From contig NZ_SLVX01000002.1 of the NCBI RefSeq assembly GCF_004341885.1, forward strand, positions 1 through 64,000: DNA of 64,000 bases, read 5' to 3'. The notes beneath the pieces are model-generated. The model saw only the letters and a list, made by a program, of their open reading frames with translations. It made no database searches and was not told the DNA's origin. The position numbers and the translations under genes are program-made. The stretch comes from Shinella granuli. Its GTDB lineage: Bacteria > Pseudomonadota > Alphaproteobacteria > Rhizobiales > Rhizobiaceae. Below, piece by piece: positions 1 to 64,000 of the stretch; position 1 is the stretch's first letter; each line of letters opens with the position of its first letter.

Positions 1-12
1 TTTGGTCGACAT
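1..12 (-). CDS. 5' end of an unidentified gene leaving the window
   Basis: A minus-strand ATG at position 12 opens a frame (M-S-T-K) that runs off the left edge. It lies about 40 bases downstream of an SOS box and a possible promoter (-35 TTGACT at 85-80). Only four codons are visible, so no family can be named. The gene is inferred from the promoter geometry alone. Confidence 0.3.
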
Positions 13-51
13 GGGGAACCTCATAGGAATTGCGTCCGCTCGGCGGACTAT

Positions 52-66
52 GTTCCTATTTTGTTC
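52..66 (-). promoter_or_regulatory. LexA (SOS) box, GTTC-N7-GTTC
   Basis: The sequence GTTCCTATTTTGTTC is a perfect match to the alphaproteobacterial LexA operator, two direct GTTC repeats seven bases apart. Read on the minus strand it overlaps the expected -10 region of a promoter whose -35 (TTGACT) is at 85-80, so LexA would block a gene running leftwards out of the window. The motif is seen directly; its regulatory role is inferred. Confidence 0.6.
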
Positions 67-203
67 TCATTCGAGTGGGAGTCAAGGTGGAACCGGGAGG
101 GGTGGTCACCCGCTTCCTGATTAACCTCAATTCTTGGGGTTAACGAGCTGATTGATTTGATTCGATCATGCTGCCGGCCGTATGGAGGGCAGGAGGTGAT
201 TTG

Positions 204-380
204 ATGAAGTATGAGATTGGAATGCACATTGTCTATGACGTGCTGAATAAGGGCGTCCTAGTCGAATTCCGCGGTAAGTCGCACTATCTGGCCGGCCCCT
301 TCAAGACCCAGAAGGAAGCGATAGGCGCGGGTGAGGAGCTGTGCCGTAAGCTGGGCTGGGGAAAATCGGACGGCGCCTGA
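204..380 (+). CDS. small hypothetical protein (58 aa)
   Basis: I do not recognise this family. The ATG at 204 is preferred over the one at 168 because a strong ribosome binding site, AGGAGGTGAT (191-200), sits just before it. The product is a short basic protein with the pattern of a small beta-alpha fold: an N-terminal beta-rich half (IVYDVLNKGVLVEF) and a C-terminal helix (TQKEAIGAGEELCRKLGW). There are no membrane segments or cysteine clusters. It could belong to the integrative element or to the neighbouring chromosome. Confidence 0.6.
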   Translation: MKYEIGMHIVYDVLNKGVLVEFRGKSHYLAGPFKTQKEAIGAGEELCRKLGWGKSDGA

Positions 381-445
381 GGCGACGCCAGGTGCTGGTT
401 CTTTGCTACCCTACCGACGACCCACTGGGCGTTCGAGGTTGACAC

Positions 446-470
446 AAAAAAAGCCCCGCCGAAGCGGGGC
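446..470 (-). terminator. intrinsic terminator for the gene at 626-1075
   Basis: On the minus strand GCCCCGC-TTCG-GCGGGGC is followed by a run of seven T. The hairpin lies about 155 bases downstream of the minus-strand gene ending at 626. It could also slow transcription arriving from the plus-strand gene that ends at 380. Confidence 0.7.
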
Positions 471-625
471 AATTCGAGTGGCACATTGGCTCATGCCACT
501 GGGAGGGCCTTCAGAGCCCGCCGCTATAGAATATAGAAATTGGGTGTATGTGAAGGCCGGGATCAGCGAAATCGGTACGGTTCGTGAATAAATTCAGTGC
601 GGTACCGGTGCGCGGCGCAGCGACC

Positions 626-1075
626 CTAGTCCAGCAGATCCACAATCTCCCATCCCTCCGTCGTCAGCGCGGTCCAGAACCGCCCCTCTGCATCCTGCTC
701 CATGGTCGCCCAGCCACGCAGCCGAAGGCGGCGGACCACATCCTTCATCTCGGCAGGGATGTCGTTGAAATGCCGCACCCGCACCGCAAGGAAGCGCAAG
801 GCTTGGACTTGGGGTGCCGTGAGGCGGACGACGGGTTTCTTCGAGATATAGCCGGCCGCACGCAACTTGGCGCCCTGATCGGTGATGACGATCCTGATCT
901 TCTTTCGGGGCTCGACGCGCATGTCAGCGAAGCCCAGCTTCTCCAGTTCCTGGAATGCGACCAGATCCTGGTAGGAGAGCCCGTCCATGACGATTCCGTC
1001 GCTGGTCGCCAAGCGATCGACGAGGTCGATCTGGGCGGGCGTCAGGCGGTATATCAGGATGGGTTTGGCAGGCAT
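626..1075 (-). CDS. hypothetical protein with possible winged-helix folds
   Basis: The 149-residue protein starts at an ATG read from 1075. I do not recognise a named family. It seems to contain two winged-helix-like segments: residues about 8-60 (LTPAQIDLVDRLATSDG then a QELEKLGFADM helix) and about 85-149 (LTAPQVQALRFLA then LRLRGWATMEQDAEGRFWTALTTEGWEIVDLL, which resembles the wing of an HTH fold). A DNA-binding role is therefore only a suggestion. The first 17 codons and the upstream bases recur, degraded, near 2410-2475, so the gene has been partly duplicated in this region. Confidence 0.65.
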   Translation of the reverse strand: MPAKPILIYRLTPAQIDLVDRLATSDGIVMDGLSYQDLVAFQELEKLGFADMRVEPRKKIRIVITDQGAKLRAAGYISKKPVVRLTAPQVQALRFLAVRVRHFNDIPAEMKDVVRRLRLRGWATMEQDAEGRFWTALTTEGWEIVDLLD

Positions 1076-1222
1076 GGCTAAATCGCGTTAGTACGCGAAA
1101 ATGCCATTGCGGGGCGAGGTTGTCAAAATTTCCATCACTTCTAAAATCTCGGCGCTTATGTAAACGGGAGTCTGGATTACGCGAAATGGTTATGCTTTCC
1201 TCATATCGAAGGGAGCTCTACA

Positions 1223-1426
1223 ATGAACCGGTGCAAAGTCGAGATCGCAAGTTTGCTCGCAAGAACGATTGAAAAGATGATTCGATCTGAAGGTCACTGC
1301 GCGGTGCGACTATCCGATGATTGTATTAGAGTGCTAGCAGAAACCATTGACGCCATCGGGACCGGACGTGTCAGAATCGGCGCGGAGGCGGCGCTCGCAG
1401 AACATGGCTGCAGGCCGGAAGACTAA
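1223..1426 (+). CDS. small hypothetical protein (67 aa)
   Basis: The gene is preceded by GAAGGGAGC (1207-1215), a fair ribosome binding site. The predicted product is helical, with one stretch resembling rhizobial short regulators (VEIASLLARTIEKMIRSEG). I cannot assign a family. A small hairpin (AGACCGT/ACGGTCT, 1473-1490) lies about 47 bases downstream and may end the transcript, though only three T follow it. Confidence 0.5.
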   Translation: MNRCKVEIASLLARTIEKMIRSEGHCAVRLSDDCIRVLAETIDAIGTGRVRIGAEAALAEHGCRPED

Positions 1427-1711
1427 CTAAATACTCCGGCGCGAGCGGGACATTTGTGATGCGTGCGAAGTGAGACCGTGCCTACGGTCTTTGCATCGTG
1501 AACATTAATCGCCGATGGGAGCGTGAAGCTTGGATCGCTTATTCAACGCGCTCACATATACCGATCGTGGATTACTCGGTGTGCCGACGGTGGCGCGTCC
1601 CGACAATGCAAGTACTTCAGGCTGAAGGGTGGGCGAAAAACCATGAAGGCTTGACCGATAGGCGCATGTGAACCGCATAACCACCTTGTATACCCTGCCA
1701 TTGCTCCCAAG
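1427..1711. other. intergenic stretch without a recognisable gene
   Basis: Between the gene ending at 1426 and the terminator of the DUF892 gene I see no reading frame with a convincing start or codon pattern. The only structure noted is the short hairpin at 1473-1490. Frames that cross the stretch lack ribosome binding sites and have atypical composition. Confidence 0.5.
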
Positions 1712-1748
1712 AAAACCGCCCGCCCTGTTGCTGGGGCGAGCGGCTATC
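1712..1748 (-). terminator. intrinsic terminator of the DUF892 gene
   Basis: Read on the minus strand, a GC-rich stem (AGCCGCTCGCCC with GGGCGGGCGGTT, one mismatch) with an eight-base loop runs into a short T tract. It lies 27 bases beyond the stop codon of the ferritin-like gene, as expected for its terminator. Confidence 0.6.
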
Positions 1749-1774
1749 ACGGGACGGTCGGCGGCAGGGGATGA

Positions 1775-2269
1775 CTACGCGGCTTTCTTTGCCGCCGTGG
1801 TCTTATTGATCGCCGTCACGGCTAGGTTCGTCAGCTTGTTGTTGGTCGCCTTCTCCTGGTCAAGGATCTCGCTCAGAAGCTTGTGCGCTTCGTCGTGGCC
1901 GAGATCCTTGGCCCATTCGCGGAGCGAACCGTAACGTGCGATCTCATAGTGCTCCACAGCCTGGCAGGCAGCGAGCAGGCCGGCATCCAGCGCGGTGCCT
2001 TCTGCCTCTTCCATCAGGCCATCGGCTTCCTTGATCAGACCCTCGATGGCGTCGCACTTCTCGCCGGAGGCCTTCTTGCCGATCGACTTGAAGACCTGGT
2101 CCAGCTTTTTGATCTGCTCTTTGGTTTCCGCAAGATGTTCCTCAGCCGCCTTCTTGAGCTCGGCGCTCTTGGCAGCCTTTGCCACCTTCGGCAGCGCCTT
2201 CGTGATGGCGTTTTCCGCGTAGTAGACGTCCTGCAGGGTGTGCTCGAAAATATCAGCCAGCGTTTTCAT
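1775..2269 (-). CDS. ferritin-like DUF892 (YciE-type) protein
   Basis: The product is a 164-residue ferritin-like protein of the DUF892/YciE family, usually linked to osmotic and oxidative stress. The start is set at the ATG read from 2269 because AGGGAG lies just upstream. The opening MKTLADIFEHTLQDVYYAE is typical. Candidate metal-binding acidic and histidine residues sit in helices 1, 3 and 4 (for example E-H-L near 50 and AVEHYEIARY near 110). The C-terminus is a lysine/alanine-rich tail (TTAAKKAA). A terminator follows. The biochemical activity of the family is poorly known, so the stress role is inferred from relatives. Confidence 0.88.
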   Translation of the reverse strand: MKTLADIFEHTLQDVYYAENAITKALPKVAKAAKSAELKKAAEEHLAETKEQIKKLDQVFKSIGKKASGEKCDAIEGLIKEADGLMEEAEGTALDAGLLAACQAVEHYEIARYGSLREWAKDLGHDEAHKLLSEILDQEKATNNKLTNLAVTAINKTTAAKKAA

Positions 2270-2707
2270 GGTGGGGCTCCCTTTGCTGTGATTGAGCACC
2301 AAGAATGAAAAGCATACGAATTTGTTCCAGGGGCGCTGGATACCGGGATCGGGCGGCCCGGTCGCGCAACGATCGTGCGGGAACGCAGGTGCTTGGTTGG
2401 GTCTCTTCGATCTGAGCAGGCGTTAGGCGGTATATGAGGATGGGTTTGGCGGGCATGGCTAAATCGTCGTGGTGCGTGAACTCTGTCACCATGCGGCGGG
2501 GTTGTCGAGGGGCACGAGAATGGGGGCAATCCAAAATTGGATGGTTGGAAATCAAGGGGTTAGCACGGATCGGTGCCGAATGATTTCAATGTTTTAGCGC
2601 CGGCAAGCCTTTGAAAACATTGGGTCGATTTTTCCGCGGCGAGGGGCCTGCCATAATATACATTTACAAATTTGTCAAGAAAATCAGTGGCTTGCGAGGT
2701 CTTTTTC
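2270..2707. other. intergenic region with a degraded duplicate of the 626-1075 gene start
   Basis: No intact gene is seen. Positions 2415-2470 closely resemble 1031-1085, that is the first 17 codons plus upstream bases of the minus-strand gene at 626-1075. After the shared MPAKPILIYRLTPAQI the frame no longer matches, so this is a truncated copy. The rest (2480-2700) is AT-richer and shows nothing recognisable before the promoter at 2708. Confidence 0.6.
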
Positions 2708-2737
2708 TTGACATGCGAAGCCCCTTGGCGCTATAAA
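2708..2737 (+). promoter_or_regulatory. sigma-70-type promoter for the gene at 2847
   Basis: TTGACA (2708-2713) and TATAAA (2732-2737) are separated by 18 bases, close to the housekeeping consensus. Transcription would begin near 2744, leaving a leader of about 100 bases with strong inverted repeats before the start codon at 2847. Confidence 0.6.
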
Positions 2738-2773
2738 CACTGCGCGGCATACCGAACCGCAGGCATACCACCA

Positions 2774-2833
2774 CTATTGAGGAGAGAGCGACGACACTGG
2801 TTTTAACCGGCCGACTTCGTTCGGCCTCAATAG
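2774..2833 (+). promoter_or_regulatory. structured mRNA leader with competing hairpins
   Basis: Two inverted repeats share bases. CTATTGAGG (2774-2782) pairs with CCTCAATAG (2825-2833), and inside it GGCCGA (2809-2814) pairs with TCGGCC (2821-2826). Because 2825-2826 belong to both stems the full pairings cannot form together. The ribosome binding site (GAAGGAAAGG, 2833-2842) abuts the outer stem. This looks like a leader that could control translation, but no known riboswitch class was recognised. Confidence 0.35.
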
Positions 2834-2846
2834 AAGGAAAGGTCAA

Positions 2847-3137
2847 ATGTCAGACAGCTTTATCGTCCCAAATTTCATTCCCGTGCAAGCGTTGATCGAG
2901 CAGCGAAGGCGCGTACTAGAACTGATGCATGAAGTATCAGACGTAGTAGGAAGCCATCTCGCGATTACCCTAAACGAGATTGAAGAAGAGATTGTGGTAA
3001 CGCCAGCAGCCTCCATTGAGGAAATTGAGGAGAAGGAACAATTCTTCGTTGACGCGACGGCCGAGTTTGAACGCCCCCGTCTCGTTGAACTGTTCAAAAT
3101 CTGCATCCACGCCGACCGGCGACGGCTTTGTGCTTGA
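2847..3137 (+). CDS. hypothetical acidic protein (96 aa)
   Basis: I do not recognise this protein. It follows a clear promoter, a structured leader and a good ribosome binding site (GAAGGAAAGG), so it is very likely expressed. The product is helical and acidic in its middle (NEIEEEIVVTPAASIEEIEEKEQ, near 43-65). The final dozen residues (ADRRRLCA) look compositionally different and may reflect recent rearrangement of the 3' end. Confidence 0.55.
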   Translation: MSDSFIVPNFIPVQALIEQRRRVLELMHEVSDVVGSHLAITLNEIEEEIVVTPAASIEEIEEKEQFFVDATAEFERPRLVELFKICIHADRRRLCA

Positions 3138-3225
3138 TTTCAAATCTGACATCCCTCAAGCGGCGCGCCCCTTCGTAGCGATACGCGCTGCCACCTACGC
3201 GCCTGCGTTCATTCGGATCCAGGAT

Positions 3226-3483
3226 CTAACCCTGCCGATCCCGCAGGCGTACTCCGCAGCCGTTGCCGTTCGAGGGGATGAACAATATCCCGAAATCCAA
3301 TAGTGCCTGCACTACCGCGGCGACATTGTTCGGCATACCTGACATCGGCCCGGTGGATGCCTCCATGCGTCTGAGTGTCGGCAACGAGATGTTGGCGGCC
3401 TTCGCAAGATCGGCTTGCGAAATTCCGGCTAGCGCCCGGGCTGCTGAAACCTGTCGCCCCGTAATATGATATTTTTCTATCAC
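3226..3483 (-). CDS. XRE-family helix-turn-helix regulator
   Basis: This 85-residue protein is little more than one Cro/C1-type HTH (residues about 10-45: ITGRQVSAARALAGISQADLA..., recognition helix near ISLPTLRRMEA). It starts with GTG at 3483. It is divergent from the gene chain beginning at 3566, and a palindrome (TATCA-CTA-TGATA) covers its start codon and lies beside the -35 of the divergent promoter. It therefore probably represses both its own synthesis and the rightward genes, as an element or phage control switch. DNA specificity is inferred from position only. Confidence 0.8.
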   Translation of the reverse strand: MIEKYHITGRQVSAARALAGISQADLAKAANISLPTLRRMEASTGPMSGMPNNVAAVVQALLDFGILFIPSNGNGCGVRLRDRQG

Positions 3484-3492
3484 TATGATATT
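3465..3492. promoter_or_regulatory. probable operator of the XRE regulator
   Basis: TATGATATT occurs twice (3465-3473 and 3484-3492), and TATCACTATGATA (3478-3490) is a perfect inverted repeat with a three-base centre. The sites overlap the start of the regulator gene and end just before the -35 of the divergent promoter, the usual arrangement for a repressor that also regulates itself. Confidence 0.5.
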
Positions 3493-3498
3493 AACCTA

Positions 3499-3526
3499 TT
3501 GACATGTGTCCTTCTTGAGATATTCC
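3499..3526 (+). promoter_or_regulatory. promoter of the rightward small-gene chain
   Basis: TTGACA (3499-3504) and TATTCC (3521-3526) are 16 bases apart. The promoter lies inside the longer reading frame that opens at 3506, which argues that translation starts later, at the ATG at 3566. Confidence 0.5.
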
Positions 3527-3565
3527 TATCACCAAGATTGGAAGATCGCAACGGAGCAACTCAAC

Positions 3566-3898
3566 ATGACGCAGCCCCAAGCCACCGCCCTAAGCAACAA
3601 CCCCACGACCATCGCCGCTTTTCGGCGGCACCTTCGCCAGCAGAACCCGCCGAAGTTTCAGCCCGGCGATGTGGTTGACTTCGAGAAGGAGGGCGGCCGC
3701 AAGTGGCCCCTGATGATCCTGGGCATCCGCGGCGATGCCGCCGACGTCATATGCTATGACGGAAATCCTCATCTCCTGCGCATCAAGGTCGCCACGCTGG
3801 AGGCGCTGCGGATCACGAAGGTCGAAGCGAGCAGCGAGGAGACGGTCACTATGTACCGAGCGCTGGTCGGTCTGGACATTGAGGGGGAAGCAGCATGA
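3566..3898 (+). CDS. hypothetical protein, first gene of the element operon
   Basis: The 110-residue product starts at the ATG at 3566, downstream of the promoter and the ribosome binding site ACGGAGC. No family is recognised. It contains a stretch resembling small SH3-like beta barrels (KFQPGDVVDFEKEGGRKWPLMILGI, about residues 27-51, then ADVICYDGNPHLLRIKVATLEAL). That fold is common in phage accessory proteins, but the resemblance is weak. Its stop overlaps the next start (ATGA), so the two are translationally coupled. Confidence 0.6.
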   Translation: MTQPQATALSNNPTTIAAFRRHLRQQNPPKFQPGDVVDFEKEGGRKWPLMILGIRGDAADVICYDGNPHLLRIKVATLEALRITKVEASSEETVTMYRALVGLDIEGEAA

Positions 3899-4083
3899 AC
3901 ATCCAGCGCCACAAGATCGAGCGCGCCATCGACGTGCTGATCGCCCTCCTGGATGCCGCTGACGGCGATCCAGACCTCGAGGACGACGAGCGCGAGGAAG
4001 ATCCTTCCGAACGCGGCATCGCCGACCACGACGGTCTGATCGAGCAGGGGTTCGGGATGTTGTGCGGAGAGGAGGCAGCCTGA
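3895..4083 (+). CDS. small acidic hypothetical protein (62 aa)
   Basis: The start overlaps the previous stop in ATGA at 3895, and its own stop overlaps the next start, so it sits in a coupled chain. The product is very acidic in its centre (DGDPDLEDDEREEDPSERG, residues about 24-42), with an N-terminal helix rich in Ile and Leu. I do not recognise it. Phage-derived operons often carry such short acidic proteins of unknown role. Confidence 0.55.
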   Translation: MNIQRHKIERAIDVLIALLDAADGDPDLEDDEREEDPSERGIADHDGLIEQGFGMLCGEEAA

Positions 4084-4361
4084 TGGCAAAGTTCATGAGG
4101 GTACGCCGCCGCCTCCGCGAAGCGCAGGGCGGGATGTGCTGCTACTGCGCTCGCCAGATGGGGCCGCCACACAAGGACAAAAAGCCACATCCTTCGAGCG
4201 AAACGATCGAGCACCTGCGCCGCAAGGCCGATGGCGGGACAAACGCTCCCGACAACCTCGCGCTGGCTTGCAGCGAATGCAACACCGGTCGCGGTGCGAT
4301 GGACTGGCTGACCTACAAGACCGTCCGTACGGGCGAAATCTACAGGGAGATGATGGCATGA
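4083..4361 (+). CDS. HNH endonuclease
   Basis: The 92-residue protein is a minimal HNH nuclease. CYCARQM near residue 19 gives the first Cys pair and ALACSECNTGRG near residues 68-79 the second, together a structural zinc site. The catalytic ββα segment runs SSETIEHLRRKADGGTNAPDNLALAC with the histidine of IEH and the asparagine of PDN. The start is the ATG overlapping the previous stop. Phages and mobile elements use such enzymes in packaging, homing or host-DNA damage; which applies here cannot be seen. Confidence 0.85.
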   Translation: MAKFMRVRRRLREAQGGMCCYCARQMGPPHKDKKPHPSSETIEHLRRKADGGTNAPDNLALACSECNTGRGAMDWLTYKTVRTGEIYREMMA

Positions 4362-4549
4362 ACTGGCGCGATTGGTATCCCGAAGGCTCCACCGTCTTCG
4401 TCGGCCGTGAGAGCTATCTGGCGAAGCACAATGAACACGGGCTTGGCCTGGACCTCTACAAAGACGGCGAGTTGGCCATGACGATCACACCGGAGTACGT
4501 GCCGGTGATTGCGGATGGCGTGAAGTTTCCGACGGAGAAACAGCCATGA
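4358..4549 (+). CDS. small hypothetical protein (63 aa)
   Basis: The gene starts with an ATG that overlaps the HNH stop (ATGA) and ends in another ATGA overlap with the next start. The product is a compact, beta-rich protein (WYPEGSTVFVGRESYLAK at 5-22, then DLYKDGELAMTITPEYVPV). It has no recognisable motif, but its position in an unbroken coupled chain supports it as real. Confidence 0.6.
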   Translation: MNWRDWYPEGSTVFVGRESYLAKHNEHGLGLDLYKDGELAMTITPEYVPVIADGVKFPTEKQP

Positions 4550-4728
4550 CCCAGCCGAGATTCGTGATGATGACGTGCCTCAACGGTCAGGTCGGTTGCC
4601 TTGGTGTCGCGCTCAGCTTCGAGCACGCGAAGGAAGCCGTCGACGAGTGAGCCCAGGAACACCGTGCGGGCGACCGCGCATATGCTTGGATCGAACGCGC
4701 CGAATACGCGGTTTATCCCGCCTCCTAA
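4546..4728 (+). pseudogene. short gene interrupted by an in-frame TGA
   Basis: The frame opens at the ATG at 4546, overlapping the previous stop, and meets TGA at 4648-4650 after 34 codons. The same frame continues with protein-like sequence (AQEHRAGDRAYAWIERAEY) to a TAA at 4726. Reading TGA as Trp gives a coherent peptide of about 60 residues. The simplest view is a TGG-to-TGA change that broke the gene. A 34-residue product ending at 4650 remains possible. Confidence 0.5.
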
Positions 4729-4735
4729 CCATTTC

Positions 4736-4812
4736 GCCCTTGTATCCGCGCGGGACTTCTACCCCGACAGCGGTAACGGATGATGCGAGTTCGAATCTCG
4801 CCAAGGGCTCCA
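4736..4812 (+). tRNA. tRNA-like sequence, degenerate or non-canonical
   Basis: The 7-bp acceptor stem is perfect (GCCCTTG 4736-4742 with CAAGGGC 4802-4808), followed by T-CCA. The T arm is canonical (GCGAG-TTCGAAT-CTCGC, 4785-4801) and the total length is right for a class I tRNA. The middle does not fold properly. A stem CGGG/CCCG (4751-4754 with 4760-4763) has a loop containing TTCTA, but no ordinary D arm can be drawn. It may be a decayed tRNA-Arg(TCT)-like gene carried by the element, or the remnant of another attachment site. A strong terminator follows 39 bases later. Confidence 0.35.
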
Positions 4813-4850
4813 TTTCCTTCCCGACCGTCGTCATGTCCGATCAGGAAGGT

Positions 4851-4893
4851 GCCGCGCGTTGCTGCTCCTCGCTTGGTGACGCGCGGCTTTTCT
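4851..4893 (+). terminator. strong intrinsic terminator after the tRNA-like sequence
   Basis: GCCGCGCGT (4851-4859) and ACGCGCGGC (4879-4887) form a perfect 9-bp stem, followed by TTTTCT. It would end transcription of the rightward chain from 3566 through the tRNA-like sequence. Confidence 0.75.
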
Positions 4894-4994
4894 ATTCGCA
4901 GTCACCACAGGCCAGCGCGATACCACGTCCCCCACATGCGACGCGCGCTGGCCGCCTATTGCAGACGTGGAAAGCCAGCCGCAGAAAACCGAGT

Positions 4995-5630
4995 TTAGGC
5001 GCGGAGAATATTGGCTATTTCAATCAATGTAACGTGCGTAAAGACTGCATGAAATATATAGTCAATCTTTTTCTCATCTGGATCGCCATAGTAGTGAGAT
5101 TCTTGTTCAGCATCATGAGATATATGTCCTGCTCTATCATATTTAAACAATGTAATATTAGATGATGCGGAAACAACCGGACCAGAAAGATAAAACCTCA
5201 TTTCCGGTTTTCCCATATCGCGTCGTTCCATTTCGAACGGGTTATGCTCATCAGCCCAATCACCTTTAGAAAATGAAACTAGTGCCGCTTCAATAACGTC
5301 AACGATACTGTGGTCGTCCGGCAGGATGTTTATTTCTACGCACGGTAGGAACGCTAAGGTCCATGTCTTTCGGTGGCCACGCCAGTCGGTCACGCGGCAC
5401 GATTGATACTGACGCACGCATTCGACGCTTTTTTTGACCGAAGTAGTGACCGCAGCCGCCACCAAAAGGTGCGCCGCGTCTCGCGCGGTCATCGATCCCG
5501 CGCCACGTCCGGCCTTTTCCTTGCTCATAAGGCCGTGGTCACGAAGTTCGCGGGCTTGCTGACGAACGGTTGCTACTTCCAGCCTGAAACGCCGCGAAAT
5601 CAATTCCGCCAGTTCGCCTGGTTTCGCCAA
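4995..5630 (-). CDS. hypothetical element protein with possible HTH N-terminus
   Basis: The 211-residue protein starts with TTG at 5630, chosen because AGGAGATAGGGAC precedes it and no ATG is near. The N-terminus (residues about 5-40: GELAELISRRFRLEVATVRQQARELRDHGLM) looks like a winged-helix or MerR-like DNA-binding helix pair. A basic/alanine-rich middle (AGSMTARDAAHLLVAAAV) follows, and the C-terminal half is AT-richer with many Tyr, Asp and His. I do not recognise a named family. Its position beside inverted repeats suggests a regulatory role, which is inference. Confidence 0.6.
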   Translation of the reverse strand: MAKPGELAELISRRFRLEVATVRQQARELRDHGLMSKEKAGRGAGSMTARDAAHLLVAAAVTTSVKKSVECVRQYQSCRVTDWRGHRKTWTLAFLPCVEINILPDDHSIVDVIEAALVSFSKGDWADEHNPFEMERRDMGKPEMRFYLSGPVVSASSNITLFKYDRAGHISHDAEQESHYYGDPDEKKIDYIFHAVFTHVTLIEIANILRA

Positions 5631-5693
5631 GTCCCTATCTCCTGTGTTGGTTGTATCGCGCTTCTATAGCGACATCACCGAAACGTGTCAATT

Positions 5694-5731
5694 TATCGAA
5701 AGCTCCAGTATCGATATTTTTAGTTTCGATA
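5694..5731. promoter_or_regulatory. inverted-repeat operator candidate between divergent genes
   Basis: TATCGAAA (5694-5701) and TTTCGATA (5724-5731) form an 8-bp inverted repeat, with a further TATCGATA at 5709-5716 between them. The repeats lie in the AT-rich gap between the leftward gene at 5630 and the rightward gene at 5816, where a regulator would bind. The binding protein is not known. Confidence 0.4.
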
Positions 5732-5815
5732 GCTTGACCATCGATTGAATCGAGAGTAACAGTGTTGATACGCATTCAATCCAAAGACGGGCGCGTCACC
5801 TATGAGGAGAAGACA

Positions 5816-6166
5816 TTGACCAACGAACTTTCCTTTCAACTCGACAAGACCGCAGAATGGCGTGCGCGCAAGGCGGAGCGCCACCAAGAAGACCCCAGGA
5901 ATGCTGACGCCGTGGCGCGCCTGAAAGCTCTCTCCGGCCAGAGCGGCACAAGCGATGCATTTGCAGTTATCGAGGATATGGAAACCGACGTCGATAATCC
6001 GCACTACGACGGCCTCAGCGAGGCAAGGAGCGGAGTTCTGGCGTCGATCGGATTTAGCTTCCTTCCTGAAACCGTCGATGAGGTCGCGGTCGCCATTGTC
6101 CGCGCCCTTCGGGAATACCCTTCAGTCGAAGATATGGCGCGTGTTGCCAGCAAGCGTTCTGCGTAA
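5816..6166 (+). CDS. hypothetical element protein (116 aa)
   Basis: The start is set at TTG (5816) because GAGGAGA (5804-5810) lies five bases before it. The next gene has nearly the same ribosome-binding and start sequence. The product begins MTNELSFQLDKTAEWR, has a basic helix (WRARKAERHQEDPRNADAVARLKAL) and ends in SIGFSFLPETVDEVAVAIVRALREYPSVEDMARVASKRSA, a stretch that looks like a globular helical domain. No family is recognised. Confidence 0.55.
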   Translation: MTNELSFQLDKTAEWRARKAERHQEDPRNADAVARLKALSGQSGTSDAFAVIEDMETDVDNPHYDGLSEARSGVLASIGFSFLPETVDEVAVAIVRALREYPSVEDMARVASKRSA

Positions 6167-6230
6167 CGGCACCACGTGTAACCCGCTCGCATCAAGCGGC
6201 GGACGCGCTAACAGCAAAGAGGAGAAGAAA

Positions 6231-6746
6231 TTGACCGATATGATTCAGATTGATCGCGATAAGCTTGTTGATGCCTTCGCGAAGGCCATCGCAGAAGCAG
6301 AGCCGGCGGTATCGGCTATAGGGATGATCGACGTGCGCTCGATCGCGGGCCTTGCTGAGAAGGGTAGGGAGCTCGCCGCCGCAGGCGCTTTCCGCAACAA
6401 GACGATCTACGTTGAGACGGTCGACCGGCTCGATCGTGAAGGGTACAGCGAAGCCGAAGTCGTCACGATTTCCGAGATCGGCCTACAAATTGGACGTGCC
6501 GTCAATGCTGCGTTCATGAATGCGGCAGGCGTTTATAGCAGCACGGCAAAGCTGCTGCGCGCTTTCGAGAAGGAGAGCGAGGCGGTAACCGAAGAGCAGC
6601 CGGCTATTCAGTCGGATGTCGAGATGTCGCCCTATACCTCCAGGCACGTCGATGAGGACATGGCCCAGACAGACTTGGTCTGGGGCGAGCCGACCGGCGG
6701 GGCCGCTTCTGCCGATTCCGAGCCGTCGTCTGGCTTGATGCATTAG
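6231..6746 (+). CDS. hypothetical element protein (171 aa)
   Basis: TTG at 6231 is preferred over the ATG three codons later because AGGAGAAGAAA precedes it at good spacing. The product is helical and acidic, with alanine-rich N-terminal helices (KLVDAFAKAIAEAEPAVSAIGMIDVRSIAGLAEKGRELAAAG) and a low-complexity C-terminus (GGAASADSEPSSG). I do not recognise it. It sits in the rightward group with the 5816 and 6758 genes, upstream of excisionase and integrase. Confidence 0.55.
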   Translation: MTDMIQIDRDKLVDAFAKAIAEAEPAVSAIGMIDVRSIAGLAEKGRELAAAGAFRNKTIYVETVDRLDREGYSEAEVVTISEIGLQIGRAVNAAFMNAAGVYSSTAKLLRAFEKESEAVTEEQPAIQSDVEMSPYTSRHVDEDMAQTDLVWGEPTGGAASADSEPSSGLMH

Positions 6747-6757
6747 GAGGTGAAGAC

Positions 6758-6991
6758 ATGGCACAGCTCGCGAATGACACAATGCGCATCAACCAGATTT
6801 CCGGCGTAATCGTTGAAAATGTTTCGGCGCTTTTGAACCCCGAGAATGACCAAGCGTACTTGCAGCAGATGATCGAGAGCAATGACGCGTATAACGGGCT
6901 AACAAACTCGGAATACTACCTTGCCGTCATGATGGCGTGCGCAAACCTTCACGCGCAGGCGTTCGAGAAGTTCACGTCGTTGGAACGATGA
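6758..6991 (+). CDS. small hypothetical protein (77 aa)
   Basis: AGGAGGTGAAGAC just before the ATG is a strong ribosome binding site that overlaps the previous gene's end. The product is a single helical domain (INQISGVIVENVSALL, then YYLAVMMACANLHAQAFEKF) without recognisable motif. It is followed within 6 bases by the excisionase-like gene, so the group is probably one operon. Confidence 0.6.
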   Translation: MAQLANDTMRINQISGVIVENVSALLNPENDQAYLQQMIESNDAYNGLTNSEYYLAVMMACANLHAQAFEKFTSLER

Positions 6992-6997
6992 GGGGCA

Positions 6998-7345
6998 ATG
7001 CTGCACCTCACCCCCGCCAACGACAACATTCAGCCTGACGCACCGGTCAGGCTGGCTGACATCCTCCCTGTCGCGTTTCCGCACGGCGGAATGACTGTAA
7101 GCGGTCTCCGAAAGGAGGCCGCGCGTGGTCGCCTCGTGCTTATGAGGATTGCTGGCAAGGATTTCACGACGATGCGATCGATAGAGGAGATGAAGGAGCA
7201 ATGTCGCGTGCCCGCAAACCAGCCAGATTGTGGCTCCGCCCGGCCGACAAGGACCGAGAGGCGGTCTGGCTCATCCTCGACGGGGGGAAGCAGTTCCGCA
7301 CAGGCTGCAGTCAGCATGATCGTGCAGGAGCTGAGAAAGCGCTAG
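6998..7345 (+). CDS. excisionase-like HTH protein overlapping the integrase gene
   Basis: The 115-residue protein has the layout seen upstream of rhizobial integrases: an opening LTPANDN, a short HTH-like core at residues about 28-62 (FPHGGMTVSGLRKEAARGRLVLMRIAGKDFTTMRSIEEM) and a Ser/Gly-rich tail. Such proteins act as directionality factors that bend att DNA for excision. Its last 145 bases overlap the integrase gene in another frame, which is common for this pair. Assignment rests on family resemblance and position. Confidence 0.6.
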   Translation: MLHLTPANDNIQPDAPVRLADILPVAFPHGGMTVSGLRKEAARGRLVLMRIAGKDFTTMRSIEEMKEQCRVPANQPDCGSARPTRTERRSGSSSTGGSSSAQAAVSMIVQELRKR

Positions 7346-8310
7346 CGGAACATATCGGGAGGCAGTTTCTTGCCGAGGCTCCGAAGCGCAACCGAGCGGC
7401 ATCCGAAGTGACGATCGCCGAGGTGCTGGCGCACTATCTTTCCTTGAAGAAGGACATCGCGACCCGTCCAAAGGAACTCGCGGCGCGAGCCGAGAACCTT
7501 ATGGCATTCTGGGGCGACAAGACACTCGACGACATCACGAGCGGCACCTGTGCCGAGTATGTTAGGCGCCGCGGAAATCAGAACGGCTCCCGGCGTGAAC
7601 TGGAGGATCTCCGCGCGGCGTGCCGTCAGGCCATTGCCGACAACGTCACCCGCCAGTCTGTAACGGTCACCCTGCCGCCGAAGGCCAAGGGGAGGGTGAA
7701 GCATCTCGATCGGGCGACCCTCGCCAAGCTGATCTGGGCCGCCTATCGCAAGCGTGGAAGATTCCGTGGCGCCCCGAACAAGAGGAGGCCGACCGTCCAC
7801 ATCGCGCGATTCGCTCTTGCGGCAGTCTATACCGGCAGTCGCTCATCGCGGATATGGCAGGCGTCGTTCGTGAAGGAAGAGGGCCGGCCTTACATCGATC
7901 TGGAGGCCGGTGTCTTCTACAGGGCGTGGGAAGGCGAAATGGTGGCCTCGAAAAAGCGTGCACCGCCGATCCGCCTTCCTGCTCGTCTGCTTGCCCATAT
8001 GAGGCGGTGGCATGCGAAGGGCGCTAAGTATGTCGTCGAGTACAACGGCAAGCCAGCAGATCCCAAGCGAGCCTTCCGCAACCTAGTCGACGAGGTGTTG
8101 GGTGAGGGCGCCGAGGGCGTCGTCCGTCACACTTTGCGGCACACGGCGGCCACATGGCTCATGCAGGCAGCCACCGACAAATGGGAGGCATCTGGCTATC
8201 TGGGGATGACCCTGGAGACGCTTGAGAAAACTTACGGCCATCACCACCCAGACCATCAGGCTGGTGTCGGAGAAGCTTTCACAACAGGGAGGGCAGGGCG
8301 AATGAAGTAG
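7201..8310 (+). CDS. tyrosine recombinase (site-specific integrase)
   Basis: The 369-residue enzyme cuts and rejoins DNA at att sites. The N-terminal SAM-like core-binding domain covers about residues 60-125 (EVTIAEVLAHYLSLKKD...). In the catalytic domain one sees the first Arg (YTGSRSSRI, near 216), the H-x-x-R box (HTLRHTAA, near 309-316) and the nucleophile Tyr in KTYGHHHP (near 344). The gene lies 85 bases from the 3' end of tRNA-Pro, the probable integration target. Length and motifs are complete, so it is likely active. Confidence 0.92.
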   Translation: MSRARKPARLWLRPADKDREAVWLILDGGKQFRTGCSQHDRAGAEKALAEHIGRQFLAEAPKRNRAASEVTIAEVLAHYLSLKKDIATRPKELAARAENLMAFWGDKTLDDITSGTCAEYVRRRGNQNGSRRELEDLRAACRQAIADNVTRQSVTVTLPPKAKGRVKHLDRATLAKLIWAAYRKRGRFRGAPNKRRPTVHIARFALAAVYTGSRSSRIWQASFVKEEGRPYIDLEAGVFYRAWEGEMVASKKRAPPIRLPARLLAHMRRWHAKGAKYVVEYNGKPADPKRAFRNLVDEVLGEGAEGVVRHTLRHTAATWLMQAATDKWEASGYLGMTLETLEKTYGHHHPDHQAGVGEAFTTGRAGRMK

Positions 8311-8395
8311 CCATTCATTGCCGTATTCGTTGCCGTGATTTTTATGAGGCTTTTCGGGAGAATGTCAGAGCCGCCTGAATTTCAGGGGTTCGAGC

Positions 8396-8472
8396 TGGTC
8401 GGAGTGGAGTGATTCGAACACTCGACCCCCACGTCCCGAACGTGGTGCGCTACCAGACTGCGCTACACTCCG
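8396..8472 (-). tRNA. tRNA-Pro (anticodon CGG)
   Basis: Read on the minus strand the cloverleaf is complete. The acceptor CGGAGTG (8472-8466) pairs with CACTCCG, followed by A and encoded CCA. The anticodon stem CCACG/CGTGG carries the loop TTCGGGA, giving anticodon CGG, and the T arm is GAGTG-TTCGAAT-CACTC. Its 3' end points at the integrase, so it is the likely attB/attR site of the element; the tRNA remains intact. Confidence 0.95.
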
Positions 8473-8627
8473 TGACCAGCGGCGCCTCTATAGAACAGGC
8501 TTTTCGTTTCGACAAGCGCAAAATATCAAAAAAAATCGTGCTGTTGGGGAAAGTGCCGGAAAGCCGGGCGATTTTTGTTTTCGGGGGGGCGGCGGGAACC
8601 GGTGTGTGGTTTTCGCGTTTGCGCGCC

Positions 8628-9131
8628 ATGGAACAGATCATCGCCGACCTCTTTCCACGCACCGCGGTGCCCTATCCCGTGCTCCTCGCCCGCATGACGG
8701 GCGCGATCCTGCTCGGGGCGGTGATCGGGGCGGAACGGGAATACCGCGCCCATGCGGCGGGGCTGCGCACCCATATCCTCGTCGCGCTCGCGGCCTGCGT
8801 CTTCGCCATCCTGTCCATCGAGAGCGTGCACATGGCGGACTTTTCCGACGAGCAGGTGCGCATCGATCCGCTGCGCGTCATCGAGGCGGTCACGTCGGGC
8901 GTGGCGTTCCTCGCCGCGGGCATGATCGTCTTCTCGCGCGGCGAGGTGAAGGGGCTGACGACGGGGGCGGGCATGTGGCTTGCCGGCGCCGTCGGGCTTT
9001 CGATCGGCCTCGGCTACTGGTTCGTCGCAGCCGTCGCGACCGGTGCGTGTTTCATCGTGCTCTTCATTCTCGCCAAGATCGAGATCAAAAGCGACGGGCA
9101 GGAAGCGCCGACGTGCGACAAGAAAACATGA
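8628..9131 (+). CDS. MgtC/SapB-family membrane protein
   Basis: The 167-residue protein has four to five membrane segments and the family's conserved N-terminal core (LLARMTGAILLGAVIGAEREYRAHAAGLRTHILVALAA, residues about 16-54), where the charged GAERE and R-x-x-GLRTH region is diagnostic. MgtC relatives are linked to survival at low magnesium and to F1Fo ATPase control, but many are uncharacterised. The ATG at 8628 is chosen over the longer frame because the longer form would run through tRNA-Pro. No magnesium transporter gene is adjacent. Confidence 0.85.
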   Translation: MEQIIADLFPRTAVPYPVLLARMTGAILLGAVIGAEREYRAHAAGLRTHILVALAACVFAILSIESVHMADFSDEQVRIDPLRVIEAVTSGVAFLAAGMIVFSRGEVKGLTTGAGMWLAGAVGLSIGLGYWFVAAVATGACFIVLFILAKIEIKSDGQEAPTCDKKT

Positions 9132-9345
9132 CCGTTTGGGTTATGTTTTGATCGCTTCGTCGGAATTCTGTTGATTTGTGAATAAATCGGGCCCTATACC
9201 GTCTTCAAACGAGGACGCGCGCAGCCATGCGGGCGGCCCCCGCATCCGGCCGGTCGCGGCGGAGCGGTCGAGTGGCCCTTCGCCGCCCGGATGACGGTCG
9301 TCCCATCGGCCGGCTTCCGGCGTCGATCTTTAAAGAGACATTGTC

Positions 9346-11076
9346 ATGCTTCCATCGGGCAAGGCCGGTGTAGAGGAACTCAGGACGGCGCTGAAATCGA
9401 GCGCCGCGGGCTTTCTCGCCATAGGGCTCTTCAGCTTCTTCGTGAACCTGCTCGTGCTGACCGGGCCGCTCTTCATGCTGCAGATCTACGACCGGGTGCT
9501 CTCCTCCCGCTCGGAGGCGACGCTGGTGGCGCTGACCGGCCTCATCATCGGCCTCTATTTCGTCATGGGCGTGCTCGACCATATCCGCAGCCGCGTCGCC
9601 GCGCGCATCGGCGCCCGCTTCCAGGCCCGCTTCGACAAGCGCGTCTTCAACGCCGTGCTCGACCGCACGAACCTGCATGCCCAGGGCATCTCCACCGTCA
9701 CCGGCATGCGCGATCTCGACGCGATCCAGAAGGTGCTGTCCTCGCCCGCGCTCTTCACGGTCTTCGACATTCCGTGGACGCCCTTCTTCCTCTTCGTCAT
9801 CTTCACCTTCCATCCCTGGATGGGCGTGCTCGGCATCGTCGGCGGCCTCATCCTCGTCGGGCTCACCTGGCTCAACCAGAACGGCACGAAGGAAGATCAG
9901 GAGCGGGCGATGATCGCCGGCCGGCTCAGCGACGAGATGACCCAGACGCTGCAGAAGGAGAGCGACACGGTGCGCGCGCTTGGCATGCGCCGCGCCGTCG
10001 CCGGCCGCTGGCAGCTTTTGCGCGACAAGGCGCTCGAGGCCAATATCCGCTATTCCGACAGCAACGGCTTCTATTCGATCAGCTCGAAGACCTTCCGCGT
10101 CTTCCTGCAGTCGGCGATCCTGGCGCTCGGCGCCTATCTGGTGCTGCAGAACGAGATCACCGCCGGCGCGATGATCGCCAGCTCCATCATCATCGGCCGG
10201 GCGCTGGCGCCCATCGAGGGCGCGATCGGCCAGTGGTCGCTCATCCAGCGCGCCGGGCAGGGCTGGCGCAACCTCGCCCAGCTGCTGTCGCGCGTGCCGG
10301 AGGAGGATCCCCGCACCGCGCTGCCGAAGCCCCGCGCGATCCTGGAGGTCGAGCAGGTCACGGTCGTGCCGCCCGGCGAACAGGTCGCCACGCTGCGCAT
10401 GCTGAATCTGGAGCTGCATCCCGGCCAGGCGCTCGGCGTCATCGGCCAGAGCGCTTCCGGCAAGTCGACGCTCGCCCGCGTGCTGACGGGCATATGGCCG
10501 CCGGCGGCCGGCAAGGTGCGCCTCGACGGCGCCTCGCTGGAGCAGTACGGCACGGACGGCCTTGCCGAACATGTCGGCTACCTGCCGCAGGATGTCGTGC
10601 TGTTCGAGGGCACGGTGGCGGAGAACATCGCCCGCATGGCGCTCGATCCCGACCCGGTGAAGGTGGTGGAAGCGGCCAGGAAGGCCGGCGCGCACGACAT
10701 GATCCTGCGCCTGCCGGACGGCTACGACACGAAGCTGCCGGCCATGGGCGGGCGGCTGTCCGGCGGCCAGAAGCAGCGCGTCGGCCTTGCCCGCGCGCTC
10801 TATGGCGATCCGGTGCTGATCGTGCTCGACGAGCCGAACTCCAACCTCGACGCCGAGGGCTCGATGGCGCTCAACCTTGCCATCCGCAACCTGAAGGCGG
10901 AGGGCAAGTCCGTCGTCATCATGGCGCACCGCCCGGCGGCGATCGAGGAATGCGAGCTCATCCTCATCATGGAAAACGGCCAGCGCCTGGCCTTCGGCCC
11001 GCGCGACGACGTGCTGCGCGCGCATCTGCGCAACCACACGCAGGTCGTCGCCGGCACGGGCGGCAGCAACAAGTAA
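9346..11076 (+). CDS. type I secretion system permease/ATPase (PrtD family)
   Basis: This 576-residue inner-membrane ABC exporter powers secretion of RTX-type proteins. An N-terminal transmembrane domain (residues about 20-310) is followed by the nucleotide-binding domain with Walker A GQSASGKST (about 366-374), signature LSGGQKQR (about 470) and Walker B VLIVLDEP (about 489). There is no C39 peptidase domain, as in PrtD/PrsD-type exporters. The adaptor gene follows 12 bases after the stop, so the two form an operon. No TolC-like outer-membrane gene is in the window. A likely substrate is the RTX protein at 16517. Confidence 0.93.
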   Translation: MLPSGKAGVEELRTALKSSAAGFLAIGLFSFFVNLLVLTGPLFMLQIYDRVLSSRSEATLVALTGLIIGLYFVMGVLDHIRSRVAARIGARFQARFDKRVFNAVLDRTNLHAQGISTVTGMRDLDAIQKVLSSPALFTVFDIPWTPFFLFVIFTFHPWMGVLGIVGGLILVGLTWLNQNGTKEDQERAMIAGRLSDEMTQTLQKESDTVRALGMRRAVAGRWQLLRDKALEANIRYSDSNGFYSISSKTFRVFLQSAILALGAYLVLQNEITAGAMIASSIIIGRALAPIEGAIGQWSLIQRAGQGWRNLAQLLSRVPEEDPRTALPKPRAILEVEQVTVVPPGEQVATLRMLNLELHPGQALGVIGQSASGKSTLARVLTGIWPPAAGKVRLDGASLEQYGTDGLAEHVGYLPQDVVLFEGTVAENIARMALDPDPVKVVEAARKAGAHDMILRLPDGYDTKLPAMGGRLSGGQKQRVGLARALYGDPVLIVLDEPNSNLDAEGSMALNLAIRNLKAEGKSVVIMAHRPAAIEECELILIMENGQRLAFGPRDDVLRAHLRNHTQVVAGTGGSNK

Positions 11077-11088
11077 GGGTTTAGAGCC

Positions 11089-12405
11089 ATGGTTCGGGAA
11101 ACGGGCGCCAAGGACAAGAAGTGGACCAGCCGGGGCTATGCGATCGCCGGCTATGCGACGGTCTTCGTGCTGCTCGGCGGCATGGGCGCCTGGGCGGCGC
11201 TGACGCGCATCAACGGCGCGGTCGTCGCCGGCGGCATCATCGAGGTCGCCAGCAACCGCCAGATCGTGCAGCACCTGACGGGCGGCGTGGTCGGCCAGAT
11301 CCGCGTCAAGGAGGGCGACACGGTGAAGGCGGGCGATGTGCTGATGCGTCTCGACGACACCTTCGACCGCTCCGAGCTCGCCGTCATCGAGGGCCAGCTC
11401 TTCAGCCTGCTCGGCACCGCCGCACGCCTCCAGGCCGAGCAGGACGAGACGGCCGAGATCAGCTTCGATCCCGAACTGCTGAAAGCCGTCGCCACCGACC
11501 CGGGAGCGGCCGAGATCGTCGCCGGCCAGAAGCGGCTGATGGCGGCGCGCGCCGAAACGCGCGGCAAGCAGGTCGCCCAGCTCCAGGAGAAGAAGGCGCA
11601 GATCGCCAAGCAGAACGAGGGCCTGGAAAGCCGCATCAAGGCGCTGGAAACCCAGCTCGGCCTGATCGGCAAGGAACTGGAGGCCCAGAACAAGCTGCTC
11701 GCCCAGTCGCTGACCAATGCCAGCCGCGTGCTGGCGCTGCAGCGCGAGGAGGCGGAAATCCTCGGCACGATCAGCCAGGCCCGCGCCAACATCGCGGAAA
11801 ATGCCGGCCGCGTCGCCGAGATCGAGATCGCCATCCTCAACATCCATTCGACGGTGCGCGAGGAGGCGACGACGGCGCTGCGCGAGATCGAGGCGAAGGT
11901 CGCCGAGCTCAAGGAGAACCGCAACGCCAAGCTGGAGACGCTGAGCCGCATGGACATCACCGCGCCGATGGCCGGCGTCGTGCTCGGCATGCAGGTCCAT
12001 GCGCTGCGCTCGGTCATCCGCCCGGCCGATCCGCTGCTCTACATCATCCCGCAGGAGCAGGACCTCGTCATCACCACGCAGATCCCGCCGACGCAGATCG
12101 ACCAGGTCCATGTCGGCCAGATGGCGCATATCCGCTTCGCCGCCTTCGACCACCGCTCGACGCCGGAAATCTTCGGCCATGTGACCAAGGTCGCCGCCGA
12201 CGTGCTCGCCGACCAGCGCACCGGCGCCACCTACTACAAGGCCGAGATCAAGCCGGATGCCGGCGAGATGATCAAGCTCGGCGACAAGCATGTCATGCCC
12301 GGCATGCCCGTCGAGACCTTCATCCAGACCTCCGAGCGCTCGCCGCTGGAATATCTGGTCAAGCCGCTCGCCGACTATTTCGCCAAGGCGTTCCGCGAGC
12401 GGTGA
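11089..12405 (+). CDS. HlyD-family adaptor of the type I secretion system
   Basis: The 438-residue periplasmic adaptor links the ABC exporter to an outer-membrane channel. It has one N-terminal membrane segment (about residues 20-42), a biotinyl-lipoyl-like hairpin half (GGVVGQIRVKEGDTVKAGDVLMRLD, about 65-90) and a long coiled-coil hairpin (about 140-260, rich in Gln, Glu and Lys). The returning lipoyl half and beta-barrel domain (DITAPMAGVVLG, PTQIDQVHVGQ) follow. It is the second gene of the operon. Confidence 0.93.
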   Translation: MVRETGAKDKKWTSRGYAIAGYATVFVLLGGMGAWAALTRINGAVVAGGIIEVASNRQIVQHLTGGVVGQIRVKEGDTVKAGDVLMRLDDTFDRSELAVIEGQLFSLLGTAARLQAEQDETAEISFDPELLKAVATDPGAAEIVAGQKRLMAARAETRGKQVAQLQEKKAQIAKQNEGLESRIKALETQLGLIGKELEAQNKLLAQSLTNASRVLALQREEAEILGTISQARANIAENAGRVAEIEIAILNIHSTVREEATTALREIEAKVAELKENRNAKLETLSRMDITAPMAGVVLGMQVHALRSVIRPADPLLYIIPQEQDLVITTQIPPTQIDQVHVGQMAHIRFAAFDHRSTPEIFGHVTKVAADVLADQRTGATYYKAEIKPDAGEMIKLGDKHVMPGMPVETFIQTSERSPLEYLVKPLADYFAKAFRER

Positions 12406-12491
12406 GGCGGCCTTTCACCAACTGCTGATGGAACAATTTGGCGCCCCGGCCATTTCCCGATCGACACAACGGTTTGGGAAAGGAAATTTCG

Positions 12492-12569
12492 ATGGCTCGG
12501 GCTTTGATCCTCTGGCTGATGGGCGTTCCGCTCTTCGTCGTTCTCCTGCTCTGGTACTTCTTCTTCTGA
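12492..12569 (+). CDS. 25-residue hydrophobic small protein
   Basis: A short gene below usual size limits. GGGAAAGGAAA (12476-12486) is a good ribosome binding site, and the 25 codons from ATG 12492 encode one membrane helix (ARALILWLMGVPLFVVLLLW) ending in YFFF. A perfect terminator follows 25 bases after the stop. Such single-span proteins are frequent in rhizobia and of unknown function. The ribosome binding site, composition and terminator make it credible. Confidence 0.5.
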   Translation: MARALILWLMGVPLFVVLLLWYFFF

Positions 12570-12593
12570 GCGGGGAGGCGAGGCGACAGATGT

Positions 12594-12618
12594 AAAAGGG
12601 GCCTCCGCGGCCCCTTTT
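12594..12618. terminator. bidirectional intrinsic terminator
   Basis: AAAAGGGGCC-TCCGC-GGCCCCTTTT is a perfect 10-bp inverted repeat with A and T runs at both ends, so it can end transcription from either side. It follows the small membrane protein and the secretion operon. Confidence 0.8.
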
Positions 12619-12660
12619 GTATGTCTGCTTGCATGTCGGCAAACGCTGCCCACCCACCGA

Positions 12661-12737
12661 CGTCATCCTCGGCCTTGAGCCGAGGATCCAAAGCCATGCC
12701 CGAAGCGTGGATGGTCGGGTCAAGCCCGACCATGACG
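12661..12737. repeat. dispersed double palindrome, copy 1
   Basis: A 77-bp unit made of two hairpins: CGTCATCCTCGG...CCGAGGATC and GGATGGTCGGG...CCCGACCATGACG. The ends CGTCAT and ATGACG are inverted copies. Close relatives are at 12873, 49237, 49461 and 62406, and half units at 42961, 43085, 58248 and 62561. Confidence 0.8.
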
Positions 12738-12792
12738 GAGGAAAGGCGTAGCGGTCTTGCCGGCGAGCATAAAGCCGGCGAGCATGAACGAG

Positions 12793-12840
12793 CATGAAAA
12801 AGAGGGCCGGCGAGGAAAAGAGGACTCTCGGCCCTTTTCA
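12793..12840. terminator. possible weak terminator hairpin
   Basis: AAAAAGAGGGCCG and CGGCCCTTTTC flank a 20-base loop between two copies of the dispersed palindrome. The long loop makes it a weak candidate. It repeats the arrangement of the terminators at 12594 and 12978, as though the block had been duplicated. Confidence 0.35.
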
Positions 12841-12872
12841 AGGATCCGGCAAACCCTTTCCCCACCCACCGA

Positions 12873-12949
12873 CGTCATCCTCGGCCTTGAGCCGAGGATC
12901 CAAAGCCGCGCCCGAAGCGTGGATGGTCGGGTCAGGCCTGACCATGACG
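12873..12949. repeat. dispersed double palindrome, copy 2
   Basis: The unit is nearly identical to copy 1, 212 bp downstream in the same orientation, with the same two hairpins and CGTCAT/ATGACG ends. The gap 12570-13025 holds only terminators and these repeats. Confidence 0.8.
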
Positions 12950-12977
12950 AAAGGGAGGTCGTAGGGACTGGCAAGCA

Positions 12978-13000
12978 AAAGGGGCCGTTCGGCCCCTTTC
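12978..13000 (-). terminator. intrinsic terminator of the cys operon
   Basis: On the minus strand GAAAGGGGCC-GAAC-GGCCCCTTTT forms a strong hairpin with a T run, 26 bases downstream of the cysN stop codon. It is well placed to end the cysH-cysD-cysN transcript. Confidence 0.8.
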
Positions 13001-13025
13001 GTCTGCCCTGCGAAAATGCCCGCGA

Positions 13026-14513
13026 TCACTCGTCGAGATCGGCGAGGATTTCCGCTGCCCGGCCCGCGCTGGTGTGGCGCACGTCCACGTCCTGGCGGCG
13101 GTTGGCGAAGAGTTCGGTCGCCATGATCTTTTCGGCGAGGTCGGCCGGCAGGGAGAGCAGCACGCGCTGGTCGTCCTTGTGGATGCCGCCGATTTCCGAG
13201 CGGCGGCCGGTGATCATGCCGCCGGCCACCGTGTTGTTGGTGTCGGGATCGATCAGGATGAAGGCACCGGTCGTGCGGTTCTGCTCGTAGCTGTCGAAGA
13301 TCGCCTGCTCGTCGAAGGTGAGGTGCACCTTGCCGATGGCGTTCATGCCGAGCTTGTCCGTGGCGCTCCACTTGGAGCTTTTCAGGTCGAGCTGGCTCAC
13401 CGGCTCGACGCTGACGCGCTGGCGGCGCGAGCCGCTTTTCAGCCAGTAGCGCTTTCCGGGCTCGATGCCGTCCGGCTGGAGGGCGACGAGCTGGGCGTCG
13501 AAGCCGCGGCCGGTCATCGGCTGGCTGTCGATGGCAACGATCATGTCGCCGCGCGCCACGTCCACCTGGCGGTCGAGCACCAGCGTGATCGCATCGCCCG
13601 CGACGGCGGCGTTGCGCACGAGGTCGAAGGTGACGATCTTGCTGACATTCGCCACCATGCCCGAGGGCAGGATGACGACGCTGTCGCCCGGCTTCACCGA
13701 GCCGCCGGCGACGGTGCCCTGATATCCGCGGAAGCTCTCGCCGGGGCGCGAGACGCGCTGCACCGGCAGGCGGAAGCCGACCGTCTGGTTGGAGCGGGTG
13801 GTGGCCTTCTCCAGCGTCTCGACCAGCGTCGGGCCGTCATACCAGGGCATGGCGGCGCGCCCGTCATAGACGACATTCTCCCCCTTCAGCGCCGACATCG
13901 GGATGGCGACGATCTGCTTGACGCCGAGCGTCAGGGCGAACTCCTTGAAGTCGTGCGTGATCTGCTCGAAGCCGGCGCGGTCGTAGTTCGTCAGGTCGAT
14001 CTTGTTGACCGCGAGCACGAACTGGCGGATGCCCATCAGCGAGGCGATGGTGGCGTGGCGGCGCGTCTGTTCGAGAATGCCGGCGCGGGCATCGACCAGG
14101 AGCACGGCAAGGTCCGCCGTCGAGGCGCCGGTCGCCATGTTGCGGGTATACTGCTCGTGGCCGGGCGTGTCGGCGACGATGAAGGAGCGGCGGTCCGTCG
14201 AGAAGTAGCGATAGGCGACGTCGATGGTGATGCCCTGTTCGCGCTCGGCCTGCAGGCCGTCGAGAAGGAGGGCGAAATCGGGCAGGCCGAGATCGTTCTG
14301 CTTGCCGCTGTCGCGGTGGAGGGTCGCGGCCTGGTCTTCCTTGACGGCCTTGGTGTCCCAGAGCAGGCGGCCGATCAGCGTCGACTTGCCGTCGTCGACC
14401 GAGCCGCAGGTGATGAGGCGAAGCGGGCGGGAATCGCGGATGGCGCGGGCGTGTTCAGGGGCCGTTTCTTCCAAGGAAAATACCTCGGCGGTTGCAGTGG
14501 CGGAAACGGTCAT
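13026..14513 (-). CDS. cysN: sulfate adenylyltransferase subunit 1 (GTPase)
   Basis: CysN is the GTPase subunit of ATP sulfurylase; with CysD it makes adenosine 5'-phosphosulfate. The 495-residue protein has an EF-Tu-like G domain with G1 GSVDDGKST (37-45), G3 DTPGH (115-119) and G4 NKID (170-173), followed by beta-barrel domains. It ends there, so unlike NodQ/CysNC it carries no APS kinase domain. That fits the APS-type reductase made by the same operon, which needs no PAPS. It follows cysD with one base between them. Confidence 0.95.
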   Translation of the reverse strand: MTVSATATAEVFSLEETAPEHARAIRDSRPLRLITCGSVDDGKSTLIGRLLWDTKAVKEDQAATLHRDSGKQNDLGLPDFALLLDGLQAEREQGITIDVAYRYFSTDRRSFIVADTPGHEQYTRNMATGASTADLAVLLVDARAGILEQTRRHATIASLMGIRQFVLAVNKIDLTNYDRAGFEQITHDFKEFALTLGVKQIVAIPMSALKGENVVYDGRAAMPWYDGPTLVETLEKATTRSNQTVGFRLPVQRVSRPGESFRGYQGTVAGGSVKPGDSVVILPSGMVANVSKIVTFDLVRNAAVAGDAITLVLDRQVDVARGDMIVAIDSQPMTGRGFDAQLVALQPDGIEPGKRYWLKSGSRRQRVSVEPVSQLDLKSSKWSATDKLGMNAIGKVHLTFDEQAIFDSYEQNRTTGAFILIDPDTNNTVAGGMITGRRSEIGGIHKDDQRVLLSLPADLAEKIMATELFANRRQDVDVRHTSAGRAAEILADLDE

Positions 14514-14514
14514 C

Positions 14515-15468
14515 TCAGAAATACCCTTCGCGTTTCTTCTTTTCCATGGAGCCGGACTGGTCGCGGTCGATCGCGCGGCCCTGGCGTTCGGAGACGGTGG
14601 CCGTCTCCAGCTCGGCGATGATGTCGTCGAGCGTCGTGGCGTTGGAGCGGATGGCGCCGGTCAGCGGGAAGCAGCCGAGCGTGCGGAAGCGGATGACGCC
14701 TTCCTGCTTCACTTCGCCGGGAAGCAGTTCGAGCCGCGGGTCCTCGGCGAGGATCATCATGCCGTCGCGCTCCACATAGGGGCGTTTTTCCGCGAAATAG
14801 AGCGGCACGATCGGGATGTCCTCGGCCTGGATGTAGCGCCAGATGTCGACCTCGGTCCAGTTGGACAGCGGGAAGGCGCGCACGCTCTCGCCGTTGCGGA
14901 TCATGCCGTTGTAGATGTTCCACAGCTCCGGGCGCTGGTTGCGCGGGTCCCAGCGGTGGTCCGGCGTGCGGAAGGAGTAGATGCGCTCCTTGGCGCGCGA
15001 GGCTTCCTCGTCGCGCCGCGCGCCGCCGAAGGCCGCGTCGAACTTGCCGGCGTCGAGCGCCTGGCGCAGCGCCTCGGTCTTCATGATGTCGGTATAGAGC
15101 GCCGAGCCGTGCGTGAAGGGCGTGACGTTCTCCGCCGCGCCGCGCGGGTTGATGTGCTCGATCAGGTCGAGATCGTAGTCCTTCACGACCTTGTCGCGGA
15201 AGGCGATCATCTCGGCGAACTTCCAGCCCGTGTTGACGTGCAGCAGCGGGAAGGGCACGCGGCCGGGATAGAAGGCCTTGCGCGCGAGATGCAGCAGGAC
15301 GGAAGAATCCTTGCCGATCGAATAGAGCATGACCGGCCGCTCGAATTCGGCGGCGACCTCGCGGAAGATGTGGATCGCCTCGTTTTCCAGCGCCTTCAGA
15401 TGCGGATCGAGCGGCGGCTTCTGCGTTGCACTGTGCTTCGCTTCCGCTTCGGGACGGATATCGGACAT
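14515..15468 (-). CDS. cysD: sulfate adenylyltransferase subunit 2
   Basis: CysD is the catalytic ATP pyrophosphatase-type subunit that adenylates sulfate. The 317-residue product shows the PP-loop SIGKDSS (50-56) and the family's conserved C-terminus with KKREGYF. The ATG at 15468 ([10 protein letters not shown]) is chosen rather than the upstream extension, which would overlap cysH and has no family match. It is the middle gene of cysH-cysD-cysN. Confidence 0.95.
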
Positions 15469-15514
15469 GAAAGGGGTAACTCCGGAGTACTGCGCCCCTC
15501 GGGGCGGGTGAACT

Positions 15515-16264
15515 TTAAAGGGCGCTCGATTCGAGGGAGGGGATCGCCGATTCCGGCACATGCAGGCCGCATTCGCGTTTCTCGTCGTTCTCCCACCACC
15601 AGCGGCCGGCGCGCTCGGGCTCGCCGGGCTTGATGGCGCGCGTACAGGGCTCGCAGCCGATCGAGGGATAGCCGCGCCGGTGCATCGGGTTCACCGGAAC
15701 CGCATTGTCGGCGACATAGGCCTTGATGCGCTCGATGTCCCAGTCGGCCAGCGGATTGATCTTGATCAGGTTCCGCTCGGCGTCGAACTCCGCGAACGGC
15801 GTGTCGGCGCGGTTGCCGGACTGGCCGCGGCGCAGGCCGGTGATCCAGAAGGATGCCCCTTCGAGCGCGCGCGCAAGCGGCTTCAGCTTGCGCACGCCAC
15901 AACAGGCGTGGCGCGCCTCGACGCTTTCATAAAAGCCGTTGAGGCCATATTGCGCGGCATAGGCGTCGATATCCTCCTGGCGAGGATGATAGCGCGTGAT
16001 GGTGATGCCGTACTGGTCCTCGGTCTCGCCGATGAGGTCGACGGTCTCCTGGAAGAGACGGCCGGTCTCCAGCGTCACGACGTCGATGCCGAGGCGCTCC
16101 GTGCCGATGGCCGCCGTGATCACCTGGTCCTCGATGCCGAGGCTGGTGGTGAAGACGGAACGCCCGCCAAGCCCGGCCACCAGCGCCAGCCGGCCGGCGA
16201 GGTCGAGTTCGGCGAGTTTGTCATTCAGGGCCTGCGCGGTCCCGTTTCCGGTGAGAGCAGTCAT
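15515..16264 (-). CDS. cysH: assimilatory adenylylsulfate reductase
   Basis: The 249-residue enzyme reduces the activated sulfate to sulfite. It carries the paired cysteines CC (121-122) and C-x-x-C (204, 207) that bind a [4Fe-4S] cluster, and the catalytic Cys in ECGLH (232). The four cluster cysteines mark the APS-reducing type rather than the PAPS-only enteric type. It is the first gene of the operon, divergent from the RTX gene. Sulfur-limitation control of the kind exerted by CysB is likely, but no operator was identified. Confidence 0.93.
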
Positions 16265-16516
16265 TCCATTTCATGCCTTTGCGAGAAGTTGCCGGATTAT
16301 CGCAGCCTTGTCCGGCGCGAGACAGCAAAACGGATTTCGGAAATGTCGGCACGGGAGCAAATATCTCTCCAACTCGCGCCACGGGCAGAAATCCTGCCGT
16401 CTTGGATGAGCGCGCAGGGGCGCTCAAAAAAACTTGACACCAAAAATCAGATTTAATAGCTGAGTATTGAATTCAAGTATCAGGGCGCGCGGGCGCCTGT
16501 CAGAAAGGAACGAGAA

Positions 16517-17437
16517 ATGGCGATCAAGATTGCGGTCAAGGATGCGAACAAGGATGGCAAGGGTATCAATTTCGGCGCTTACCTTGCCAGCTTCGACAAG
16601 ACCTATCTTCGCGACGGCTACGGCTCCTTCAACAGCACCGACCCGATGGCCATGAGCGGCACGCAATATGCCAGCACCAATGTCAAGGACTTCGGCGTCG
16701 TGCTGACCTCCGGCAAGGCGAAGTGGGAATACGACCTTGCGACCCACAAGATCAGCGGCTCGCTGAACGCCGTCACCTTCGGCAACAAGGTCGAGCTCGT
16801 CGGCTCCCGCTTCAAGTCGGTTTCCGACATCGACATCACCGGCCTCAACGTGACGGACAAGACCCTTGCCAGCAAGATCCTGAGCGACATCATGGGCGGC
16901 AAGAACACCGATGGCGGCGCGACGACCAGCCTCCAGAAACTCCTCAAGGCCAACGCCATCGAGTTTTCGGGAAGCACCGGCAACGACACGTTCACCGGCT
17001 TCGGCAAGGCCGACAAGATCTCCGGCAACAACGGCAACGACACGCTGAAGGGCGGCGGCGGCAACGACACGATTTCCGGCGGCGCGGGCAATGACAAGCT
17101 CTACGGCGATGCCGGAAACGACAAGCTTTCGGGCGGGACCGGCAACGACACGCTCGACGGCGGGGCCGGCAACGACAAGCTGACCGGCGGCGCCGGCAAC
17201 GACGTGTTCATCTTCAAGAAGGGCCAGGGCAACGACACGATCACCGACTTCCAGGCCGGCAGCGCCAAGGGTGACGTGATCCGCCTCGACAAGTCGGTGC
17301 TGAAGAATTTCAACGACGTGCTCTCGCACGCCACGGAAAAGTCCGGCGATCTCATCATCGAATACGGCAAGAACACCATCAAGCTCGAAGGCATCGACAA
17401 GGCGGACCTGCACGCCAACGATTTCTTCTTCTTCTGA
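16517..17437 (+). CDS. secreted HasA-like hemophore domain with RTX repeats
   Basis: The 306-residue protein joins two parts. Residues about 10-150 resemble HasA hemophores: SGTQYAS (47-53), then KWEYDLATHKISGSLNAVTFG (69-89), which lines up with the heme-binding loop of HasA so that Tyr72 and His77 match its axial Tyr and its supporting His. The region of the other HasA ligand (His32) has no His. Residues about 152-245 hold eight to nine calcium-binding GGxGNDxL repeats. The C-terminus ends DFFFF, a type I secretion-like signal. Secretion by the exporter at 9346-12405 and heme capture are inferred. Confidence 0.75.
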   Translation: MAIKIAVKDANKDGKGINFGAYLASFDKTYLRDGYGSFNSTDPMAMSGTQYASTNVKDFGVVLTSGKAKWEYDLATHKISGSLNAVTFGNKVELVGSRFKSVSDIDITGLNVTDKTLASKILSDIMGGKNTDGGATTSLQKLLKANAIEFSGSTGNDTFTGFGKADKISGNNGNDTLKGGGGNDTISGGAGNDKLYGDAGNDKLSGGTGNDTLDGGAGNDKLTGGAGNDVFIFKKGQGNDTITDFQAGSAKGDVIRLDKSVLKNFNDVLSHATEKSGDLIIEYGKNTIKLEGIDKADLHANDFFFF

Positions 17438-17460
17438 CCCTCCGGTCGGAAGCAGACAGG

Positions 17461-17487
17461 AAGGCCGGGCGATTGCCCGGCCTTTTC
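17461..17487 (+). terminator. intrinsic terminator after the RTX gene
   Basis: AAGGCCGGGC-GATT-GCCCGGCCTTTTC is a perfect 10-bp stem with a T run, 24 bases after the stop codon. Confidence 0.85.
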
Positions 17488-17579
17488 ATTTGGGCGTGCC
17501 GTTCAACTATCCTTGAACGGCCTCGCCGGCGCGGGCGCGTATCCTATCTGTCGGGGCAGAAGAGACAGAGGAGAACGCC

Positions 17580-17963
17580 ATGCAGGCCGCAACAATACGG
17601 ATGACCGTCCTCGCCGCCGCCGCGTCGATGACCGCTTTCGCCGCCTTCGCGCATCACGGCTGGACCTGGGCCGAGGAAGAGCAGACCGAACTCACCGGCA
17701 CGATCCGCACCGTCTCGATCGCGCCGCCGCACCCTTCGCTGGAGGTCGAGACGGCGTCGGACGGCGTGTGGAACATCGAGCTCGGCAATCCGCGCCAGAC
17801 GCAGCGGTCCGGCTTCGTCGAGGGCTCGGCCAAGCCGGGCGACACGATCGTCGTTCTCGGCAACCGCTCGCTCGATCAGAACGAGAAGCGCATGAAGGCC
17901 GTGCGCATCACCGTCGCCGGAAACGTCTTCGACATCTATCCCGAGCGCATCGAGACGAATTGA
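17580..17963 (+). CDS. exported DUF6152-like protein
   Basis: The 127-residue product has a clear signal peptide (residues 1-24, ending FAAFAHHG) and then a small beta-rich domain (ELTGTIRTVSIAPPHPSLEVETASDGVWNIELGNP) typical of the DUF6152 family. The His-His pair right after cleavage could bind a metal, though this is unproven. The next gene, a membrane protein, follows 10 bases later, so the two may act together in the envelope. Function unknown. Confidence 0.75.
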   Translation: MQAATIRMTVLAAAASMTAFAAFAHHGWTWAEEEQTELTGTIRTVSIAPPHPSLEVETASDGVWNIELGNPRQTQRSGFVEGSAKPGDTIVVLGNRSLDQNEKRMKAVRITVAGNVFDIYPERIETN

Positions 17964-17973
17964 CGGGGCGGGG

Positions 17974-18444
17974 ATGGAGGCGCTTGCCTGGCTCTCGACG
18001 ACGCCGGTCGCCGCCGCGCTGAAGGCGTCCGGCACGCTCTATCTCGTCGTCAACGCCGCCCATATCCTGGCGATCGGCCTCATCGTCGGGGCCATCCTGC
18101 CGCTCGACCTGCGGCTCGCCGGCCTCGTCCGCGCCGCGCCGATCGCCGCCGTCGGCCCGCTGCTTTCGCGCACGGCGGCGATCGGCGTCGTCGCCGCGCT
18201 CGCGACCGGCCTCTGCCTCTTTTCCGTGCGGGCGCAGGAATATGCGGCGAACCCCGCCTTCCTCGTCAAGGTCGCGCTCGTCGCCCTCGGCATCGTCAAT
18301 GCGCTTGTCCTGCATGCGCGTGGCGCCTGGCAGGCGGCGATGGCGACGGACAGCGCGCCGCCCGCCTTGCGCATGCAGGCGCTGCTTTCGATGGTTATCT
18401 GGCTCGGCGCGCTGCTGGCGGGGCGCTGGATCGCCTTCATCTGA
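17974..18444 (+). CDS. integral membrane protein, DUF6644/DUF2214-like
   Basis: The 156-residue protein has four predicted membrane spans (about 15-45, 62-85, 92-112, 128-152). His29 and other polar residues near the membrane recall DUF2214/DUF6644 proteins that may bind heme. It forms a pair with the preceding exported protein. The short 3' overlap with the opposing gene (18437-18444) is only the two gene ends meeting. Confidence 0.65.
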   Translation: MEALAWLSTTPVAAALKASGTLYLVVNAAHILAIGLIVGAILPLDLRLAGLVRAAPIAAVGPLLSRTAAIGVVAALATGLCLFSVRAQEYAANPAFLVKVALVALGIVNALVLHARGAWQAAMATDSAPPALRMQALLSMVIWLGALLAGRWIAFI

Positions 18445-18715
18445 CGTTTCGTTCGGGATGCGGCGCGAGCGTGCCCCAGCGCTCGTCCCACAGGTCGTCC
18501 TCATCGACGATGACGATGTCGCGCGGCCTGGGCTCGCCGGCGATCACCTGCCTTGCGCCGGCGAGCGCCTCCTCCACGGGGATGGGGATCGTGTCGCGGC
18601 CCTGCGCCGGATCGGTGATGAAGGCGCAAGGACCGCCGATGCCCTCGATCAGCGTGACGACGAGGTCGGTCTCCTTGCGGATATGACGATGCGAAACCTT
18701 TTTGTACGTTGCCAC
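18437..18715 (-). CDS. conserved small hypothetical protein (92 aa)
   Basis: The start is placed at GTG 18715 because AAGGGGGA lies just upstream. The product begins VATYKKVSHRHIRKETDLVV, has a proline-containing middle (TIPIPVEEALAGARQVIAG) and an acidic C-terminus (VIVDEDDLWDERWGTL). I do not recognise a function. It is downstream-convergent with the membrane gene and 63 bases from the betA stop on the same strand. Confidence 0.6.
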   Translation of the reverse strand: MATYKKVSHRHIRKETDLVVTLIEGIGGPCAFITDPAQGRDTIPIPVEEALAGARQVIAGEPRPRDIVIVDEDDLWDERWGTLAPHPERNVR

Positions 18716-18778
18716 AGGGTCCCCCTTTGAGGCGAATGCCCGCCTCAATTCCGTGCAGCCGTCAAGGTTCCAAACTTT

Positions 18779-20431
18779 TCAGCGGTCGCTGATCGCCGCG
18801 CGCGGGTTCGTCCACGGTTCCTGGTTGGAGCGGGCGAGGGGCTGCCTGCCCAGGATGTGGTCGGCCGCCTTCTCGCCGGTCATGATCGACGGCGCGTTGA
18901 GGTTGCCGTAGGTCACGTGCGGGAAGATCGACGAGTCGGCGACGCGCAGGGCCTCGACGCCGATGACGCGGGTCTGGGGATCGACGACCGCCATCGGGTC
19001 GCTGGCCGCGCCCATGCGGCAGGTGCCGCAGGGATGGTAGGCGCTTTCCAGGTGCTCGCGCAGGAAGGCGTCGATCTGGTCGTCCGTCTCGACGGCGGCG
19101 CCCGGCTGGATTTCCGGCCCGCGGAACTCGTCGAAGGCCTTCTGGCCGAAGATCTCGCGGGTGAGGCGCACGCAATGGCGGAACTTCACCCAGTCCTCCT
19201 CATGGCTCATGTAGTTGAAGCGGATGACGGGATCGGCCATCGGATCGGCCGAGCGCAGTGTCACGTTGCCGCGCGACTTCGACAGGTTGTAGCCGACATG
19301 CACCTGGAAACCGTGGCTCTTGGCCGCCGCCCGGCCGTCATAGGAGATCGCGACGGGCAGGAAGTGGTACTGGATGTCCGGCTGCCTCAGCCCCGGTCCC
19401 GAGCGCAGGAAGGCGCAGGCCTCGAACTGGTTGGAGGCGCCGAGCCCGCCCTTGGAGACAAGCCACTGCGCGCCCGCCACCCCCTGCCAGAACCACGGCA
19501 GCCAGGAATAGAGCGAGACGGGCTTCGTCGAGATCTGCTGGAAGTAGAACTCCATGTGGTCCTGCAGGTTGGCGCCGACGCCCGGCCGGTCGACCTTCAC
19601 CTCGATCCCCATGTCCTTCAGGTGCTGCCCCGGACCGATGCCGGAGAGCATCAGGAGCTTCGGCGAGTTGAAGGAGGAGGCGGAGACGATGACCTCGCGG
19701 TTCGCCTTCACCACCTCGATCCTGCCGCCCCGCTCGATCTCGACGCCGACGGCCCGGCCGTTCTCGATGACGATCTTCCGCGCGAAGCAGCGTACGAGCG
19801 AGACGTTCGGCCGCTTCATGGCGGGGCGCAGATAGGCGTTCGCCGCCGACCAGCGCCGGCCGTTGTGGATCGTCTGCTCCATCAGGCCGAAGCCTTCCTG
19901 CTTGGAGCCATTGTAATCGTCCGTCAGCTCGAAACCCGCCTGCTGCCCGGCCTGGATGAAGGCGTGGAAGAGCGGGTTGGTCACCGGCCCGCGCCGCACA
20001 TGCAGCGGCCCATCGGTGCCGCGCCAGCCGGTTTCCCCGCCATGCGAGGTCTCCATGCGCTTGTAGTAGGGCAGCACGTCCGCATAGGCCCAGCCCTGCG
20101 CGCCGAGTTCCTCCCAGCGGTTGAAGTCTTCGGCATGGCCGCGCACATAGACGAGGCCGTTGATGGAGGACGACCCGCCGATCACTTTTCCACGCGGCGC
20201 CGTGATTCTGCGATTGTTGAGGTTCGGCTCGGGCTCGGAGAGATAGCCCCAGTTGTAGCGCTTCATGCTCATCGGCCAGGCGAGCGCGGCCGGCATCTGG
20301 ATGAACGGCCCGATATCCGACCCGCCATATTCCAGCACCATGACCGTATGCCTGCCGTCCTCCGAGAGGCGATAGGCGAGCGCCGATCCGGCGGAGCCGG
20401 AACCGATGATGATGTAGTCTGCGTTCTGCAT
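18779..20431 (-). CDS. betA: choline dehydrogenase
   Basis: BetA is a membrane-associated GMC-family flavoenzyme that oxidises choline to betaine aldehyde. The 550-residue protein has the N-terminal FAD site [19 protein letters not shown] (about 7-25), the GMC signature in the [15 protein letters not shown] segment (about 80-95) and the C-terminal active-site stretch with HPCGTCRMG (about 464) and [18 protein letters not shown]. The ATG at 20431 ([10 protein letters not shown]) is chosen over the longer frame because the extension lies in a repeat palindrome. It is the last gene of betICBA. Confidence 0.95.
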
Positions 20432-20458
20432 GACCGTTTCTTTCCCTGGGTGGGGTTT

Positions 20459-20528
20459 GCCCCTCATCCGCCTGCCGGCACCTTCTCCCCGCAGGCGGGG
20501 AGAAGGTGCCGGCAGGCGGATGAGGGGC
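20459..20528. repeat. perfect 32-bp inverted repeat between betB and betA
   Basis: Left arm 20459-20490 and right arm 20497-20528 are exact reverse complements, 32 bases each, with the loop GCAGGC. The repeat family includes related units at 33778, 33881, 51450 and 51551 (core CCTTCTCCCCGC...GCGGGGAGAAGG, outer CCCCTCATCC). It separates betB from betA inside the operon and could stabilise or attenuate the transcript. Confidence 0.9.
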
Positions 20529-20541
20529 ATTCACCATCAAA

Positions 20542-22005
20542 TCAATACGGCGCCTCGACCTTGCCCATCGAGACATAGACCGTCTTCAGCTCGGAATAGT
20601 GCTCCAGCGCGGCCAGCGAGTTTTCGCGGCCGAAGCCGGATTGCTTGGAGCCGCCGAAGGGGATTTCCACGGGGCAGAGGTTGTAGGTGTTGATCCAGAG
20701 CGTGCCGGCTTCGAGCTGGTCGACGACGCGGTGGGCGCGGGTGATGTCCGCCGTGAAGACGCCGCCGGACAGGCCGAATTCGGTGGCGTTGCCGCGGGCG
20801 ATCACCTCGTCCTCGCCGTCGAAGTCGAGCACGCACATGACGGGGCCGAAGATCTCTTCGCGGGCGATGGTCATGTCGTCGGTGACGTCGGCAAAGACGG
20901 TCGGCTGGATGTAGGTGCCTTCGCCCGACACGTCGTTCGGAATGCCGCCGCCGGTCAGAAGCGTCGCGCCCTCCGCCTTGCCCTTCTCGATATAGTCGAG
21001 AACCTTGTCGCGCTGGGCCCTGGAGACCATCGGGCCGAGCTGCGTCGCCTCGTCCATCGGGTCGCCGATGACGATCCTTTCCGTCCGCTCCTTCAGGCGC
21101 GACAGGAACCTGTCCTTGATGCCCTTCTGCACGAAGACGCGCGTGCCGTTCGAGCAGACCTGCCCGGTCGAATAGAAGTTGCCGAGCATCGCCCCGCCGA
21201 TGGCGCTTTCGAGGTCGGCGTCGTCGAAGACGATCAGCGGCGACTTGCCGCCGAGCTCCATCGTGACGTGCTTGAGGTCGGCGGCGGCGGCGCCCGCCAC
21301 TTGTCTGCCCGTCGGCACGGAGCCGGTCAGCGAGACCTTGGCGACATCGGGATGGTTGACGAGCAGCGGGCCGGTCGACCGGTCGCCCTGGATGACGTTG
21401 TAGAGCCCCTTCGGCAGGCCGGCCTCCACGAGGATCTCCGCGATCTTCAGCGCGCCGAGAGGCGTGTTCTCCGAGGGCTTGAAGACCATGGCGTTGCCGC
21501 AGACGAGCGCCGGCGCGCCCTTCCAGCAGGCGATCTGCTGCGGATAGTTCCACGCGCCGATGCCGACGCACACGCCGAGCGGCACGCGCTTGGTGAAGGC
21601 GAAATCCTGGCCGAGCGGGATATAGTCGCCGTTGAGGCCGGCGGCCGCGATGCCGCCGAAGAATTCGAAGGCGTCGGCGCCCGAGGTCGGATCGGCGACG
21701 ATGGTCTCCTGGATCGGCTTGCCCGTGTCGAGCGTCTCCAGCTCGGAAAGCTCGCGGTTCCTCTCGCGCATGATCTCGGCCGCCCGCTTCAGGATGCGGC
21801 CGCGCGCCGTGGGGCTCATCGCCGCCCATTCCTTCTGGGCGCGCTTGGCCGAGGCGATGGCCTTTTCGACGATGGCGGGCGTTGCGGCGTGGAGGCGCGC
21901 GATCACCTCGCCGGTGGCGGGGTAGATGCTGTCGAAGGGCGTGCCGGCGGCGTCTTCCACATAGTCGCCGTCGATGAAGTGCGAGGCTTTCGGTTGGGCT
22001 TTCAT
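20542..22005 (-). CDS. betB: betaine aldehyde dehydrogenase
   Basis: BetB oxidises betaine aldehyde to the osmoprotectant glycine betaine with NAD(P)+. The 487-residue aldehyde dehydrogenase shows GSVPTGRQV (cofactor loop, about 229), [10 protein letters not shown] with the general-base Glu (about 251) and [12 protein letters not shown] with the catalytic Cys (about 285). It ends 110 bases before betA, with a long palindrome between, and starts right after betC. Confidence 0.95.
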
Positions 22006-22006
22006 C

Positions 22007-23536
22007 TTATTCTCCCCGCGGATAGCGTTTGGATTCTTCCAGATTGTCGAGGTTCATGTGGTTGCGCATGTAGCGCTCGGAGGCCTTCTGCAGCGGCTGG
22101 TGGTCCCAGGGATAATAGGCCCCGTTGCGCAGCGCCTCGTAGACCACCCAGCGCCGCGCCTGGCTCTCGCGCACGCTCGCGTCGAAGGCAGCCATGTCCC
22201 AGCGCGCCTCGCGCATCTGCCGGAAGCCTTCCAGCGTCGCCTTGATGACAGGATCGTCCGAGGCCGCAAGGTTGGTGAGTTCGAGCGGATCTGCCTCCAG
22301 ATCGTAAAGCTGCTCCGGATCGAGTTCGCAATGGATGTATTTCCACTTGCCCTCGCGAATGCCGACGAGCGGCGCATAGGAGGCCTCGGCCGCATATTCC
22401 ATCAGCACCGGCGCCGTCCGCTCCGCGCCGTTGATGACGGGCAGCAGGCTTTCGCCGTCCGTCCAGGGCATCACCTCTTCCATGGAGATGCCGGCGAGGT
22501 CGCAGAGCGTCGGCGTCACGTCGAGGTTCGACGTCGGTGCGAGATGCAGGCCGGGGGTGACGCCCGGGCCTGATATCATCAGCGGCACGCGGGCCGAACC
22601 CTCGAAGAAGTTCATCTTGAACCACAGGCCGCGCTCGCCGAGCATGTCGCCATGGTCCGAGCAGAAGAGGATCAGCGTGTCGTCCAGCATGCGGGTGCGC
22701 TTGAGCGTGTCGACGAGGTCGCCGACCTTCTCGTCGAGATAGGAGATGTTGGCGAAATAGGCCTGGCGCGAGCGGCGCACGTCCTCGCCGCTGATGGCGA
22801 ACTTGGCGTAGTCGCAGGAATGCAGGATGCGGGCGGAGTGCGGATCTTGGCTCTCCAGCATGCCGACCTCGGGCAGAAGGTGCTCGCAGTCCTCGTAGAG
22901 GTCCCAGAACTTCCGCCGCGCCACATAGGGGTCGTGCGGATGGGTGAAGGAGACGGTGAGGCACCACGGGCGCCGCGCCGCGTCGTCGTTCTCGCGCGAG
23001 AGCTGGTAGAGCTTCTGACCCGCGAGGAAGGCGACCTCGTCGTCATATTCCATCTGGTTGGTGATTTCGGCGACGCCCGCGCCCGTCACGGACCCCATGT
23101 TGTGATACCACCAGTCGATGCGCTCGCCCGGCTTGCGGTAATCCGGCGTCCAGCCGAAATCGGCGGGATAGATGTCCGTCGTCAGCCGCTCCTCGAAACC
23201 GTGGAGCTGGTCCGGCCCGACGAAGTGCATCTTGCCCGACAGCGCCGTGTAGTAGCCGGCGCGGCGCAGGTGATGCGCGAAGGTCGGGATCGAGGAAATG
23301 TATTCGGCGGCATTGTCGTAGACCCGCGTGCGGCTCGGCAGTTGCCCGGCCATGAAGGAGGCGCGGGCGGGCGCGCAGAGCGGCGAGGAGGTGTAGTTGT
23401 TGCGGAATCGCGCCGAGCGCGCGGCGAGCGCCTTCATGTGCGGCGCATGCAGGAAGTCGGCCGGCCCGTCCGGGAAGAGTTTCCCGTTGAGCTGGTCGAC
23501 CATGACGATCAGGATGTTGGGCTTGCTGGCAGTCAC
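22007..23536 (-). CDS. betC: choline sulfatase
   Basis: BetC releases choline from choline-O-sulfate, letting soil bacteria use it as osmoprotectant, carbon and sulfur source. The 509-residue protein has the sulfatase motif CAPAR (54-58), whose Cys becomes formylglycine, the metal site [12 protein letters not shown] (about 8-19) and the [13 protein letters not shown] segment (about 285). GTG at 23536 is selected as start, since AAGGATCC precedes it and upstream residues are not family-like. The cys operon nearby serves the same sulfur economy. Confidence 0.93.
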
Positions 23537-23576
23537 GGGCGGATCCTTGAAGGGGGAAACGAAGCTTTGGACGGTT

Positions 23577-24230
23577 CTACCTCGGCGCGGTGGCGGGAGG
23601 CCGCCGCCCTGCGGCGGGCGGGGGCGATCCTGCGACGGCGCCGGCCGCACCCGCCGCCGCCAGTTGCGCCTGCACGTAACTCTCCGTCAGCGCGATCGAG
23701 GATTCGATGCTGACGGGCGCCGATTTCAGGCCCTGCCGCAGATAGAGCCCGTCGATCATCGCCGCCGCCCCGTCGGCGATCTCCCCGGCGGTCCCGGCCG
23801 GGCAGAGCGGCTTGAGGCTCGACAGCAGGTTGGAGTTCAGCCGCCGCGCATAGACGACGAGGAGGCGGCGCACCGCCTCGGAGCGCTGCGCCTCGGTGTA
23901 GAAGGCAAGCCAGGCCGCGACCGTCTCGGGTGCGAACTGGTGCGCCTGGAAATTCACGCGGATGACCGCCGAAAGGCGTTCACGCGGCGTCGTCGCCGCC
24001 GCCAGCGCCGCCACCACATCGGCGCGCAACTGGCGCAGGAGGCTGCGGATCGTCTCGATGACGAGCTGTTCCTTGGAGCCGAAATAGTGATGGGCAAGCG
24101 CCGGGGAGACACCGGCATGGCGGGCGATCTCCGACATGGTGACGGCCAGCGAGCCATGGTCGCCGACCGCCCTGAGCGTCGCGTCCACCAGCGCCTTGCG
24201 GCGCACCGGCTCCATTCCAACTTTCGGCAT
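23577..24230 (-). CDS. betI: TetR-type choline-responsive repressor
   Basis: BetI represses the bet genes until choline is present. The 217-residue protein opens MPKVGMEPVRRKALVDATL, the typical BetI start, with the HTH at about 28-52 (TMSEIARHAGVSPALAHHYFGSKEQL). The C-terminus carries a low-complexity Gly/Pro/Ala tail (AAGAAGAVAGSPPPAAGRRPP) unlike most BetI proteins. A palindromic operator candidate is 35-52 bases upstream. It heads the betI-betC-betB-betA operon. Confidence 0.93.
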   Translation of the reverse strand: MPKVGMEPVRRKALVDATLRAVGDHGSLAVTMSEIARHAGVSPALAHHYFGSKEQLVIETIRSLLRQLRADVVAALAAATTPRERLSAVIRVNFQAHQFAPETVAAWLAFYTEAQRSEAVRRLLVVYARRLNSNLLSSLKPLCPAGTAGEIADGAAAMIDGLYLRQGLKSAPVSIESSIALTESYVQAQLAAAGAAGAVAGSPPPAAGRRPPATAPR

Positions 24231-24264
24231 GGCGTTTCCCTGGTTTTCCGCAAGCGTATTTTTA

Positions 24265-24282
24265 ATTGAGTGATCAATCAAT
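24265..24282. promoter_or_regulatory. candidate BetI operator
   Basis: ATTGAGTGATCAATCAAT has inverted ends (ATTGA/TCAAT) around a TGATCA core and sits in the AT-rich gap upstream of betI. The placement and palindrome fit autoregulation by a TetR-type repressor. Binding is inferred. Confidence 0.55.
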
Positions 24283-24381
24283 AAAAATCTTCGCGGCGCG
24301 CGCTGCGTCGATTGGCCGTCGCGAAGAGGGGGCGTTCCATGCTAGCCTGCCTTTGTTTTCATTCTTTTTTCGAGGTGCACC

Positions 24382-24930
24382 ATGGTCCTGTCTCCCGGAA
24401 TGAACCCTCTTGCGGACGTGCGCGCCAAATGGGGCTGGTTCGTCGCCCTCGGCGTCGTCCTGCTCGTCTTCGGCGGCATCGCCGCGGCCAATCTCTTCTG
24501 GGCGACGGTCGCCTCGGTCTATTATGTCGGCATGCTGATGATCGTCGGCGGGGCGGTGCATCTGGCCCACGCCTTCCAGGTGAAAGCCTGGCGGGAGACG
24601 ATCGCCTGGGCGCTGAGCGCGCTGCTCTATCTTGCCGCCGGCGTGCTCGCCTTCGTCAACCCGGTGCTGACCTCGGCCGTGCTCACCCTGCTGATGGCCG
24701 CAGCGCTCCTCGTCGCGGGGCTCTTCCGCATCTTCGCGGCCATGCGCGTCCGGCCGGAAAAAGGCTGGGGCTGGCTGCTTGCGGGCGGCATCGTCACGGC
24801 GCTCGCGGGCCTCGTCTTCCTCCTCGGCTGGCCGGTCAACAGTCTCTGGCTGCTCGGCCTCTTCCTCGCCTTCGACCTTGCCATGCAGGGCTGGGCGCTG
24901 ATCGCCTTCGGCCTGGCGCTGCGAACGTAG
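24382..24930 (+). CDS. HdeD-family membrane protein (DUF308)
   Basis: The 182-residue protein has six predicted membrane spans arranged as three pairs, with repeated FGGIAAANLFWA / LAAGVLAFVNP / LAGLVFLLGWP motifs near residues 32, 88 and 145, the hallmark of DUF308/HdeD. HdeD is linked to acid resistance in enteric bacteria; the role in rhizobia is unknown. The gene is divergent from betI and monocistronic. Confidence 0.85.
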   Translation: MVLSPGMNPLADVRAKWGWFVALGVVLLVFGGIAAANLFWATVASVYYVGMLMIVGGAVHLAHAFQVKAWRETIAWALSALLYLAAGVLAFVNPVLTSAVLTLLMAAALLVAGLFRIFAAMRVRPEKGWGWLLAGGIVTALAGLVFLLGWPVNSLWLLGLFLAFDLAMQGWALIAFGLALRT

Positions 24931-24972
24931 GCTTCATTGCCGCCGCTCCGCCGGATGCCGGCGGGGCGGCGT

Positions 24973-25001
24973 TTGACAGGCGCGGCGGCAGCGCCTAGAA
25001 A
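24973..25001 (+). promoter_or_regulatory. promoter of the fluoride-responsive operon
   Basis: TTGACA (24973-24978) and TAGAAA (24996-25001) are spaced by 17 bases. Transcription would begin near 25008, directly at the riboswitch. Confidence 0.7.
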
Positions 25002-25010
25002 AACCGCGTG

Positions 25011-25066
25011 GGATGGGGATGGAGCTCCCCGACAACTGCCGTGTGACCGGCTGATAGCTCCTGCCA
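25011..25066 (+). ncRNA. fluoride riboswitch (crcB motif)
   Basis: The conserved elements of the fluoride aptamer are present in order: GGGGATGGAGCTCCCC (25015-25030, the P1-loop stem with GATGG), AACTGCC (25034-25040) and GGCTGATAGCTCCTGCC (25049-25065). It lies between a promoter and a terminator hairpin upstream of crcB. Fluoride binding would prevent termination and switch on the exporter. Confidence 0.88.
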
Positions 25067-25110
25067 AGACCGGCCAGCGATGGCCGTCGACGGCGGGAGC
25101 GTGTTCTGCG

Positions 25111-25132
25111 ACCGCCCGAGGGCGGTTTTTTG
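25111..25132 (+). terminator. riboswitch-controlled terminator
   Basis: ACCGCCC-GA-GGGCGGT followed by six T forms the expression platform of the fluoride riboswitch, 42 bases before the crcB start. Confidence 0.85.
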
Positions 25133-25173
25133 TTGTCCGGAGGTCGCACCAACGGATTGTGAGGGCAACGGAC

Positions 25174-25563
25174 ATGAACTATCTGATCGTCTTTCTCGGC
25201 GCGGGCATCGGCGGTGCCGGGCGCCATGGGGTGAACGTGCTGGCCGCCCGGCTGCTCGGCACGGCCTTTCCCGCCGGCACGCTTCTCATCAACGTGTTCG
25301 GCTGCCTGCTGATGGGGCTCATCGCCGGCGCCTTCGCCTTCCGCGGCCACCTGCCGCAGGAAATGCGGCTGTTCCTGACGACGGGCATCCTTGGCGGTTT
25401 CACCACCTTTTCCGCCTTCTCGCTCGATGCGGCGCTGCTCTGGGAGCGCGGCGAGGCGGGCCTGGCGGCGCTTTATATCGGCGCGTCGGTGATTTTTTCG
25501 CTGCTCGCCGTGGCGGCGGGACTTGCAGTTTCGCGCCTTATGCTCGCAGGAGGTGCAGTGTGA
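25174..25563 (+). CDS. crcB: fluoride exporter CrcB/Fluc
   Basis: The 129-residue protein is a Fluc-type fluoride channel, which works as a dual-topology dimer. Four membrane spans are seen. The diagnostic residues include GGAGRHGVN (about 13-21), the NVFGC segment (about 42-46) and GGFTTFSAFSLD (about 74-85) with the phenylalanines lining the pore. The start (MNYL) follows GAGGGC at good spacing. Expression is controlled by the upstream riboswitch. The next gene overlaps its stop. Confidence 0.93.
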   Translation: MNYLIVFLGAGIGGAGRHGVNVLAARLLGTAFPAGTLLINVFGCLLMGLIAGAFAFRGHLPQEMRLFLTTGILGGFTTFSAFSLDAALLWERGEAGLAALYIGASVIFSLLAVAAGLAVSRLMLAGGAV

Positions 25564-25997
25564 AAGCGTTCCTGACGTCCTGGCAGGTCTGGGCGCTCGG
25601 CTCGGCCGTCTTTGCCGCGCTGACGGCGATCTTCGCCAAGATCGGCATCACGGAGGTCAATTCCGACTTTGCCACCTTCGTGCGCACGGTCGTCATCCTC
25701 CTGGCGCTCGCCCTCATGCTGACGCTGGCCGGCAACTGGCAGGCGCCGGCCTCCGTGCCGGCGAGAAGCTGGATTTTCCTCGTTCTCTCGGGCCTTGCGA
25801 CCGGCGCCTCCTGGCTTTGCTACTTCCGCGCACTGCAGATCGGCAAGGCGGCCCAGGTCGCGCCGGTCGACAAGCTCTCCGTCGTTCTGGTCGCCGTCTT
25901 CGCCGTCCTGTTCCTCGGCGAGCAGCTTTCCACGGCCCATTGGCTGGCCGTTCTGATGATCGGCGGCGGTGCCTTGCTGCTGGCGCTGCCTATATGA
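25560..25997 (+). CDS. EamA/DMT-type small transporter
   Basis: The 145-residue protein starts with GTG overlapping the crcB stop, so it is translationally coupled. It has five predicted membrane spans and one EamA unit (ALTAIFAKIGITEVNSDFATFVRT, about 20-43; LGEQLSTAHWLAVLMIGGGALLLA at the end). Single-EamA proteins act as dimers for metabolite export. Being under the fluoride riboswitch it may be needed during fluoride stress, which is inference. Confidence 0.82.
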   Translation: MKAFLTSWQVWALGSAVFAALTAIFAKIGITEVNSDFATFVRTVVILLALALMLTLAGNWQAPASVPARSWIFLVLSGLATGASWLCYFRALQIGKAAQVAPVDKLSVVLVAVFAVLFLGEQLSTAHWLAVLMIGGGALLLALPI

Positions 25998-26119
25998 GGG
26001 AAGTCTTTTTCAACTCCTTGTAGTCATTGAGATTTCATCGAACTGTCACAGTACGGAAACGGTTTTTTCAGGTCTCGGCGGAGAAACTTCGCGGCAATGT
26101 CCATGTCTCGGAGCCGCGC

Positions 26120-27937
26120 ATGTCCGCCGCCGAATTGCTTGCCCTTCGCCGCTTCGGAGATGGCGAGATCGTCACGCTCGCCAAGCTGGTGATCGAAACG
26201 GCCTTCCAGCCGATCGTCGAGGCCGCCACGGGCGCGGTCTTCGGCTACGAGTCGCTGATGCGCGGCTTCGATCGCCTCGGCTTCCGCTCGCCGCTCGACC
26301 TTATCGACCGGGCGCACGAGGCAGGGCAGTTGCTGGCGCTGGAGCACATGGTCAACAGCCGCGCCATCGCCGCCTTCGCCGCGCTGCCGGATTTCCGCTC
26401 GCGCACGCTCTTCGTCAACCTCGATTCCCGCCTGGTGCCGGAAGGCGCCGATCTCGTCGAGCGCCTTGCCGGGCATCTTGCCCGCGCCGGCATCCCGGCC
26501 TCCTCGATCTGCTTCGAGATCTCCGAGCGCTTCGACAACGACACCTTGCCGGAATTCGCCCTCCTTGTGCGGAAACTGCGCCTTGCCGGCTTCAAGCTCG
26601 CCATCGACGATTTCGGCGTCGGCCACAACGGCCTGAAGCTGCTCTGCGACCACCCGGTCGACTATCTCAAGATCGACCGTCATTTCATCTCGGGCATGGA
26701 GGCGGATGCCCGCAAGCGCCACCTCGTGCGCAACACCGTCAACGCCGCCCATGTGCTGGGCATCCGCGTCATCGCGGAAGGGGTGGAGAGCGAGGCGGAG
26801 TTCATCGCCTGCCGCGATGCCGGCTGCGATCTCGTGCAGGGCTGGTTCGTCTCGCGCCCCGTCACGGATTTTTCCGCGCTGGGCCCGGTCTATGCGCAGG
26901 TCGCGCGCGCCGGCGGGCGCCGCCGCTCCTCCCGCACGCTCGACAGCATCCTCATCCGCCGCGAGATCGAGCAGGTCGCGGTGCTGCGCGAGAACGAGAG
27001 CCTGGAATCGGTCTTCGAATTCTTCCGGCGCGATCCCAAGCGCACCTTCTTCCCGGTGCTGAATGCCAATGACGAGCCGCGCGGCATCTTGCACGAATAT
27101 CACGTCAAGGAACTCTCCTATCACCCGTTCGGCCGCGATCTCCTGAAGAACAAGCTCTACCAGAAGAGCCTGTCGCATTTCGTCACCATGGCGCCGATCG
27201 CCGATCTCGACACGCCCGCCGAGCAGTTGCTCGACGTCTTCACCGGCATGGGCGGCAATGAATGCGTGATCATGACGGAGAACCTGCGCTATGCCGGCAT
27301 CCTGTCGGCCTCCTCGCTTTTGAAGATCATCAACGAGAAGCGGCTGAAGACGGCGGAGGACCAGAACCCCTTGACCGGCCTTCCCGGCAACCGTTCGGTC
27401 CGCGACTACCTGCAGGACAAGGCGCTCGACGGCGACCAGACCCGGTGCCTGTGCTATTTCGATTTCGACAACTTCAAGCCGTTCAACGATCATTACGGCT
27501 TCCACAAGGGCGACCTCGCGCTCTCGCTCTTCGCCTCGCTGATGCGCCGGGACTTCGTCGGCGAGGACGTCTTCATCGGCCATGTCGGGGGCGACGATTT
27601 CTTCGCCGGCATTTCCGGCCGTTCCGTGGAGGCGGTGCGGACGATGCTGGAGCGCCTTTTGGCCGATTTCGCCCGCGAGGTGCGCCTGCTCTATTCGCCG
27701 GAGGACCAGTTGGCCGGGGAGATCCGCGGCCGCGACCGCGCCGGCCAGGAAACGACCTTCCCGCTGATGCGCTGCTCGGCCGTCGTTCTCGTCCTGCCGG
27801 AAGGGGAGGTCATCGGCGAGGCGGGGCTGATCAGCAGCCGCATCGCCGGCCTGAAGGCGGATGCCAAGGGCAGCGACGCGGGGCTCGTCCTGTCCACGGG
27901 ATGCGCGGATGCGGGGCCGCAGGCCGGCCTGCATTGA
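26120..27937 (+). CDS. EAL-CBS-GGDEF protein (probable c-di-GMP phosphodiesterase)
   Basis: The 605-residue protein has an N-terminal EAL domain (about 15-250), a CBS-like middle (about 270-390) and a C-terminal GGDEF domain (about 410-600). EAL catalytic motifs are kept: ESL near 46, CFEISER near 138, LAIDDFG near 163, YLKID near 183 and IAEGVESE near 220. The GGDEF signature is GGDDF, so cyclase activity is doubtful and it may sense GTP. No signal or membrane segment is seen. The ATG at 26120 is preferred for CGGAG before it; an ATG at 26027 is possible. Confidence 0.85.
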   Translation: MSAAELLALRRFGDGEIVTLAKLVIETAFQPIVEAATGAVFGYESLMRGFDRLGFRSPLDLIDRAHEAGQLLALEHMVNSRAIAAFAALPDFRSRTLFVNLDSRLVPEGADLVERLAGHLARAGIPASSICFEISERFDNDTLPEFALLVRKLRLAGFKLAIDDFGVGHNGLKLLCDHPVDYLKIDRHFISGMEADARKRHLVRNTVNAAHVLGIRVIAEGVESEAEFIACRDAGCDLVQGWFVSRPVTDFSALGPVYAQVARAGGRRRSSRTLDSILIRREIEQVAVLRENESLESVFEFFRRDPKRTFFPVLNANDEPRGILHEYHVKELSYHPFGRDLLKNKLYQKSLSHFVTMAPIADLDTPAEQLLDVFTGMGGNECVIMTENLRYAGILSASSLLKIINEKRLKTAEDQNPLTGLPGNRSVRDYLQDKALDGDQTRCLCYFDFDNFKPFNDHYGFHKGDLALSLFASLMRRDFVGEDVFIGHVGGDDFFAGISGRSVEAVRTMLERLLADFAREVRLLYSPEDQLAGEIRGRDRAGQETTFPLMRCSAVVLVLPEGEVIGEAGLISSRIAGLKADAKGSDAGLVLSTGCADAGPQAGLH

Positions 27938-28078
27938 CACGGAGGGGGCGGGCCCTTCGAGCCGAAAGCCATCGACGTTTCTGTCGCGCAAACGGTCGCA
28001 GGCGATTCAAAAGAGTCGCGCTTTCGGCTAGAATCGCCGCAAGACAGCGCCACCTCACACCTGCCGGGAGATACGCCC

Positions 28079-29080
28079 ATGTCACTTCCCCCATCCATGG
28101 CCTATGTCGGGCTCAGCGAGCATGGCGGCCCCGACAATCTCGTGGTGATGGAAGGCCGCACGCCGCAGCCGAAGAACGGCGAGATCCTCGTGCGCGTCGC
28201 GGCCGCCGGCATCAACCGGCCGGACGTGCTCCAGCGCAAGGGCGACTATCCGCCGCCGCCCGATGCCAGCCCCATCCTCGGCCTCGAAATCGCCGGCGAG
28301 GTGGTGGCGCTCGGCGACGACGTCACGGGTTATGCGCTCGGCGACAGGGTCTGTGCGCTGGCCAATGGCGGCGGCTATGCGCAATATTGCGCGGTGCCGG
28401 CCGGCCAGGCGCTGCCGTTTCCGAAAGGCTTCGACGCAGTGCAGGCGGCGGCCCTGCCGGAAACCTTCTTCACTGTCTGGGCGAACCTTTTCATGATGGC
28501 GGGCCTCAAGCCCGGCGAGAGCGTGCTGATCCACGGCGGCACCAGCGGCATCGGCACGACGGCGATCCAGCTCGCCAGCGCCTTCGGCGCGCGCGTCTTC
28601 ACCACGGCGGGCACGGCGGAGAAATGTGCCGCCTGCCTCGATCTCGGCGCCAGCCGCGCGATCAACTACCGCAGCGAGGACTTCCGCGCCGTCATCGCCG
28701 AGGAGACCGGCCGGGCCGGCGTCGACGTCATCCTCGACATGATCGGCGCGGCCTATTTCGAGCGGAACCTGAAGTCGCTCGCCCGCGACGGGCGCCTGTC
28801 GATCATCGCCTTCCTCGGCGGCACCTTCGCGGAGAAGGTCAGCCTTGCGCCGATCCTGCAGAAGCGCCTGCACCTGATGGGCTCGGCCATGCGCCCGCGC
28901 ACGGCGGCGGAAAAGCAGGAGATCCGCGACGCGCTGCTGGAGAACGCCTGGCCGCTGCTGGAGGAGGGGCGCATCGCCCCCGTCATCCACGCCGTCATGC
29001 CTTTCGGCGAGGCGGCGGCGGGCCATCGCATGATGGAGCACGGCGATCACATCGGGAAGATCATGCTGACCTTCGAATGA
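28079..29080 (+). CDS. NAD(P)H:quinone oxidoreductase, PIG3-like
   Basis: The 333-residue protein belongs to the medium-chain dehydrogenase/zeta-crystallin group. It has the N-terminal GroES-like fold ([31 protein letters not shown], about 45-75) and the nucleotide loop [15 protein letters not shown] (about 149-163). Structural zinc cysteines are absent, as in quinone oxidoreductases. It likely reduces quinones with NADPH. The gene stands alone between two c-di-GMP genes. Confidence 0.9.
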
Positions 29081-29084
29081 GGAC

Positions 29085-30017
29085 TCAGGGTGCCTGCTCG
29101 ATGCGGTCGCGGCCGAGGCGCTTGGCGCTGTAGAGCGCGCGGTCGGCCCGCTCGAACAGGTCCTCCACCCCATTGCCGCAATATTCCGCGACCCCCGCCG
29201 ACATGGTGTAGGCGCAGCCGGGGCCGGCGCGGTCTTCCGCCCGTGCCACCTGGCGGCGAAGGCGCTCCAGGGCATGCATCGCCTCGCGAAGGCCGGCCCC
29301 CGGCAGCAGCATGAGGAATTCCTCCCCGCCGATCCGGGCGAAGATATCGCCGCCGCGCAATTGCCGCCGCCCGGCGGCGGCGAAATGCCGGAGCACCGCA
29401 TCGCCCCTGGCATGGCCGTAGCGATCGTTGATCGCCTTGAAATGATCGAGGTCGATGAGCGCGAGCGAAAGCCGCGTGCCGTCGCGGAAGGCGATGCGCA
29501 TTTCCGCATCCAGCCGCGCCATCGCCGCGCGGCGGTTGAGGAGGCCTGTCAGCGGGGCCGTATCGGCGGCAAGCTGCGCGGCGTCGCGCGCGATCTGCAG
29601 CATGCGCTCGTTGGATTTGAGCATGGTGATGTCGGTGAAGACGCTCCACAGCCAGCCGTCGGCCAGCAGCGTCTCGTTCACCAGGAACCAGCGGTCGTCG
29701 CCGATGTCGATCTCGAAGGCGCGCTGCGGGCGGCTGCGCCGCTTGGCATGGGCCATGTCCAGGAAGGCATCGATCGGCCCGCTCATCTTCGGGCCGACGC
29801 CGCTCGCATGGCAATGGCGCATGATGTCGGCGAAGGTGCGGGCGCCGGGCTGCACGTCGAAAAGCGCGCGGAAGGCGGCGGAGGCATAGGACAGTTCATC
29901 CTCCGGCGAGAACAGCGCGAAGGCGACGCCGGATGCGTCGAGCCCGGAAAGGACGAGATCGGTTGTCGCCCGGTCCCGGATGAGCGCAAGCGGCAGGATC
30001 GCATCGACATGCGTCAT
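29085..30017 (-). CDS. PAS-GGDEF diguanylate cyclase
   Basis: The 310-residue protein has an N-terminal PAS-like domain (about 25-130, LSGLDASGVAFALFSPEDELSYAS) and a C-terminal GGDEF domain (about 145-305) with DLDHFKAINDRYGHARGD and an intact GGEEF (near 230). It therefore probably makes cyclic di-GMP. ATG at 30017 (MTHVDAIL) is taken as start because upstream residues are not domain-like. It converges on the quinone oxidoreductase gene (5 bases apart). Confidence 0.88.
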   Translation of the reverse strand: MTHVDAILPLALIRDRATTDLVLSGLDASGVAFALFSPEDELSYASAAFRALFDVQPGARTFADIMRHCHASGVGPKMSGPIDAFLDMAHAKRRSRPQRAFEIDIGDDRWFLVNETLLADGWLWSVFTDITMLKSNERMLQIARDAAQLAADTAPLTGLLNRRAAMARLDAEMRIAFRDGTRLSLALIDLDHFKAINDRYGHARGDAVLRHFAAAGRRQLRGGDIFARIGGEEFLMLLPGAGLREAMHALERLRRQVARAEDRAGPGCAYTMSAGVAEYCGNGVEDLFERADRALYSAKRLGRDRIEQAP

Positions 30018-30174
30018 GCCGCTCCCGTCCGGCCACCTGTGCCCGTCGTTGCGTTTCACCAGCCGTTTCCTTCTCAAGACCGAATCGCCGGGGTTCGCAG
30101 CGGGCGATTGCCGTTGTTTGTGGCAGAAGACGGCGGGGTCGCAACGAAGACCCTCGGTTTCCCTTAACAGATCC

Positions 30175-31611
30175 TTAACCCGCCGGGTCGCCCTTTCCGG
30201 CCGGAAGGCGCAGGGCAAGGAGGATCGCCAGCGCCGCCGGCAGGGCCAGCAGCGCATAGAGCCAGCGCGCCGCCGTCAGCGCCCCCTCGATCCCGCCGGG
30301 GCTTACCAGCCCGGTCGAGTTGACGATGATGCCGGCAAGCGCCGCCCCGAAGGCCGCTCCGAGCGCCTGCATGGTGGTGATCGCCGCCGAGGCCTTGTCC
30401 GTCTCGCCGGCCGGCGCAAGATGCAGCACATGGGTGACGAGATGCGCCCAGCCCATGCCGATGCCGAACCCCATGAGGAAGATGAAGAGGGTGGCGACCG
30501 CGAGCAGCACGAGGCCGCTTGCCGGATTGTGCCGGGCGAGCGTGACGACGAGGAGGGCGGTCGCCAGCGCCTCCATCAGCGCGCCGGCGACGATCACCCG
30601 ATTGGCGCGCCGCCCCTTGAGGCCGGCGGTGGCGAAGGCCGCGACCGTCCAGCCGAGCGCCAGGAGCGCCACGAGATAGCCGGAGACGAGCGGGCTCACG
30701 CCATGCAGCACCTGCAGGAAATAGGGGATGTAGATATCCGAGCAGATCGTCACCAGCAGCATCAGCATGATGAGATAGACCCGGGCAAGCGGCGAGCCGA
30801 GGCTGATCGTGCCCGCCGGCAATAGCCGTCCCTCGGCGCGGCGCTCGATCGCCACCGTCGCCAGCATCGCAAGCACGGCGGCGGCCGCGAAGGCGCCGCG
30901 CAGCAGGGGCGCCGTGACGGAACTGGCGAAGGACAGCACCACCACGGCGGCGACGAGCAGCACGATCTGCAGGAAGGGCGTCTTCGTCGTCACGCGCTCG
31001 CCGTCACCCGGCGGCAGCAGCTTCGGCGCGGAAGCGGCCATCAGCACCGACAGCGGCACGAGCAGCGCGAAGGCCTCGCGCCAGGCGCTGCCGGCCGCGA
31101 AGATCCCGCCGATCGTCGGGCCGAGGAAGGTGGCGATGCCCCAGGCGGCGGCATAGAGCGTCGAGGCCGTGCTCCACAGCGGTTCGGGGTAGACATGGCG
31201 GATGAAGGCATAGCCGAGCGCCACCAGGAAGCCCGCACCGAGCCCCTGGATCGCCCGGCCGATAAGCACCGTCTCCATGCTGGGCGCGATGGCGCAGACG
31301 AGGCTGCCGATGCCGAAGAGCAGCGCGCCGGCCCTGTAGCAATGGTTGAGCGTCACCCTTTCCGGCCGCACGGCCACGAAGGTGGAGCCGAGCACGGAGG
31401 CCGCGACATAGATCGTCGTCGCCCAGGCGAAGAGCGGCAGGCCGCCGATATCGCGCACGATCGAGGGCATCAGCGTGGCGGTGATATAGGTCTCCACCGC
31501 ATGCAGCATGATGCCGCCGCCGAGCATCAGCGTGCCGAACAGATAGGCGCGGGAGAACAGGCTGGAAAGCCGCGGCACGGTTTCCTTGGACGATACGATG
31601 CTCTCGGACAT
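30175..31611 (-). CDS. MFS transporter, drug-export type
   Basis: The 478-residue protein has about 14 predicted membrane spans. It keeps MFS landmarks such as GRAIQGLGAGFLVALGYAFI (near 125) and a periplasm-facing ETYITATLMPSIVRDIGG start (about 37-54), typical of DHA2-like multidrug exporters. Substrate unknown. The ATG at 31611 (MSESIVSS) is used since the upstream 15 codons have no support. The gene is followed by the leftward GGDEF gene on the same strand. Confidence 0.85.
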   Translation of the reverse strand: MSESIVSSKETVPRLSSLFSRAYLFGTLMLGGGIMLHAVETYITATLMPSIVRDIGGLPLFAWATTIYVAASVLGSTFVAVRPERVTLNHCYRAGALLFGIGSLVCAIAPSMETVLIGRAIQGLGAGFLVALGYAFIRHVYPEPLWSTASTLYAAAWGIATFLGPTIGGIFAAGSAWREAFALLVPLSVLMAASAPKLLPPGDGERVTTKTPFLQIVLLVAAVVVLSFASSVTAPLLRGAFAAAAVLAMLATVAIERRAEGRLLPAGTISLGSPLARVYLIMLMLLVTICSDIYIPYFLQVLHGVSPLVSGYLVALLALGWTVAAFATAGLKGRRANRVIVAGALMEALATALLVVTLARHNPASGLVLLAVATLFIFLMGFGIGMGWAHLVTHVLHLAPAGETDKASAAITTMQALGAAFGAALAGIIVNSTGLVSPGGIEGALTAARWLYALLALPAALAILLALRLPAGKGDPAG

Positions 31612-31925
31612 GGAAACGGGCCTTGATGCAGAATGCGGTGGAAACAGACGTGGCATGGCGCAAAACGGAGTTCAAGCCGTGACTTTTCACTCAAAATGCG
31701 GCCGCGAAGGCCCGAAACTGCGCCCAGACGGCGCGCCATGCGCATGCCCTTGCTGTAAGGTGAGTGCGGGCGAGGCCCGACGCGATCTCGACCTTGTGCG
31801 CATTGCGGGTTCGCGGTGGATCATCTGTCAGAAGGCTTGCGGCGAAAGCACGCCTCCGGCTCTTCCGTCCTGCTCGGGCCGGGCCCGAGCGCGACGGAGG
31901 AGCGGTATGCATCCGCGGTGGAACG
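31612..31925. other. intergenic region with one extended hairpin
   Basis: No gene is evident here. The only structure is an extended inverted repeat at 31864-31898: TCCGTC and GACGGA outside, with GCTCGGGC-CGG-GCCCGAGC inside. It lies just downstream of the DUF3750 gene on the minus strand and may protect the 3' end of that transcript; no T run follows. Confidence 0.5.
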
Positions 31926-32660
31926 CTACACGCCGATGCGCCCGATGGCGGGGATCTTGATCGCCGGCCGATAGAAATCCACGCCGGCGACGAGGCCCAT
32001 GATGTGCAGCTCCAGCCCGGAGCGCAGCCCCGCCGAGATGCCGACGAGGCCGTAGAGCGTCGCATGCACGTCCCAGCCGTCGGGATCGATCGCGAAGATC
32101 CTTCCTTCCGGCAGGTAGTCGCGGCCCACCGCATCCGGCGGCAGCACCACGCCGAGCTCCGGCACCGAGCGCAGAACATGGGCGACGAAGGTGTTGGAAT
32201 TCGGCCCCGGCCAGATGCGGTAGCCGCCCGGCTTGGAATAGGGATAGGCGGCGATGGCCGTCTCGATCTTCGGGATCAGCCGCGCCGCCTCCTCGCCGCT
32301 GACGCTGACCACCACGCGCGGCGTGTTGGAATACCAGAAGGCATCCGGCGCATAGCCGTTCTTGCGCACCGGCGTGCCCCAGCCGACCTTGTCGTAGCGG
32401 TTGTAGCTCCCGTTCGCCGCCTTGGTGACGATCCAGGCATGGCTCGCCACCGCGCCCTTCAGGCCGCCCGTCGCGGCGGAGAAGACGTGGATCGTCGCCT
32501 GCGGCGTGTCTTCGGCCCTGGGCAGGATGCCGGCGGATTGCCAGTTCGCCTCCCGCCAGCTCTGCGGCCGGTCCCTGATGTACCAGTAACCCGCCGAGGC
32601 GAGCGCCGGCATGAGGTAGATCACGAGGAAGAGGACGAGGACGTTCCTCAACAGTTTCAT
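31926..32660 (-). CDS. DUF3750 membrane-anchored protein
   Basis: The 244-residue product has one N-terminal membrane segment (residues about 4-25) and a periplasmic DUF3750 domain (HVFSAATGGLKGAVASHAWIVTK about 58-80; GYRIWPGPNSNTFVAHVL about 151-168). The domain resembles papain-like NlpC folds in layout, with a histidine (SHAW) and a W-P-G-P-N-S-N-T-F segment, though no enzymatic role is established. The start is the ATG at 32660. Divergent from ansA. Confidence 0.82.
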   Translation of the reverse strand: MKLLRNVLVLFLVIYLMPALASAGYWYIRDRPQSWREANWQSAGILPRAEDTPQATIHVFSAATGGLKGAVASHAWIVTKAANGSYNRYDKVGWGTPVRKNGYAPDAFWYSNTPRVVVSVSGEEAARLIPKIETAIAAYPYSKPGGYRIWPGPNSNTFVAHVLRSVPELGVVLPPDAVGRDYLPEGRIFAIDPDGWDVHATLYGLVGISAGLRSGLELHIMGLVAGVDFYRPAIKIPAIGRIGV

Positions 32661-32737
32661 GCGCGGCGCCTCCGAAATCGCGTGTGCGGGGTGAGGTTTT
32701 CGGATAATACCGCACCGGAAACCGGAAATTTGAGGGC

Positions 32738-33751
32738 ATGAACATGGCAAACCCCGTCCTTGTCGAGGTCACCCGCGGCAATCTCGTCGAAAGCCGCCAT
32801 CGCGGCATGGTCGTCGCGGTCGACGGCGATGGCAAGGTGGTGTTTTCGCAAGGGGAGATCGAGGCCGGCATCTTCCCGCGTTCGGCCTGCAAGGCCATGC
32901 AGGGCCTGCCGCTCGTCGAAAGCGGCGCGGCGGATGCCTATGGCTTCGGCAACCGGGAACTGGCGCTCGCCTGTTCCTCGCACAGCGGCGAGCCGGAACA
33001 TGCAAGCCTTGCCGGCGCCATGCTGGCCGCCGCCGGCGTTGACGAGAGCGTGCTGGAATGCGGCGCCCACTGGTCCTTCGAGCAGCCGGTGCTCGTCAGC
33101 CAGGCGCGCGGCCTCGAGCGGCCGACCGCGCTGCACAACAACTGCTCGGGCAAACATGCCGGCTTCGTCTGCGCCGCCTGCCACACCGGCAAGGACCTCA
33201 AGGGCTATGTGCGCTACGAGCACCCCGTCCAGGCGGAGATCCGCGGCGTCATGGAGAGCCTGACGGGCGCCGCGCTCGCCACCGACAATTGCGGCGTCGA
33301 CGGCTGCTCGATCCCCACCTATGCCGTGCCGCTGAAGAGCCTCGCGCACGGATTTGCCAGGATGGCGACCGGCACCGGCCTTGGCCCCGAGCGCGCGAAG
33401 GCCGCCCGCCGCCTGATCGAGGCCTGCATGGCCGAGCCCTTCTACGTCGCCGGCACCAGGCGCGCCTGCACGCGGCTGATGAAGACGGCCCCCGGCCGCA
33501 TCTTCGCCAAGACCGGTGCCGAGGGCGTCTTCTGCGCCGCCATCCCGGAAAAGGGCATCGCCATCGCCCTCAAATGCGAGGACGGCACGACCCGCGCCGC
33601 CGAAAGCATGGTCGCCGCCACGCTCGCCCGCTTCTTCGCCGACGAACCCGAGCTCCACGCCGCCCTGATGGCCGAGGCCAACCGCTCCATGTCCAACTGG
33701 AACGGCATCCATGTCGGCGACGTCCGCGTCACGGATGCGTTTGCGGCCTGA
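32738..33751 (+). CDS. ansA: L-asparaginase, Rhizobium etli type (class 3)
   Basis: The 337-residue enzyme hydrolyses asparagine. It belongs to the R. etli-type family, unrelated to bacterial type I/II enzymes. Visible signature residues are FPRSACK (Ser49, Lys52), CSSHSGE (near 79-85), NNCSGKHAGF (Cys136, Lys139) and DNCGVDGCSIPT (Cys190). The spacing of Ser, Lys and the metal-binding Cys/Lys/Cys agrees with the known R. etli enzymes. The gene stands alone, with no transporter beside it, followed by a repeat palindrome. Confidence 0.93.
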   Translation: MNMANPVLVEVTRGNLVESRHRGMVVAVDGDGKVVFSQGEIEAGIFPRSACKAMQGLPLVESGAADAYGFGNRELALACSSHSGEPEHASLAGAMLAAAGVDESVLECGAHWSFEQPVLVSQARGLERPTALHNNCSGKHAGFVCAACHTGKDLKGYVRYEHPVQAEIRGVMESLTGAALATDNCGVDGCSIPTYAVPLKSLAHGFARMATGTGLGPERAKAARRLIEACMAEPFYVAGTRRACTRLMKTAPGRIFAKTGAEGVFCAAIPEKGIAIALKCEDGTTRAAESMVAATLARFFADEPELHAALMAEANRSMSNWNGIHVGDVRVTDAFAA

Positions 33752-33777
33752 TCAGGCCCGTCGCGGCGTGAACGGCC

Positions 33778-33929
33778 CCTCATCCCGCTGCCGCGACCTT
33801 CTCCCCGCAAGCGGGGAGAAGGGGAGTGCCGCGCCGTTTTCCCGAAACGGTGCCGTATTGTCCGGACGTTCCCATCCGTTCCTTCGCCCCGCTTGCGCGG
33901 GGAGACGGTGTCGGCAGGCGGATGAGGGG
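33778..33929. repeat. composite palindrome of the 20459 family
   Basis: Two related hairpin units in inverted arrangement: CCTTCTCCCCGC-AAGC-GGGGAGAAGG near 33800-33825 and CCTTCGCCCCGCTTGCGCGGGGAGACGG near 33881-33909. The ends, CCCTCATCC... and ...GGATGAGGGG, are inverted copies. It fills the space between ansA and the next gene. Confidence 0.7.
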
Positions 33930-33930
33930 A

Positions 33931-34125
33931 TCAGAGCGGCCGGGGGCCGCTCCCGGCCCGGAGCGCCGGGGTGCGGAAGAGCCCGAAGGGCAGGTCGCCG
34001 AGCGCGCGCGAATCCATCGTCTCGATCGCGGGATGGGCCAGCGGATCGCGCAGCCAGACGGGCGTGTCCGCAGCGTCGGCCTCGGCGCGCAGCGCTTCGG
34101 CCACTCTGGAGAAAATCTTGAACAT
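33931..34125 (-). CDS. small hypothetical protein (64 aa)
   Basis: AAGGAGAAGGCA just before the ATG at 34125 is a very good ribosome binding site. The product begins MFKIFSRVAEALRAEADAAD, resembling the amphipathic start of DUF1127-like small proteins, and ends in a Pro/Arg-rich tail. It is divergent from the LysR gene, which could regulate it. Function unknown. Confidence 0.6.
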   Translation of the reverse strand: MFKIFSRVAEALRAEADAADTPVWLRDPLAHPAIETMDSRALGDLPFGLFRTPALRAGSGPRPL

Positions 34126-34228
34126 TGCCTTCTCCTTGCGGTTGGTTACCATGAGTGATGGCTGATAATCGCGCTGCAAGGCCGTTTCGACAATCGAGTA
34201 GTTCAGGATGGCGGTATAGAAAAACTAT

Positions 34229-35170
34229 ATGAGGAACCTCAACCTCGTGCATCTCAACGGCCTGCGCGCGCTGGAGGCGGTGGGCCGGCTCGGCTCGCTG
34301 CAGGCGGCGGCGGAGGAGCTCGGCGTGACGGTCGGCGCAGTGAGCCAGCAGGTCATCAAGGCGGAGGACCAGCTCGGCCGGGCGATCTTCGAGCGCACCG
34401 CGCGGGGCCTGCGGCAGACGGCCTTCGGCACGCCCTTCCTCGCGCGGCTCTCGGCGGGCTTCGGCCAGTTGTCCGAGGCCGTCGCCACCACGCAGCGCCG
34501 CGACGATGCGATCCTGACGATCTCCGTCGCGCCGATCTTCGCCTCGCGCTGGCTCATCCACCGCATCGACCGCTTCGCCGCCGCCCATCCCGATATCAGC
34601 CTGCGCATCGAGGCGACGACGACGCTGGTCGACCTGGCGCGTTCCGATGTCGACCTGTGCATCCGCGTCGGCCCCGGCACCTGGCCGGATGTGGCGGCGG
34701 AATTCCTGGTGCCGCAGGTCGTCTTCCCGGTCTGCGCGCCGGCGCTGGCGGCGGGGATCAGGACGCCGCAGGACCTGTCCGAGCAGCCGGCCGTGGTCGA
34801 CGGCAACGACGCCTTCACCTGGGAGCGCTGGCTGAAGCTCGCCGGTTTCGCCGTGCCGGCGCCCAAGGCGCGGCATGTTTTTTCCGATGCCTCGCTCTGC
34901 CTCGATGCGGCCCTGGCGGGGCAGGGGGTGCTGCTCGCCTATCCGGTGCTCGCCTCCTGGGCCTTGAAGGAGGGGCGGCTCGTCGCGCCGTTCCCCATCC
35001 GGGTGGAGACCGGCATGGGCTATTATTTCGTGACGGCGCCGGGTGTGCCGGAGCCGCGCAAGGTCTCGCTGTTCAAGCGCTGGCTGCGCGCGGCGCTGGC
35101 CGAGGACGAGGACGGCTTTGCCGGCGCGGTCATTCCGGCTCGGAAAGCCGCGCCGCCATCATCGCCGTGA
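34229..35170 (+). CDS. LysR-family regulator, GcvA-like
   Basis: The 313-residue protein has an N-terminal winged HTH (residues about 6-65, [42 protein letters not shown]) and a periplasmic-binding-like effector domain (about 92-290, [22 protein letters not shown]). The GcvA-like subgroup is recognised from the FASRWL and [10 protein letters not shown] segments. Its target is unknown; the divergent small gene at 34125 is the obvious candidate. Its 3' end overlaps the opposing GST gene by 41 bases. Confidence 0.88.
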
Positions 35171-35789
35171 AGGCCGGCCGCGCCTGGCAGGCCGCCAGCC
35201 AGGCCTTGACGTTCGGCGCCGCGTCGAAGAGCTGCGGCTGGCTCATCGCATAGCGGAAGACCTCCGCGAGGTTGAGGTCGGCGACGGTGAAGCGGTCGCC
35301 GACGACGTGGCCGGTGGCGGCAAGATGGGCGTCGAGCCGCTGGAAGCGCGTGTTCAGCGCCGTGGCGGCGGTGCGGATGGCAAGGCGGCCCTGCTCGCTC
35401 TCGGCGGCCTTGGCGTCGAGCGTCTGGATGATCTTCACCGCATGCGGTTCCACCTCCGTCGCCGCCCACATCGTCCATTGCAGCATCCCGGCCTCTTCCG
35501 TCACCGTCCGGCCGGCGAGCGGGCCGCCGTGCTTGCGGGCGAGGTAGAGGTTGATTGCCAGCGATTCCGTCATCACGAAGCCGCCGTCGTCGATGCAGGG
35601 GATGAGGCCGGTCGGGTTGACGGCGAGGAAATCCGGCGAGCGGGTGTTGAGCGGCGCATCGGCCGCCAGCGGATCGTCGAGACGGCGGGCCTGGATGACC
35701 GGCACGCTGGCAAAGGGCAGGCCGAGTTCGCCGGCAAGCCAGTAGTTGCGCGAGGCGCGCGAGCGGTAGACGCCGTAGATGGCGAGCAT
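35130..35789 (-). CDS. glutathione S-transferase family protein
   Basis: The 219-residue protein has the thioredoxin-like N-domain (residues 1-80, [53 protein letters not shown] with the cis-Pro and E-S glutathione-binding pair) and an all-helical C-domain (about 90-205). The putative catalytic Ser/Arg is in YRSRAS near residue 10. Substrate unknown. The start is ATG 35789, preceded by GGGAGGATCC. Confidence 0.88.
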
Positions 35790-36046
35790 GGATCCTCCCT
35801 GGGACGCCCGGCTGGCGCGGGCTTGCGTCAGAACAAAGAGCTGGCGCAATCCCCCGGCTAAATGGAGGGCGAGACTGCACGGGCCTTGCCGGCACCATAG
35901 GCGGCGGTTCGGGGAAGCGGTAGGGCGCCGGCCTGATCGATCGATGAATTGTCGTGATGATCCCGGGCCTGCTTTGTCGCATTGACCTTCCGCCGGTCCG
36001 GGGCTAAGGGCGAAGGGTCCGCGCGGATCGCGGATGAGGACGACCG

Positions 36047-36430
36047 ATGACACGACGCATGACACGCTGGGCCGCCTGCCTGCGCATTCTCTGCGCGGTC
36101 GCCCTGCTGTTCGTCGGTTTCGCCCACCAGCCGGCCTCGGCCACCGCGCCGACCGCGCTGGAACTCACCCAGTATGTGCTTCCAGACGGCACCCTGCCGG
36201 ACATCTGCCTCAACGACATGGTGGGCGGCAAGGCCAAGCATGTCGGGCCGGTGAAGTGCGAGGCCTGCCGCATCGCCGGCGCCATGCTGATGCCGGAACC
36301 GGCCGATCTCGATGGCGCCGTGCTCGCCTTCCGACGCCTTGCCGCGCTCCCCCTCGTCGAGGAGGCGCTGCGCCCGCGGCGCGAGCGCCCCGGCGCGCCG
36401 CCCCGCGCGCCTCCCGTCCTGTCCGCCTGA
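36047..36430 (+). CDS. exported small protein, DUF2946-like
   Basis: The 127-residue protein has a signal peptide (about 1-32, [21 protein letters not shown]) and a short periplasmic part with paired cysteines (DICLND near 58; [10 protein letters not shown] near 69) that could bind copper, as proposed for DUF2946 proteins. It is the first gene of a group with a PepSY protein and a PCuAC chaperone, which supports a copper or iron role. The C-terminus is Arg/Pro-rich. Family assignment is tentative. Confidence 0.65.
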
Positions 36431-36493
36431 TTGTTGCGCCCGCACGCCGGTTCGCCGCCGTGTGCCGAAGATCCAGCCTGACAGGACCCTTTC

Positions 36494-37882
36494 ATGTCCG
36501 TGATTTCCGATGCGCCGGCCGTTGCCGCCGCCGAACCCTCCGCGCTCGCACAGCGCCTCTACCGCGCCATCTGGCGATGGCACTTCTTTGCCGGCCTGCT
36601 CGCCGTGCCCTTCATGATCAGCCTTGCCGTCACCGGCGGGCTCTATCTCTTCAACGACGAGATCGACGCCAGCCTCTTCCGCCACCGCAACTATGTCACG
36701 GTCGGCGGCGCGGAGCTGCCGCCCTCGGCCATCGTGGAGAAGGCCGTCGCCGCCGTGCCGGGCGCGACGCTTTCCTCCTACCGCACGCCGGCCGGCGCGG
36801 ACCGCTCGGCCCGCGTGACGGTCTCCACCGGGGCCGGCAAGGTTCTGATCTTCGTCGATCCCTATGACGGCGCCGTGCTCGACACGGTCGGCGCCAAGGA
36901 GGAGTTCAACCAGGTCGTCGAGGACCTGCACAGCCTCGACTATTTCGGCACCTCCTGGGAGCGCATCATCGAGGTCGTCGCCGGCTTTGCCGTCGTGCTC
37001 GTGCTCACCGGCATCTATCTCTGGTGGCCGCGCAGCCAGACGGGCGGGGTCGTCAGCGTGCGCGGCACGCCGGCCCGGCGCGTCTTCTGGCGCGATCTTC
37101 ATGCCGTCACCGGCATCTTCGCCAGCGTGCTCATCCTGTTCCTGGCCTTCAGCGGCCTGTTGTGGACCGGCTTCTGGGGCAGCAAGGTCAACGGCTATCT
37201 CACGGCGAACGGCATGGGCTATCCGGCCGAGCTGTGGGACCAGGTGCCGCATTCCATGCTGGTCACCACGGATGTCCTGCCGAAGACCGCCTGGCTGATG
37301 GAGAATGCGCCGGTGCCGGCATCGACGCCGCCGGGCGAGGGGCAGGCGGCGCTGCCGCCCATCGGCCTCGACAATGCCGTGACGATCGCCAATGCCGCCG
37401 GCATGCTGCCCGGCTACGATCTTTCGCCGCCCGCAGGCGAGACCGGCGTCTACACGGCGGCGATCTATCCGGCCGACCTCCAGTACGAGCGCACGCTGCA
37501 TATCGACCAGTATACCGGCGAGCGCCTCGTCGACACCGCCTATGCCGACTATCCGGCGACGGGCAAACTGATCGAATGGGGCATCAACGTGCACAAGGGG
37601 CAGGAATGGGGGCTCTTCAACCAGCTTCTGATGCTTTCCACCTGCCTCGTCGTCATCGCCATGAGCCTGTCGGCCGTCGTCATGTGGTGGAAGCGCCGGC
37701 CGAAGGGCCGCATCGGCGTGCCGCCCGGCCCGCGCGAGGGGCGCATCTATGTCGGCCTGTGGGCGATCGCCGCCGTCTTCGGCGTGCTCTTTCCGCTGAC
37801 GGGCCTCACCATCCTCGCCATGATCCTCCTCGACCAGTTCGTCATCCGCCTCGTGCCGCCGCTGCGGCGCATCTTTTCCTGA
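36494..37882 (+). CDS. PepSY-associated membrane protein
   Basis: The 462-residue protein has four membrane spans (about 30-52, 155-178, 205-225, 375-400 plus a C-terminal one) and PepSY domains facing the periplasm. The opening YRAIWRWHFFAGLLAVPFMISLAVTGGLYLF is the signature of PepSY_TM proteins, which often reduce or move siderophore iron or copper. Conserved histidines (WRWHFF, DLHAVTGIF, NVHKGQEWGLF) may bind heme. It is the middle gene of the metal group. Confidence 0.88.
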   Translation: MSVISDAPAVAAAEPSALAQRLYRAIWRWHFFAGLLAVPFMISLAVTGGLYLFNDEIDASLFRHRNYVTVGGAELPPSAIVEKAVAAVPGATLSSYRTPAGADRSARVTVSTGAGKVLIFVDPYDGAVLDTVGAKEEFNQVVEDLHSLDYFGTSWERIIEVVAGFAVVLVLTGIYLWWPRSQTGGVVSVRGTPARRVFWRDLHAVTGIFASVLILFLAFSGLLWTGFWGSKVNGYLTANGMGYPAELWDQVPHSMLVTTDVLPKTAWLMENAPVPASTPPGEGQAALPPIGLDNAVTIANAAGMLPGYDLSPPAGETGVYTAAIYPADLQYERTLHIDQYTGERLVDTAYADYPATGKLIEWGINVHKGQEWGLFNQLLMLSTCLVVIAMSLSAVVMWWKRRPKGRIGVPPGPREGRIYVGLWAIAAVFGVLFPLTGLTILAMILLDQFVIRLVPPLRRIFS

Positions 37883-37908
37883 ACGCAAAGCCAGAAAGGA
37901 TTTTTTCC

Positions 37909-38406
37909 ATGAAACGCATCCTCGCCTCCTTCGTCGCCCTGGCGCTCTCGGCCTCGGCCGCCTTCGCCCACGACTTCACTCTCGGCAACCTGGAGATCCA
38001 CCACCCGGCCTCCCGGGCGACGCTGCCCGGCCAGCCGGTCGGCGGCGGCTTCATGACCATCACCAACAAGGGCGCCGAGGCCGACCGCCTCGTCTCCATT
38101 GCCGCACCGGACGTGTCCGACGACGTGCAACTGCACGAAATGGCCGTCGAGAACGACGTGATGAAGATGCGCCAACTGCCGGACGGCATCGAGATTCCGG
38201 CCGGCGCCAAGGTCGAGCTGAAGTCCGGCGGTCTGCACGTCATGTTCATGCGCATCAAGCACCCCTTCACGGAAGGCGAGAAGTTCAAGGCGACGCTGAC
38301 CTTCGAGAAGGCCGGCAAGATCGACGTGGATTTCAGGATCGAGGCCGCCAAGCCGGGCGCCAGGTCGGGCGAAGGCGCCGCCGACCATGGCAGCCACGGC
38401 GGCTGA
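37909..38406 (+). CDS. periplasmic copper chaperone PCu(A)C
   Basis: The 165-residue protein starts at ATG 37909 after AGAAAGGA and has a signal peptide (1-20, ending AFAHD). The copper site is the H-x10-M-x22-H-x-M pattern: His76, Met87, His110 and Met112. PCuAC proteins deliver Cu(I) to cytochrome c oxidase. A His/Gly-rich tail (DHGSHGG) may bind further metal. It ends the DUF2946-PepSY-PCuAC group. Confidence 0.92.
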   Translation: MKRILASFVALALSASAAFAHDFTLGNLEIHHPASRATLPGQPVGGGFMTITNKGAEADRLVSIAAPDVSDDVQLHEMAVENDVMKMRQLPDGIEIPAGAKVELKSGGLHVMFMRIKHPFTEGEKFKATLTFEKAGKIDVDFRIEAAKPGARSGEGAADHGSHGG

Positions 38407-38421
38407 GACGGCGGGAGGAGC

Positions 38422-38457
38422 GGATGAGGGGGCGATGCGGCAGTTGCCCCCTCATCC
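38422..38457. repeat. short hairpin after the PCuAC gene
   Basis: GGATGAGGGGGC and GCCCCCTCATCC form a 12-bp perfect stem with a 12-base loop. It resembles the outer ends of the 20459 palindrome family and may end or stabilise the metal-group transcript. Confidence 0.55.
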
Positions 38458-38510
38458 ACCATGGCGCCTCTCCGTTCGGGCAAGAAGAAGAGACGCGTCG
38501 CGGGACGGGC

Positions 38511-39881
38511 TCAGCCCGTCCGGTTCCGTTCGATCGTCAGATGCGCGAAGGTCGGGCCTTCCCTCGCGAGGTCCCCGGTGGTGCGCTCGTTCCAGCGGTA
38601 GCCGGCAATGGCGCCGTTCGGGGTCTCCTCGAAGATGTTGCCGGAGATGAGGGCCGAGCCTGCCTCCTCCACCACGGTCACGGCGCAGCCGACCGGGCTG
38701 CGGCGCACCAGGTTGCCGCTGACGACGAGGCCGCGCATATAGGGCCCCCAGCCGAGCATCAGCCCCCATTTCGGGGCATTCTCCACCGTGTTGCCCGAGA
38801 CGACCGTATCGGCCTCCACCGCGATGCCGAAGCCGAAGCCCGCGCCGTCGTGGATATAGGGGCCTTCGAGCCGGAGGTTGCGCACCACGTTGCCGGTGAC
38901 GCTCGCAAGCCGCCCGCCCTCGTCGAAATTGACGATGAGGATGCCGTTGGCCGCGCCGTCGACGAGGTTGCCGTTGACGAGGGCGCCCTCGAAGCCGAAT
39001 TCCGAGTAGATCGCCGTCTCGCCGCTGTCGAGGCAGGTATTGCCCGATATCTGCACGTTCGAGCCGGCATTGGCGCGGATGGCGGAAAAGGCGCAGCCGG
39101 AAATGTGGTTGTTGCTGATCATCACCGCGTCGGCGCGGAAGATGTTGATGCCGTTGCCGTATTGGCCGGTGCCGCCATGGGTGGCGGAAATGCGGGCGAT
39201 GCGGTTGCCCGAGACGATCGTGCCGTCGTGGCCCTTTTCCCAGCGGTGGATGAGGATGCCGCCATTGCCGCAGTCGAAGACGTGGTTGCCGGTGACCGAC
39301 AGGTCGCGGCTTTCGACGGCATAGAGCGCATATTCGGCGGCGCCCGAAAGCCGGCTGCGCTCGATGCGCCCGCCGCAGCGCTGCAGGCTGACGGCCGTCT
39401 TGGAGGAGCCCTGGATCTCGCAGTTCTCGATCGTCACATTGGCGACGTTGCTGAAATGCACAAGGCCGTCGACCGTATCGCCGAGCCAGCGGTTCGCCCC
39501 GTCGATGACGAGATTGGCAAGCTCGATCCGCCCCGCGCCGTCGGCGGCGAAGAGGTGCCCGTCGCCGCCATAGACGATGCGGGTGGCGCCCGGCACGCCG
39601 GTAAGGCGCGTGTTGTCGGGCAGCGTGATGTTGGAGACGGTATAATCGCCCGGCGGCAGGAAGACCGGCGTGTTCTTCGCCGCCGCCTCCTTCAGCAGCT
39701 TGGCGAAGGCCTTGCTCTTGCGGTCGCCCGCGCCGGGGCGGATGCCGTGCGCCGAGGCGTCGATGCTGCCCCGAAGATCGACGTCGACGACCGGCAGCCG
39801 CTGCGTGCGGGCAAGCGCCGGGGCGGCGATGCCGGCCGCGCCGAGACCGAGGCCCGAGAGAAATAACCGTCTGCTAACCAT
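38511..39881 (-). CDS. Tat-exported right-handed beta-helix repeat protein
   Basis: The 456-residue protein begins MVSRRLFLSGLGLGAAGIAAPALA, a twin-arginine signal peptide, and then consists of parallel beta-helix turns (repeating I-x-G-N-x-I patterns from about residue 130 to 420). It matches the layout of the family of twin-arginine-exported repeat proteins of unknown function. A pectate-lyase-like N-cap (PVFLPPGDYTVSNITLPDNTRLTG) is seen near 72-95. It may bind or cut a polysaccharide, but no catalytic residues are evident. Divergent from the PAS-GGDEF-EAL gene. Confidence 0.82.
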   Translation of the reverse strand: MVSRRLFLSGLGLGAAGIAAPALARTQRLPVVDVDLRGSIDASAHGIRPGAGDRKSKAFAKLLKEAAAKNTPVFLPPGDYTVSNITLPDNTRLTGVPGATRIVYGGDGHLFAADGAGRIELANLVIDGANRWLGDTVDGLVHFSNVANVTIENCEIQGSSKTAVSLQRCGGRIERSRLSGAAEYALYAVESRDLSVTGNHVFDCGNGGILIHRWEKGHDGTIVSGNRIARISATHGGTGQYGNGINIFRADAVMISNNHISGCAFSAIRANAGSNVQISGNTCLDSGETAIYSEFGFEGALVNGNLVDGAANGILIVNFDEGGRLASVTGNVVRNLRLEGPYIHDGAGFGFGIAVEADTVVSGNTVENAPKWGLMLGWGPYMRGLVVSGNLVRRSPVGCAVTVVEEAGSALISGNIFEETPNGAIAGYRWNERTTGDLAREGPTFAHLTIERNRTG

Positions 39882-40115
39882 GAAAGCTCCTTGCCGGTGA
39901 AGGAGCAGGAACCGTGCCAGGTGTTGTTGTGCCGAAACGGCACGGCCGGGCTGCTGCGCGCCAGGGTTGCCGCAAGGGGGCTGGAAGGCCCGCATTGACA
40001 GCATTTCGCCGGTTTCCTTTAGGGTTGGATAACGACTCCAGGTGTATGGTCGGGTCTTCCGAGAGGGGAGGCGGCCGGCATTGTCTTTCCTTGCGCTTGG
40101 GACTTGCAGGGATTC

Positions 40116-42416
40116 ATGTCGACGAAACTGTCTCACCTTGGCAATGACGAGGCCGACCCGACGGCACGATTGATCTCCGCCAGCCAGCGCCTTATCAGCG
40201 AGGCGGCGCGGCTCTTCCCGCTCGCCTCCGCGCAGAGCGAGCGCACGATCTGGCTCGAGGCCATGATCGACGAGGTGCCGGACTACCTCTACTTCAAGGA
40301 CAGGAACAGCCGCTTCGTCGTCGCCAACCGGGCGATCGTCAACGACAACCGCCGCGAGGGGCTGGAGAGCCTGGAAGGCCTCTCCGACTTCGACATCCAT
40401 CCCGAACATGTCGCGCGCGGCTTCTTCGAGACCGAGCAGGAGATCATCCGCACCGGCCGGGCCATGCTCGACATGGAGGAACTGATCCGCGATTCCGCCG
40501 GCCGGCTCAAATGGCTGCTCACCTCGAAACTGCCGGTGCGCAATGGCGAGGGCGAGGTGATCGGCCTCGTCGGCATCGCGCGCGACATCACCGAGCGCAA
40601 GCGCTCCGAGAGCCTGCATGTCGGCCAGGCGCATCTTCTGAAGATGATCGCGCTCGGCGCGCCGCTGGTCGAGGTCTTCTCCTCGCTGATCCTCCTGATC
40701 GAGGCGCATGTGCCCGACGTCCTCGGCTCCATCCTGATGCTCGCGCCCGACGGCAAGCGCATGCTGAGCGGCGCCGCGCCCAGTCTCGATCCCGCCTATA
40801 GCGCGCTGATCGACGGCGTCGAGATCGGCCCGAAGGTCGGCTCCTGCGGCACCGCGATGTGGCGGGGCGAGCCGGTCATCGTCTCCGACATCCAGACCGA
40901 CCCGCTCTGGGAGGATTTCAAGGCGCTCGTTGCGCCCTACGGCTTCCGCGCCTGCTGGTCCTCGCCGATCCGCTCCTACCAGGGCAAGGTTCTCGGCTCC
41001 TTCGCCCTCTATGCCAAGAGCGCCGGCGAACCGACGGCCGAATGCATGAAGCTCGTCGGCATGGCGACCCACATTGCCGGCATCGCCATCGAGCGCAAGG
41101 AGGCGGAAGACAGCATCCAGTTCATGGCCCATCACGACACGCTGACGGGCCTGCCGAACCGCAGCATGCTCGACGAGCGCGTCGCCTCGGCCATCGAGGC
41201 GGCGGACGAGTGCGGCGGCGGCATGACGCTCGCCTTCCTCGATCTCGACAATTTCAAGCTGGTCAATGACAGCCTCGGCCACCATGCCGGCGACGAACTG
41301 CTGAAGATCGTCGCGGCGCGCATGCAGAATTGCGTGCGGGCGAGCGACAGCATCGTGCGCCTCGGCGGCGACGAGTTCGTCGTGCTCATCAACGGCGCGA
41401 TGCGCAAGGGCGAGAGCGTGGAGGACCGGCTGCGCGCCGTGCGCGAGGCGGTCGCCGAGCCCGTTGTCATCGAGGGCCGCTCGTTCCAGATCACCTGCAG
41501 CATGGGCGTCGCCGCCTATCCCGAGCACGGCCGCAACGCGACCGAGCTGATGGCCCGCGCGGATGCCGCCATGTACCGCGCCAAGGAGATCGGCCGCGAT
41601 GCCATGCAGGTCTTCACCGCCGAGCTGGCCAACCGGGCGCATGAGAAGCTGGAGCGCCAGGAGGAACTGCGCCGCGCGCTCGCCCAGGGCGAGCTCTTCC
41701 TGCAGTACCAGCCGCAGATGGACCTTGCGACCGGGCGCATCTTCGCCGTCGAGGCGCTGATCCGCTGGCGCCATCCCGAGCGCGGGCTGATCGGCCCGGG
41801 CGATTTCATCCCGCTTGCCGAGGAAACCGGCCTGATCGGCCCGATCGGCGACTGGACGCTGCGCGCCGCCTGCCGGCAGAACAAGGCCTGGCAGGAGAGC
41901 GGCCTGCCGCCCATCGTCGTCAGCGTCAATGTCTCGGCCCGCCAGTTCCAGGAGAAGGACTGGGTCGAGCGCGTCGCCGCCGCCCTTGCCGAAAGCGGGC
42001 TGGAGGCGCGCTATCTGGAACTGGAGCTGACCGAAAGCCTGATCATGCAGGATGTGCAGCAGGCGGTGGAGACCATGCATCGCCTCGAAAAGCTCGGCGT
42101 GCACCTTGCCATCGACGATTTCGGCACCGGCTATTCCAGCCTTGCCTCGCTGAAGCGCTTCCCCGTCGGCCGCCTCAAGATCGACCGCTCCTTCGTGCAG
42201 GACCTGCCGGACGACGGCGACGACGCGGCCATTGCCCGCGCCGTCATCTCGCTGGCCCATACGCTGCAGCTTCGGGTGATCGCCGAGGGCGTGGAGACGC
42301 GCGAGCAGATCGACTTCCTGCGCGAGGCCGGCTGCGACGAGATCCAGGGCTATTATCTCTCCCGCCCCATCGACGCCCGCGCCCTCCAGGCGATCCTCTG
42401 CATTCCCAATCTCTAA
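40116..42416 (+). CDS. PAS-GAF-GGDEF-EAL signalling protein
   Basis: The 766-residue protein has in order a PAS domain (about 45-165), a GAF domain (about 180-325), a GGDEF domain (about 335-495) with intact GGDEF, and an EAL domain (about 510-760). The EAL has EALIRW, ELTESL, AIDDFGTGYSSL, KIDRSFV and IAEGVET, so both c-di-GMP synthesis and hydrolysis residues are kept. Which dominates cannot be told. It is probably cytoplasmic, as no membrane segment is seen. ATG at 40116 is chosen over an upstream TTG. Confidence 0.9.
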   Translation: MSTKLSHLGNDEADPTARLISASQRLISEAARLFPLASAQSERTIWLEAMIDEVPDYLYFKDRNSRFVVANRAIVNDNRREGLESLEGLSDFDIHPEHVARGFFETEQEIIRTGRAMLDMEELIRDSAGRLKWLLTSKLPVRNGEGEVIGLVGIARDITERKRSESLHVGQAHLLKMIALGAPLVEVFSSLILLIEAHVPDVLGSILMLAPDGKRMLSGAAPSLDPAYSALIDGVEIGPKVGSCGTAMWRGEPVIVSDIQTDPLWEDFKALVAPYGFRACWSSPIRSYQGKVLGSFALYAKSAGEPTAECMKLVGMATHIAGIAIERKEAEDSIQFMAHHDTLTGLPNRSMLDERVASAIEAADECGGGMTLAFLDLDNFKLVNDSLGHHAGDELLKIVAARMQNCVRASDSIVRLGGDEFVVLINGAMRKGESVEDRLRAVREAVAEPVVIEGRSFQITCSMGVAAYPEHGRNATELMARADAAMYRAKEIGRDAMQVFTAELANRAHEKLERQEELRRALAQGELFLQYQPQMDLATGRIFAVEALIRWRHPERGLIGPGDFIPLAEETGLIGPIGDWTLRAACRQNKAWQESGLPPIVVSVNVSARQFQEKDWVERVAAALAESGLEARYLELELTESLIMQDVQQAVETMHRLEKLGVHLAIDDFGTGYSSLASLKRFPVGRLKIDRSFVQDLPDDGDDAAIARAVISLAHTLQLRVIAEGVETREQIDFLREAGCDEIQGYYLSRPIDARALQAILCIPNL

Positions 42417-42457
42417 TAATCCTTGCCGTCCGGGCCTTTCCGCTCTTGACAATACTA

Positions 42458-42471
42458 TGTTGATATCAACA
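42458..42471. promoter_or_regulatory. palindromic operator of the MarR gene
   Basis: TGTTGATATCAACA is a perfect 14-bp palindrome located just after a TTGACA (42446-42451) and just before the ribosome binding site of the MarR gene. This is where a self-repressing MarR protein would bind. Confidence 0.6.
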
Positions 42472-42480
42472 GTAAGGGGC

Positions 42481-42927
42481 ATGAGCGATGAACCCTTGAT
42501 TCCCTATGAGACGACCCTCTTCGTGCGCGACACCTGCCTGTGCCTGCATGCGCAGCGCGCGGCGCGGGCGCTCGCCCGGCGTTTCGACGATGCGCTGCGT
42601 CCCCTCGGCCTCACCAACGGCCAGTTCTCGCTGCTGATGGCGCTGAACCGCCCGGAGCCGCCGCCGATGGGCCCGGTCGCCACCGTGCTCGCCATGGATC
42701 GCACGACGCTGACGGCCGCGCTGAAGCCGCTGGAACGCCGCGGCCTCGTCGCCGTCGAGGCCGACCCGCGCGACCGGCGCGGCCGGCTCCTGCGCCTGAC
42801 GGTCGAGGGGCGCCGCCTGCTGACGCGGGCCTTCCCGGTCTGGAAGGAGACGCACGAGAAGATCGACCGCCAGCTCGCCGCCGTCGACATGGCCGCGCTG
42901 CGCGCCGGCATGCTGGCGATCGCCTGA
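42481..42927 (+). CDS. MarR-family transcriptional regulator
   Basis: The 148-residue protein has the winged HTH (about 45-105: LGLTNGQFSLLMALNRPEPPPMGPVATVLAMDRTTLTAALKPLERRGLVAVEADPRDRRGR). Two cysteines near the N-terminus (DTCLCLH, about 18-24) recall the redox-sensing OhrR/DUF24 type and could sense oxidants. It starts at ATG 42481; an upstream ATG at 42457 lies inside the operator palindrome and is less likely. No obvious target gene is next to it. Confidence 0.85.
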   Translation: MSDEPLIPYETTLFVRDTCLCLHAQRAARALARRFDDALRPLGLTNGQFSLLMALNRPEPPPMGPVATVLAMDRTTLTAALKPLERRGLVAVEADPRDRRGRLLRLTVEGRRLLTRAFPVWKETHEKIDRQLAAVDMAALRAGMLAIA

Positions 42928-42960
42928 GCGGACGCCCGGCGCGGCAGCCCCCGTTTAAAG

Positions 42961-43003
42961 CGTGCCGTGCGGGTGGATCCTCGGGTCGAGCCCGAGGATG
43001 ACG
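42961..43003. repeat. intact 43-bp half palindrome (reference copy for the IS target)
   Basis: The unit is an exact reverse complement of the sequence obtained by joining 43085-43113 to 44221-44234, so it preserves the uninterrupted form of the IS110 target. It belongs to the CGTCATCCTCGG family. Confidence 0.9.
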
Positions 43004-43084
43004 GTGGGGAGGAGGGGCTTCCAAGCGCATTGACCGGTGCGGCAAGGGAGCCGTCGCGTCGGTTCGCCTTCACTCCCCTTCTTG

Positions 43085-43113
43085 CGTCATCCTCGGGCTC
43101 GACCCGAGGATCC
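43085..43113. repeat. left part of the palindrome broken by the IS element
   Basis: These 29 bases end in GGATCC at the left junction of the IS110 element. The remaining 14 bases of the unit (ACCCGCACGGCACG) lie at 44221-44234 on the far side. Together they rebuild the 43-bp copy at 42961 exactly in reverse orientation. Confidence 0.9.
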
Positions 43114-43282
43114 TGTGTGTTTGCGCTGATGTAAGATGGTTGCGGGAAGGAGGCCGAGAGGATCCAGGCCGCCGTTTGTGACGGCAGGCCGCGACGTGGC
43201 TTGGTCCCTTCCCGCTTCGCCCATCAACCTGAACAGTTGCACGGGGCTGTCGCCACAGACCCCGCACACAGGAGCAGGCGCC
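43114..43282 (+). ncRNA. predicted bridge RNA of the IS110 element
   Basis: Two stem-loops are seen. The first is closed by GCGGGAAGG (43142-43150) with CCTTCCCGC (43207-43215) and contains AGGATCC (43159-43165), identical to the left target, and GTGG (43196-43199), complementary to CCAC at the right target. The second is closed by CCTG/CAGG (43228-43231, 43269-43272) with a cap hairpin CGGGG...CCCCG. It contains ACAGTTGC (43233-43240), identical to the right element end, and CACACAGG (43265-43272), complementary to the left junction CCTGTGTG. This is the guide layout of known IS110 bridge RNAs. RNA ends are not determined. Confidence 0.7.
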
Positions 43283-44209
43283 ATGACGATACACCATACC
43301 TTCATCGGCTGCGACATCGGCAAGGACATGATCGACATCTTCGATCCGCGAACGGCCAGGTTCTGCCGCATCCCCAATGACGAAGCGGCGCTGTCGACCT
43401 TCGCGCACCGTCTCGACCCGGCCACCGACCTGGTCGTCTTCGGGGCGACAGGCCATTGCGACCGGCTGTTGCGCCTGTGTCTTTCGCAGGCCGGCATCGC
43501 CTTTGCCCGCGTCAACCCGAAGACGGCCCGGCGCTTTGCCGAAGCGCGGGGACGGCTGGCCAAGACCGATCGCATCGATGCCCGCTCGCTTTGCGAGATG
43601 GGCGCCATGTTCGGCCTGACGGCCGAGGCGCCGCCTTGCCCGGTCCGCGAGCGGCTGGCGGCCCTTGCCCGCCGCCGGGATCAGCTCGTCGATGCCCGCG
43701 CAACCGAGCGCAGGCATCTTTGCGATGCCTTCGATCCCGCCATCCGCGCCGACATCGAGACCATGATCGCCATCCTCGGCGAGAAGATCGCCTCGATCCA
43801 GGCCGAGATCGACGACCACATGAAGAGCCAGGCCCTCACCGAACACGCCCATCGCCTCACCTCCGCCCCCGGCGTCGGCAAGGTGACGGCCTTGACCCTG
43901 CTGGCCCATATGCCCGAACTCGGCGCCCTCTCGCCCAAGGCGGCGGCAAGCCTTGCGGGCCTTGCTCCCTTCAATGACGATTCCGGCAAGAGATCCGGCC
44001 GACGCCGTATCAAGGGCGGCAGGCCACGCGTGCGAAAGGCCCTCTACATGGCGGCCCTCGGCGCCATCAAGGCCTCAGCGCGCCTGCGTGCCTTCCATCA
44101 AGCCGTCTCGGCCAGGACAGGATCGGCAAAGGCCGGCATCATCGCCGTCGCAAGGAAGCTCCTCACAATCCTAAATGCAATGCAGCGCGACAAAACTCAC
44201 TTCGCATGA
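43283..44209 (+). CDS. IS110-family transposase
   Basis: The 308-residue recombinase has the N-terminal RuvC-like DEDD domain (GCDIGKDMIDIFD near 8-20; LAKTDRIDARSL near 94-105) and the C-terminal Tnp domain with HRLTSAPGVGKVTALTLLAHMPELG (about 190-215), ASLAGLAPFNDDSGKRSGRRRIKGG and the region around SARTGSAKAG that carries the catalytic serine in this family. It is shorter than many IS110 enzymes but shows no frameshift. GGAGC precedes the ATG. It works with the bridge RNA made from the 5' end. Confidence 0.93.
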   Translation: MTIHHTFIGCDIGKDMIDIFDPRTARFCRIPNDEAALSTFAHRLDPATDLVVFGATGHCDRLLRLCLSQAGIAFARVNPKTARRFAEARGRLAKTDRIDARSLCEMGAMFGLTAEAPPCPVRERLAALARRRDQLVDARATERRHLCDAFDPAIRADIETMIAILGEKIASIQAEIDDHMKSQALTEHAHRLTSAPGVGKVTALTLLAHMPELGALSPKAAASLAGLAPFNDDSGKRSGRRRIKGGRPRVRKALYMAALGAIKASARLRAFHQAVSARTGSAKAGIIAVARKLLTILNAMQRDKTHFA

Positions 44210-44220
44210 ACACAGTTGCC

Positions 44221-44234
44221 ACCCGCACGGCACG
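44221..44234. repeat. right part of the palindrome broken by the IS element
   Basis: ACCCGCACGGCACG is the missing 14-base end of the interrupted 43-bp repeat. It lies 52 bases before the exonuclease start codon, so the IS sits in the upstream region of that gene. Confidence 0.9.
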
Positions 44235-44286
44235 CCGCCGACGGCTGCCACTGGCACCGCGCACAAAACCCTCTATCTTCCCCCGC

Positions 44287-45297
44287 ATGAAGCCCGACCA
44301 GCTCCTCCATCCGGCGCCCGCCGGCCTCTATTGCCCTGCCGGCGATTTCTACATCGATCCTGTCCGTCCCGTGGCAAGGGCGCTGATCACCCATGGCCAT
44401 TCCGACCATGCAAGGGCCGGGCACGGCGCGGTGCTGGCGACGCGCGAGACGCTCGACATCATGGCCATCCGCTACGGCGCGGATTTCTGCGGCGCGATGC
44501 AGGCGGCCGCCTTCGGCGAGCGCATCGATCTTTCCGGCGTCACCGTCTCCTTCCATCCCGCCGGCCATGTGCTCGGCTCGGCGCAGATCGCGGTGGAGAA
44601 GGCGGGCCTCACCATCGTCGCCTCCGGCGACTACAAGCGCGGCGCCGACCCGACCGCAACCCCCTACGAGCCGGTGCCCTGCGACATCTTCATCACCGAG
44701 GCGACCTTCGGCCTGCCGGTCTTCCATCATCCCGAGCCGAAGGGCGAGATGGGCAAGCTGCTGACCTCGCTCCGCCAGTTCCCGGAGCGCAGCCATCTGC
44801 TCGGCGCCTATTCGCTCGGCAAGGCGCAGCGCGTCATCCGCCTGCTGCGCGATTGCGGCTATGATGCGCCGATCTACATCCACGGCTCGCTCGCCCGTCT
44901 CTGCGACTATTATGTCAGCCGCGGCATTGCACTCGGCGACCTGCGCCCCGCCACGACGGAGAGAAGCAGCCCCGCCGATTTCCGCGGCGCCGTCGTCGTC
45001 GGCCCGCCCTCGGCCTTCGCCGACCGCTGGGCGCGCCGCTTCAACGAACCGCTCGTCGCCTTCGCCTCCGGCTGGATGATGGTGCGCCAGCGTGCCAAGC
45101 AGGGCGGCGTCGAGCTGCCGCTCGTCATCTCCGACCATTGCGACTGGCCGGAACTGACCGGGACGATCCGCGAGCTCGCGCCGCGCGAGGTCTGGGTGAC
45201 GCATGGCCGCGAGGAGGCGCTGGTGCGCTGGTGCGAACTCGCCGGCATCCCGGCCAGGCCGCTGCATCTCGTGGGCTATGAGGATGAGGGGGATTGA
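44287..45297 (+). CDS. ligase-associated DNA exonuclease
   Basis: The 336-residue protein is a metallo-beta-lactamase/beta-CASP nuclease of the type found beside LigB-like ATP-dependent ligases in alphaproteobacteria. HGHSDHARAGH (about 38-48) is the metal motif, with HPAGHVLGSAQ (about 97) and DYKRG following. It is thought to process DNA ends for repair with the ligase 259 bases downstream. The start is ATG 44287; the upstream frame runs into the IS. The IS110 insertion lies just upstream and may have altered its promoter. Confidence 0.88.
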   Translation: MKPDQLLHPAPAGLYCPAGDFYIDPVRPVARALITHGHSDHARAGHGAVLATRETLDIMAIRYGADFCGAMQAAAFGERIDLSGVTVSFHPAGHVLGSAQIAVEKAGLTIVASGDYKRGADPTATPYEPVPCDIFITEATFGLPVFHHPEPKGEMGKLLTSLRQFPERSHLLGAYSLGKAQRVIRLLRDCGYDAPIYIHGSLARLCDYYVSRGIALGDLRPATTERSSPADFRGAVVVGPPSAFADRWARRFNEPLVAFASGWMMVRQRAKQGGVELPLVISDHCDWPELTGTIRELAPREVWVTHGREEALVRWCELAGIPARPLHLVGYEDEGD

Positions 45298-45344
45298 GGA
45301 TGCAGCCTGCTTGTCCTTCGCCGGCTCCGTCTTCGGGGCTGCAA

Positions 45345-45501
45345 CACCCCCCTCTGCCCTGCCGGCCATCTCCCCCTCAAGGGGGGAGATTGGATGGAGC
45401 AACGTTTCGCCTATCGCTGGCGCTGCTGATCGAGCAAGGTTCCTGCTTCTTGCCGATCTCCCCCCTTGAGGGGGAGATGCCCGGCAGGGCAGAGGGGGGT
45501 G
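45345..45501. repeat. composite inverted-repeat element with 21-bp ends
   Basis: The outer arms CACCCCCCTCTGCCCTGCCGG (45345-45365) and their exact reverse complement (45481-45501) enclose two further hairpins, ATCTCCCCCTC/GGGGGGAGAT near 45369-45390 and GATCTCCCCCCTTGAGGGGGAGAT near 45455-45478. It has the form of a small non-coding palindromic element and lies between exonuclease and ligase. Confidence 0.8.
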
Positions 45502-45556
45502 CCGCAGCGTACGCCCCAACCACGGGCCCATCGCACGCAGGCGGAAGGCACACCCC

Positions 45557-47182
45557 ATGAGAGCCTTCGCCACGCTGCTCGACCGCCTCGTCCTCACCCC
45601 CTCGCGCAACGGCAAGCTGACGCTGCTCGCCGATTATTTCCGCGACACGCCCGATCCCGACCGCGGCTACGGCCTTGCCGCCATTGCCGGCACGCTGGAC
45701 TTGAAGAGCGTCAAGCCGGCGCTGCTGCGCGAGCTCGTGCTGGAGCGCATGGACGAGGTGCTGTTCCGCTATTCCTACGATTATGTCGGCGATCTCGCGG
45801 AAACCATCGCGCTCGTCTGGGACGAGGAGCGCAAGGAGCGCGTGCCGGATGAAGCGCAGCCCCGGCTCGGCGCCGTCGTTTCCCGCATGAACGCGCTCGG
45901 CCGCACGGAGGTGCGCGGCGCGGTGCGCGATCTCCTCGACCGGCTCGATCCCTCCGCCCGCTTCGCCTTCCTCAAGCTTGCGACCGGCGGCCTGCGCATC
46001 GGCGTTTCCGCGCGCCTTGCCAAGCAGGCGCTCGCCGATTTCTCCGGCAGGGACGTCACCGAGATCGAGACGCTGTGGCACGGGCTGTCGCCGCCCTACG
46101 AACCGCTCTTCGCCTGGCTGGAGGGCCGGGCGGACCGCCCGGTGCTCGCCACACCCGCCATCTTCCATTCCGTCATGCTCGCCAATCCGGTGGGCGAGGG
46201 GGATCTCGACGCGCTCGACCCGGCCGATTTCGCCGCCGAATGGAAGTGGGACGGCATTCGCGTGCAACTGTCGGCGGCCGGCAGCACGCGCCGCCTCTAT
46301 TCCCGCTCCGGCGACGACATCTCCGCGGCCTTTCCGGATGTGCTGGAGGCGATCAGCTTCGAGGGGGTGGTTGACGGCGAGCTGCTCGTCGGCGGCACGG
46401 CGCGCATGAACAGCCCGACGCGCACCTTCTCCGATCTCCAGCAGCGCCTCAACCGCAAGACCGTCACCCCGCGCATGCTGGAGGACTATCCCGCCTTCGT
46501 GCGCGCCTATGACGTGCTCTTCGAGGGCGAGGCGGATGTCCGCCCGCAGAGCTTTTCCGATCGCCGCGCCCGCCTCGGCGAAATGATCGAGAAGGCGCCG
46601 CACGATCGTTTCGACCTGTCGCCGCTGGTGCCCTTCGGCTCCTGGGCCGAGCTGGAGACGATCCGCCGCGATCCGCCCGATCCGGTCATCGAGGGGGTGA
46701 TGATCAAGCGGCTGGACAGCCCCTACCAGGCCGGCCGCATGAAGGGCCCGTGGTTCAAGTGGAAGCGCGATCCCTTCAACATCGACGCCGTCATGATGTA
46801 TGCCCAGCGCGGCCACGGCAAGCGCTCGAGCTACTATTCCGACTTCACCTTCGGCGTGTGGACCGACGGCCCGGACGGTCCCCTGCTGGTGCCCGTCGGA
46901 AAGGCCTATTTCGGCTTCACCGATGCCGAGCTCGAAGTGCTCGACCGCTATGTGCGCAACAATACGACCGACCGTTTCGGCCCCGTGCGCGCCGTCAGGG
47001 CCGAACCCGGCTACGGCTTCGTGCTGGAGGTCGCCTTCGAGGGCATCAACCGCTCCACCCGCCACAAATCCGGCGTCGCCATGCGCTTCCCCCGCATCGC
47101 CCGCCTGAGGCAGGACAAGCTGCCCGCCGACGCCGACCGGCTGGAGACGCTGATGGCGATGGTGGAAGCGAAGGAAGGGTAG
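45557..47182 (+). CDS. ATP-dependent DNA ligase (cisplatin-response type)
   Basis: The 541-residue protein has the N-terminal DNA-binding domain (about 1-190), the nucleotidyltransferase core with EWKWDGIRVQL (Lys at about 229, the adenylated residue) and VDGELLVGG (about 273-281), and a C-terminal OB fold. This clade is paired with the upstream exonuclease in DNA repair. The helicase and phosphoesterase usually found with them are not in this window. Confidence 0.92.
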   Translation: MRAFATLLDRLVLTPSRNGKLTLLADYFRDTPDPDRGYGLAAIAGTLDLKSVKPALLRELVLERMDEVLFRYSYDYVGDLAETIALVWDEERKERVPDEAQPRLGAVVSRMNALGRTEVRGAVRDLLDRLDPSARFAFLKLATGGLRIGVSARLAKQALADFSGRDVTEIETLWHGLSPPYEPLFAWLEGRADRPVLATPAIFHSVMLANPVGEGDLDALDPADFAAEWKWDGIRVQLSAAGSTRRLYSRSGDDISAAFPDVLEAISFEGVVDGELLVGGTARMNSPTRTFSDLQQRLNRKTVTPRMLEDYPAFVRAYDVLFEGEADVRPQSFSDRRARLGEMIEKAPHDRFDLSPLVPFGSWAELETIRRDPPDPVIEGVMIKRLDSPYQAGRMKGPWFKWKRDPFNIDAVMMYAQRGHGKRSSYYSDFTFGVWTDGPDGPLLVPVGKAYFGFTDAELEVLDRYVRNNTTDRFGPVRAVRAEPGYGFVLEVAFEGINRSTRHKSGVAMRFPRIARLRQDKLPADADRLETLMAMVEAKEG

Positions 47183-47197
47183 GGTAGCGGTTGCCGC

Positions 47198-48157
47198 TCA
47201 AAGCCCCAGCGCCGAAAGGTCCGGTCCGAGCGGCACGATGCCGTTCGGGTTCAGCGACCTGATCGAATAATAGCCGTGCTTGATATGGTCGATGCTGACC
47301 GTCTCGCGCACGCCCGGCAAGTCGAGCACGCGCTTCGTATAGGCCGAGAGCGCCGCATAGTCGGCAAGCTGCCGGCGGTTGCACTTGAAGAGGCCGTGAT
47401 AGGCGGCGTCGAAGCGGATGAGGGTGACGAAGAGGCGGATGTCGGCCTCGGTGAAGGCCCCGCCGGTGAGGAACGGCCCGCCGGCGGCAAGGCGCGCCTC
47501 CAGTTCGTCCAGCATGGCGAAGACGCCATGGAAGGCCTCCTCGTAGGCGACCTGCGTGGTGGCGAAGCCGGCGCGGTAGACGCCGTTGTTGAGCGCGGGA
47601 TAGATGCGCTCGTTGAGCGCGTCGATCTCGCCGCGCAGGGCCTCGGGATAGAGGTCGACGCTCTCGTCCGCCAGCGCGCCGAAGCCGCTGTTCAGCATGC
47701 GTATGATGTCGGCGGATTCGTTGTTGACGATCGTCTTCAGCGCTTTGTCCCAGAGCACCGGCACGGTGGCGCGGCCGGTGAAGGTGGGTGCGGCGCGGGT
47801 GTAGAGCTCGTGCATGTAGGTCGCGCCGTTGAGGTCGTCGCGGTTTGCGCCCGGATAGTCGCCGAAGCGCCAGCCCTGGTCGGTCAGCGCCGGCTCGACG
47901 ACCGAGACGGAGATCACGCCGTCGAGCTTCTTCAGCCGGCGGGCGATCAGCGTGCGCGAGGCCCAGGGGCAGATCAGCGCGACATAGAGCTGGTAGCGCC
48001 CGGCCTCGGCCGCAAAGCCGCCTTCGCCCGTCGGGCCGGCGCTGCCGTCGGGCGTCACCCAGTTGCGGAAGCTCGAAACCTGCCGCACGAAGCCGCCCTT
48101 GGCATCCTTCGCCTGGACAGGCTGCCAGTCTTCCGTCCATTTGCCATTGACGAGCAT
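47198..48157 (-). CDS. glutathionyl-hydroquinone reductase-like GST
   Basis: The 319-residue protein belongs to the xi-class GST/YqjG group, which removes glutathione from glutathionyl-hydroquinones. The active site is in ICPWASRTLIARRLKKL (about 60-76, Cys-Pro-Trp). Typical family landmarks are TVPVLWDKALKTIVNNESADIIRMLNS (about 131-157) and IKHGYYSIRSLNPNGIVP near the end. The start is ATG 48157. It converges on the ligase gene. Confidence 0.9.
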   Translation of the reverse strand: MLVNGKWTEDWQPVQAKDAKGGFVRQVSSFRNWVTPDGSAGPTGEGGFAAEAGRYQLYVALICPWASRTLIARRLKKLDGVISVSVVEPALTDQGWRFGDYPGANRDDLNGATYMHELYTRAAPTFTGRATVPVLWDKALKTIVNNESADIIRMLNSGFGALADESVDLYPEALRGEIDALNERIYPALNNGVYRAGFATTQVAYEEAFHGVFAMLDELEARLAAGGPFLTGGAFTEADIRLFVTLIRFDAAYHGLFKCNRRQLADYAALSAYTKRVLDLPGVRETVSIDHIKHGYYSIRSLNPNGIVPLGPDLSALGL

Positions 48158-48303
48158 CGCGCTATCCCCGTTTCGGTTGAAGTTACCGTCCGGGATAATC
48201 CGCGCGCGCGAAAACGGCAATTCTCCCGGCGATTGACACAGCGTTCACAAAGTGGCCCGGCGGTGACAGGACGGTGAAAAGCCGTCGCGCAAGCCTGAGG
48301 CCA

Positions 48304-48326
48304 GCCGCAATTGCCACAATTGCGGC
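48304..48326. repeat. short perfect inverted repeat upstream of the L,D-transpeptidase
   Basis: GCCGCAATTG-CCA-CAATTGCGGC is a 10-bp perfect inverted repeat with a three-base centre, 92 bases before the L,D-transpeptidase start. It may be an operator or a short hairpin; no known site matches. Confidence 0.5.
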
Positions 48327-48417
48327 AGGGTTATGGACCTAATTTGCCGCTCGTTAGTTAGTGATTCAGCCTCTCGCCCCATTCTACGTTTCCGCATAAC
48401 GGATTTTGACGATCTCC

Positions 48418-49191
48418 ATGACCGACACCGCGCTCTCCCGCCGCCGCTTCCTGCAGTTTACCGGGCTTGCTATGGCAAGCGGCCTGGCCGGCTGCACCTC
48501 CTCGATGAACACGGACCGGTTCCGCTACGAGACCCGGCCCTATTTCCGCAATCCCGCGCTGGAGGGCCGGCCGGAATATATCGACGGCGCGCGCAGCGAT
48601 GGCCTCGGCGGCCGGTCGCCGAGCGGGCTTCTGCCGGAATCGTCCTATTACGCCTCGATCTACGGCCCGGTGTCCGACGGCGGCTATCAGGTGCCGGCGG
48701 TGCCCTACCAGCAGATCGACGCGCGCTACTATCGCCAGGAGGTCGAAAGCCCGTTCGGCGAGCGGCCGGGCACGATCATCGTCGACACGGGCAACCGCTT
48801 CCTCTACCTCATCCTGCCGAACGGCCGCGCCATGCGCTACGGCGTCGGCATCGGCCGGCAGGGCTTTTCCTGGTCGGGCCGCGGCGTCATCCAGTGGAAG
48901 CAGGCCTGGCCGAAATGGACGCCGCCGGACGAGATGGTGGCGCGCCAGCCGGAGCTCGTCAAATATTCCGCCGCCAATGGCGGCATGCCCGGCGGCCTCA
49001 ACAACCCGCTCGGCGCGCGCGCGCTCTACATCTTCCAGAACGGCGAGGACACGCTCTACCGCCTGCACGGCTCGCCGGAATGGAAGTCCATCGGCAAGGC
49101 CGTGTCCTCCGGCTGCGTGCGCATGCTGAACCAGGATGTCATCGATCTCTACGATCGCGTGAAGGGCAAGGCGCCGATCCTGGTGATCTGA
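48418..49191 (+). CDS. L,D-transpeptidase lipoprotein (YkuD domain)
   Basis: The 257-residue protein crosslinks peptidoglycan or anchors envelope proteins. The N-terminus combines RRRFLQFTG with a lipobox LAGC (Cys near 25), so it is a lipoprotein and possibly Tat-exported. The YkuD domain (about 115-250) ends in the catalytic motif HGSPEWKSIGKAVSSGCVRM with His near 219 and Cys near 233. The start ATG 48418 is preferred to the TTG four codons earlier. Confidence 0.9.
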   Translation: MTDTALSRRRFLQFTGLAMASGLAGCTSSMNTDRFRYETRPYFRNPALEGRPEYIDGARSDGLGGRSPSGLLPESSYYASIYGPVSDGGYQVPAVPYQQIDARYYRQEVESPFGERPGTIIVDTGNRFLYLILPNGRAMRYGVGIGRQGFSWSGRGVIQWKQAWPKWTPPDEMVARQPELVKYSAANGGMPGGLNNPLGARALYIFQNGEDTLYRLHGSPEWKSIGKAVSSGCVRMLNQDVIDLYDRVKGKAPILVI

Positions 49192-49236
49192 GCGCAAGCC
49201 GTCTCCCGCCAACCTGTCTTCCGCAAACCTCTCTTT

Positions 49237-49309
49237 CGTCATCCTCGGGCTTGACCCGAGGATCCACCGCAGCACCCCGCGCGTGGATGGTCGGGCCAGG
49301 CCCGGCCAT
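49237..49309. repeat. dispersed double palindrome, copy at 49237
   Basis: The first hairpin is CGTCATCCTCGGG-CTTGA-CCCGAGGATC and the second GGATGGTCGGGCC...GGCCCGGCCAT. The distal end is worn (ATAAAGG instead of ATGACGG). Confidence 0.8.
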
Positions 49310-49460
49310 AAAGGAGAGGTTTGCGGAAGAGAGGTTGGCGGGAGACGGCCGTCGCCACCGGCGACCTGCGCGGATCGACGGCGCGTACCTGATCCTGCTG
49401 GCGGCGGTTAACGCCTTCGCCTGCCCGCGCCTTCGGGCAGACCTTCACCCCACCCACCAA

Positions 49461-49537
49461 CGTCATCCTCGGGCTTGACCCGAGGATCCACCGCCGCACC
49501 CCGTGCGTGGATGGTCGGGTCAGGCCCGACCATGACG
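49461..49537. repeat. dispersed double palindrome, copy at 49461
   Basis: This is a full 77-bp unit with intact CGTCAT and ATGACG ends, like the copies at 12661 and 12873. With the copy at 49237 it takes up much of the 379-base gap between the L,D-transpeptidase and purN, in which I see no gene. Confidence 0.8.
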
Positions 49538-49570
49538 GAGGAGAGGTTTGCGGGCCTTTACAGGTCGGGT

Positions 49571-50236
49571 CTAATCCGCCGCCGGCGAGATCAGGTGGGC
49601 GCCGTCGATTCGCGGCAGGTCGCCGGTGGCGACGGCCTTGCCGCCCTCCATGCGCACCTTGCCTTCGGCAACGAGCCGCAGGGCCAGCGGATAGCTGCGG
49701 TGCTCGACCGTCAGCACGCGCGCGGCCAGCGTGCCCGCCGTATCGTCTGGCAGGACGGGAACCGCGGCCTGCACGATGGCCGGACCTTCATCCATGCCCT
49801 CGGTCACGAAATGCACCGTGCAGCCGGCGATGCGCATGCCCGCGTCGATGGCGCGCTGGTGCGTGTTAAGGCCGGGGAAGAGCGGCAGGAGGGACGGGTG
49901 GATGTTGAGGATGCGGCCCTCATAGCGGCTGACGAAGGCGCCGGAGATCAGGCGCATGTAGCCGGCAAGGCAGATGAGGTCGGGCGAGAGCGCGTCGAGC
50001 GCCTCGATGATGGCCGCCTCATGGGCGTCCTTGCTGGTGAAATCCTTGCGCAGGAAGGTGCGGGTCGCAATGCCGAGCGCTTCCGCCCTGGCCAGCCCGC
50101 CGGCCCCCGCCTTGTCGGAGAAGACGGCGACGATCTCCGCCGGAAAATCCGGGTCCGCCGCGGCCTTCGCCAGGGCCAGCATGTTGGAGCCGCCGCCGGA
50201 GATGAAGGCGACGACGCGCTTGCGCGATCCGCTCAT
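49571..50236 (-). CDS. purN: phosphoribosylglycinamide formyltransferase
   Basis: PurN transfers a formyl group from 10-formyl-THF to GAR in purine synthesis. The 221-residue protein has ISGGGSNM (about 12-19, phosphate loop) and the catalytic stretch [13 protein letters not shown] (Asn and His near 111-114) with [13 protein letters not shown] (Asp near 150). It overlaps the purM stop by four bases, so the genes are coupled. Confidence 0.95.
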
Positions 50237-51306
50237 AGGGCGAGCGTGCCCTTGTAGATCGTGCCGGCCACGCCCTCTTCGCGCGCGACCATGCGGCCGA
50301 GGCGGAAGACGGTTTCACCTTCGCGGGAAAGCACGGCGGCGACCTCGTCGGCCTTGTCGGCCGGAACGACGGCGATCATGCCGACGCCGCAGTTGAAGGT
50401 GCGCAGCATTTCCGTGGCGGCGACGCCGCCCGTCCCGGCGAGCCAGGAGAAGACGGCCGGCGCCTTGACGGCGGCAAGGTCGATCTCGGCGGCGAGATGC
50501 TTCGGCAGCACGCGCGGAATGTTCTCCGGAAAGCCGCCACCGGTGATATGCGCCAGCGCCTTGATCGAGCCGGTCTCGCGGATCGCCTTCAGCAGCGGCT
50601 TCACATAGATCTTCGTCGGCGTCAGCAGCGCCTCGCCGAGGCTCTTTTCGGCGTCGAACGGCGCGGGCGCGTCCCAGGCGAAGCCCGAGAGCGTCACGAT
50701 CTTGCGCACCAGCGAATAGCCGTTGGAATGCACGCCCGAGGAGGCAAGGCCGAGGATGACGTCGCCCTCGGCGATATCGCCCGAGGGCAGCAGCCTGCCG
50801 CGCTCGGCGGCGCCGACGGCAAAGCCGGCAAGGTCATAGTCGCCATGCGAATACATGCCCGGCATTTCCGCCGTCTCGCCGCCGATGAGCGCGCAGCCGG
50901 CCTGGCGGCAGCCTTCGGCGATGCCTTCGACGATCGTCGCGCCCTGGTCGGGGTCGAGCTTGCCGGTGGCGAAATAGTCGAGGAAGAAGAGGGGTTCGGC
51001 GCCCTGCACCACGAGGTCGTTGACGCACATGGCGACGAGGTCGATGCCGACCGTGTCGTGGCGGTTCGCGTCGATGGCGATCTTCAGCTTGGTGCCGACG
51101 CCGTCATTGGCGGCAACGAGCACCGGATCGGTGAAGCCGGCGGCCTTCAGGTCGAACAGCCCGCCGAAGCCGCCGATCTCGCCGTCCGCGCCCGGGCGGC
51201 GCGTCGAGCGCACGGCCGGCTTGATCTTCTCGACCATCAGGTTGCCCGCGTCGATGTCGACGCCCGCATCGCTATAGGTCAGACCGTTCTTTCCCGACTG
51301 GCTCAT
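50233..51306 (-). CDS. purM: phosphoribosylformylglycinamidine cyclo-ligase
   Basis: PurM forms AIR from FGAM with ATP. The 357-residue protein shows the N-terminal [19 protein letters not shown] (about 4-22), the glycine-rich [10 protein letters not shown] (about 46-55) and the conserved [19 protein letters not shown] (about 251-269). It is the first gene of purM-purN and divergent from the AI-2E gene. A repeat palindrome occupies the gap between. Confidence 0.95.
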
Positions 51307-51449
51307 GGCTCTCGTCTCCGGCTTGAGGCCTCTGGAGGCCTGCTTGGGGCTTGTCGCGCCCGATTGGCATGGCGGGGGATGAAGTGCAAGCGGAATGCCG
51401 GGAATGCGGGGATTTTTTCACCGGTTTGCGGGGATGGCGGCGCTGCCTG

Positions 51450-51501
51450 CCCCTCACCCTGGCCCTCTCCCCGCAGGCGGGGAAAGGGCCAGGGTGAGGG
51501 G
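51450..51501. repeat. palindrome of the 20459 family, unit 1 in the purM gap
   Basis: CCCCTCACCCTGGCCCT and AGGGCCAGGGTGAGGGG are inverted copies around CTCCCCGC-AGGC-GGGGA. It is a variant of the palindrome found between betB and betA. The 403-base gap between purM and the AI-2E gene contains only this unit and the next. Confidence 0.8.
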
Positions 51502-51550
51502 ACGTGCCCCCGCATGATGTGGAAATAGGGGAAAACGGCGCGGCCCGTTT

Positions 51551-51600
51551 CCTTCGCCCCGCTTGCGGGGAGAAGGTGGCCGGCAGGCCGGATGAGGGGC
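51551..51600. repeat. palindrome of the 20459 family, unit 2 in the purM gap
   Basis: CCTTCGCCCCGCTTGCGGGGAGAAGG followed by TGGCCGGCAGGCCGGATGAGGGGC resembles the right half of the units at 20459 and 33881. Confidence 0.7.
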
Positions 51601-51709
51601 AAATCCACGGAGAACGGCGTTTCCCCCACCGCCCCGCCGAGCCTTGACCTTTCTCATCCCCGCATCCTATCTCCTCATGCAATACGGCGAAACACGAGGA
51701 AAGAGCGCG

Positions 51710-52828
51710 ATGGCAGCCCATATCAGCGGCGCGGGACTGAAGCGGCAGGTGGTCTTCTGGCTCATCGCGCTCGGCTTCTTCCTCATCTTCCTCCTGGTGT
51801 TCAGCGACATCCTGCTGCCCTTCATCGCCGGCATGGCGCTCGCCTATTTCCTCGATCCGGTCGCCGACCGGCTGGAGCGCTGGGGCCTCAGCCGCCTGAT
51901 GGCGACGGTGGTCATCCTCATCGCCTTCGTCATCCTCTTCGCGCTGTCGCTGATGATCGTCATCCCGCTGCTCGCCACGCAGGCGGCGGATTTTCTGCAG
52001 AAGCTGCCGGGCTACGTCACCCAGTTGCAGGAGCTGGTGGCGAGCTTCAATCCCGACCTGCTGCCCACCTGGATCAGCAGCCAGATGGGCACGATCAAGC
52101 AGAGCTTCTCCTCCATCCTCGCCGAAGGCGCGGGCTTCCTCGGCACGGTGTTCAAGCAGCTTTGGAACTCCGGCATGGCGCTGGTCAACATCGTCTCGCT
52201 GCTCGTCATCACGCCCGTCGTCGCCTTCTATCTGCTGCTCGACTGGGACCGCATGATCGCCAAGGTGGATAGCTGGGTGCCGCGCGACCATGTCGCCAAC
52301 GTGCGCCGGATCGCGAGCGAAATGGACGCGGCGATTGCCGGCTTCGTGCGCGGGCAGGGCTCCATCTGCATCATCCTCGGCCTGTTCTACGGCGTCGGGC
52401 TGTCCTTCGCCGGCCTCAATTTCGGCCTGCTGATCGGCCTCTTCGCCGGCCTCATCAGCTTCATCCCCTATGTCGGCTCGCTGGTCGGCCTGGTGCTGGC
52501 GGTCGGCGTCGCCGTCGTGCAGTTCTGGCCGGATTACTGGATGGTCGTCCTCATCGCCGCCATCTTCTTCGCCGGCCAGTTCGTCGAGGGCAACATCCTG
52601 CAGCCCAAGCTCGTCGGCTCGCGCGTCGGCCTGCATCCGGTCTGGCTGATGTTCGCGCTCGTCGCCTTCGGCGCGCTCTTCGGCTTCGTCGGCCTGCTGG
52701 TCGCCGTGCCGGCCGCCGCCGCCGTCGGCGTGCTTGTCCGCTTCGGCCTCCAGCGTTACCTTGACAGCGACCTTTATTACGGGGCGAGCAAGCCCATCCT
52801 GCTCGAAGAGAGCACGCCGGAAGAATAA
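51710..52828 (+). CDS. AI-2E family transporter
   Basis: The 372-residue membrane protein has about eight spans (VFWLIALGFFLIFLLVF near 13-29; ITPVVAFYLLLDWDRM near 167-182; GLFAGLISFIPYVGSLVGLVLA near 243-264). It belongs to the AI-2E/PerM family, whose members export or exchange small molecules or sodium; the autoinducer link is not general. ATG 51710 follows AGGAAAGAG. It is followed 29 bases later by hdaA. Confidence 0.88.
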   Translation: MAAHISGAGLKRQVVFWLIALGFFLIFLLVFSDILLPFIAGMALAYFLDPVADRLERWGLSRLMATVVILIAFVILFALSLMIVIPLLATQAADFLQKLPGYVTQLQELVASFNPDLLPTWISSQMGTIKQSFSSILAEGAGFLGTVFKQLWNSGMALVNIVSLLVITPVVAFYLLLDWDRMIAKVDSWVPRDHVANVRRIASEMDAAIAGFVRGQGSICIILGLFYGVGLSFAGLNFGLLIGLFAGLISFIPYVGSLVGLVLAVGVAVVQFWPDYWMVVLIAAIFFAGQFVEGNILQPKLVGSRVGLHPVWLMFALVAFGALFGFVGLLVAVPAAAAVGVLVRFGLQRYLDSDLYYGASKPILLEESTPEE

Positions 52829-52857
52829 CGGGCAGTCCATAGTATCCGAGTAGCACC

Positions 52858-53544
52858 ATGACATCGCGCAAGACCGCCGAACAGTTGCCGCTGGCCTTCG
52901 GGCACGACCCCGCGACGGGGCGTGACGACCTTCTGGTCGCCGAGCCGGTCAATGCCGCCGTGGCGATGATCGACGCCTGGCCGCACTGGCCGTCGCCCGT
53001 CGTCGTCATCGCGGGCCCCGTCGGCTCGGGAAAATCGCACCTTGCCGCCATCTGGCGCGAGAAGGCGGGGGCCGAGGCCATCGTGGCGAAGGCGGGCAGG
53101 GGCGCCGAGGCGGCCGCCGAGCGCGGGCCCGTGCTCATCGAGGACGCCGACCGTGCCGGTTTCGACGACCGCACGCTCTTCCACATCATCAACAATGTGC
53201 GCCAGCACGGCCACACGCTGCTGATCACCAGCCGGCTCTGGCCGATGTCCTGGCCGGTCGAACTGGCGGACCTGCGCTCGCGCCTGAAGGCCGCCACGGT
53301 GGTGGAGATCGGCGAGCCGGACGACGAACTGCTCTCGCAGGTCATCATAAAGCTCTTCGCCGACCGCCAGCTCTTCGTCGACGAAAGGCTCGTCGCCTAT
53401 ATCGTCGCGCGCATGGAGCGCTCGCTGGAGGCCGCCCAGACGCTGGTCGAGCGCCTCGACCGGCTGGCGCTCGCCCGCGGCAGCCGGATCACCCGCATGC
53501 TGGCGCAGGAAGTGCTCGGCGACATGGTCGGCGGCGAGGAGTGA
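52858..53544 (+). CDS. hdaA: DnaA-related regulator HdaA
   Basis: The 228-residue protein is a DnaA domain III-like AAA+ ATPase that helps inactivate DnaA-ATP after initiation in alphaproteobacteria. The N-terminal EQLPLAFG (about 8-15) resembles the beta-clamp-binding motif of Hda. Walker A is GPVGSGKSH (about 53-61), and PVLIEDADRAG (about 92-102) is the Walker B region. The position before ppk is conserved in Rhizobiaceae. Confidence 0.9.
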   Translation: MTSRKTAEQLPLAFGHDPATGRDDLLVAEPVNAAVAMIDAWPHWPSPVVVIAGPVGSGKSHLAAIWREKAGAEAIVAKAGRGAEAAAERGPVLIEDADRAGFDDRTLFHIINNVRQHGHTLLITSRLWPMSWPVELADLRSRLKAATVVEIGEPDDELLSQVIIKLFADRQLFVDERLVAYIVARMERSLEAAQTLVERLDRLALARGSRITRMLAQEVLGDMVGGEE

Positions 53545-53696
53545 GCCGGAGATTTCAAGCCGGCATCCGGTGATCCCCCAAGGGCTATCGCCTATATTCC
53601 ACCACAGGTGATCGCCTTGTCCGCAGGGCGGGATGGCCTGCCTGCCAGGAGGAACACCCGGCGATTGCTCGGCGAATTCCACCGACCCCGGATTGA

Positions 53697-53714
53697 CTGT
53701 CACAGTTCCGTCGT
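53697..53714 (+). promoter_or_regulatory. candidate Pho box upstream of ppk
   Basis: CTGTCAC-AGTT-CCGTCGT resembles the 7-4-7 layout of PhoB boxes (consensus CTGTCAT repeats), with a good first and a poor second half. It lies 104 bases before the ppk start. Control of polyphosphate genes by phosphate is biologically sensible, but the match is partial. Confidence 0.35.
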
Positions 53715-53817
53715 CAAACTGCGCTAAGCGGTTCGGGGAAAAGTGGAAATCGGTTTCCGTCCGGGCCGCGTGGAAAGCATGCGGCCGATCCGGCGGCAAA
53801 GTGGGGCGGACTCTCCA

Positions 53818-56034
53818 ATGGATACAGCGACTTCGGAACATGCGCAGGAAAAGCCCGTCGAGCAGGTGCCGTCGCCGGAAGGGGCGAGCGTCGATGTCGC
53901 GGCCCTGATGGCAAGCCCCGAACGCTTCATCAACCGCGAATTCTCCTGGCTGCAGTTCAATCGCCGCGTGCTCGAGGAGACGCTGAACACCGCCCATCCG
54001 CTCCTGGAGCGCGTGCGTTTCCTGTCCATTTCGGCCGGCAACCTCGACGAATTCTTCATGGTGCGCGTCGCCGGCCTCGAGGGCCAGGTGCGCCAGGGCG
54101 TCGGCATCCGCAGCCCCGACGGCAAGACCTCGGCCGAGCAGCTCGACGGCATCCTCAAGGAGATCGACAATCTCCAGATGGAGCAGCAGGCCTCGCTCGC
54201 CGTGCTCCAGCAGTATCTCGCCAAGGAGGATATCCTGATCGTCCGCCCGACGGCGCTCACCAGCGACGACAAGGTCTGGCTGCAGCAGGAATTCATCCAG
54301 TCGATCTTCCCGGTCCTGACGCCGCTCTCCATCGATCCGGCGCATCCGTTCCCGTTCATCCCCAATCTCGGCTTCTCGATCGGCCTGCAGCTCGAAAGCA
54401 CGACCGGCAAGGAGCCGATGACGGCGCTGCTGCGCCTGCCGGTGGCGCTCGACCGTTTCATCCGCCTGCCCGACGCCAAGGGCGCGATCCGCTACATCAC
54501 GCTGGAGGATGCCGTCGGCCTCTTCATCGGAAAGCTCTTCCCCGGCTATATCGTGCGCGGCTCGGGCACCTTCCGCATCATCCGCGACAGCGATATCGAA
54601 GTGGAGGAAGAGGCCGAAGACCTCGTGCGCTTCTTCGAGACGGCGCTGAAGCGCCGCCGCCGCGGTTCGGTGATCCGCATCGAGACCGATTCGGAAATGC
54701 CCGAATCGCTGCGCCGCTTCGTCGTCGGCGAACTCGGCGTGCCGGACAACCGCGTCGCCGTCCTGCCCGGCCTTCTCGCCCTCAACACGCTGTCGGAAAT
54801 CGCCAAGGCGCCGCGCGACGATCTTCGGTTCGAGCCCTACAATGCCCGATTTCCCGAACGCGTCCGCGAGCACGCCGGAGACTGTTTCGCCGCCATCCGC
54901 GAAAAGGACATGGTCGTCCACCACCCCTACGAAAGCTTCGACGTGGTGGTCCAGTTCCTTCTCCAGGCTGCGCGCGATCCTGACGTTCTGGCGATAAAGC
55001 AGACGCTCTACCGCACCTCCAACGACAGCCCGATCGTGCGTGCGCTGATCGACGCGGCCGAGGCCGGCAAGTCGGTGACGGCGCTGGTGGAACTCAAGGC
55101 CCGCTTCGACGAGGAGGCGAACATCCGCTGGGCGCGCGACCTCGAACGCGCCGGCGTGCAGGTCGTCTTCGGCTTCATCGAACTGAAGACCCATGCCAAG
55201 ATGTCGATGGTGGTGCGCCGCGAAGAGGGCAAGCTGCGGACCTATTGCCACCTCGGCACCGGCAACTACCACCCGGTCACGGCGAAGATCTACACGGACC
55301 TTTCCTTCTTCACCTGCAACCCGACGATCGCCAGCGACATGGCGAACATCTTCAACTTCATCACGGGTTACGGCGAGCCCGAAGCCGGCATGAAGCTCGC
55401 CTTCTCGCCCTATACGCTGCGCCCGCGCATTCTCCGCCACATCGAGGAGGAGATCGCCCATGCCAAGAACGGCGCGCCGGCGGCGATCTGGATGAAGATG
55501 AACTCGCTGGTCGACCCTGATATCATCGACGCGCTCTACCGTGCCAGCCAGGCGGGCGTGGAGGTCGACCTCGTCGTGCGCGGCATCTGCTGCCTGCGCC
55601 CGCAGGTCCCCGGCCTTTCCGACAATATCCATGTCAAATCCATCGTCGGCCGCTTCCTCGAACATTCCCGCATCTTCTGCTTTGGCAACGGCCACGGGCT
55701 TCCCTCCGACAAGGCGCTGGTCTATATAAGCTCCGCGGACATGATGCCGCGCAACCTGGACCGGCGAGTCGAGACACTGGTGCCTTTGATCAACCGGACG
55801 GTGCATGAGCAGGTTCTCTCGCAGATCATGCTGGGCAATCTCATCGATAACCAGCAGAGCTACGAGATCCTTGCGGACGGAACGTCCCGGCGCATGGAAG
55901 TGCAGCCCGGTACCGAGCCGTTCAACGCTCAGCACTACTTCATGACCAACCCCAGCTTGTCCGGCCGGGGCGAAGCCCTGAAGTCCAGCGCACCGAAGGC
56001 GATCGCGGGCTGGCAAGGCCGCCGGAAGAAGTAA
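53818..56034 (+). CDS. ppk: polyphosphate kinase 1
   Basis: PPK1 makes polyphosphate from ATP. The 738-residue protein has the N-terminal domain ([18 protein letters not shown] near 37-54), PHP-like domains and the two catalytic C-domains. The autophosphorylated His is in [13 protein letters not shown] (near 458), and a second conserved site is in [10 protein letters not shown] (near 618). The ATG at 53818 is selected because family members do not extend further upstream. ppx follows 11 bases later. Confidence 0.95.
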
Positions 56035-56045
56035 ACTGGATATGC

Positions 56046-57566
56046 ATGGTTGAGTCTGAAGCCCAGGGGCGTTTGCCTGGAATTGCCCCGGTGTCAGTCG
56101 TGGATATCGGTTCGAACTCGATTCGCCTCGTTATCTACGAGGGCATGAACCGTTCGCCGGCCATCCTGTTCAACGAGAAGGTCATGTGCGGCCTCGGCAA
56201 GGGGCTTGCCAAGACCGGCCGCATGGACCCGGCAAGCGTCGAGCGGGCGCTCTCCGCCCTTCATCGTTTCAAGGCGCTCTCCCGGCAGGCCCGTGCCTCC
56301 ACCATGTTCGCGCTGGCGACCGCCGCCGCGCGCGAGGCGGAGAACGGCCCCGATTTCATCCACCAGGCGGAAATGATCCTCGGCCAGAAGGTCCGCGTGC
56401 TGACCGGTGAGGAGGAAGCCTATTTCTCCGCGCTCGGCGTCGTCAGCGGCTTTCACGATACGGACGGCATCGTCGGCGACCTCGGCGGCGGCTCGCTGGA
56501 GCTGATCGACGTGACGGGCGCCGTGATCAGCCGCGGCATCACGCTGCCGCTCGGCGGCATCCGCCTGTCGGAAGCCTCCGGCGGTTCGCCCGCCCAGGCC
56601 CGCATCGTCGCGCGAAAATACCTGCGCACCGCAAACCTCCTGAAGAACGGCGCCGGCCGCGCCTTCTACGCCGTCGGCGGCACCTGGCGCGCCATCGGGG
56701 CGCTGCACATGGAGGTGCAGAACTACCCGCTGCACATGATCCAGGGCTACGAGCTCGGCTTCTCCGACGCCATGGATTTCCTGACGGACATCGTGACGGC
56801 CAAGGACCAGAAGGATCCCGCCTATGCGGCGATCTCCAAGGGCCGCCGCAACCTGCTTCCCTTCGGCGCCGTCGCGCTGCAGGAGACGATCGCCATCATG
56901 AAGCCCTCGCGGATCTTCTTCTCCGCCCAGGGCGTGCGCGAAGGCTATCTCTATTCGCTTCTGCCCGACCGGGAAAAGGCGCGCGACCCGCTGATTGCCG
57001 CCGCCGGCGAACTCGCCATCCTGCGCGCCCGCTCGCCCGAGCATGCGCGCGAGCTTGCCGAATGGACCGGCCGCATGATGCCGCTCTTCGGCATCACCGA
57101 GACGGAGGAGGAGCGTCGCTACCGCGAGGCCGCCTGCCTTCTGGCCGACATAAGCTGGCGCGCCCATCCCGATTACCGCGGCCTGCAGGCACTGAACCTC
57201 ATCGCCCACGGCACCTTCATCGGCATCACCCATCCCGGCCGCGCCTTCATCGCGCTCACCAACTACTACCGCTTCGAAGGCCTCAACGACGACGCCGTCA
57301 GCAGTTCGCTGGCCGGCATCGCCACACCCCGGTTGCGCGAGCTGGCAAAACTTGTCGGTGCGCTGCTGCGCGTCGTCTATCCGTTCTCGGCCTCGATGCC
57401 CGGTGTCGTGCCGCATCTTTCCATCCGCAAATCTAGTGCGCCGGATACCGATCTCGAATTCGTCGTGCCCGCCGATTTTGCCGAACTTGCCGGCGAACGG
57501 CTCGACGGCCGCCTCCAGCAGCTTACCAGGCTGACGGGCAAGAAACTCGCCTTCCGGTTCCTGTGA
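56046..57566 (+). CDS. ppx: exopolyphosphatase (Ppx/GppA)
   Basis: Ppx degrades polyphosphate from the end, and related enzymes act on pppGpp. The 506-residue protein has SVVDIGSNSIRLVIYEG (about 17-33) and GIVGDLGGGSLELIDV (about 140-155), the two actin-like phosphate loops. HD-domain-like sequence follows (LLADISWRAHPDYRG about 363-377). It is paired with ppk in one operon, giving synthesis and breakdown together. Confidence 0.93.
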   Translation: MVESEAQGRLPGIAPVSVVDIGSNSIRLVIYEGMNRSPAILFNEKVMCGLGKGLAKTGRMDPASVERALSALHRFKALSRQARASTMFALATAAAREAENGPDFIHQAEMILGQKVRVLTGEEEAYFSALGVVSGFHDTDGIVGDLGGGSLELIDVTGAVISRGITLPLGGIRLSEASGGSPAQARIVARKYLRTANLLKNGAGRAFYAVGGTWRAIGALHMEVQNYPLHMIQGYELGFSDAMDFLTDIVTAKDQKDPAYAAISKGRRNLLPFGAVALQETIAIMKPSRIFFSAQGVREGYLYSLLPDREKARDPLIAAAGELAILRARSPEHARELAEWTGRMMPLFGITETEEERRYREAACLLADISWRAHPDYRGLQALNLIAHGTFIGITHPGRAFIALTNYYRFEGLNDDAVSSSLAGIATPRLRELAKLVGALLRVVYPFSASMPGVVPHLSIRKSSAPDTDLEFVVPADFAELAGERLDGRLQQLTRLTGKKLAFRFL

Positions 57567-57574
57567 GGCCCGGG

Positions 57575-58159
57575 ATGAGAGCCGCGCTCCTTCTCGCAGC
57601 CCTGTTCCTTGCCGGAAGCGCGGCGGCGCAGGACTGGCAGGCGGTCGAGCGTGTCGAGCCCTACAGCGTCGCAGGTTCGACGGGCCTCGAAATCTACCAG
57701 TCGATCGGCGCCCGCGGTCCGAAGCTCGGCGTCGCCCGCGTCATCGCCCATACCGGCTTCAAGCTCACCTGGACGCGCAAATACGAGCGCCAGGGCAATG
57801 CCTGCACCATCACGGTCAACAAGCCGAAGCTGATCATCACCTACACGCTGCCCAAGCTGAAGACCAAGCTCTCCGAGCCGCTGAAAAGCCGCTGGGACAC
57901 CTTCCTCGCCGGCGTGACCGCGCATGAGAAGGTGCATGGCGACTTCATCAAGGACATGGTGAAGGAGATCGAGGCGGCAAGCGTCGGCATGACGGTCGAG
58001 AACGACCCCGACTGCCAGAAGATCCGCCCGCAGCTCCAGGCCAAGCTCGGCGAGCTTTCCCAGGCCCAGCGCGCCCGCAGCCGCGATTTCGACCAGGTCG
58101 AGCTGAGCGACGGCGGCAACGTGCACCAGCTCATCCTGCAGCTGGTCGATCCAAGTTAG
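57575..58159 (+). CDS. DUF922 secreted metalloprotease-like protein
   Basis: The 194-residue product has a signal peptide (1-19, MRAALLLAALFLAGSAAAQ) and a DUF922 domain with a zincin motif HEKVH (near 113-117, in VTAHEKVHGDF). The family is predicted to be a secreted zinc-dependent protease, but no substrate is known. The start (ATG 57575) is nine bases after the ppx stop, so it may be co-transcribed. Confidence 0.82.
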   Translation: MRAALLLAALFLAGSAAAQDWQAVERVEPYSVAGSTGLEIYQSIGARGPKLGVARVIAHTGFKLTWTRKYERQGNACTITVNKPKLIITYTLPKLKTKLSEPLKSRWDTFLAGVTAHEKVHGDFIKDMVKEIEAASVGMTVENDPDCQKIRPQLQAKLGELSQAQRARSRDFDQVELSDGGNVHQLILQLVDPS

Positions 58160-58247
58160 GGTGGAGACGGCGCCGGCCTCATATCCGTGCAAGCCGTCTT
58201 GACGACCCGCCACCATAAGCCGCTATCAAGTCCGTTCACTTCTCCTC

Positions 58248-58278
58248 CGTCATCCTCGGGTCAAGCCCGAGGATGACG
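58248..58278. repeat. single hairpin of the CGTCATCCTCGG family
   Basis: CGTCATCCTCGGG-TCAAG-CCCGAGGATGACG is a perfect 13-bp stem. It is a reduced form of the dispersed palindrome and sits between the convergent DUF922 and phytase-like genes, where it could serve as a terminator-like structure. Confidence 0.85.
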
Positions 58279-58371
58279 ACGGGGAAGGCAGACACCCAAA
58301 GAGCAATGCCGCCAAAACCAAAACGGCAGCGCCCGCAGCCGCTGCCGTCTCTCACGCCCAACCGTCACCGA

Positions 58372-59730
58372 TCACTCGGCCTTCAGCAGCTCGCCGACCT
58401 CAAGGAGCACGAACTCATTGTCGTCGGCCTTGTCCAGCGCGCGGCCGGCGGAGAAGGGCAGGTTGTTGTCGTTGCCGACGATGATGTGGGTCTCGTCGAC
58501 GCGGTCGACGTTCTCGATCGTCACGAACGGCATGTCGTAGAAGCCGTCGCCGCCGCCCTGGCGCTTCCGGTTGTCGGGGTCGGCGATCTTCAGGAGATCG
58601 ATATAGCCGATCTTGCGCACGGCCTTGCCGGCATTCTCGTCGGTCATGGCGATCTTGTAGATGCGCTTGACCTTCGAGGCGGTGGCGAAGCAGTCGGGCT
58701 TTGCGTCCTTGGCGTCGGCGCAGGCCTTGTCGGCGGTGCCGGCGCCGTTGTCGCGCTCGATCACCAGCGCGGTCGTCTCGTCCAGCATGTTGAAGTCGCC
58801 GATCGCCTCGCCGCCCTCGGCGAGCGGGTAGAGCCAGCTTCGGCCCGTCCAGGCCTTGGAGGCGGTGTCGAGCTCGATGATGCGCAGCGCCGGATGGCCG
58901 TCCGCCTGCTCGACGCTCTCGCTGTCGACCCAGAGCGGGCCTTCCAAGAGGCCGTAGAGCTTGGTGCCGTCCTTCGAGAGCGCCAGGCCCTCATAGCCGC
59001 CGGAGCGCTTGAGGTTGAAGGCCGGCATCTTCTTGGAGGGATCGGCCTGCACGGCGAGCGTCGGGTTGTCCGGCGAGGTGACCGGCTTGCCGTCCACCTC
59101 GGTGGCGATGACGTCGGTGAGCTTGCCGTCGCGGTCGAATTTCAGGATGTAGGGGCCGAACTCCTCGCCGATCCAGAAGCCGTCCTCGACCGGCTGGATG
59201 GATTCGACGTCGAAGTCACCGCCGGTCAGGTAGCGCGTCTCCGCGCCTTCCATGACGATCGGGAAGGGCGCCTTCCGGTCCGGGTCGGAGAGGAAGACGG
59301 TCCTGACCGGCTCCATCGTGCCCTTGTCCCAGTCGAAGCGCACATTGTGGATCATCAGCATGGCGTCGGTGGAGTTCAGCTTGTTGCCGAAGCCGTTGTC
59401 GGAAAGCGTCCAGAACGAGCCGTCCTCCATGGTCTTGATGCCGGAGAAACCCTGCATCGGCTGGCCGTCGAAGGGCAGCGCCAGCCCGGTCTCGCGCACG
59501 CCGTCCTTGCCCATGACGGTGCCGAGCGCCTCGGTGCGCTTGCGGTCGGCGGTGGTGAACTTGCCCGACGTCTTCAGGTAGGCGGCGGCGTCGGCCGGGG
59601 CGGCGATGATCGTGTTCGCCGGCAGGATCGCATGGGCCTTCAGCGTGGCCGGAAATTCCTTGTCGTCGGCCTGGGCGGCGGTCGCCAGCAGAACCGTAAG
59701 AGCGGCGGTGGTGAAAAGATGTTTGGTCAT
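58372..59730 (-). CDS. exported phytase-like esterase family protein
   Basis: The 452-residue protein begins MTKHLFTTAALTVLLATAAQADD, a signal peptide, and then shows the esterase-like/phytase-like domain (FSGIKTMEDGSFWTLSDNGFGNKLNSTDAMLM near 94-125; FWIGEEFGPYILKFDRDGKL near 183-202; YEGLALSKDGTKLYGLLEGP near 248-267). Relatives are periplasmic beta-propeller proteins, and phosphoesterase activity is suggested. A Pho box candidate lies 50 bases upstream, which supports a role in phosphate scavenging. Start is ATG 59730. Confidence 0.85.
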   Translation of the reverse strand: MTKHLFTTAALTVLLATAAQADDKEFPATLKAHAILPANTIIAAPADAAAYLKTSGKFTTADRKRTEALGTVMGKDGVRETGLALPFDGQPMQGFSGIKTMEDGSFWTLSDNGFGNKLNSTDAMLMIHNVRFDWDKGTMEPVRTVFLSDPDRKAPFPIVMEGAETRYLTGGDFDVESIQPVEDGFWIGEEFGPYILKFDRDGKLTDVIATEVDGKPVTSPDNPTLAVQADPSKKMPAFNLKRSGGYEGLALSKDGTKLYGLLEGPLWVDSESVEQADGHPALRIIELDTASKAWTGRSWLYPLAEGGEAIGDFNMLDETTALVIERDNGAGTADKACADAKDAKPDCFATASKVKRIYKIAMTDENAGKAVRKIGYIDLLKIADPDNRKRQGGGDGFYDMPFVTIENVDRVDETHIIVGNDNNLPFSAGRALDKADDNEFVLLEVGELLKAE

Positions 59731-59779
59731 GAATGTCCCCATCGGGTTGGCAAAGCGAGGCCGTTGATAGGCGGCGCAC

Positions 59780-59797
59780 ATGACCGCCGCTTGACAG
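59780..59797 (-). promoter_or_regulatory. candidate Pho box upstream of the phytase-like gene
   Basis: On the minus strand CTGTCAA-GCGG-CGGTCAT matches the 7-4-7 PhoB box layout well in both halves. It lies 50 bases before the start codon read from 59730. Confidence 0.45.
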
Positions 59798-59837
59798 TTG
59801 CTTGTCGCTTTCATGACGGGGCTGAGGGATTTGGGGA

Positions 59838-60728
59838 TTAGACGGCGAGCACCGCGAAGCGCCCGGGCGTCATCCCGAGCGCCTTCTTGAAATGGCGGTT
59901 GAGATGCGCCTGGTCGGCAAAGCCGCTGGCGACGGCGGCTTCCGCGATGCGCTCCCCCGCCGCGATCAGGGTTTTGGCCCGCTCCAGCCGGCGCATGACG
60001 AGGTAGCGGTGCGGGCTGGTGCCGAGAAGCTGGCGGAACTGCCGGGAAAGCGCGAAGCGGTCGAGCCCCGTCACCTCTTCGAGGTCGGCCGAGCTGACCT
60101 GCCGGGAGAGGTTTTCCCTGAGGAAATCGCAGGCCCGGCGCACCTCGGCATGGGCGAGCCGGCCCATTCCCGCCTGCGGCGCGCCCGCATGGTCGAGCAG
60201 GGCGGCGGCGATCTCCCCCACCAGCTCGTCGAGCTTCAGCGGCTCGATCGCCGCATCCATGCTGCCGATGGCGTCCAGCAGCAGGCCTGCCAGCCTGGGA
60301 TCGTCGAGGACGGGCGCGGCGACGAAGGGCAGCGTGCGCCCGCGCGCGGCGGTCGCCGGCAGGAAGCGCTCCGGCGGGATGTAGATCATGCGGTAGGTGA
60401 GGCCGTCCTCGGTGGCGGCGCCGCCGTCGTGCATCTCGTCGGGATGCAGCACGATCACGTTGCCGGGCGGGCTGAAGCGGGTCTCGCCGCGATAGGAGAA
60501 GGTCTGGATGCCGGCCATGGTGACGCCGAGCGCATAGGTGTCGTGCCGGTGCGGCTCGAAGCCCTTGCCGTGGAAGCGTGCCTCGATGCGCTCGATGCCG
60601 GCGAGTTCCGGCGCCACGACGATGCGGTCCCTTTCGGTGCACGAACGTTCAAGCGGGCCCTCGACCGCGCCTGCTATCGCATTGGCCGCGGAATGGTCCG
60701 CAGCCTTTTCCCGGGAGTATACCTGCAT
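59838..60728 (-). CDS. AraC-family transcriptional regulator
   Basis: The 296-residue protein has an N-terminal cupin-like ligand domain (about 30-140: GFEPHRHDTYALGVTMAGIQTFSYRGETRFSPPGNVIVLHPDEMHDG) and two C-terminal HTHs (about 195-290: DLEEVTGLDRFALSRQFRQLLGTSPHRYLVMRRLERAK; IAEAAVASGFADQAHLNRHFKKALGMTPG). The start is uncertain. The ATG at 60728 overlaps the divergent DUF2000 start by two bases. It likely controls that gene. Confidence 0.88.
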   Translation of the reverse strand: MQVYSREKAADHSAANAIAGAVEGPLERSCTERDRIVVAPELAGIERIEARFHGKGFEPHRHDTYALGVTMAGIQTFSYRGETRFSPPGNVIVLHPDEMHDGGAATEDGLTYRMIYIPPERFLPATAARGRTLPFVAAPVLDDPRLAGLLLDAIGSMDAAIEPLKLDELVGEIAAALLDHAGAPQAGMGRLAHAEVRRACDFLRENLSRQVSSADLEEVTGLDRFALSRQFRQLLGTSPHRYLVMRRLERAKTLIAAGERIAEAAVASGFADQAHLNRHFKKALGMTPGRFAVLAV

Positions 60729-61134
60729 GTTCGATACCAAGTTCGCCATCGTCCTGCGCGAGGACCTGGAGGTCTGGCAGAAGCTGAACGTGACCGCCTT
60801 CCTGTCCGACGGCATCATCGGCCGGAAACCGGAGCTGATCGGCGAAGCTTATCGCGATGCGGCCGGCAATGTCTACAATGCGCTGAGCGTCCAGCCGGTC
60901 ATCGTGCTTTCGACGGACGGCGCGACGCTGTCGAAGATCCATGCCCGCGCCCTCGAGCGCGACGTCCCGGCCTCCGTCTATATCGAGGAGATGTTCGCGA
61001 CCGGCCATGACGCGGCCAACCGCGCCGTCTTCGCCGAATTCGGGCCCGATGACGCCAAGGTCGTCGGCATCGCGCTGCATGCCGACAGGAAGACGGTCGA
61101 CCGCATCACCAAGGGGGCGAAGCTGCACGCCTGA
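60727..61134 (+). CDS. DUF2000 family protein
   Basis: The 135-residue product (MFDTKFAIVLREDLEVWQKLNVTAFLSDGI) belongs to DUF2000, a small alpha/beta protein related to peptidyl-tRNA hydrolase-like folds, function unknown. It is divergent from an AraC regulator, a pairing often seen for this family, which suggests inducible expression. Its stop codon abuts the stop of RNase D on the other strand. Confidence 0.88.
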   Translation: MFDTKFAIVLREDLEVWQKLNVTAFLSDGIIGRKPELIGEAYRDAAGNVYNALSVQPVIVLSTDGATLSKIHARALERDVPASVYIEEMFATGHDAANRAVFAEFGPDDAKVVGIALHADRKTVDRITKGAKLHA

Positions 61135-62286
61135 TTAAAGCGCGACCGCCTCGATCTTCCTGTCGACGAAGCGCAGCGCCACCTTGCCGCCGATGAGGTT
61201 GAGGGCCGTTTCGCCGAAGAGCTCGCGGCGCCAGCCGGAGAGCGCGGCGACATCGGCCGCCTCGCCGTCGACGGCGATCTTTTCCAGATCGTCGCTGTTG
61301 GCGATGATCTTGGCGGCGACGCCTTCCTTCTCCGAGACGATCTTCAGGAGCACCTTCAGCATCTCGCTGGCGGCCGCGGCGCCCTCCGGCACATGGGCCT
61401 GGCGGGGCAGGCGCGGCAGGTCGGCCTTCGGAATGGCGAGCGCCTCGTTGATCGCCTCCAGCAGGGCTGCGCCGGATTGCGAGCGCTCCCAGCCCTTGGG
61501 AATGGTGCGCAGGCGCGCCAGCGCCTCGGCATCGGCCGGCTGCTGCTGGGCGATCTCGTAGATCGTGTCGTCCTTGAGGATGCGCGAGCGCGGCACGTTG
61601 CGGCCGCGCGCCTCCCGCTCGCGCCAGGCCGCGACCTTCTGCAGCACGGCCAGCTCGATCGGCTTCTTGACGCGCATCTTCAGCCGCCGCCAGGCGTCGT
61701 CCGGATGCAGGTCGTAGGTCTCGCGCGCTTCCAGGACCGCCATTTCCTCGGTCAGCCACAGCGAGCGGCCGGCGGCTTCCAGCTTCTCCTTGAGCGCGAG
61801 ATAGACGTCGCGCAGGTGCGTCACGTCGGCCAGCGCATATTCGAGCTGCTTTTCGGTGAGCGGCCGGCGGCTCCAGTCGGTGAAGCGCGAGGACTTGTCG
61901 ATGTGCACGCCCTTGATCTTCTGCACGAGCTGGTCGTAGGAGACGCTGTCGCCGAAGCCGCAGACCATGGCGGCGACCTGCGTGTCGAAGATCGGATGCG
62001 GGATGAGGTCGCCGCGGTTGACGATGATCTCGATGTCCTGCCGGGCGGCATGGAATACCTTCAGCACCGCCGGGTTCGCCATCAGGGCGAAGAAGGGGGC
62101 AAGGTCGAGGCCCTTGGCGAGCGGATCGACGATCACCTCGGTCTCGGGGCCTGCGAGCTGGATCAGGCAGAGTTCCGGCCAGAAGGTGGTTTCCCGCAGG
62201 AACTCCGTGTCGATGGTCAGATACTCGGAACGGGCGAGTGTCTCACAGGCTTCGGCAAGGGCTGCGGTGGTCTCGATGATCTGCAT
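61135..62286 (-). CDS. rnd: ribonuclease D
   Basis: RNase D trims tRNA 3' ends. The 383-residue protein has the DEDD exonuclease domain: LTIDTEFLRE (Asp and Glu near 25-27), FHAARQDIEII (Asp near 84) and YALADVTHL (Asp near 152). HRDC domains follow (KPIELAVLQKVAAWREREARGRNVPRSRIL near 205-233). The start at ATG 62286 (MQIIETT) is family-like. Confidence 0.95.
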   Translation of the reverse strand: MQIIETTAALAEACETLARSEYLTIDTEFLRETTFWPELCLIQLAGPETEVIVDPLAKGLDLAPFFALMANPAVLKVFHAARQDIEIIVNRGDLIPHPIFDTQVAAMVCGFGDSVSYDQLVQKIKGVHIDKSSRFTDWSRRPLTEKQLEYALADVTHLRDVYLALKEKLEAAGRSLWLTEEMAVLEARETYDLHPDDAWRRLKMRVKKPIELAVLQKVAAWREREARGRNVPRSRILKDDTIYEIAQQQPADAEALARLRTIPKGWERSQSGAALLEAINEALAIPKADLPRLPRQAHVPEGAAAASEMLKVLLKIVSEKEGVAAKIIANSDDLEKIAVDGEAADVAALSGWRRELFGETALNLIGGKVALRFVDRKIEAVAL

Positions 62287-62405
62287 GATGGCTCGGGCGG
62301 ACTTTCTGGTTTTTTGATCGGGCAGCTTTAGACGGTCCACGGTTTTGCCACAATCGAAAACTTGAGCGGGAGGGATATGGCAAAGGCAGGGCACGCACTC
62401 TCCTC

Positions 62406-62481
62406 CGTCATGCTCGGGCTTGACCCGAGCATCCACGCCCCACCCGCGGCTTGGATCCTCGGGTCAAGCCCGAGGATGACG
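62406..62481. repeat. dispersed palindrome, copy at 62406
   Basis: Two hairpins: CGTCATGCTCGGG...CCCGAGCATCC and GGATCCTCGGG-TCAAG-CCCGAGGATGACG. The second hairpin matches the CTCGG type rather than the GTCGGG type, so this copy is a fusion of two half units. Confidence 0.8.
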
Positions 62482-62560
62482 GGGGAGGCAAAGTTTTCTA
62501 GCCCGTCAAACGGCACGGCATGCTGCACCGTTCCTTATGTTCGTCCTGTGTCTCTTCTTG

Positions 62561-62602
62561 CGTCATCCTCGGGCTTGACCCGAGGATCCACGAGCCGCAC
62601 GG
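62561..62602. repeat. half palindrome, copy at 62561
   Basis: CGTCATCCTCGGGCTTGACCCGAGGATCC then ACGAGCCGCACGG. It is close to the 43-bp unit that the IS110 element interrupts at 43085. With the copy at 62406 it occupies the 335-base gap between RNase D and the multicopper oxidase, where no gene is seen. Confidence 0.8.
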
Positions 62603-62621
62603 CAAGACCGCGCGGCCGCCT

Positions 62622-64000
62622 CTAGACGACCCGCACATAGCTCGTCATGCCGGTCTTCTGGTGCTCGATGATGTGGCAATGGAACACCCAGTCGCCCGGA
62701 TTGTCGGCGACGAGGGCGAGTTGTACCTTTTCGTCCGGCAGGATGAGGTAGGTGTCGGAGAAATGCGGGCGGATCGCCTGCTTGTTGGAGTTCATCGGCC
62801 GGAAGACGAGGCCGTGCAGGTGGAGGGGGTGGACCTGCGGCGTCGGGTTCTCGACGTTGAAGATGTAGGTTTTGCCCGCCTTCATTTCGGCGAGCGGGGC
62901 GGTCGGGTCGCCCGTGTCGTCTGCCCACGGCACCTTGTTGATGGCCCAGAAATTGTAGCCGAGCGAGCCGCAGATGCCGTCCTTCGGCCGCTCCTCCGCC
63001 GAGGCGCTGAGGATGAAGGGGATTTCTGTGGCGGCGGCAAGGTCCGGCTCGGGCAGGGGATTTCGCGCAAGCGGCGGCAGGTCGCGCGCATCGCGCTTCA
63101 GCGAGGCGCCGGTAGCGCGGAAGGTGGCGAGCGTCGCCGGCTTCGTGCCGCGCAGGTCCTTCAGCGCCGCGACGGCGCCCTCCGTGTCGGGCATGCGCAG
63201 CACGAGGTCGAGCCGCTGGCCGGGGCCGATCATCAGGTGGTCGAGCGCAAAGCGCGTCGCCGCCGGGTTGCCGTCGAGGGCGATGACCGTGGCTTCGGCG
63301 CCCTCCATCTGGAGGGCGAGGATGCGGGTGACGTCGGTTGCGGCAAGGCGCAGGCGCACGAGGCCGCCGGCCGGCGCGTCATATTGCGGCGATTGCCGCC
63401 AGTTGGCGGTGCGCACCGTGCCGAAGGTGCCGGCGCGGGCGGCGTCGCGCGGCTTGAACTGGGCGATGAACTGGCCGTCGCCGCCGAGCCGCCAGTCGCG
63501 CAGGTTGAGCACGATCTCGGCGTCGAAGACGGGATCCGCCGGGTCCTCCACGACGACGAGGCCGGCGAGGCCGCGGCCGATCTGGGTGAGCGTGTTGCAA
63601 TGGGGGTGATACCAGAAGGTGCCAGCATCGGGCGGGGTGAAGGCATAGTCGAACCCGTCGCCGCCATAGACATAGGGCTGCGTCAGGAAGGGCACGCCGT
63701 CCATCCTGTTGTCGATGCGAAGCCCGTGCCAGTGGATCGTCGTCGGCTCGTCGAGCCTGTTGTCGAGGCGCAGCGCAAAAGCCTCGCCGCGCCGCATGCG
63801 CAGCACCGGCGGGATCTCGGCGTCGCCATAGGTCATGACGCCCTTTGTCGGGCCCTTGTCGGTGATCATCGCCTCGCCGGGGCGGGCTACGAGCGTTGCC
63901 GCCGCTTCGGCCTTCGCCAGCCCGCCAAAGCGCCCCGCAAGGCCGACGCCGCCGGCATAGGCCCCGGCGACGAGTGCGCCCTTCATCAGCGTGCGGCGTG
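62622..64000 (-). CDS. multicopper oxidase, 5' end outside the window
   Basis: The visible part holds all four copper-binding motifs: HWHG (near 85 of the visible frame), WYHPHC (near 126), HPLHLHG (near 392) and HCHIIEHQ (near 440), so the enzyme is a laccase-like oxidase. Residues before the internal ATG at 63986 read RRTL, part of a twin-arginine signal peptide (RRTLMKGALVAGAYAGG), hence the true start lies beyond 64000. It probably acts in the periplasm in copper tolerance or phenol oxidation. Confidence 0.92.
   Translation of the reverse strand, partial: RRTLMKGALVAGAYAGGVGLAGRFGGLAKAEAAATLVARPGEAMITDKGPTKGVMTYGDAEIPPVLRMRRGEAFALRLDNRLDEPTTIHWHGLRIDNRMDGVPFLTQPYVYGGDGFDYAFTPPDAGTFWYHPHCNTLTQIGRGLAGLVVVEDPADPVFDAEIVLNLRDWRLGGDGQFIAQFKPRDAARAGTFGTVRTANWRQSPQYDAPAGGLVRLRLAATDVTRILALQMEGAEATVIALDGNPAATRFALDHLMIGPGQRLDLVLRMPDTEGAVAALKDLRGTKPATLATFRATGASLKRDARDLPPLARNPLPEPDLAAATEIPFILSASAEERPKDGICGSLGYNFWAINKVPWADDTGDPTAPLAEMKAGKTYIFNVENPTPQVHPLHLHGLVFRPMNSNKQAIRPHFSDTYLILPDEKVQLALVADNPGDWVFHCHIIEHQKTGMTSYVRVV

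Follow-up and report, generated by a model that had tools for sequence, protein, structure and literature searches.

The 5' noncoding end of an IS110-group element in Shinella granuli encodes, with a probability that we put at about 94%, a bridge RNA that guides this element, with transcription, binding, and catalysis extrapolated from IS621. The element occupies positions 43112 to 44220 of the window (the whole stretch of 64,000 nucleotides that was analyzed) and is sited within one arm of a REP-like palindrome. Its ends, its core, the empty site, the RNA structure, and the covariation of guides with sites are observed in the sequences compared. In the proposed mechanism, the bridge RNA would be encoded in the 5' noncoding end of the element, and the target would be the end of a REP-like repeat. 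The second loop of the RNA would pair with the junction (ACAGTTG-CC-TGTGTG) at which the two ends of the element meet in the excised circle, and strand exchange at the core by the recombinase would leave CC on either side of the inserted element. An earlier note on this DNA had proposed the guide logic of IS110 bridge RNAs, same-sense on the left and complementary on the right, in both loops. The covariation of guides with flanks and of donor guides with element ends supports this proposal.

The junctions were determined from a natural allele without the element in Shinella yambaruensis (locus L178, sequence GAGGATCCACCCGC). The DNA that flanks the element in the window is uninterrupted in that allele, GACCCGAGGATCCACCCGCACGGCACGCC, and is split in the window into GAGGATCC, the element, and CCACCCGCACGG. 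The left and right flanks overlap on the empty allele by exactly two bases, CC, and the core is therefore CC, giving an element of 1107 bp with one core counted. The core is duplicated by the insertion, with the right copy at 44219 to 44220 (forward strand) and the right target half, ACCCGC, after it, and the element lies between both cores at 43114 to 44218 (forward strand). There are no terminal inverted repeats and no further duplication. The noncoding left end is long, with 169 bases left of the gene, and 9 bases separate the right core from the stop codon. One full-length copy is present in the window's genome, and a megablast search of the element against plasmids gave no match.

The left target half, AGGATCC, ends a REP arm at 43085 to 43113 (forward strand), with the left core CC at 43112 to 43113. 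The other arm of the REP-like palindrome, at 42975 to 43003 (reverse strand), is an intact copy of the target-bearing repeat that matches 43085 to 43113 at 100% when reversed, and together with its preceding bases it constitutes the same target in reverse orientation. The genome contains 60 exact GAGGATCCAC sites, compared to 2 for the reversed control pattern.

The gene at 43283 to 44209 (forward strand) encodes an IS110 recombinase of 308 amino acids with the DEDD RuvC-like and Transposase_20 domains, with PF01548, PF02371, and NF033542 above their cutoffs. Its best solved relatives are ISCro4 and IS621. The catalytic set is incomplete: D11, D96, D99, and S234 are kept, and a glycine at residue 54 replaces the DEDD glutamate. 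A glutamate is aligned at this position in 79 of the 82 homologous loci, the exceptions being the window (Gly), L032 (Ala), and L023 (not covered), and it is present in the S. yambaruensis recombinase. According to the available text on IS621, D11, E60, D102, D105, and S241 are all required, and mutating any one of them abolished recombination (PMC11208158). Since the catalytic glutamate is missing, the window copy is probably an immobile relic, inactive unless the glycine is a sequencing error. We infer that recombinase activity was lost after the insertion. The presence of a single copy despite 60 exact target sites fits an inactive enzyme, and a recent arrival explains it equally well.

The claim of two stem-loops in the 5' noncoding end held over 18 homologous element ends, across which the stem-loops are conserved and covarying. 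The alignment of the 5' ends of these 18 related elements (A2) has 31 consensus pairs, 18 of which are changed on both sides. Six of the 31 are in reality pairings between the left element end and the right donor guide, and the 25 that remain form two stem-loops with internal loops. Over these 25 pairs and 18 elements, 96.0% of the cells are paired compared to 80.3% in shuffles (0/500 as high), 71 cells are changed on both sides compared to 19.4 (0/500), and the covariation score is 0.503 compared to 0.194 (0/500). The number of pair types over the 25 pairs was not above that of the shuffles (32 versus 29.9; 88/500). Sliding by one column cut the pairing to 53% or 50%, and covariation was also above that of the slid versions. 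Helix 4 (2 of the 25 pairs) joins bases of the left and right target guides, which may be a sign of half-palindromic targets and not of structure. In the window, the target-binding stem-loop lies at 43142 to 43215 (forward strand), and its loop 1 is closed by an outer stem of GCGGGAAGG (43142 to 43150) with CCTTCCCGC (43207 to 43215), a covarying helix with 99% of cells paired. The donor-binding hairpin GGGGCTGT...ACAGACCCC lies at 43243 to 43263 (forward strand) and corresponds to helix 6, with 93.7% of cells paired.

The strand at 43114 to 43282 folds at -80.6 kcal/mol (z, -3.05), an energy reached by 1 in 200 shuffles. When this sequence is folded by itself, the minimum-energy structure contains both the loop-1 and the loop-2 hairpin, but in addition the left element end is paired with the right donor guide; the two-loop form derives from the 18-sequence alignment. 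No bridge RNA model reached the Rfam gathering threshold in the window. The matches at gathering score in the window were a fluoride riboswitch at 25006 to 25070 (forward strand) and a tRNA at 8399 to 8472 (reverse strand).

The earlier note had taken all of 43114 to 43282 as RNA, of which 43114 to 43142 is probably element end and promoter instead. A -10-like hexamer, TAAGAT, is located at 43132 to 43137 (forward strand), 17 bp from a -35-like TTGCCT that forms only on joining of the right and left ends in the circle; its putative promoter function is suggested by consensus scoring over 20 elements. In the joined ends, the best choice of spacing between TTGCC and the -10-like hexamer is 17 bp in 18 of the 20 elements and 18 bp in 2, and the mean -10 score with extended TG is 4.25 compared to 2.27 for shuffled ends. 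From the position of TAAGAT, the RNA is predicted to begin at about 43144, where the target-loop stem has its base. Such a start, predicted from a consensus match, would leave no room for a 5' stem-loop of the kind that precedes the target loop in the IS621 RNA of about 177 nt, as given in the available part of PMC11208160. Transcription from the circle junction, binding, and catalysis would occur in this system by analogy with IS621.

The left target guide AGAGGATCC (43157 to 43165, forward strand; core included) matches its own flank at 8 of 9 positions, in the register that peaks over 20 elements. AGGATCC in loop 1 (43159 to 43165) is directly readable as the AGGATCC of the left flank (43107 to 43113), as had been claimed. 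The right target guide is GACGTGG (43193 to 43199, forward strand), with a match of 4 of 7 in the window, and only GTGG pairs with CCAC here. The claimed complementarity of GTGG (43196 to 43199) to CCAC (44219 to 44222) is present, but as a single match it is no evidence: in 20,000 dinucleotide shuffles of 43114 to 43282, used as the chance background for guide matches, GTGG occurred in 81%, and the match is therefore credible only via the relatives. In the same shuffles, AGGATCC occurred in 0.6%, the left donor guide ACAGTTGC in 0.9%, the right donor guide CACACAGG in 0.5%, and all three together in 0/20,000. The guide extents first proposed were corrected in that the core CC belongs to each guide and the right target guide pairs over a length that differs between elements, from about 4 in the window to about 10 in G148.

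We compared target guides and flanks across elements. There were 82 loci with tblastn matches, of which 27 were inspected, mostly the best-scoring ones with a recognizable donor motif, and the test set of 20 elements comprised 18 of these 27 plus G020 and G148. L011 (right end off the contig), L144 (end pattern failed), and L135, L172, L139, L016, L141, L040, and L176 (another core, or ends missed by the CC patterns) were omitted; L013 and L173 are duplicates of L012 and L071. Element ends were located by the elements' own end motifs, the RNA alignment was built without flanks, and G-T was scored as half in the guide-flank match. For G020 and G148, the left and right flanks came from different copies, with one right flank chosen of 13 and of 11, respectively. 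The left guide (9 nt) matched its own left flank at a mean of 7.775/9, compared to 4.99 (standard deviation [SD], 0.35) with swapped flanks, and the right guide (7 nt) matched its own right flank at 5.35/7, compared to 3.76 (SD, 0.24), with 0/50,000 permutations in both cases. With the core bases removed, the means were 5.975/7 and 3.6/5 (0/50,000 each), and the result was still 0/50,000 for the 15 elements left after removal of the poly-C group. The own flank was best or tied for 15/20 left guides and 11/20 right guides. With a one-base shift, the means fell to 5.32 and 4.68 for the left guide and to 3.08 and 2.80 for the right guide, both guides peaking exactly in register, and a free search gave 0/20,000 for the left guide and 10/20,000 for the right guide. 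Weak fits were found for L169 (6.5 and 4), the right side of five poly-C elements (2.5 to 5), and the right guide of the window (4/7), and L206 also fits poorly.

The target guides thus covary with the target, and the loop-1 guides differ between elements along with their targets, a behavior that the earlier note had proposed to look for among copies. Among close relatives, the right guide and flank pairs are GTGG/CCAC in the window, CTGG/CCAG in G020, and ATGG/CCAT in L010, and the left pairs are AGGATCC with GAGGATCC in the window and AGAATCC with GAGAATCC in G020. If the protein alone chose the target, the loop matches would have arisen incidentally, from shared ancestry, GC-rich composition, or the palindromic REP, and it is true that several elements have GC-rich repeats with common motifs such as CCGG as targets and that related elements have guides in common (the left guide is identical in L170, L169, and G148). 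However, flank swaps among the same related elements destroy the match, and copy L076 of S. yambaruensis still matches its guide even though it sits at GCGAAGGATCC and the 120 bases read on this side contain no REP arm. We consider selection by the protein alone very improbable. It is even less probable that the structured 5' end, which lies directly upstream of the recombinase start codon, is mainly an mRNA leader controlling recombinase expression and not a guide, because covariation with flanking host DNA is unexpected of a leader, although leader and guide roles could coexist.

L171, L071, L137, L012, and L138 form a subgroup that inserts in C runs and whose left guide is a C run. Their right guide misfits the flank in the register of the other elements, and their core or register may therefore differ. 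Self-target avoidance, in which the bases after the left guide would mismatch the right guide, was not supported among the 15 elements remaining without the 5 poly-C ones (own, 1.13; permuted, 1.26; 2,036/20,000 as low).

A multicopy test, in which the copies of an element are compared with its guide, covers six elements, and left flanks scored at least 7.5/9 in 33/34 copies, one of which, L208, is at a sibling's guide (G211, S. yambaruensis, 6/6; G020, 13/13; G148, 1/1; G413, 5/5; G446, 4/4; G334, 4/5). The right flanks started with CC in 43/44 copies, with scores from 3.5 (L119, CT) to 7. In G148, GCCT follows the fourth base in 11/11 right flanks, in agreement with the prediction from its longer guide CGAGGCTTGG. 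The earlier note had singled out copies at sites with no match to AGGATCC as evidence against its reading; in the closest relative, the S. yambaruensis copies (pieces 90 to 97% identical), AGGATCC is present in 6/6 left flanks. Their right flanks, with guide GTGG, are CCAC (two), CCAT (three), and CCAG (one), the fourth base being loosely held.

Both donor guides were found where the earlier note had placed them in loop 2. The left donor guide ACAGTTGC (43233 to 43240, forward strand) equals the right element end (44212 to 44219), and the right donor guide CACACAGG (43265 to 43272, forward strand) is the reverse complement of the left junction CCTGTGTG (43112 to 43119), with compensatory changes in A2 columns 2, 4, and 6. 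The left donor guide was compared with right ends over 55 nonredundant elements (74 with both sides, of the 82 loci). The mean longest word shared with the element's own right end was 7.27 nt, compared to 5.93 (SD, 0.16) when swapped (0/20,000), and a clear match was absent in 15/55 elements. ACAGTTGC, ACGGATAC, ACAGTCGC, and ATGGTTGCT each match inside their own element. The donor guides thus covary with the element ends; the earlier note had proposed to test whether loop-2 guides stay fixed among copies, and between elements they change with the ends.

Insertions related to this system were also seen in other genomes. A poly-C-targeting IS110 copy (L138, about 1288 to 2560 of G279:C4) lies within the bridge RNA gene of a sibling, interrupting its left target guide. 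The 5' part of the sibling stops at 1341, and past the insert (about 2446 onward) its sequence continues with the loop, the donor guides, and the start of the gene. As the same-sense left guide plus the core would itself be half a target, elements may sometimes insert in a sibling's guide. The left junction of L208 (G334) is likewise at a sibling's guide, but on the right it is not flanked by the remainder of the guide loop. L054 (about 1490 to 1760 of G207:C2), in a further genome of the genus, is a degenerate copy of the same element in which the bridge RNA region is kept and the recombinase is cut short and joined to the right-hand repeat DNA. In L088 (G020:C38), about 32 nt where the bridge RNA region begins are duplicated in tandem; the duplication is located at a contig end and is thus possibly an assembly artifact. 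We suggest tentatively, and with considerable doubt, an alphaproteobacterial branch with a shortened bridge RNA starting at the target-loop stem, a CC core, a right guide pairing over about 4 to 10 nt, and occasional insertion in sibling guides as a hazard inherent in bridge RNA systems.

With these elements, bridge RNA guidance can be checked cleanly on natural insertions beyond the model elements, since small guide changes track changes of insertion site. The multicopy relatives are compact test systems, and in the window copy a guide RNA of normal appearance is combined with a recombinase that is probably inactive. The literature already covers bridge RNAs and the logic of their guides, the core CT in IS621, and the targeting of REP sequences (PMC11208160, PMC11208158, PMC11187229, and PMC1525189, as far as their available text goes), and the element is a further case of the known IS110 bridge RNA system; among the open-paper titles listed in literature searches, none concerns a Shinella bridge RNA. 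In the available sections on IS621 (PMC11208160 and PMC11208158), the similarities are a DEDD recombinase of the same family, a bridge RNA in the left end with two internal loops, guides that are same-sense on the left and complementary on the right with the core included, a -35/-10-like junction promoter, and REP targets. In contrast to IS621, the core is CC here rather than CT (PMC11208160), the predicted RNA would begin at the target-loop stem with no room for a 5' stem-loop, and the window copy is without the catalytic glutamate (PMC11208158). By description rather than by sequence, the element resembles ISEc21 (IS110 type), in which the upstream noncoding region yields a target-selecting seekRNA, unlike the IS1111 elements, which carry the seekRNA region downstream of the gene (both from the available text of PMC11187229). 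Similarly, ISPpu9, ISPpu10, ISPa11, and ISRm19 are IS110 elements inserted specifically in REP sequences, described in 2006 without guides in the available text of PMC1525189, and by that description rather than by alignment they are like the element in the window.
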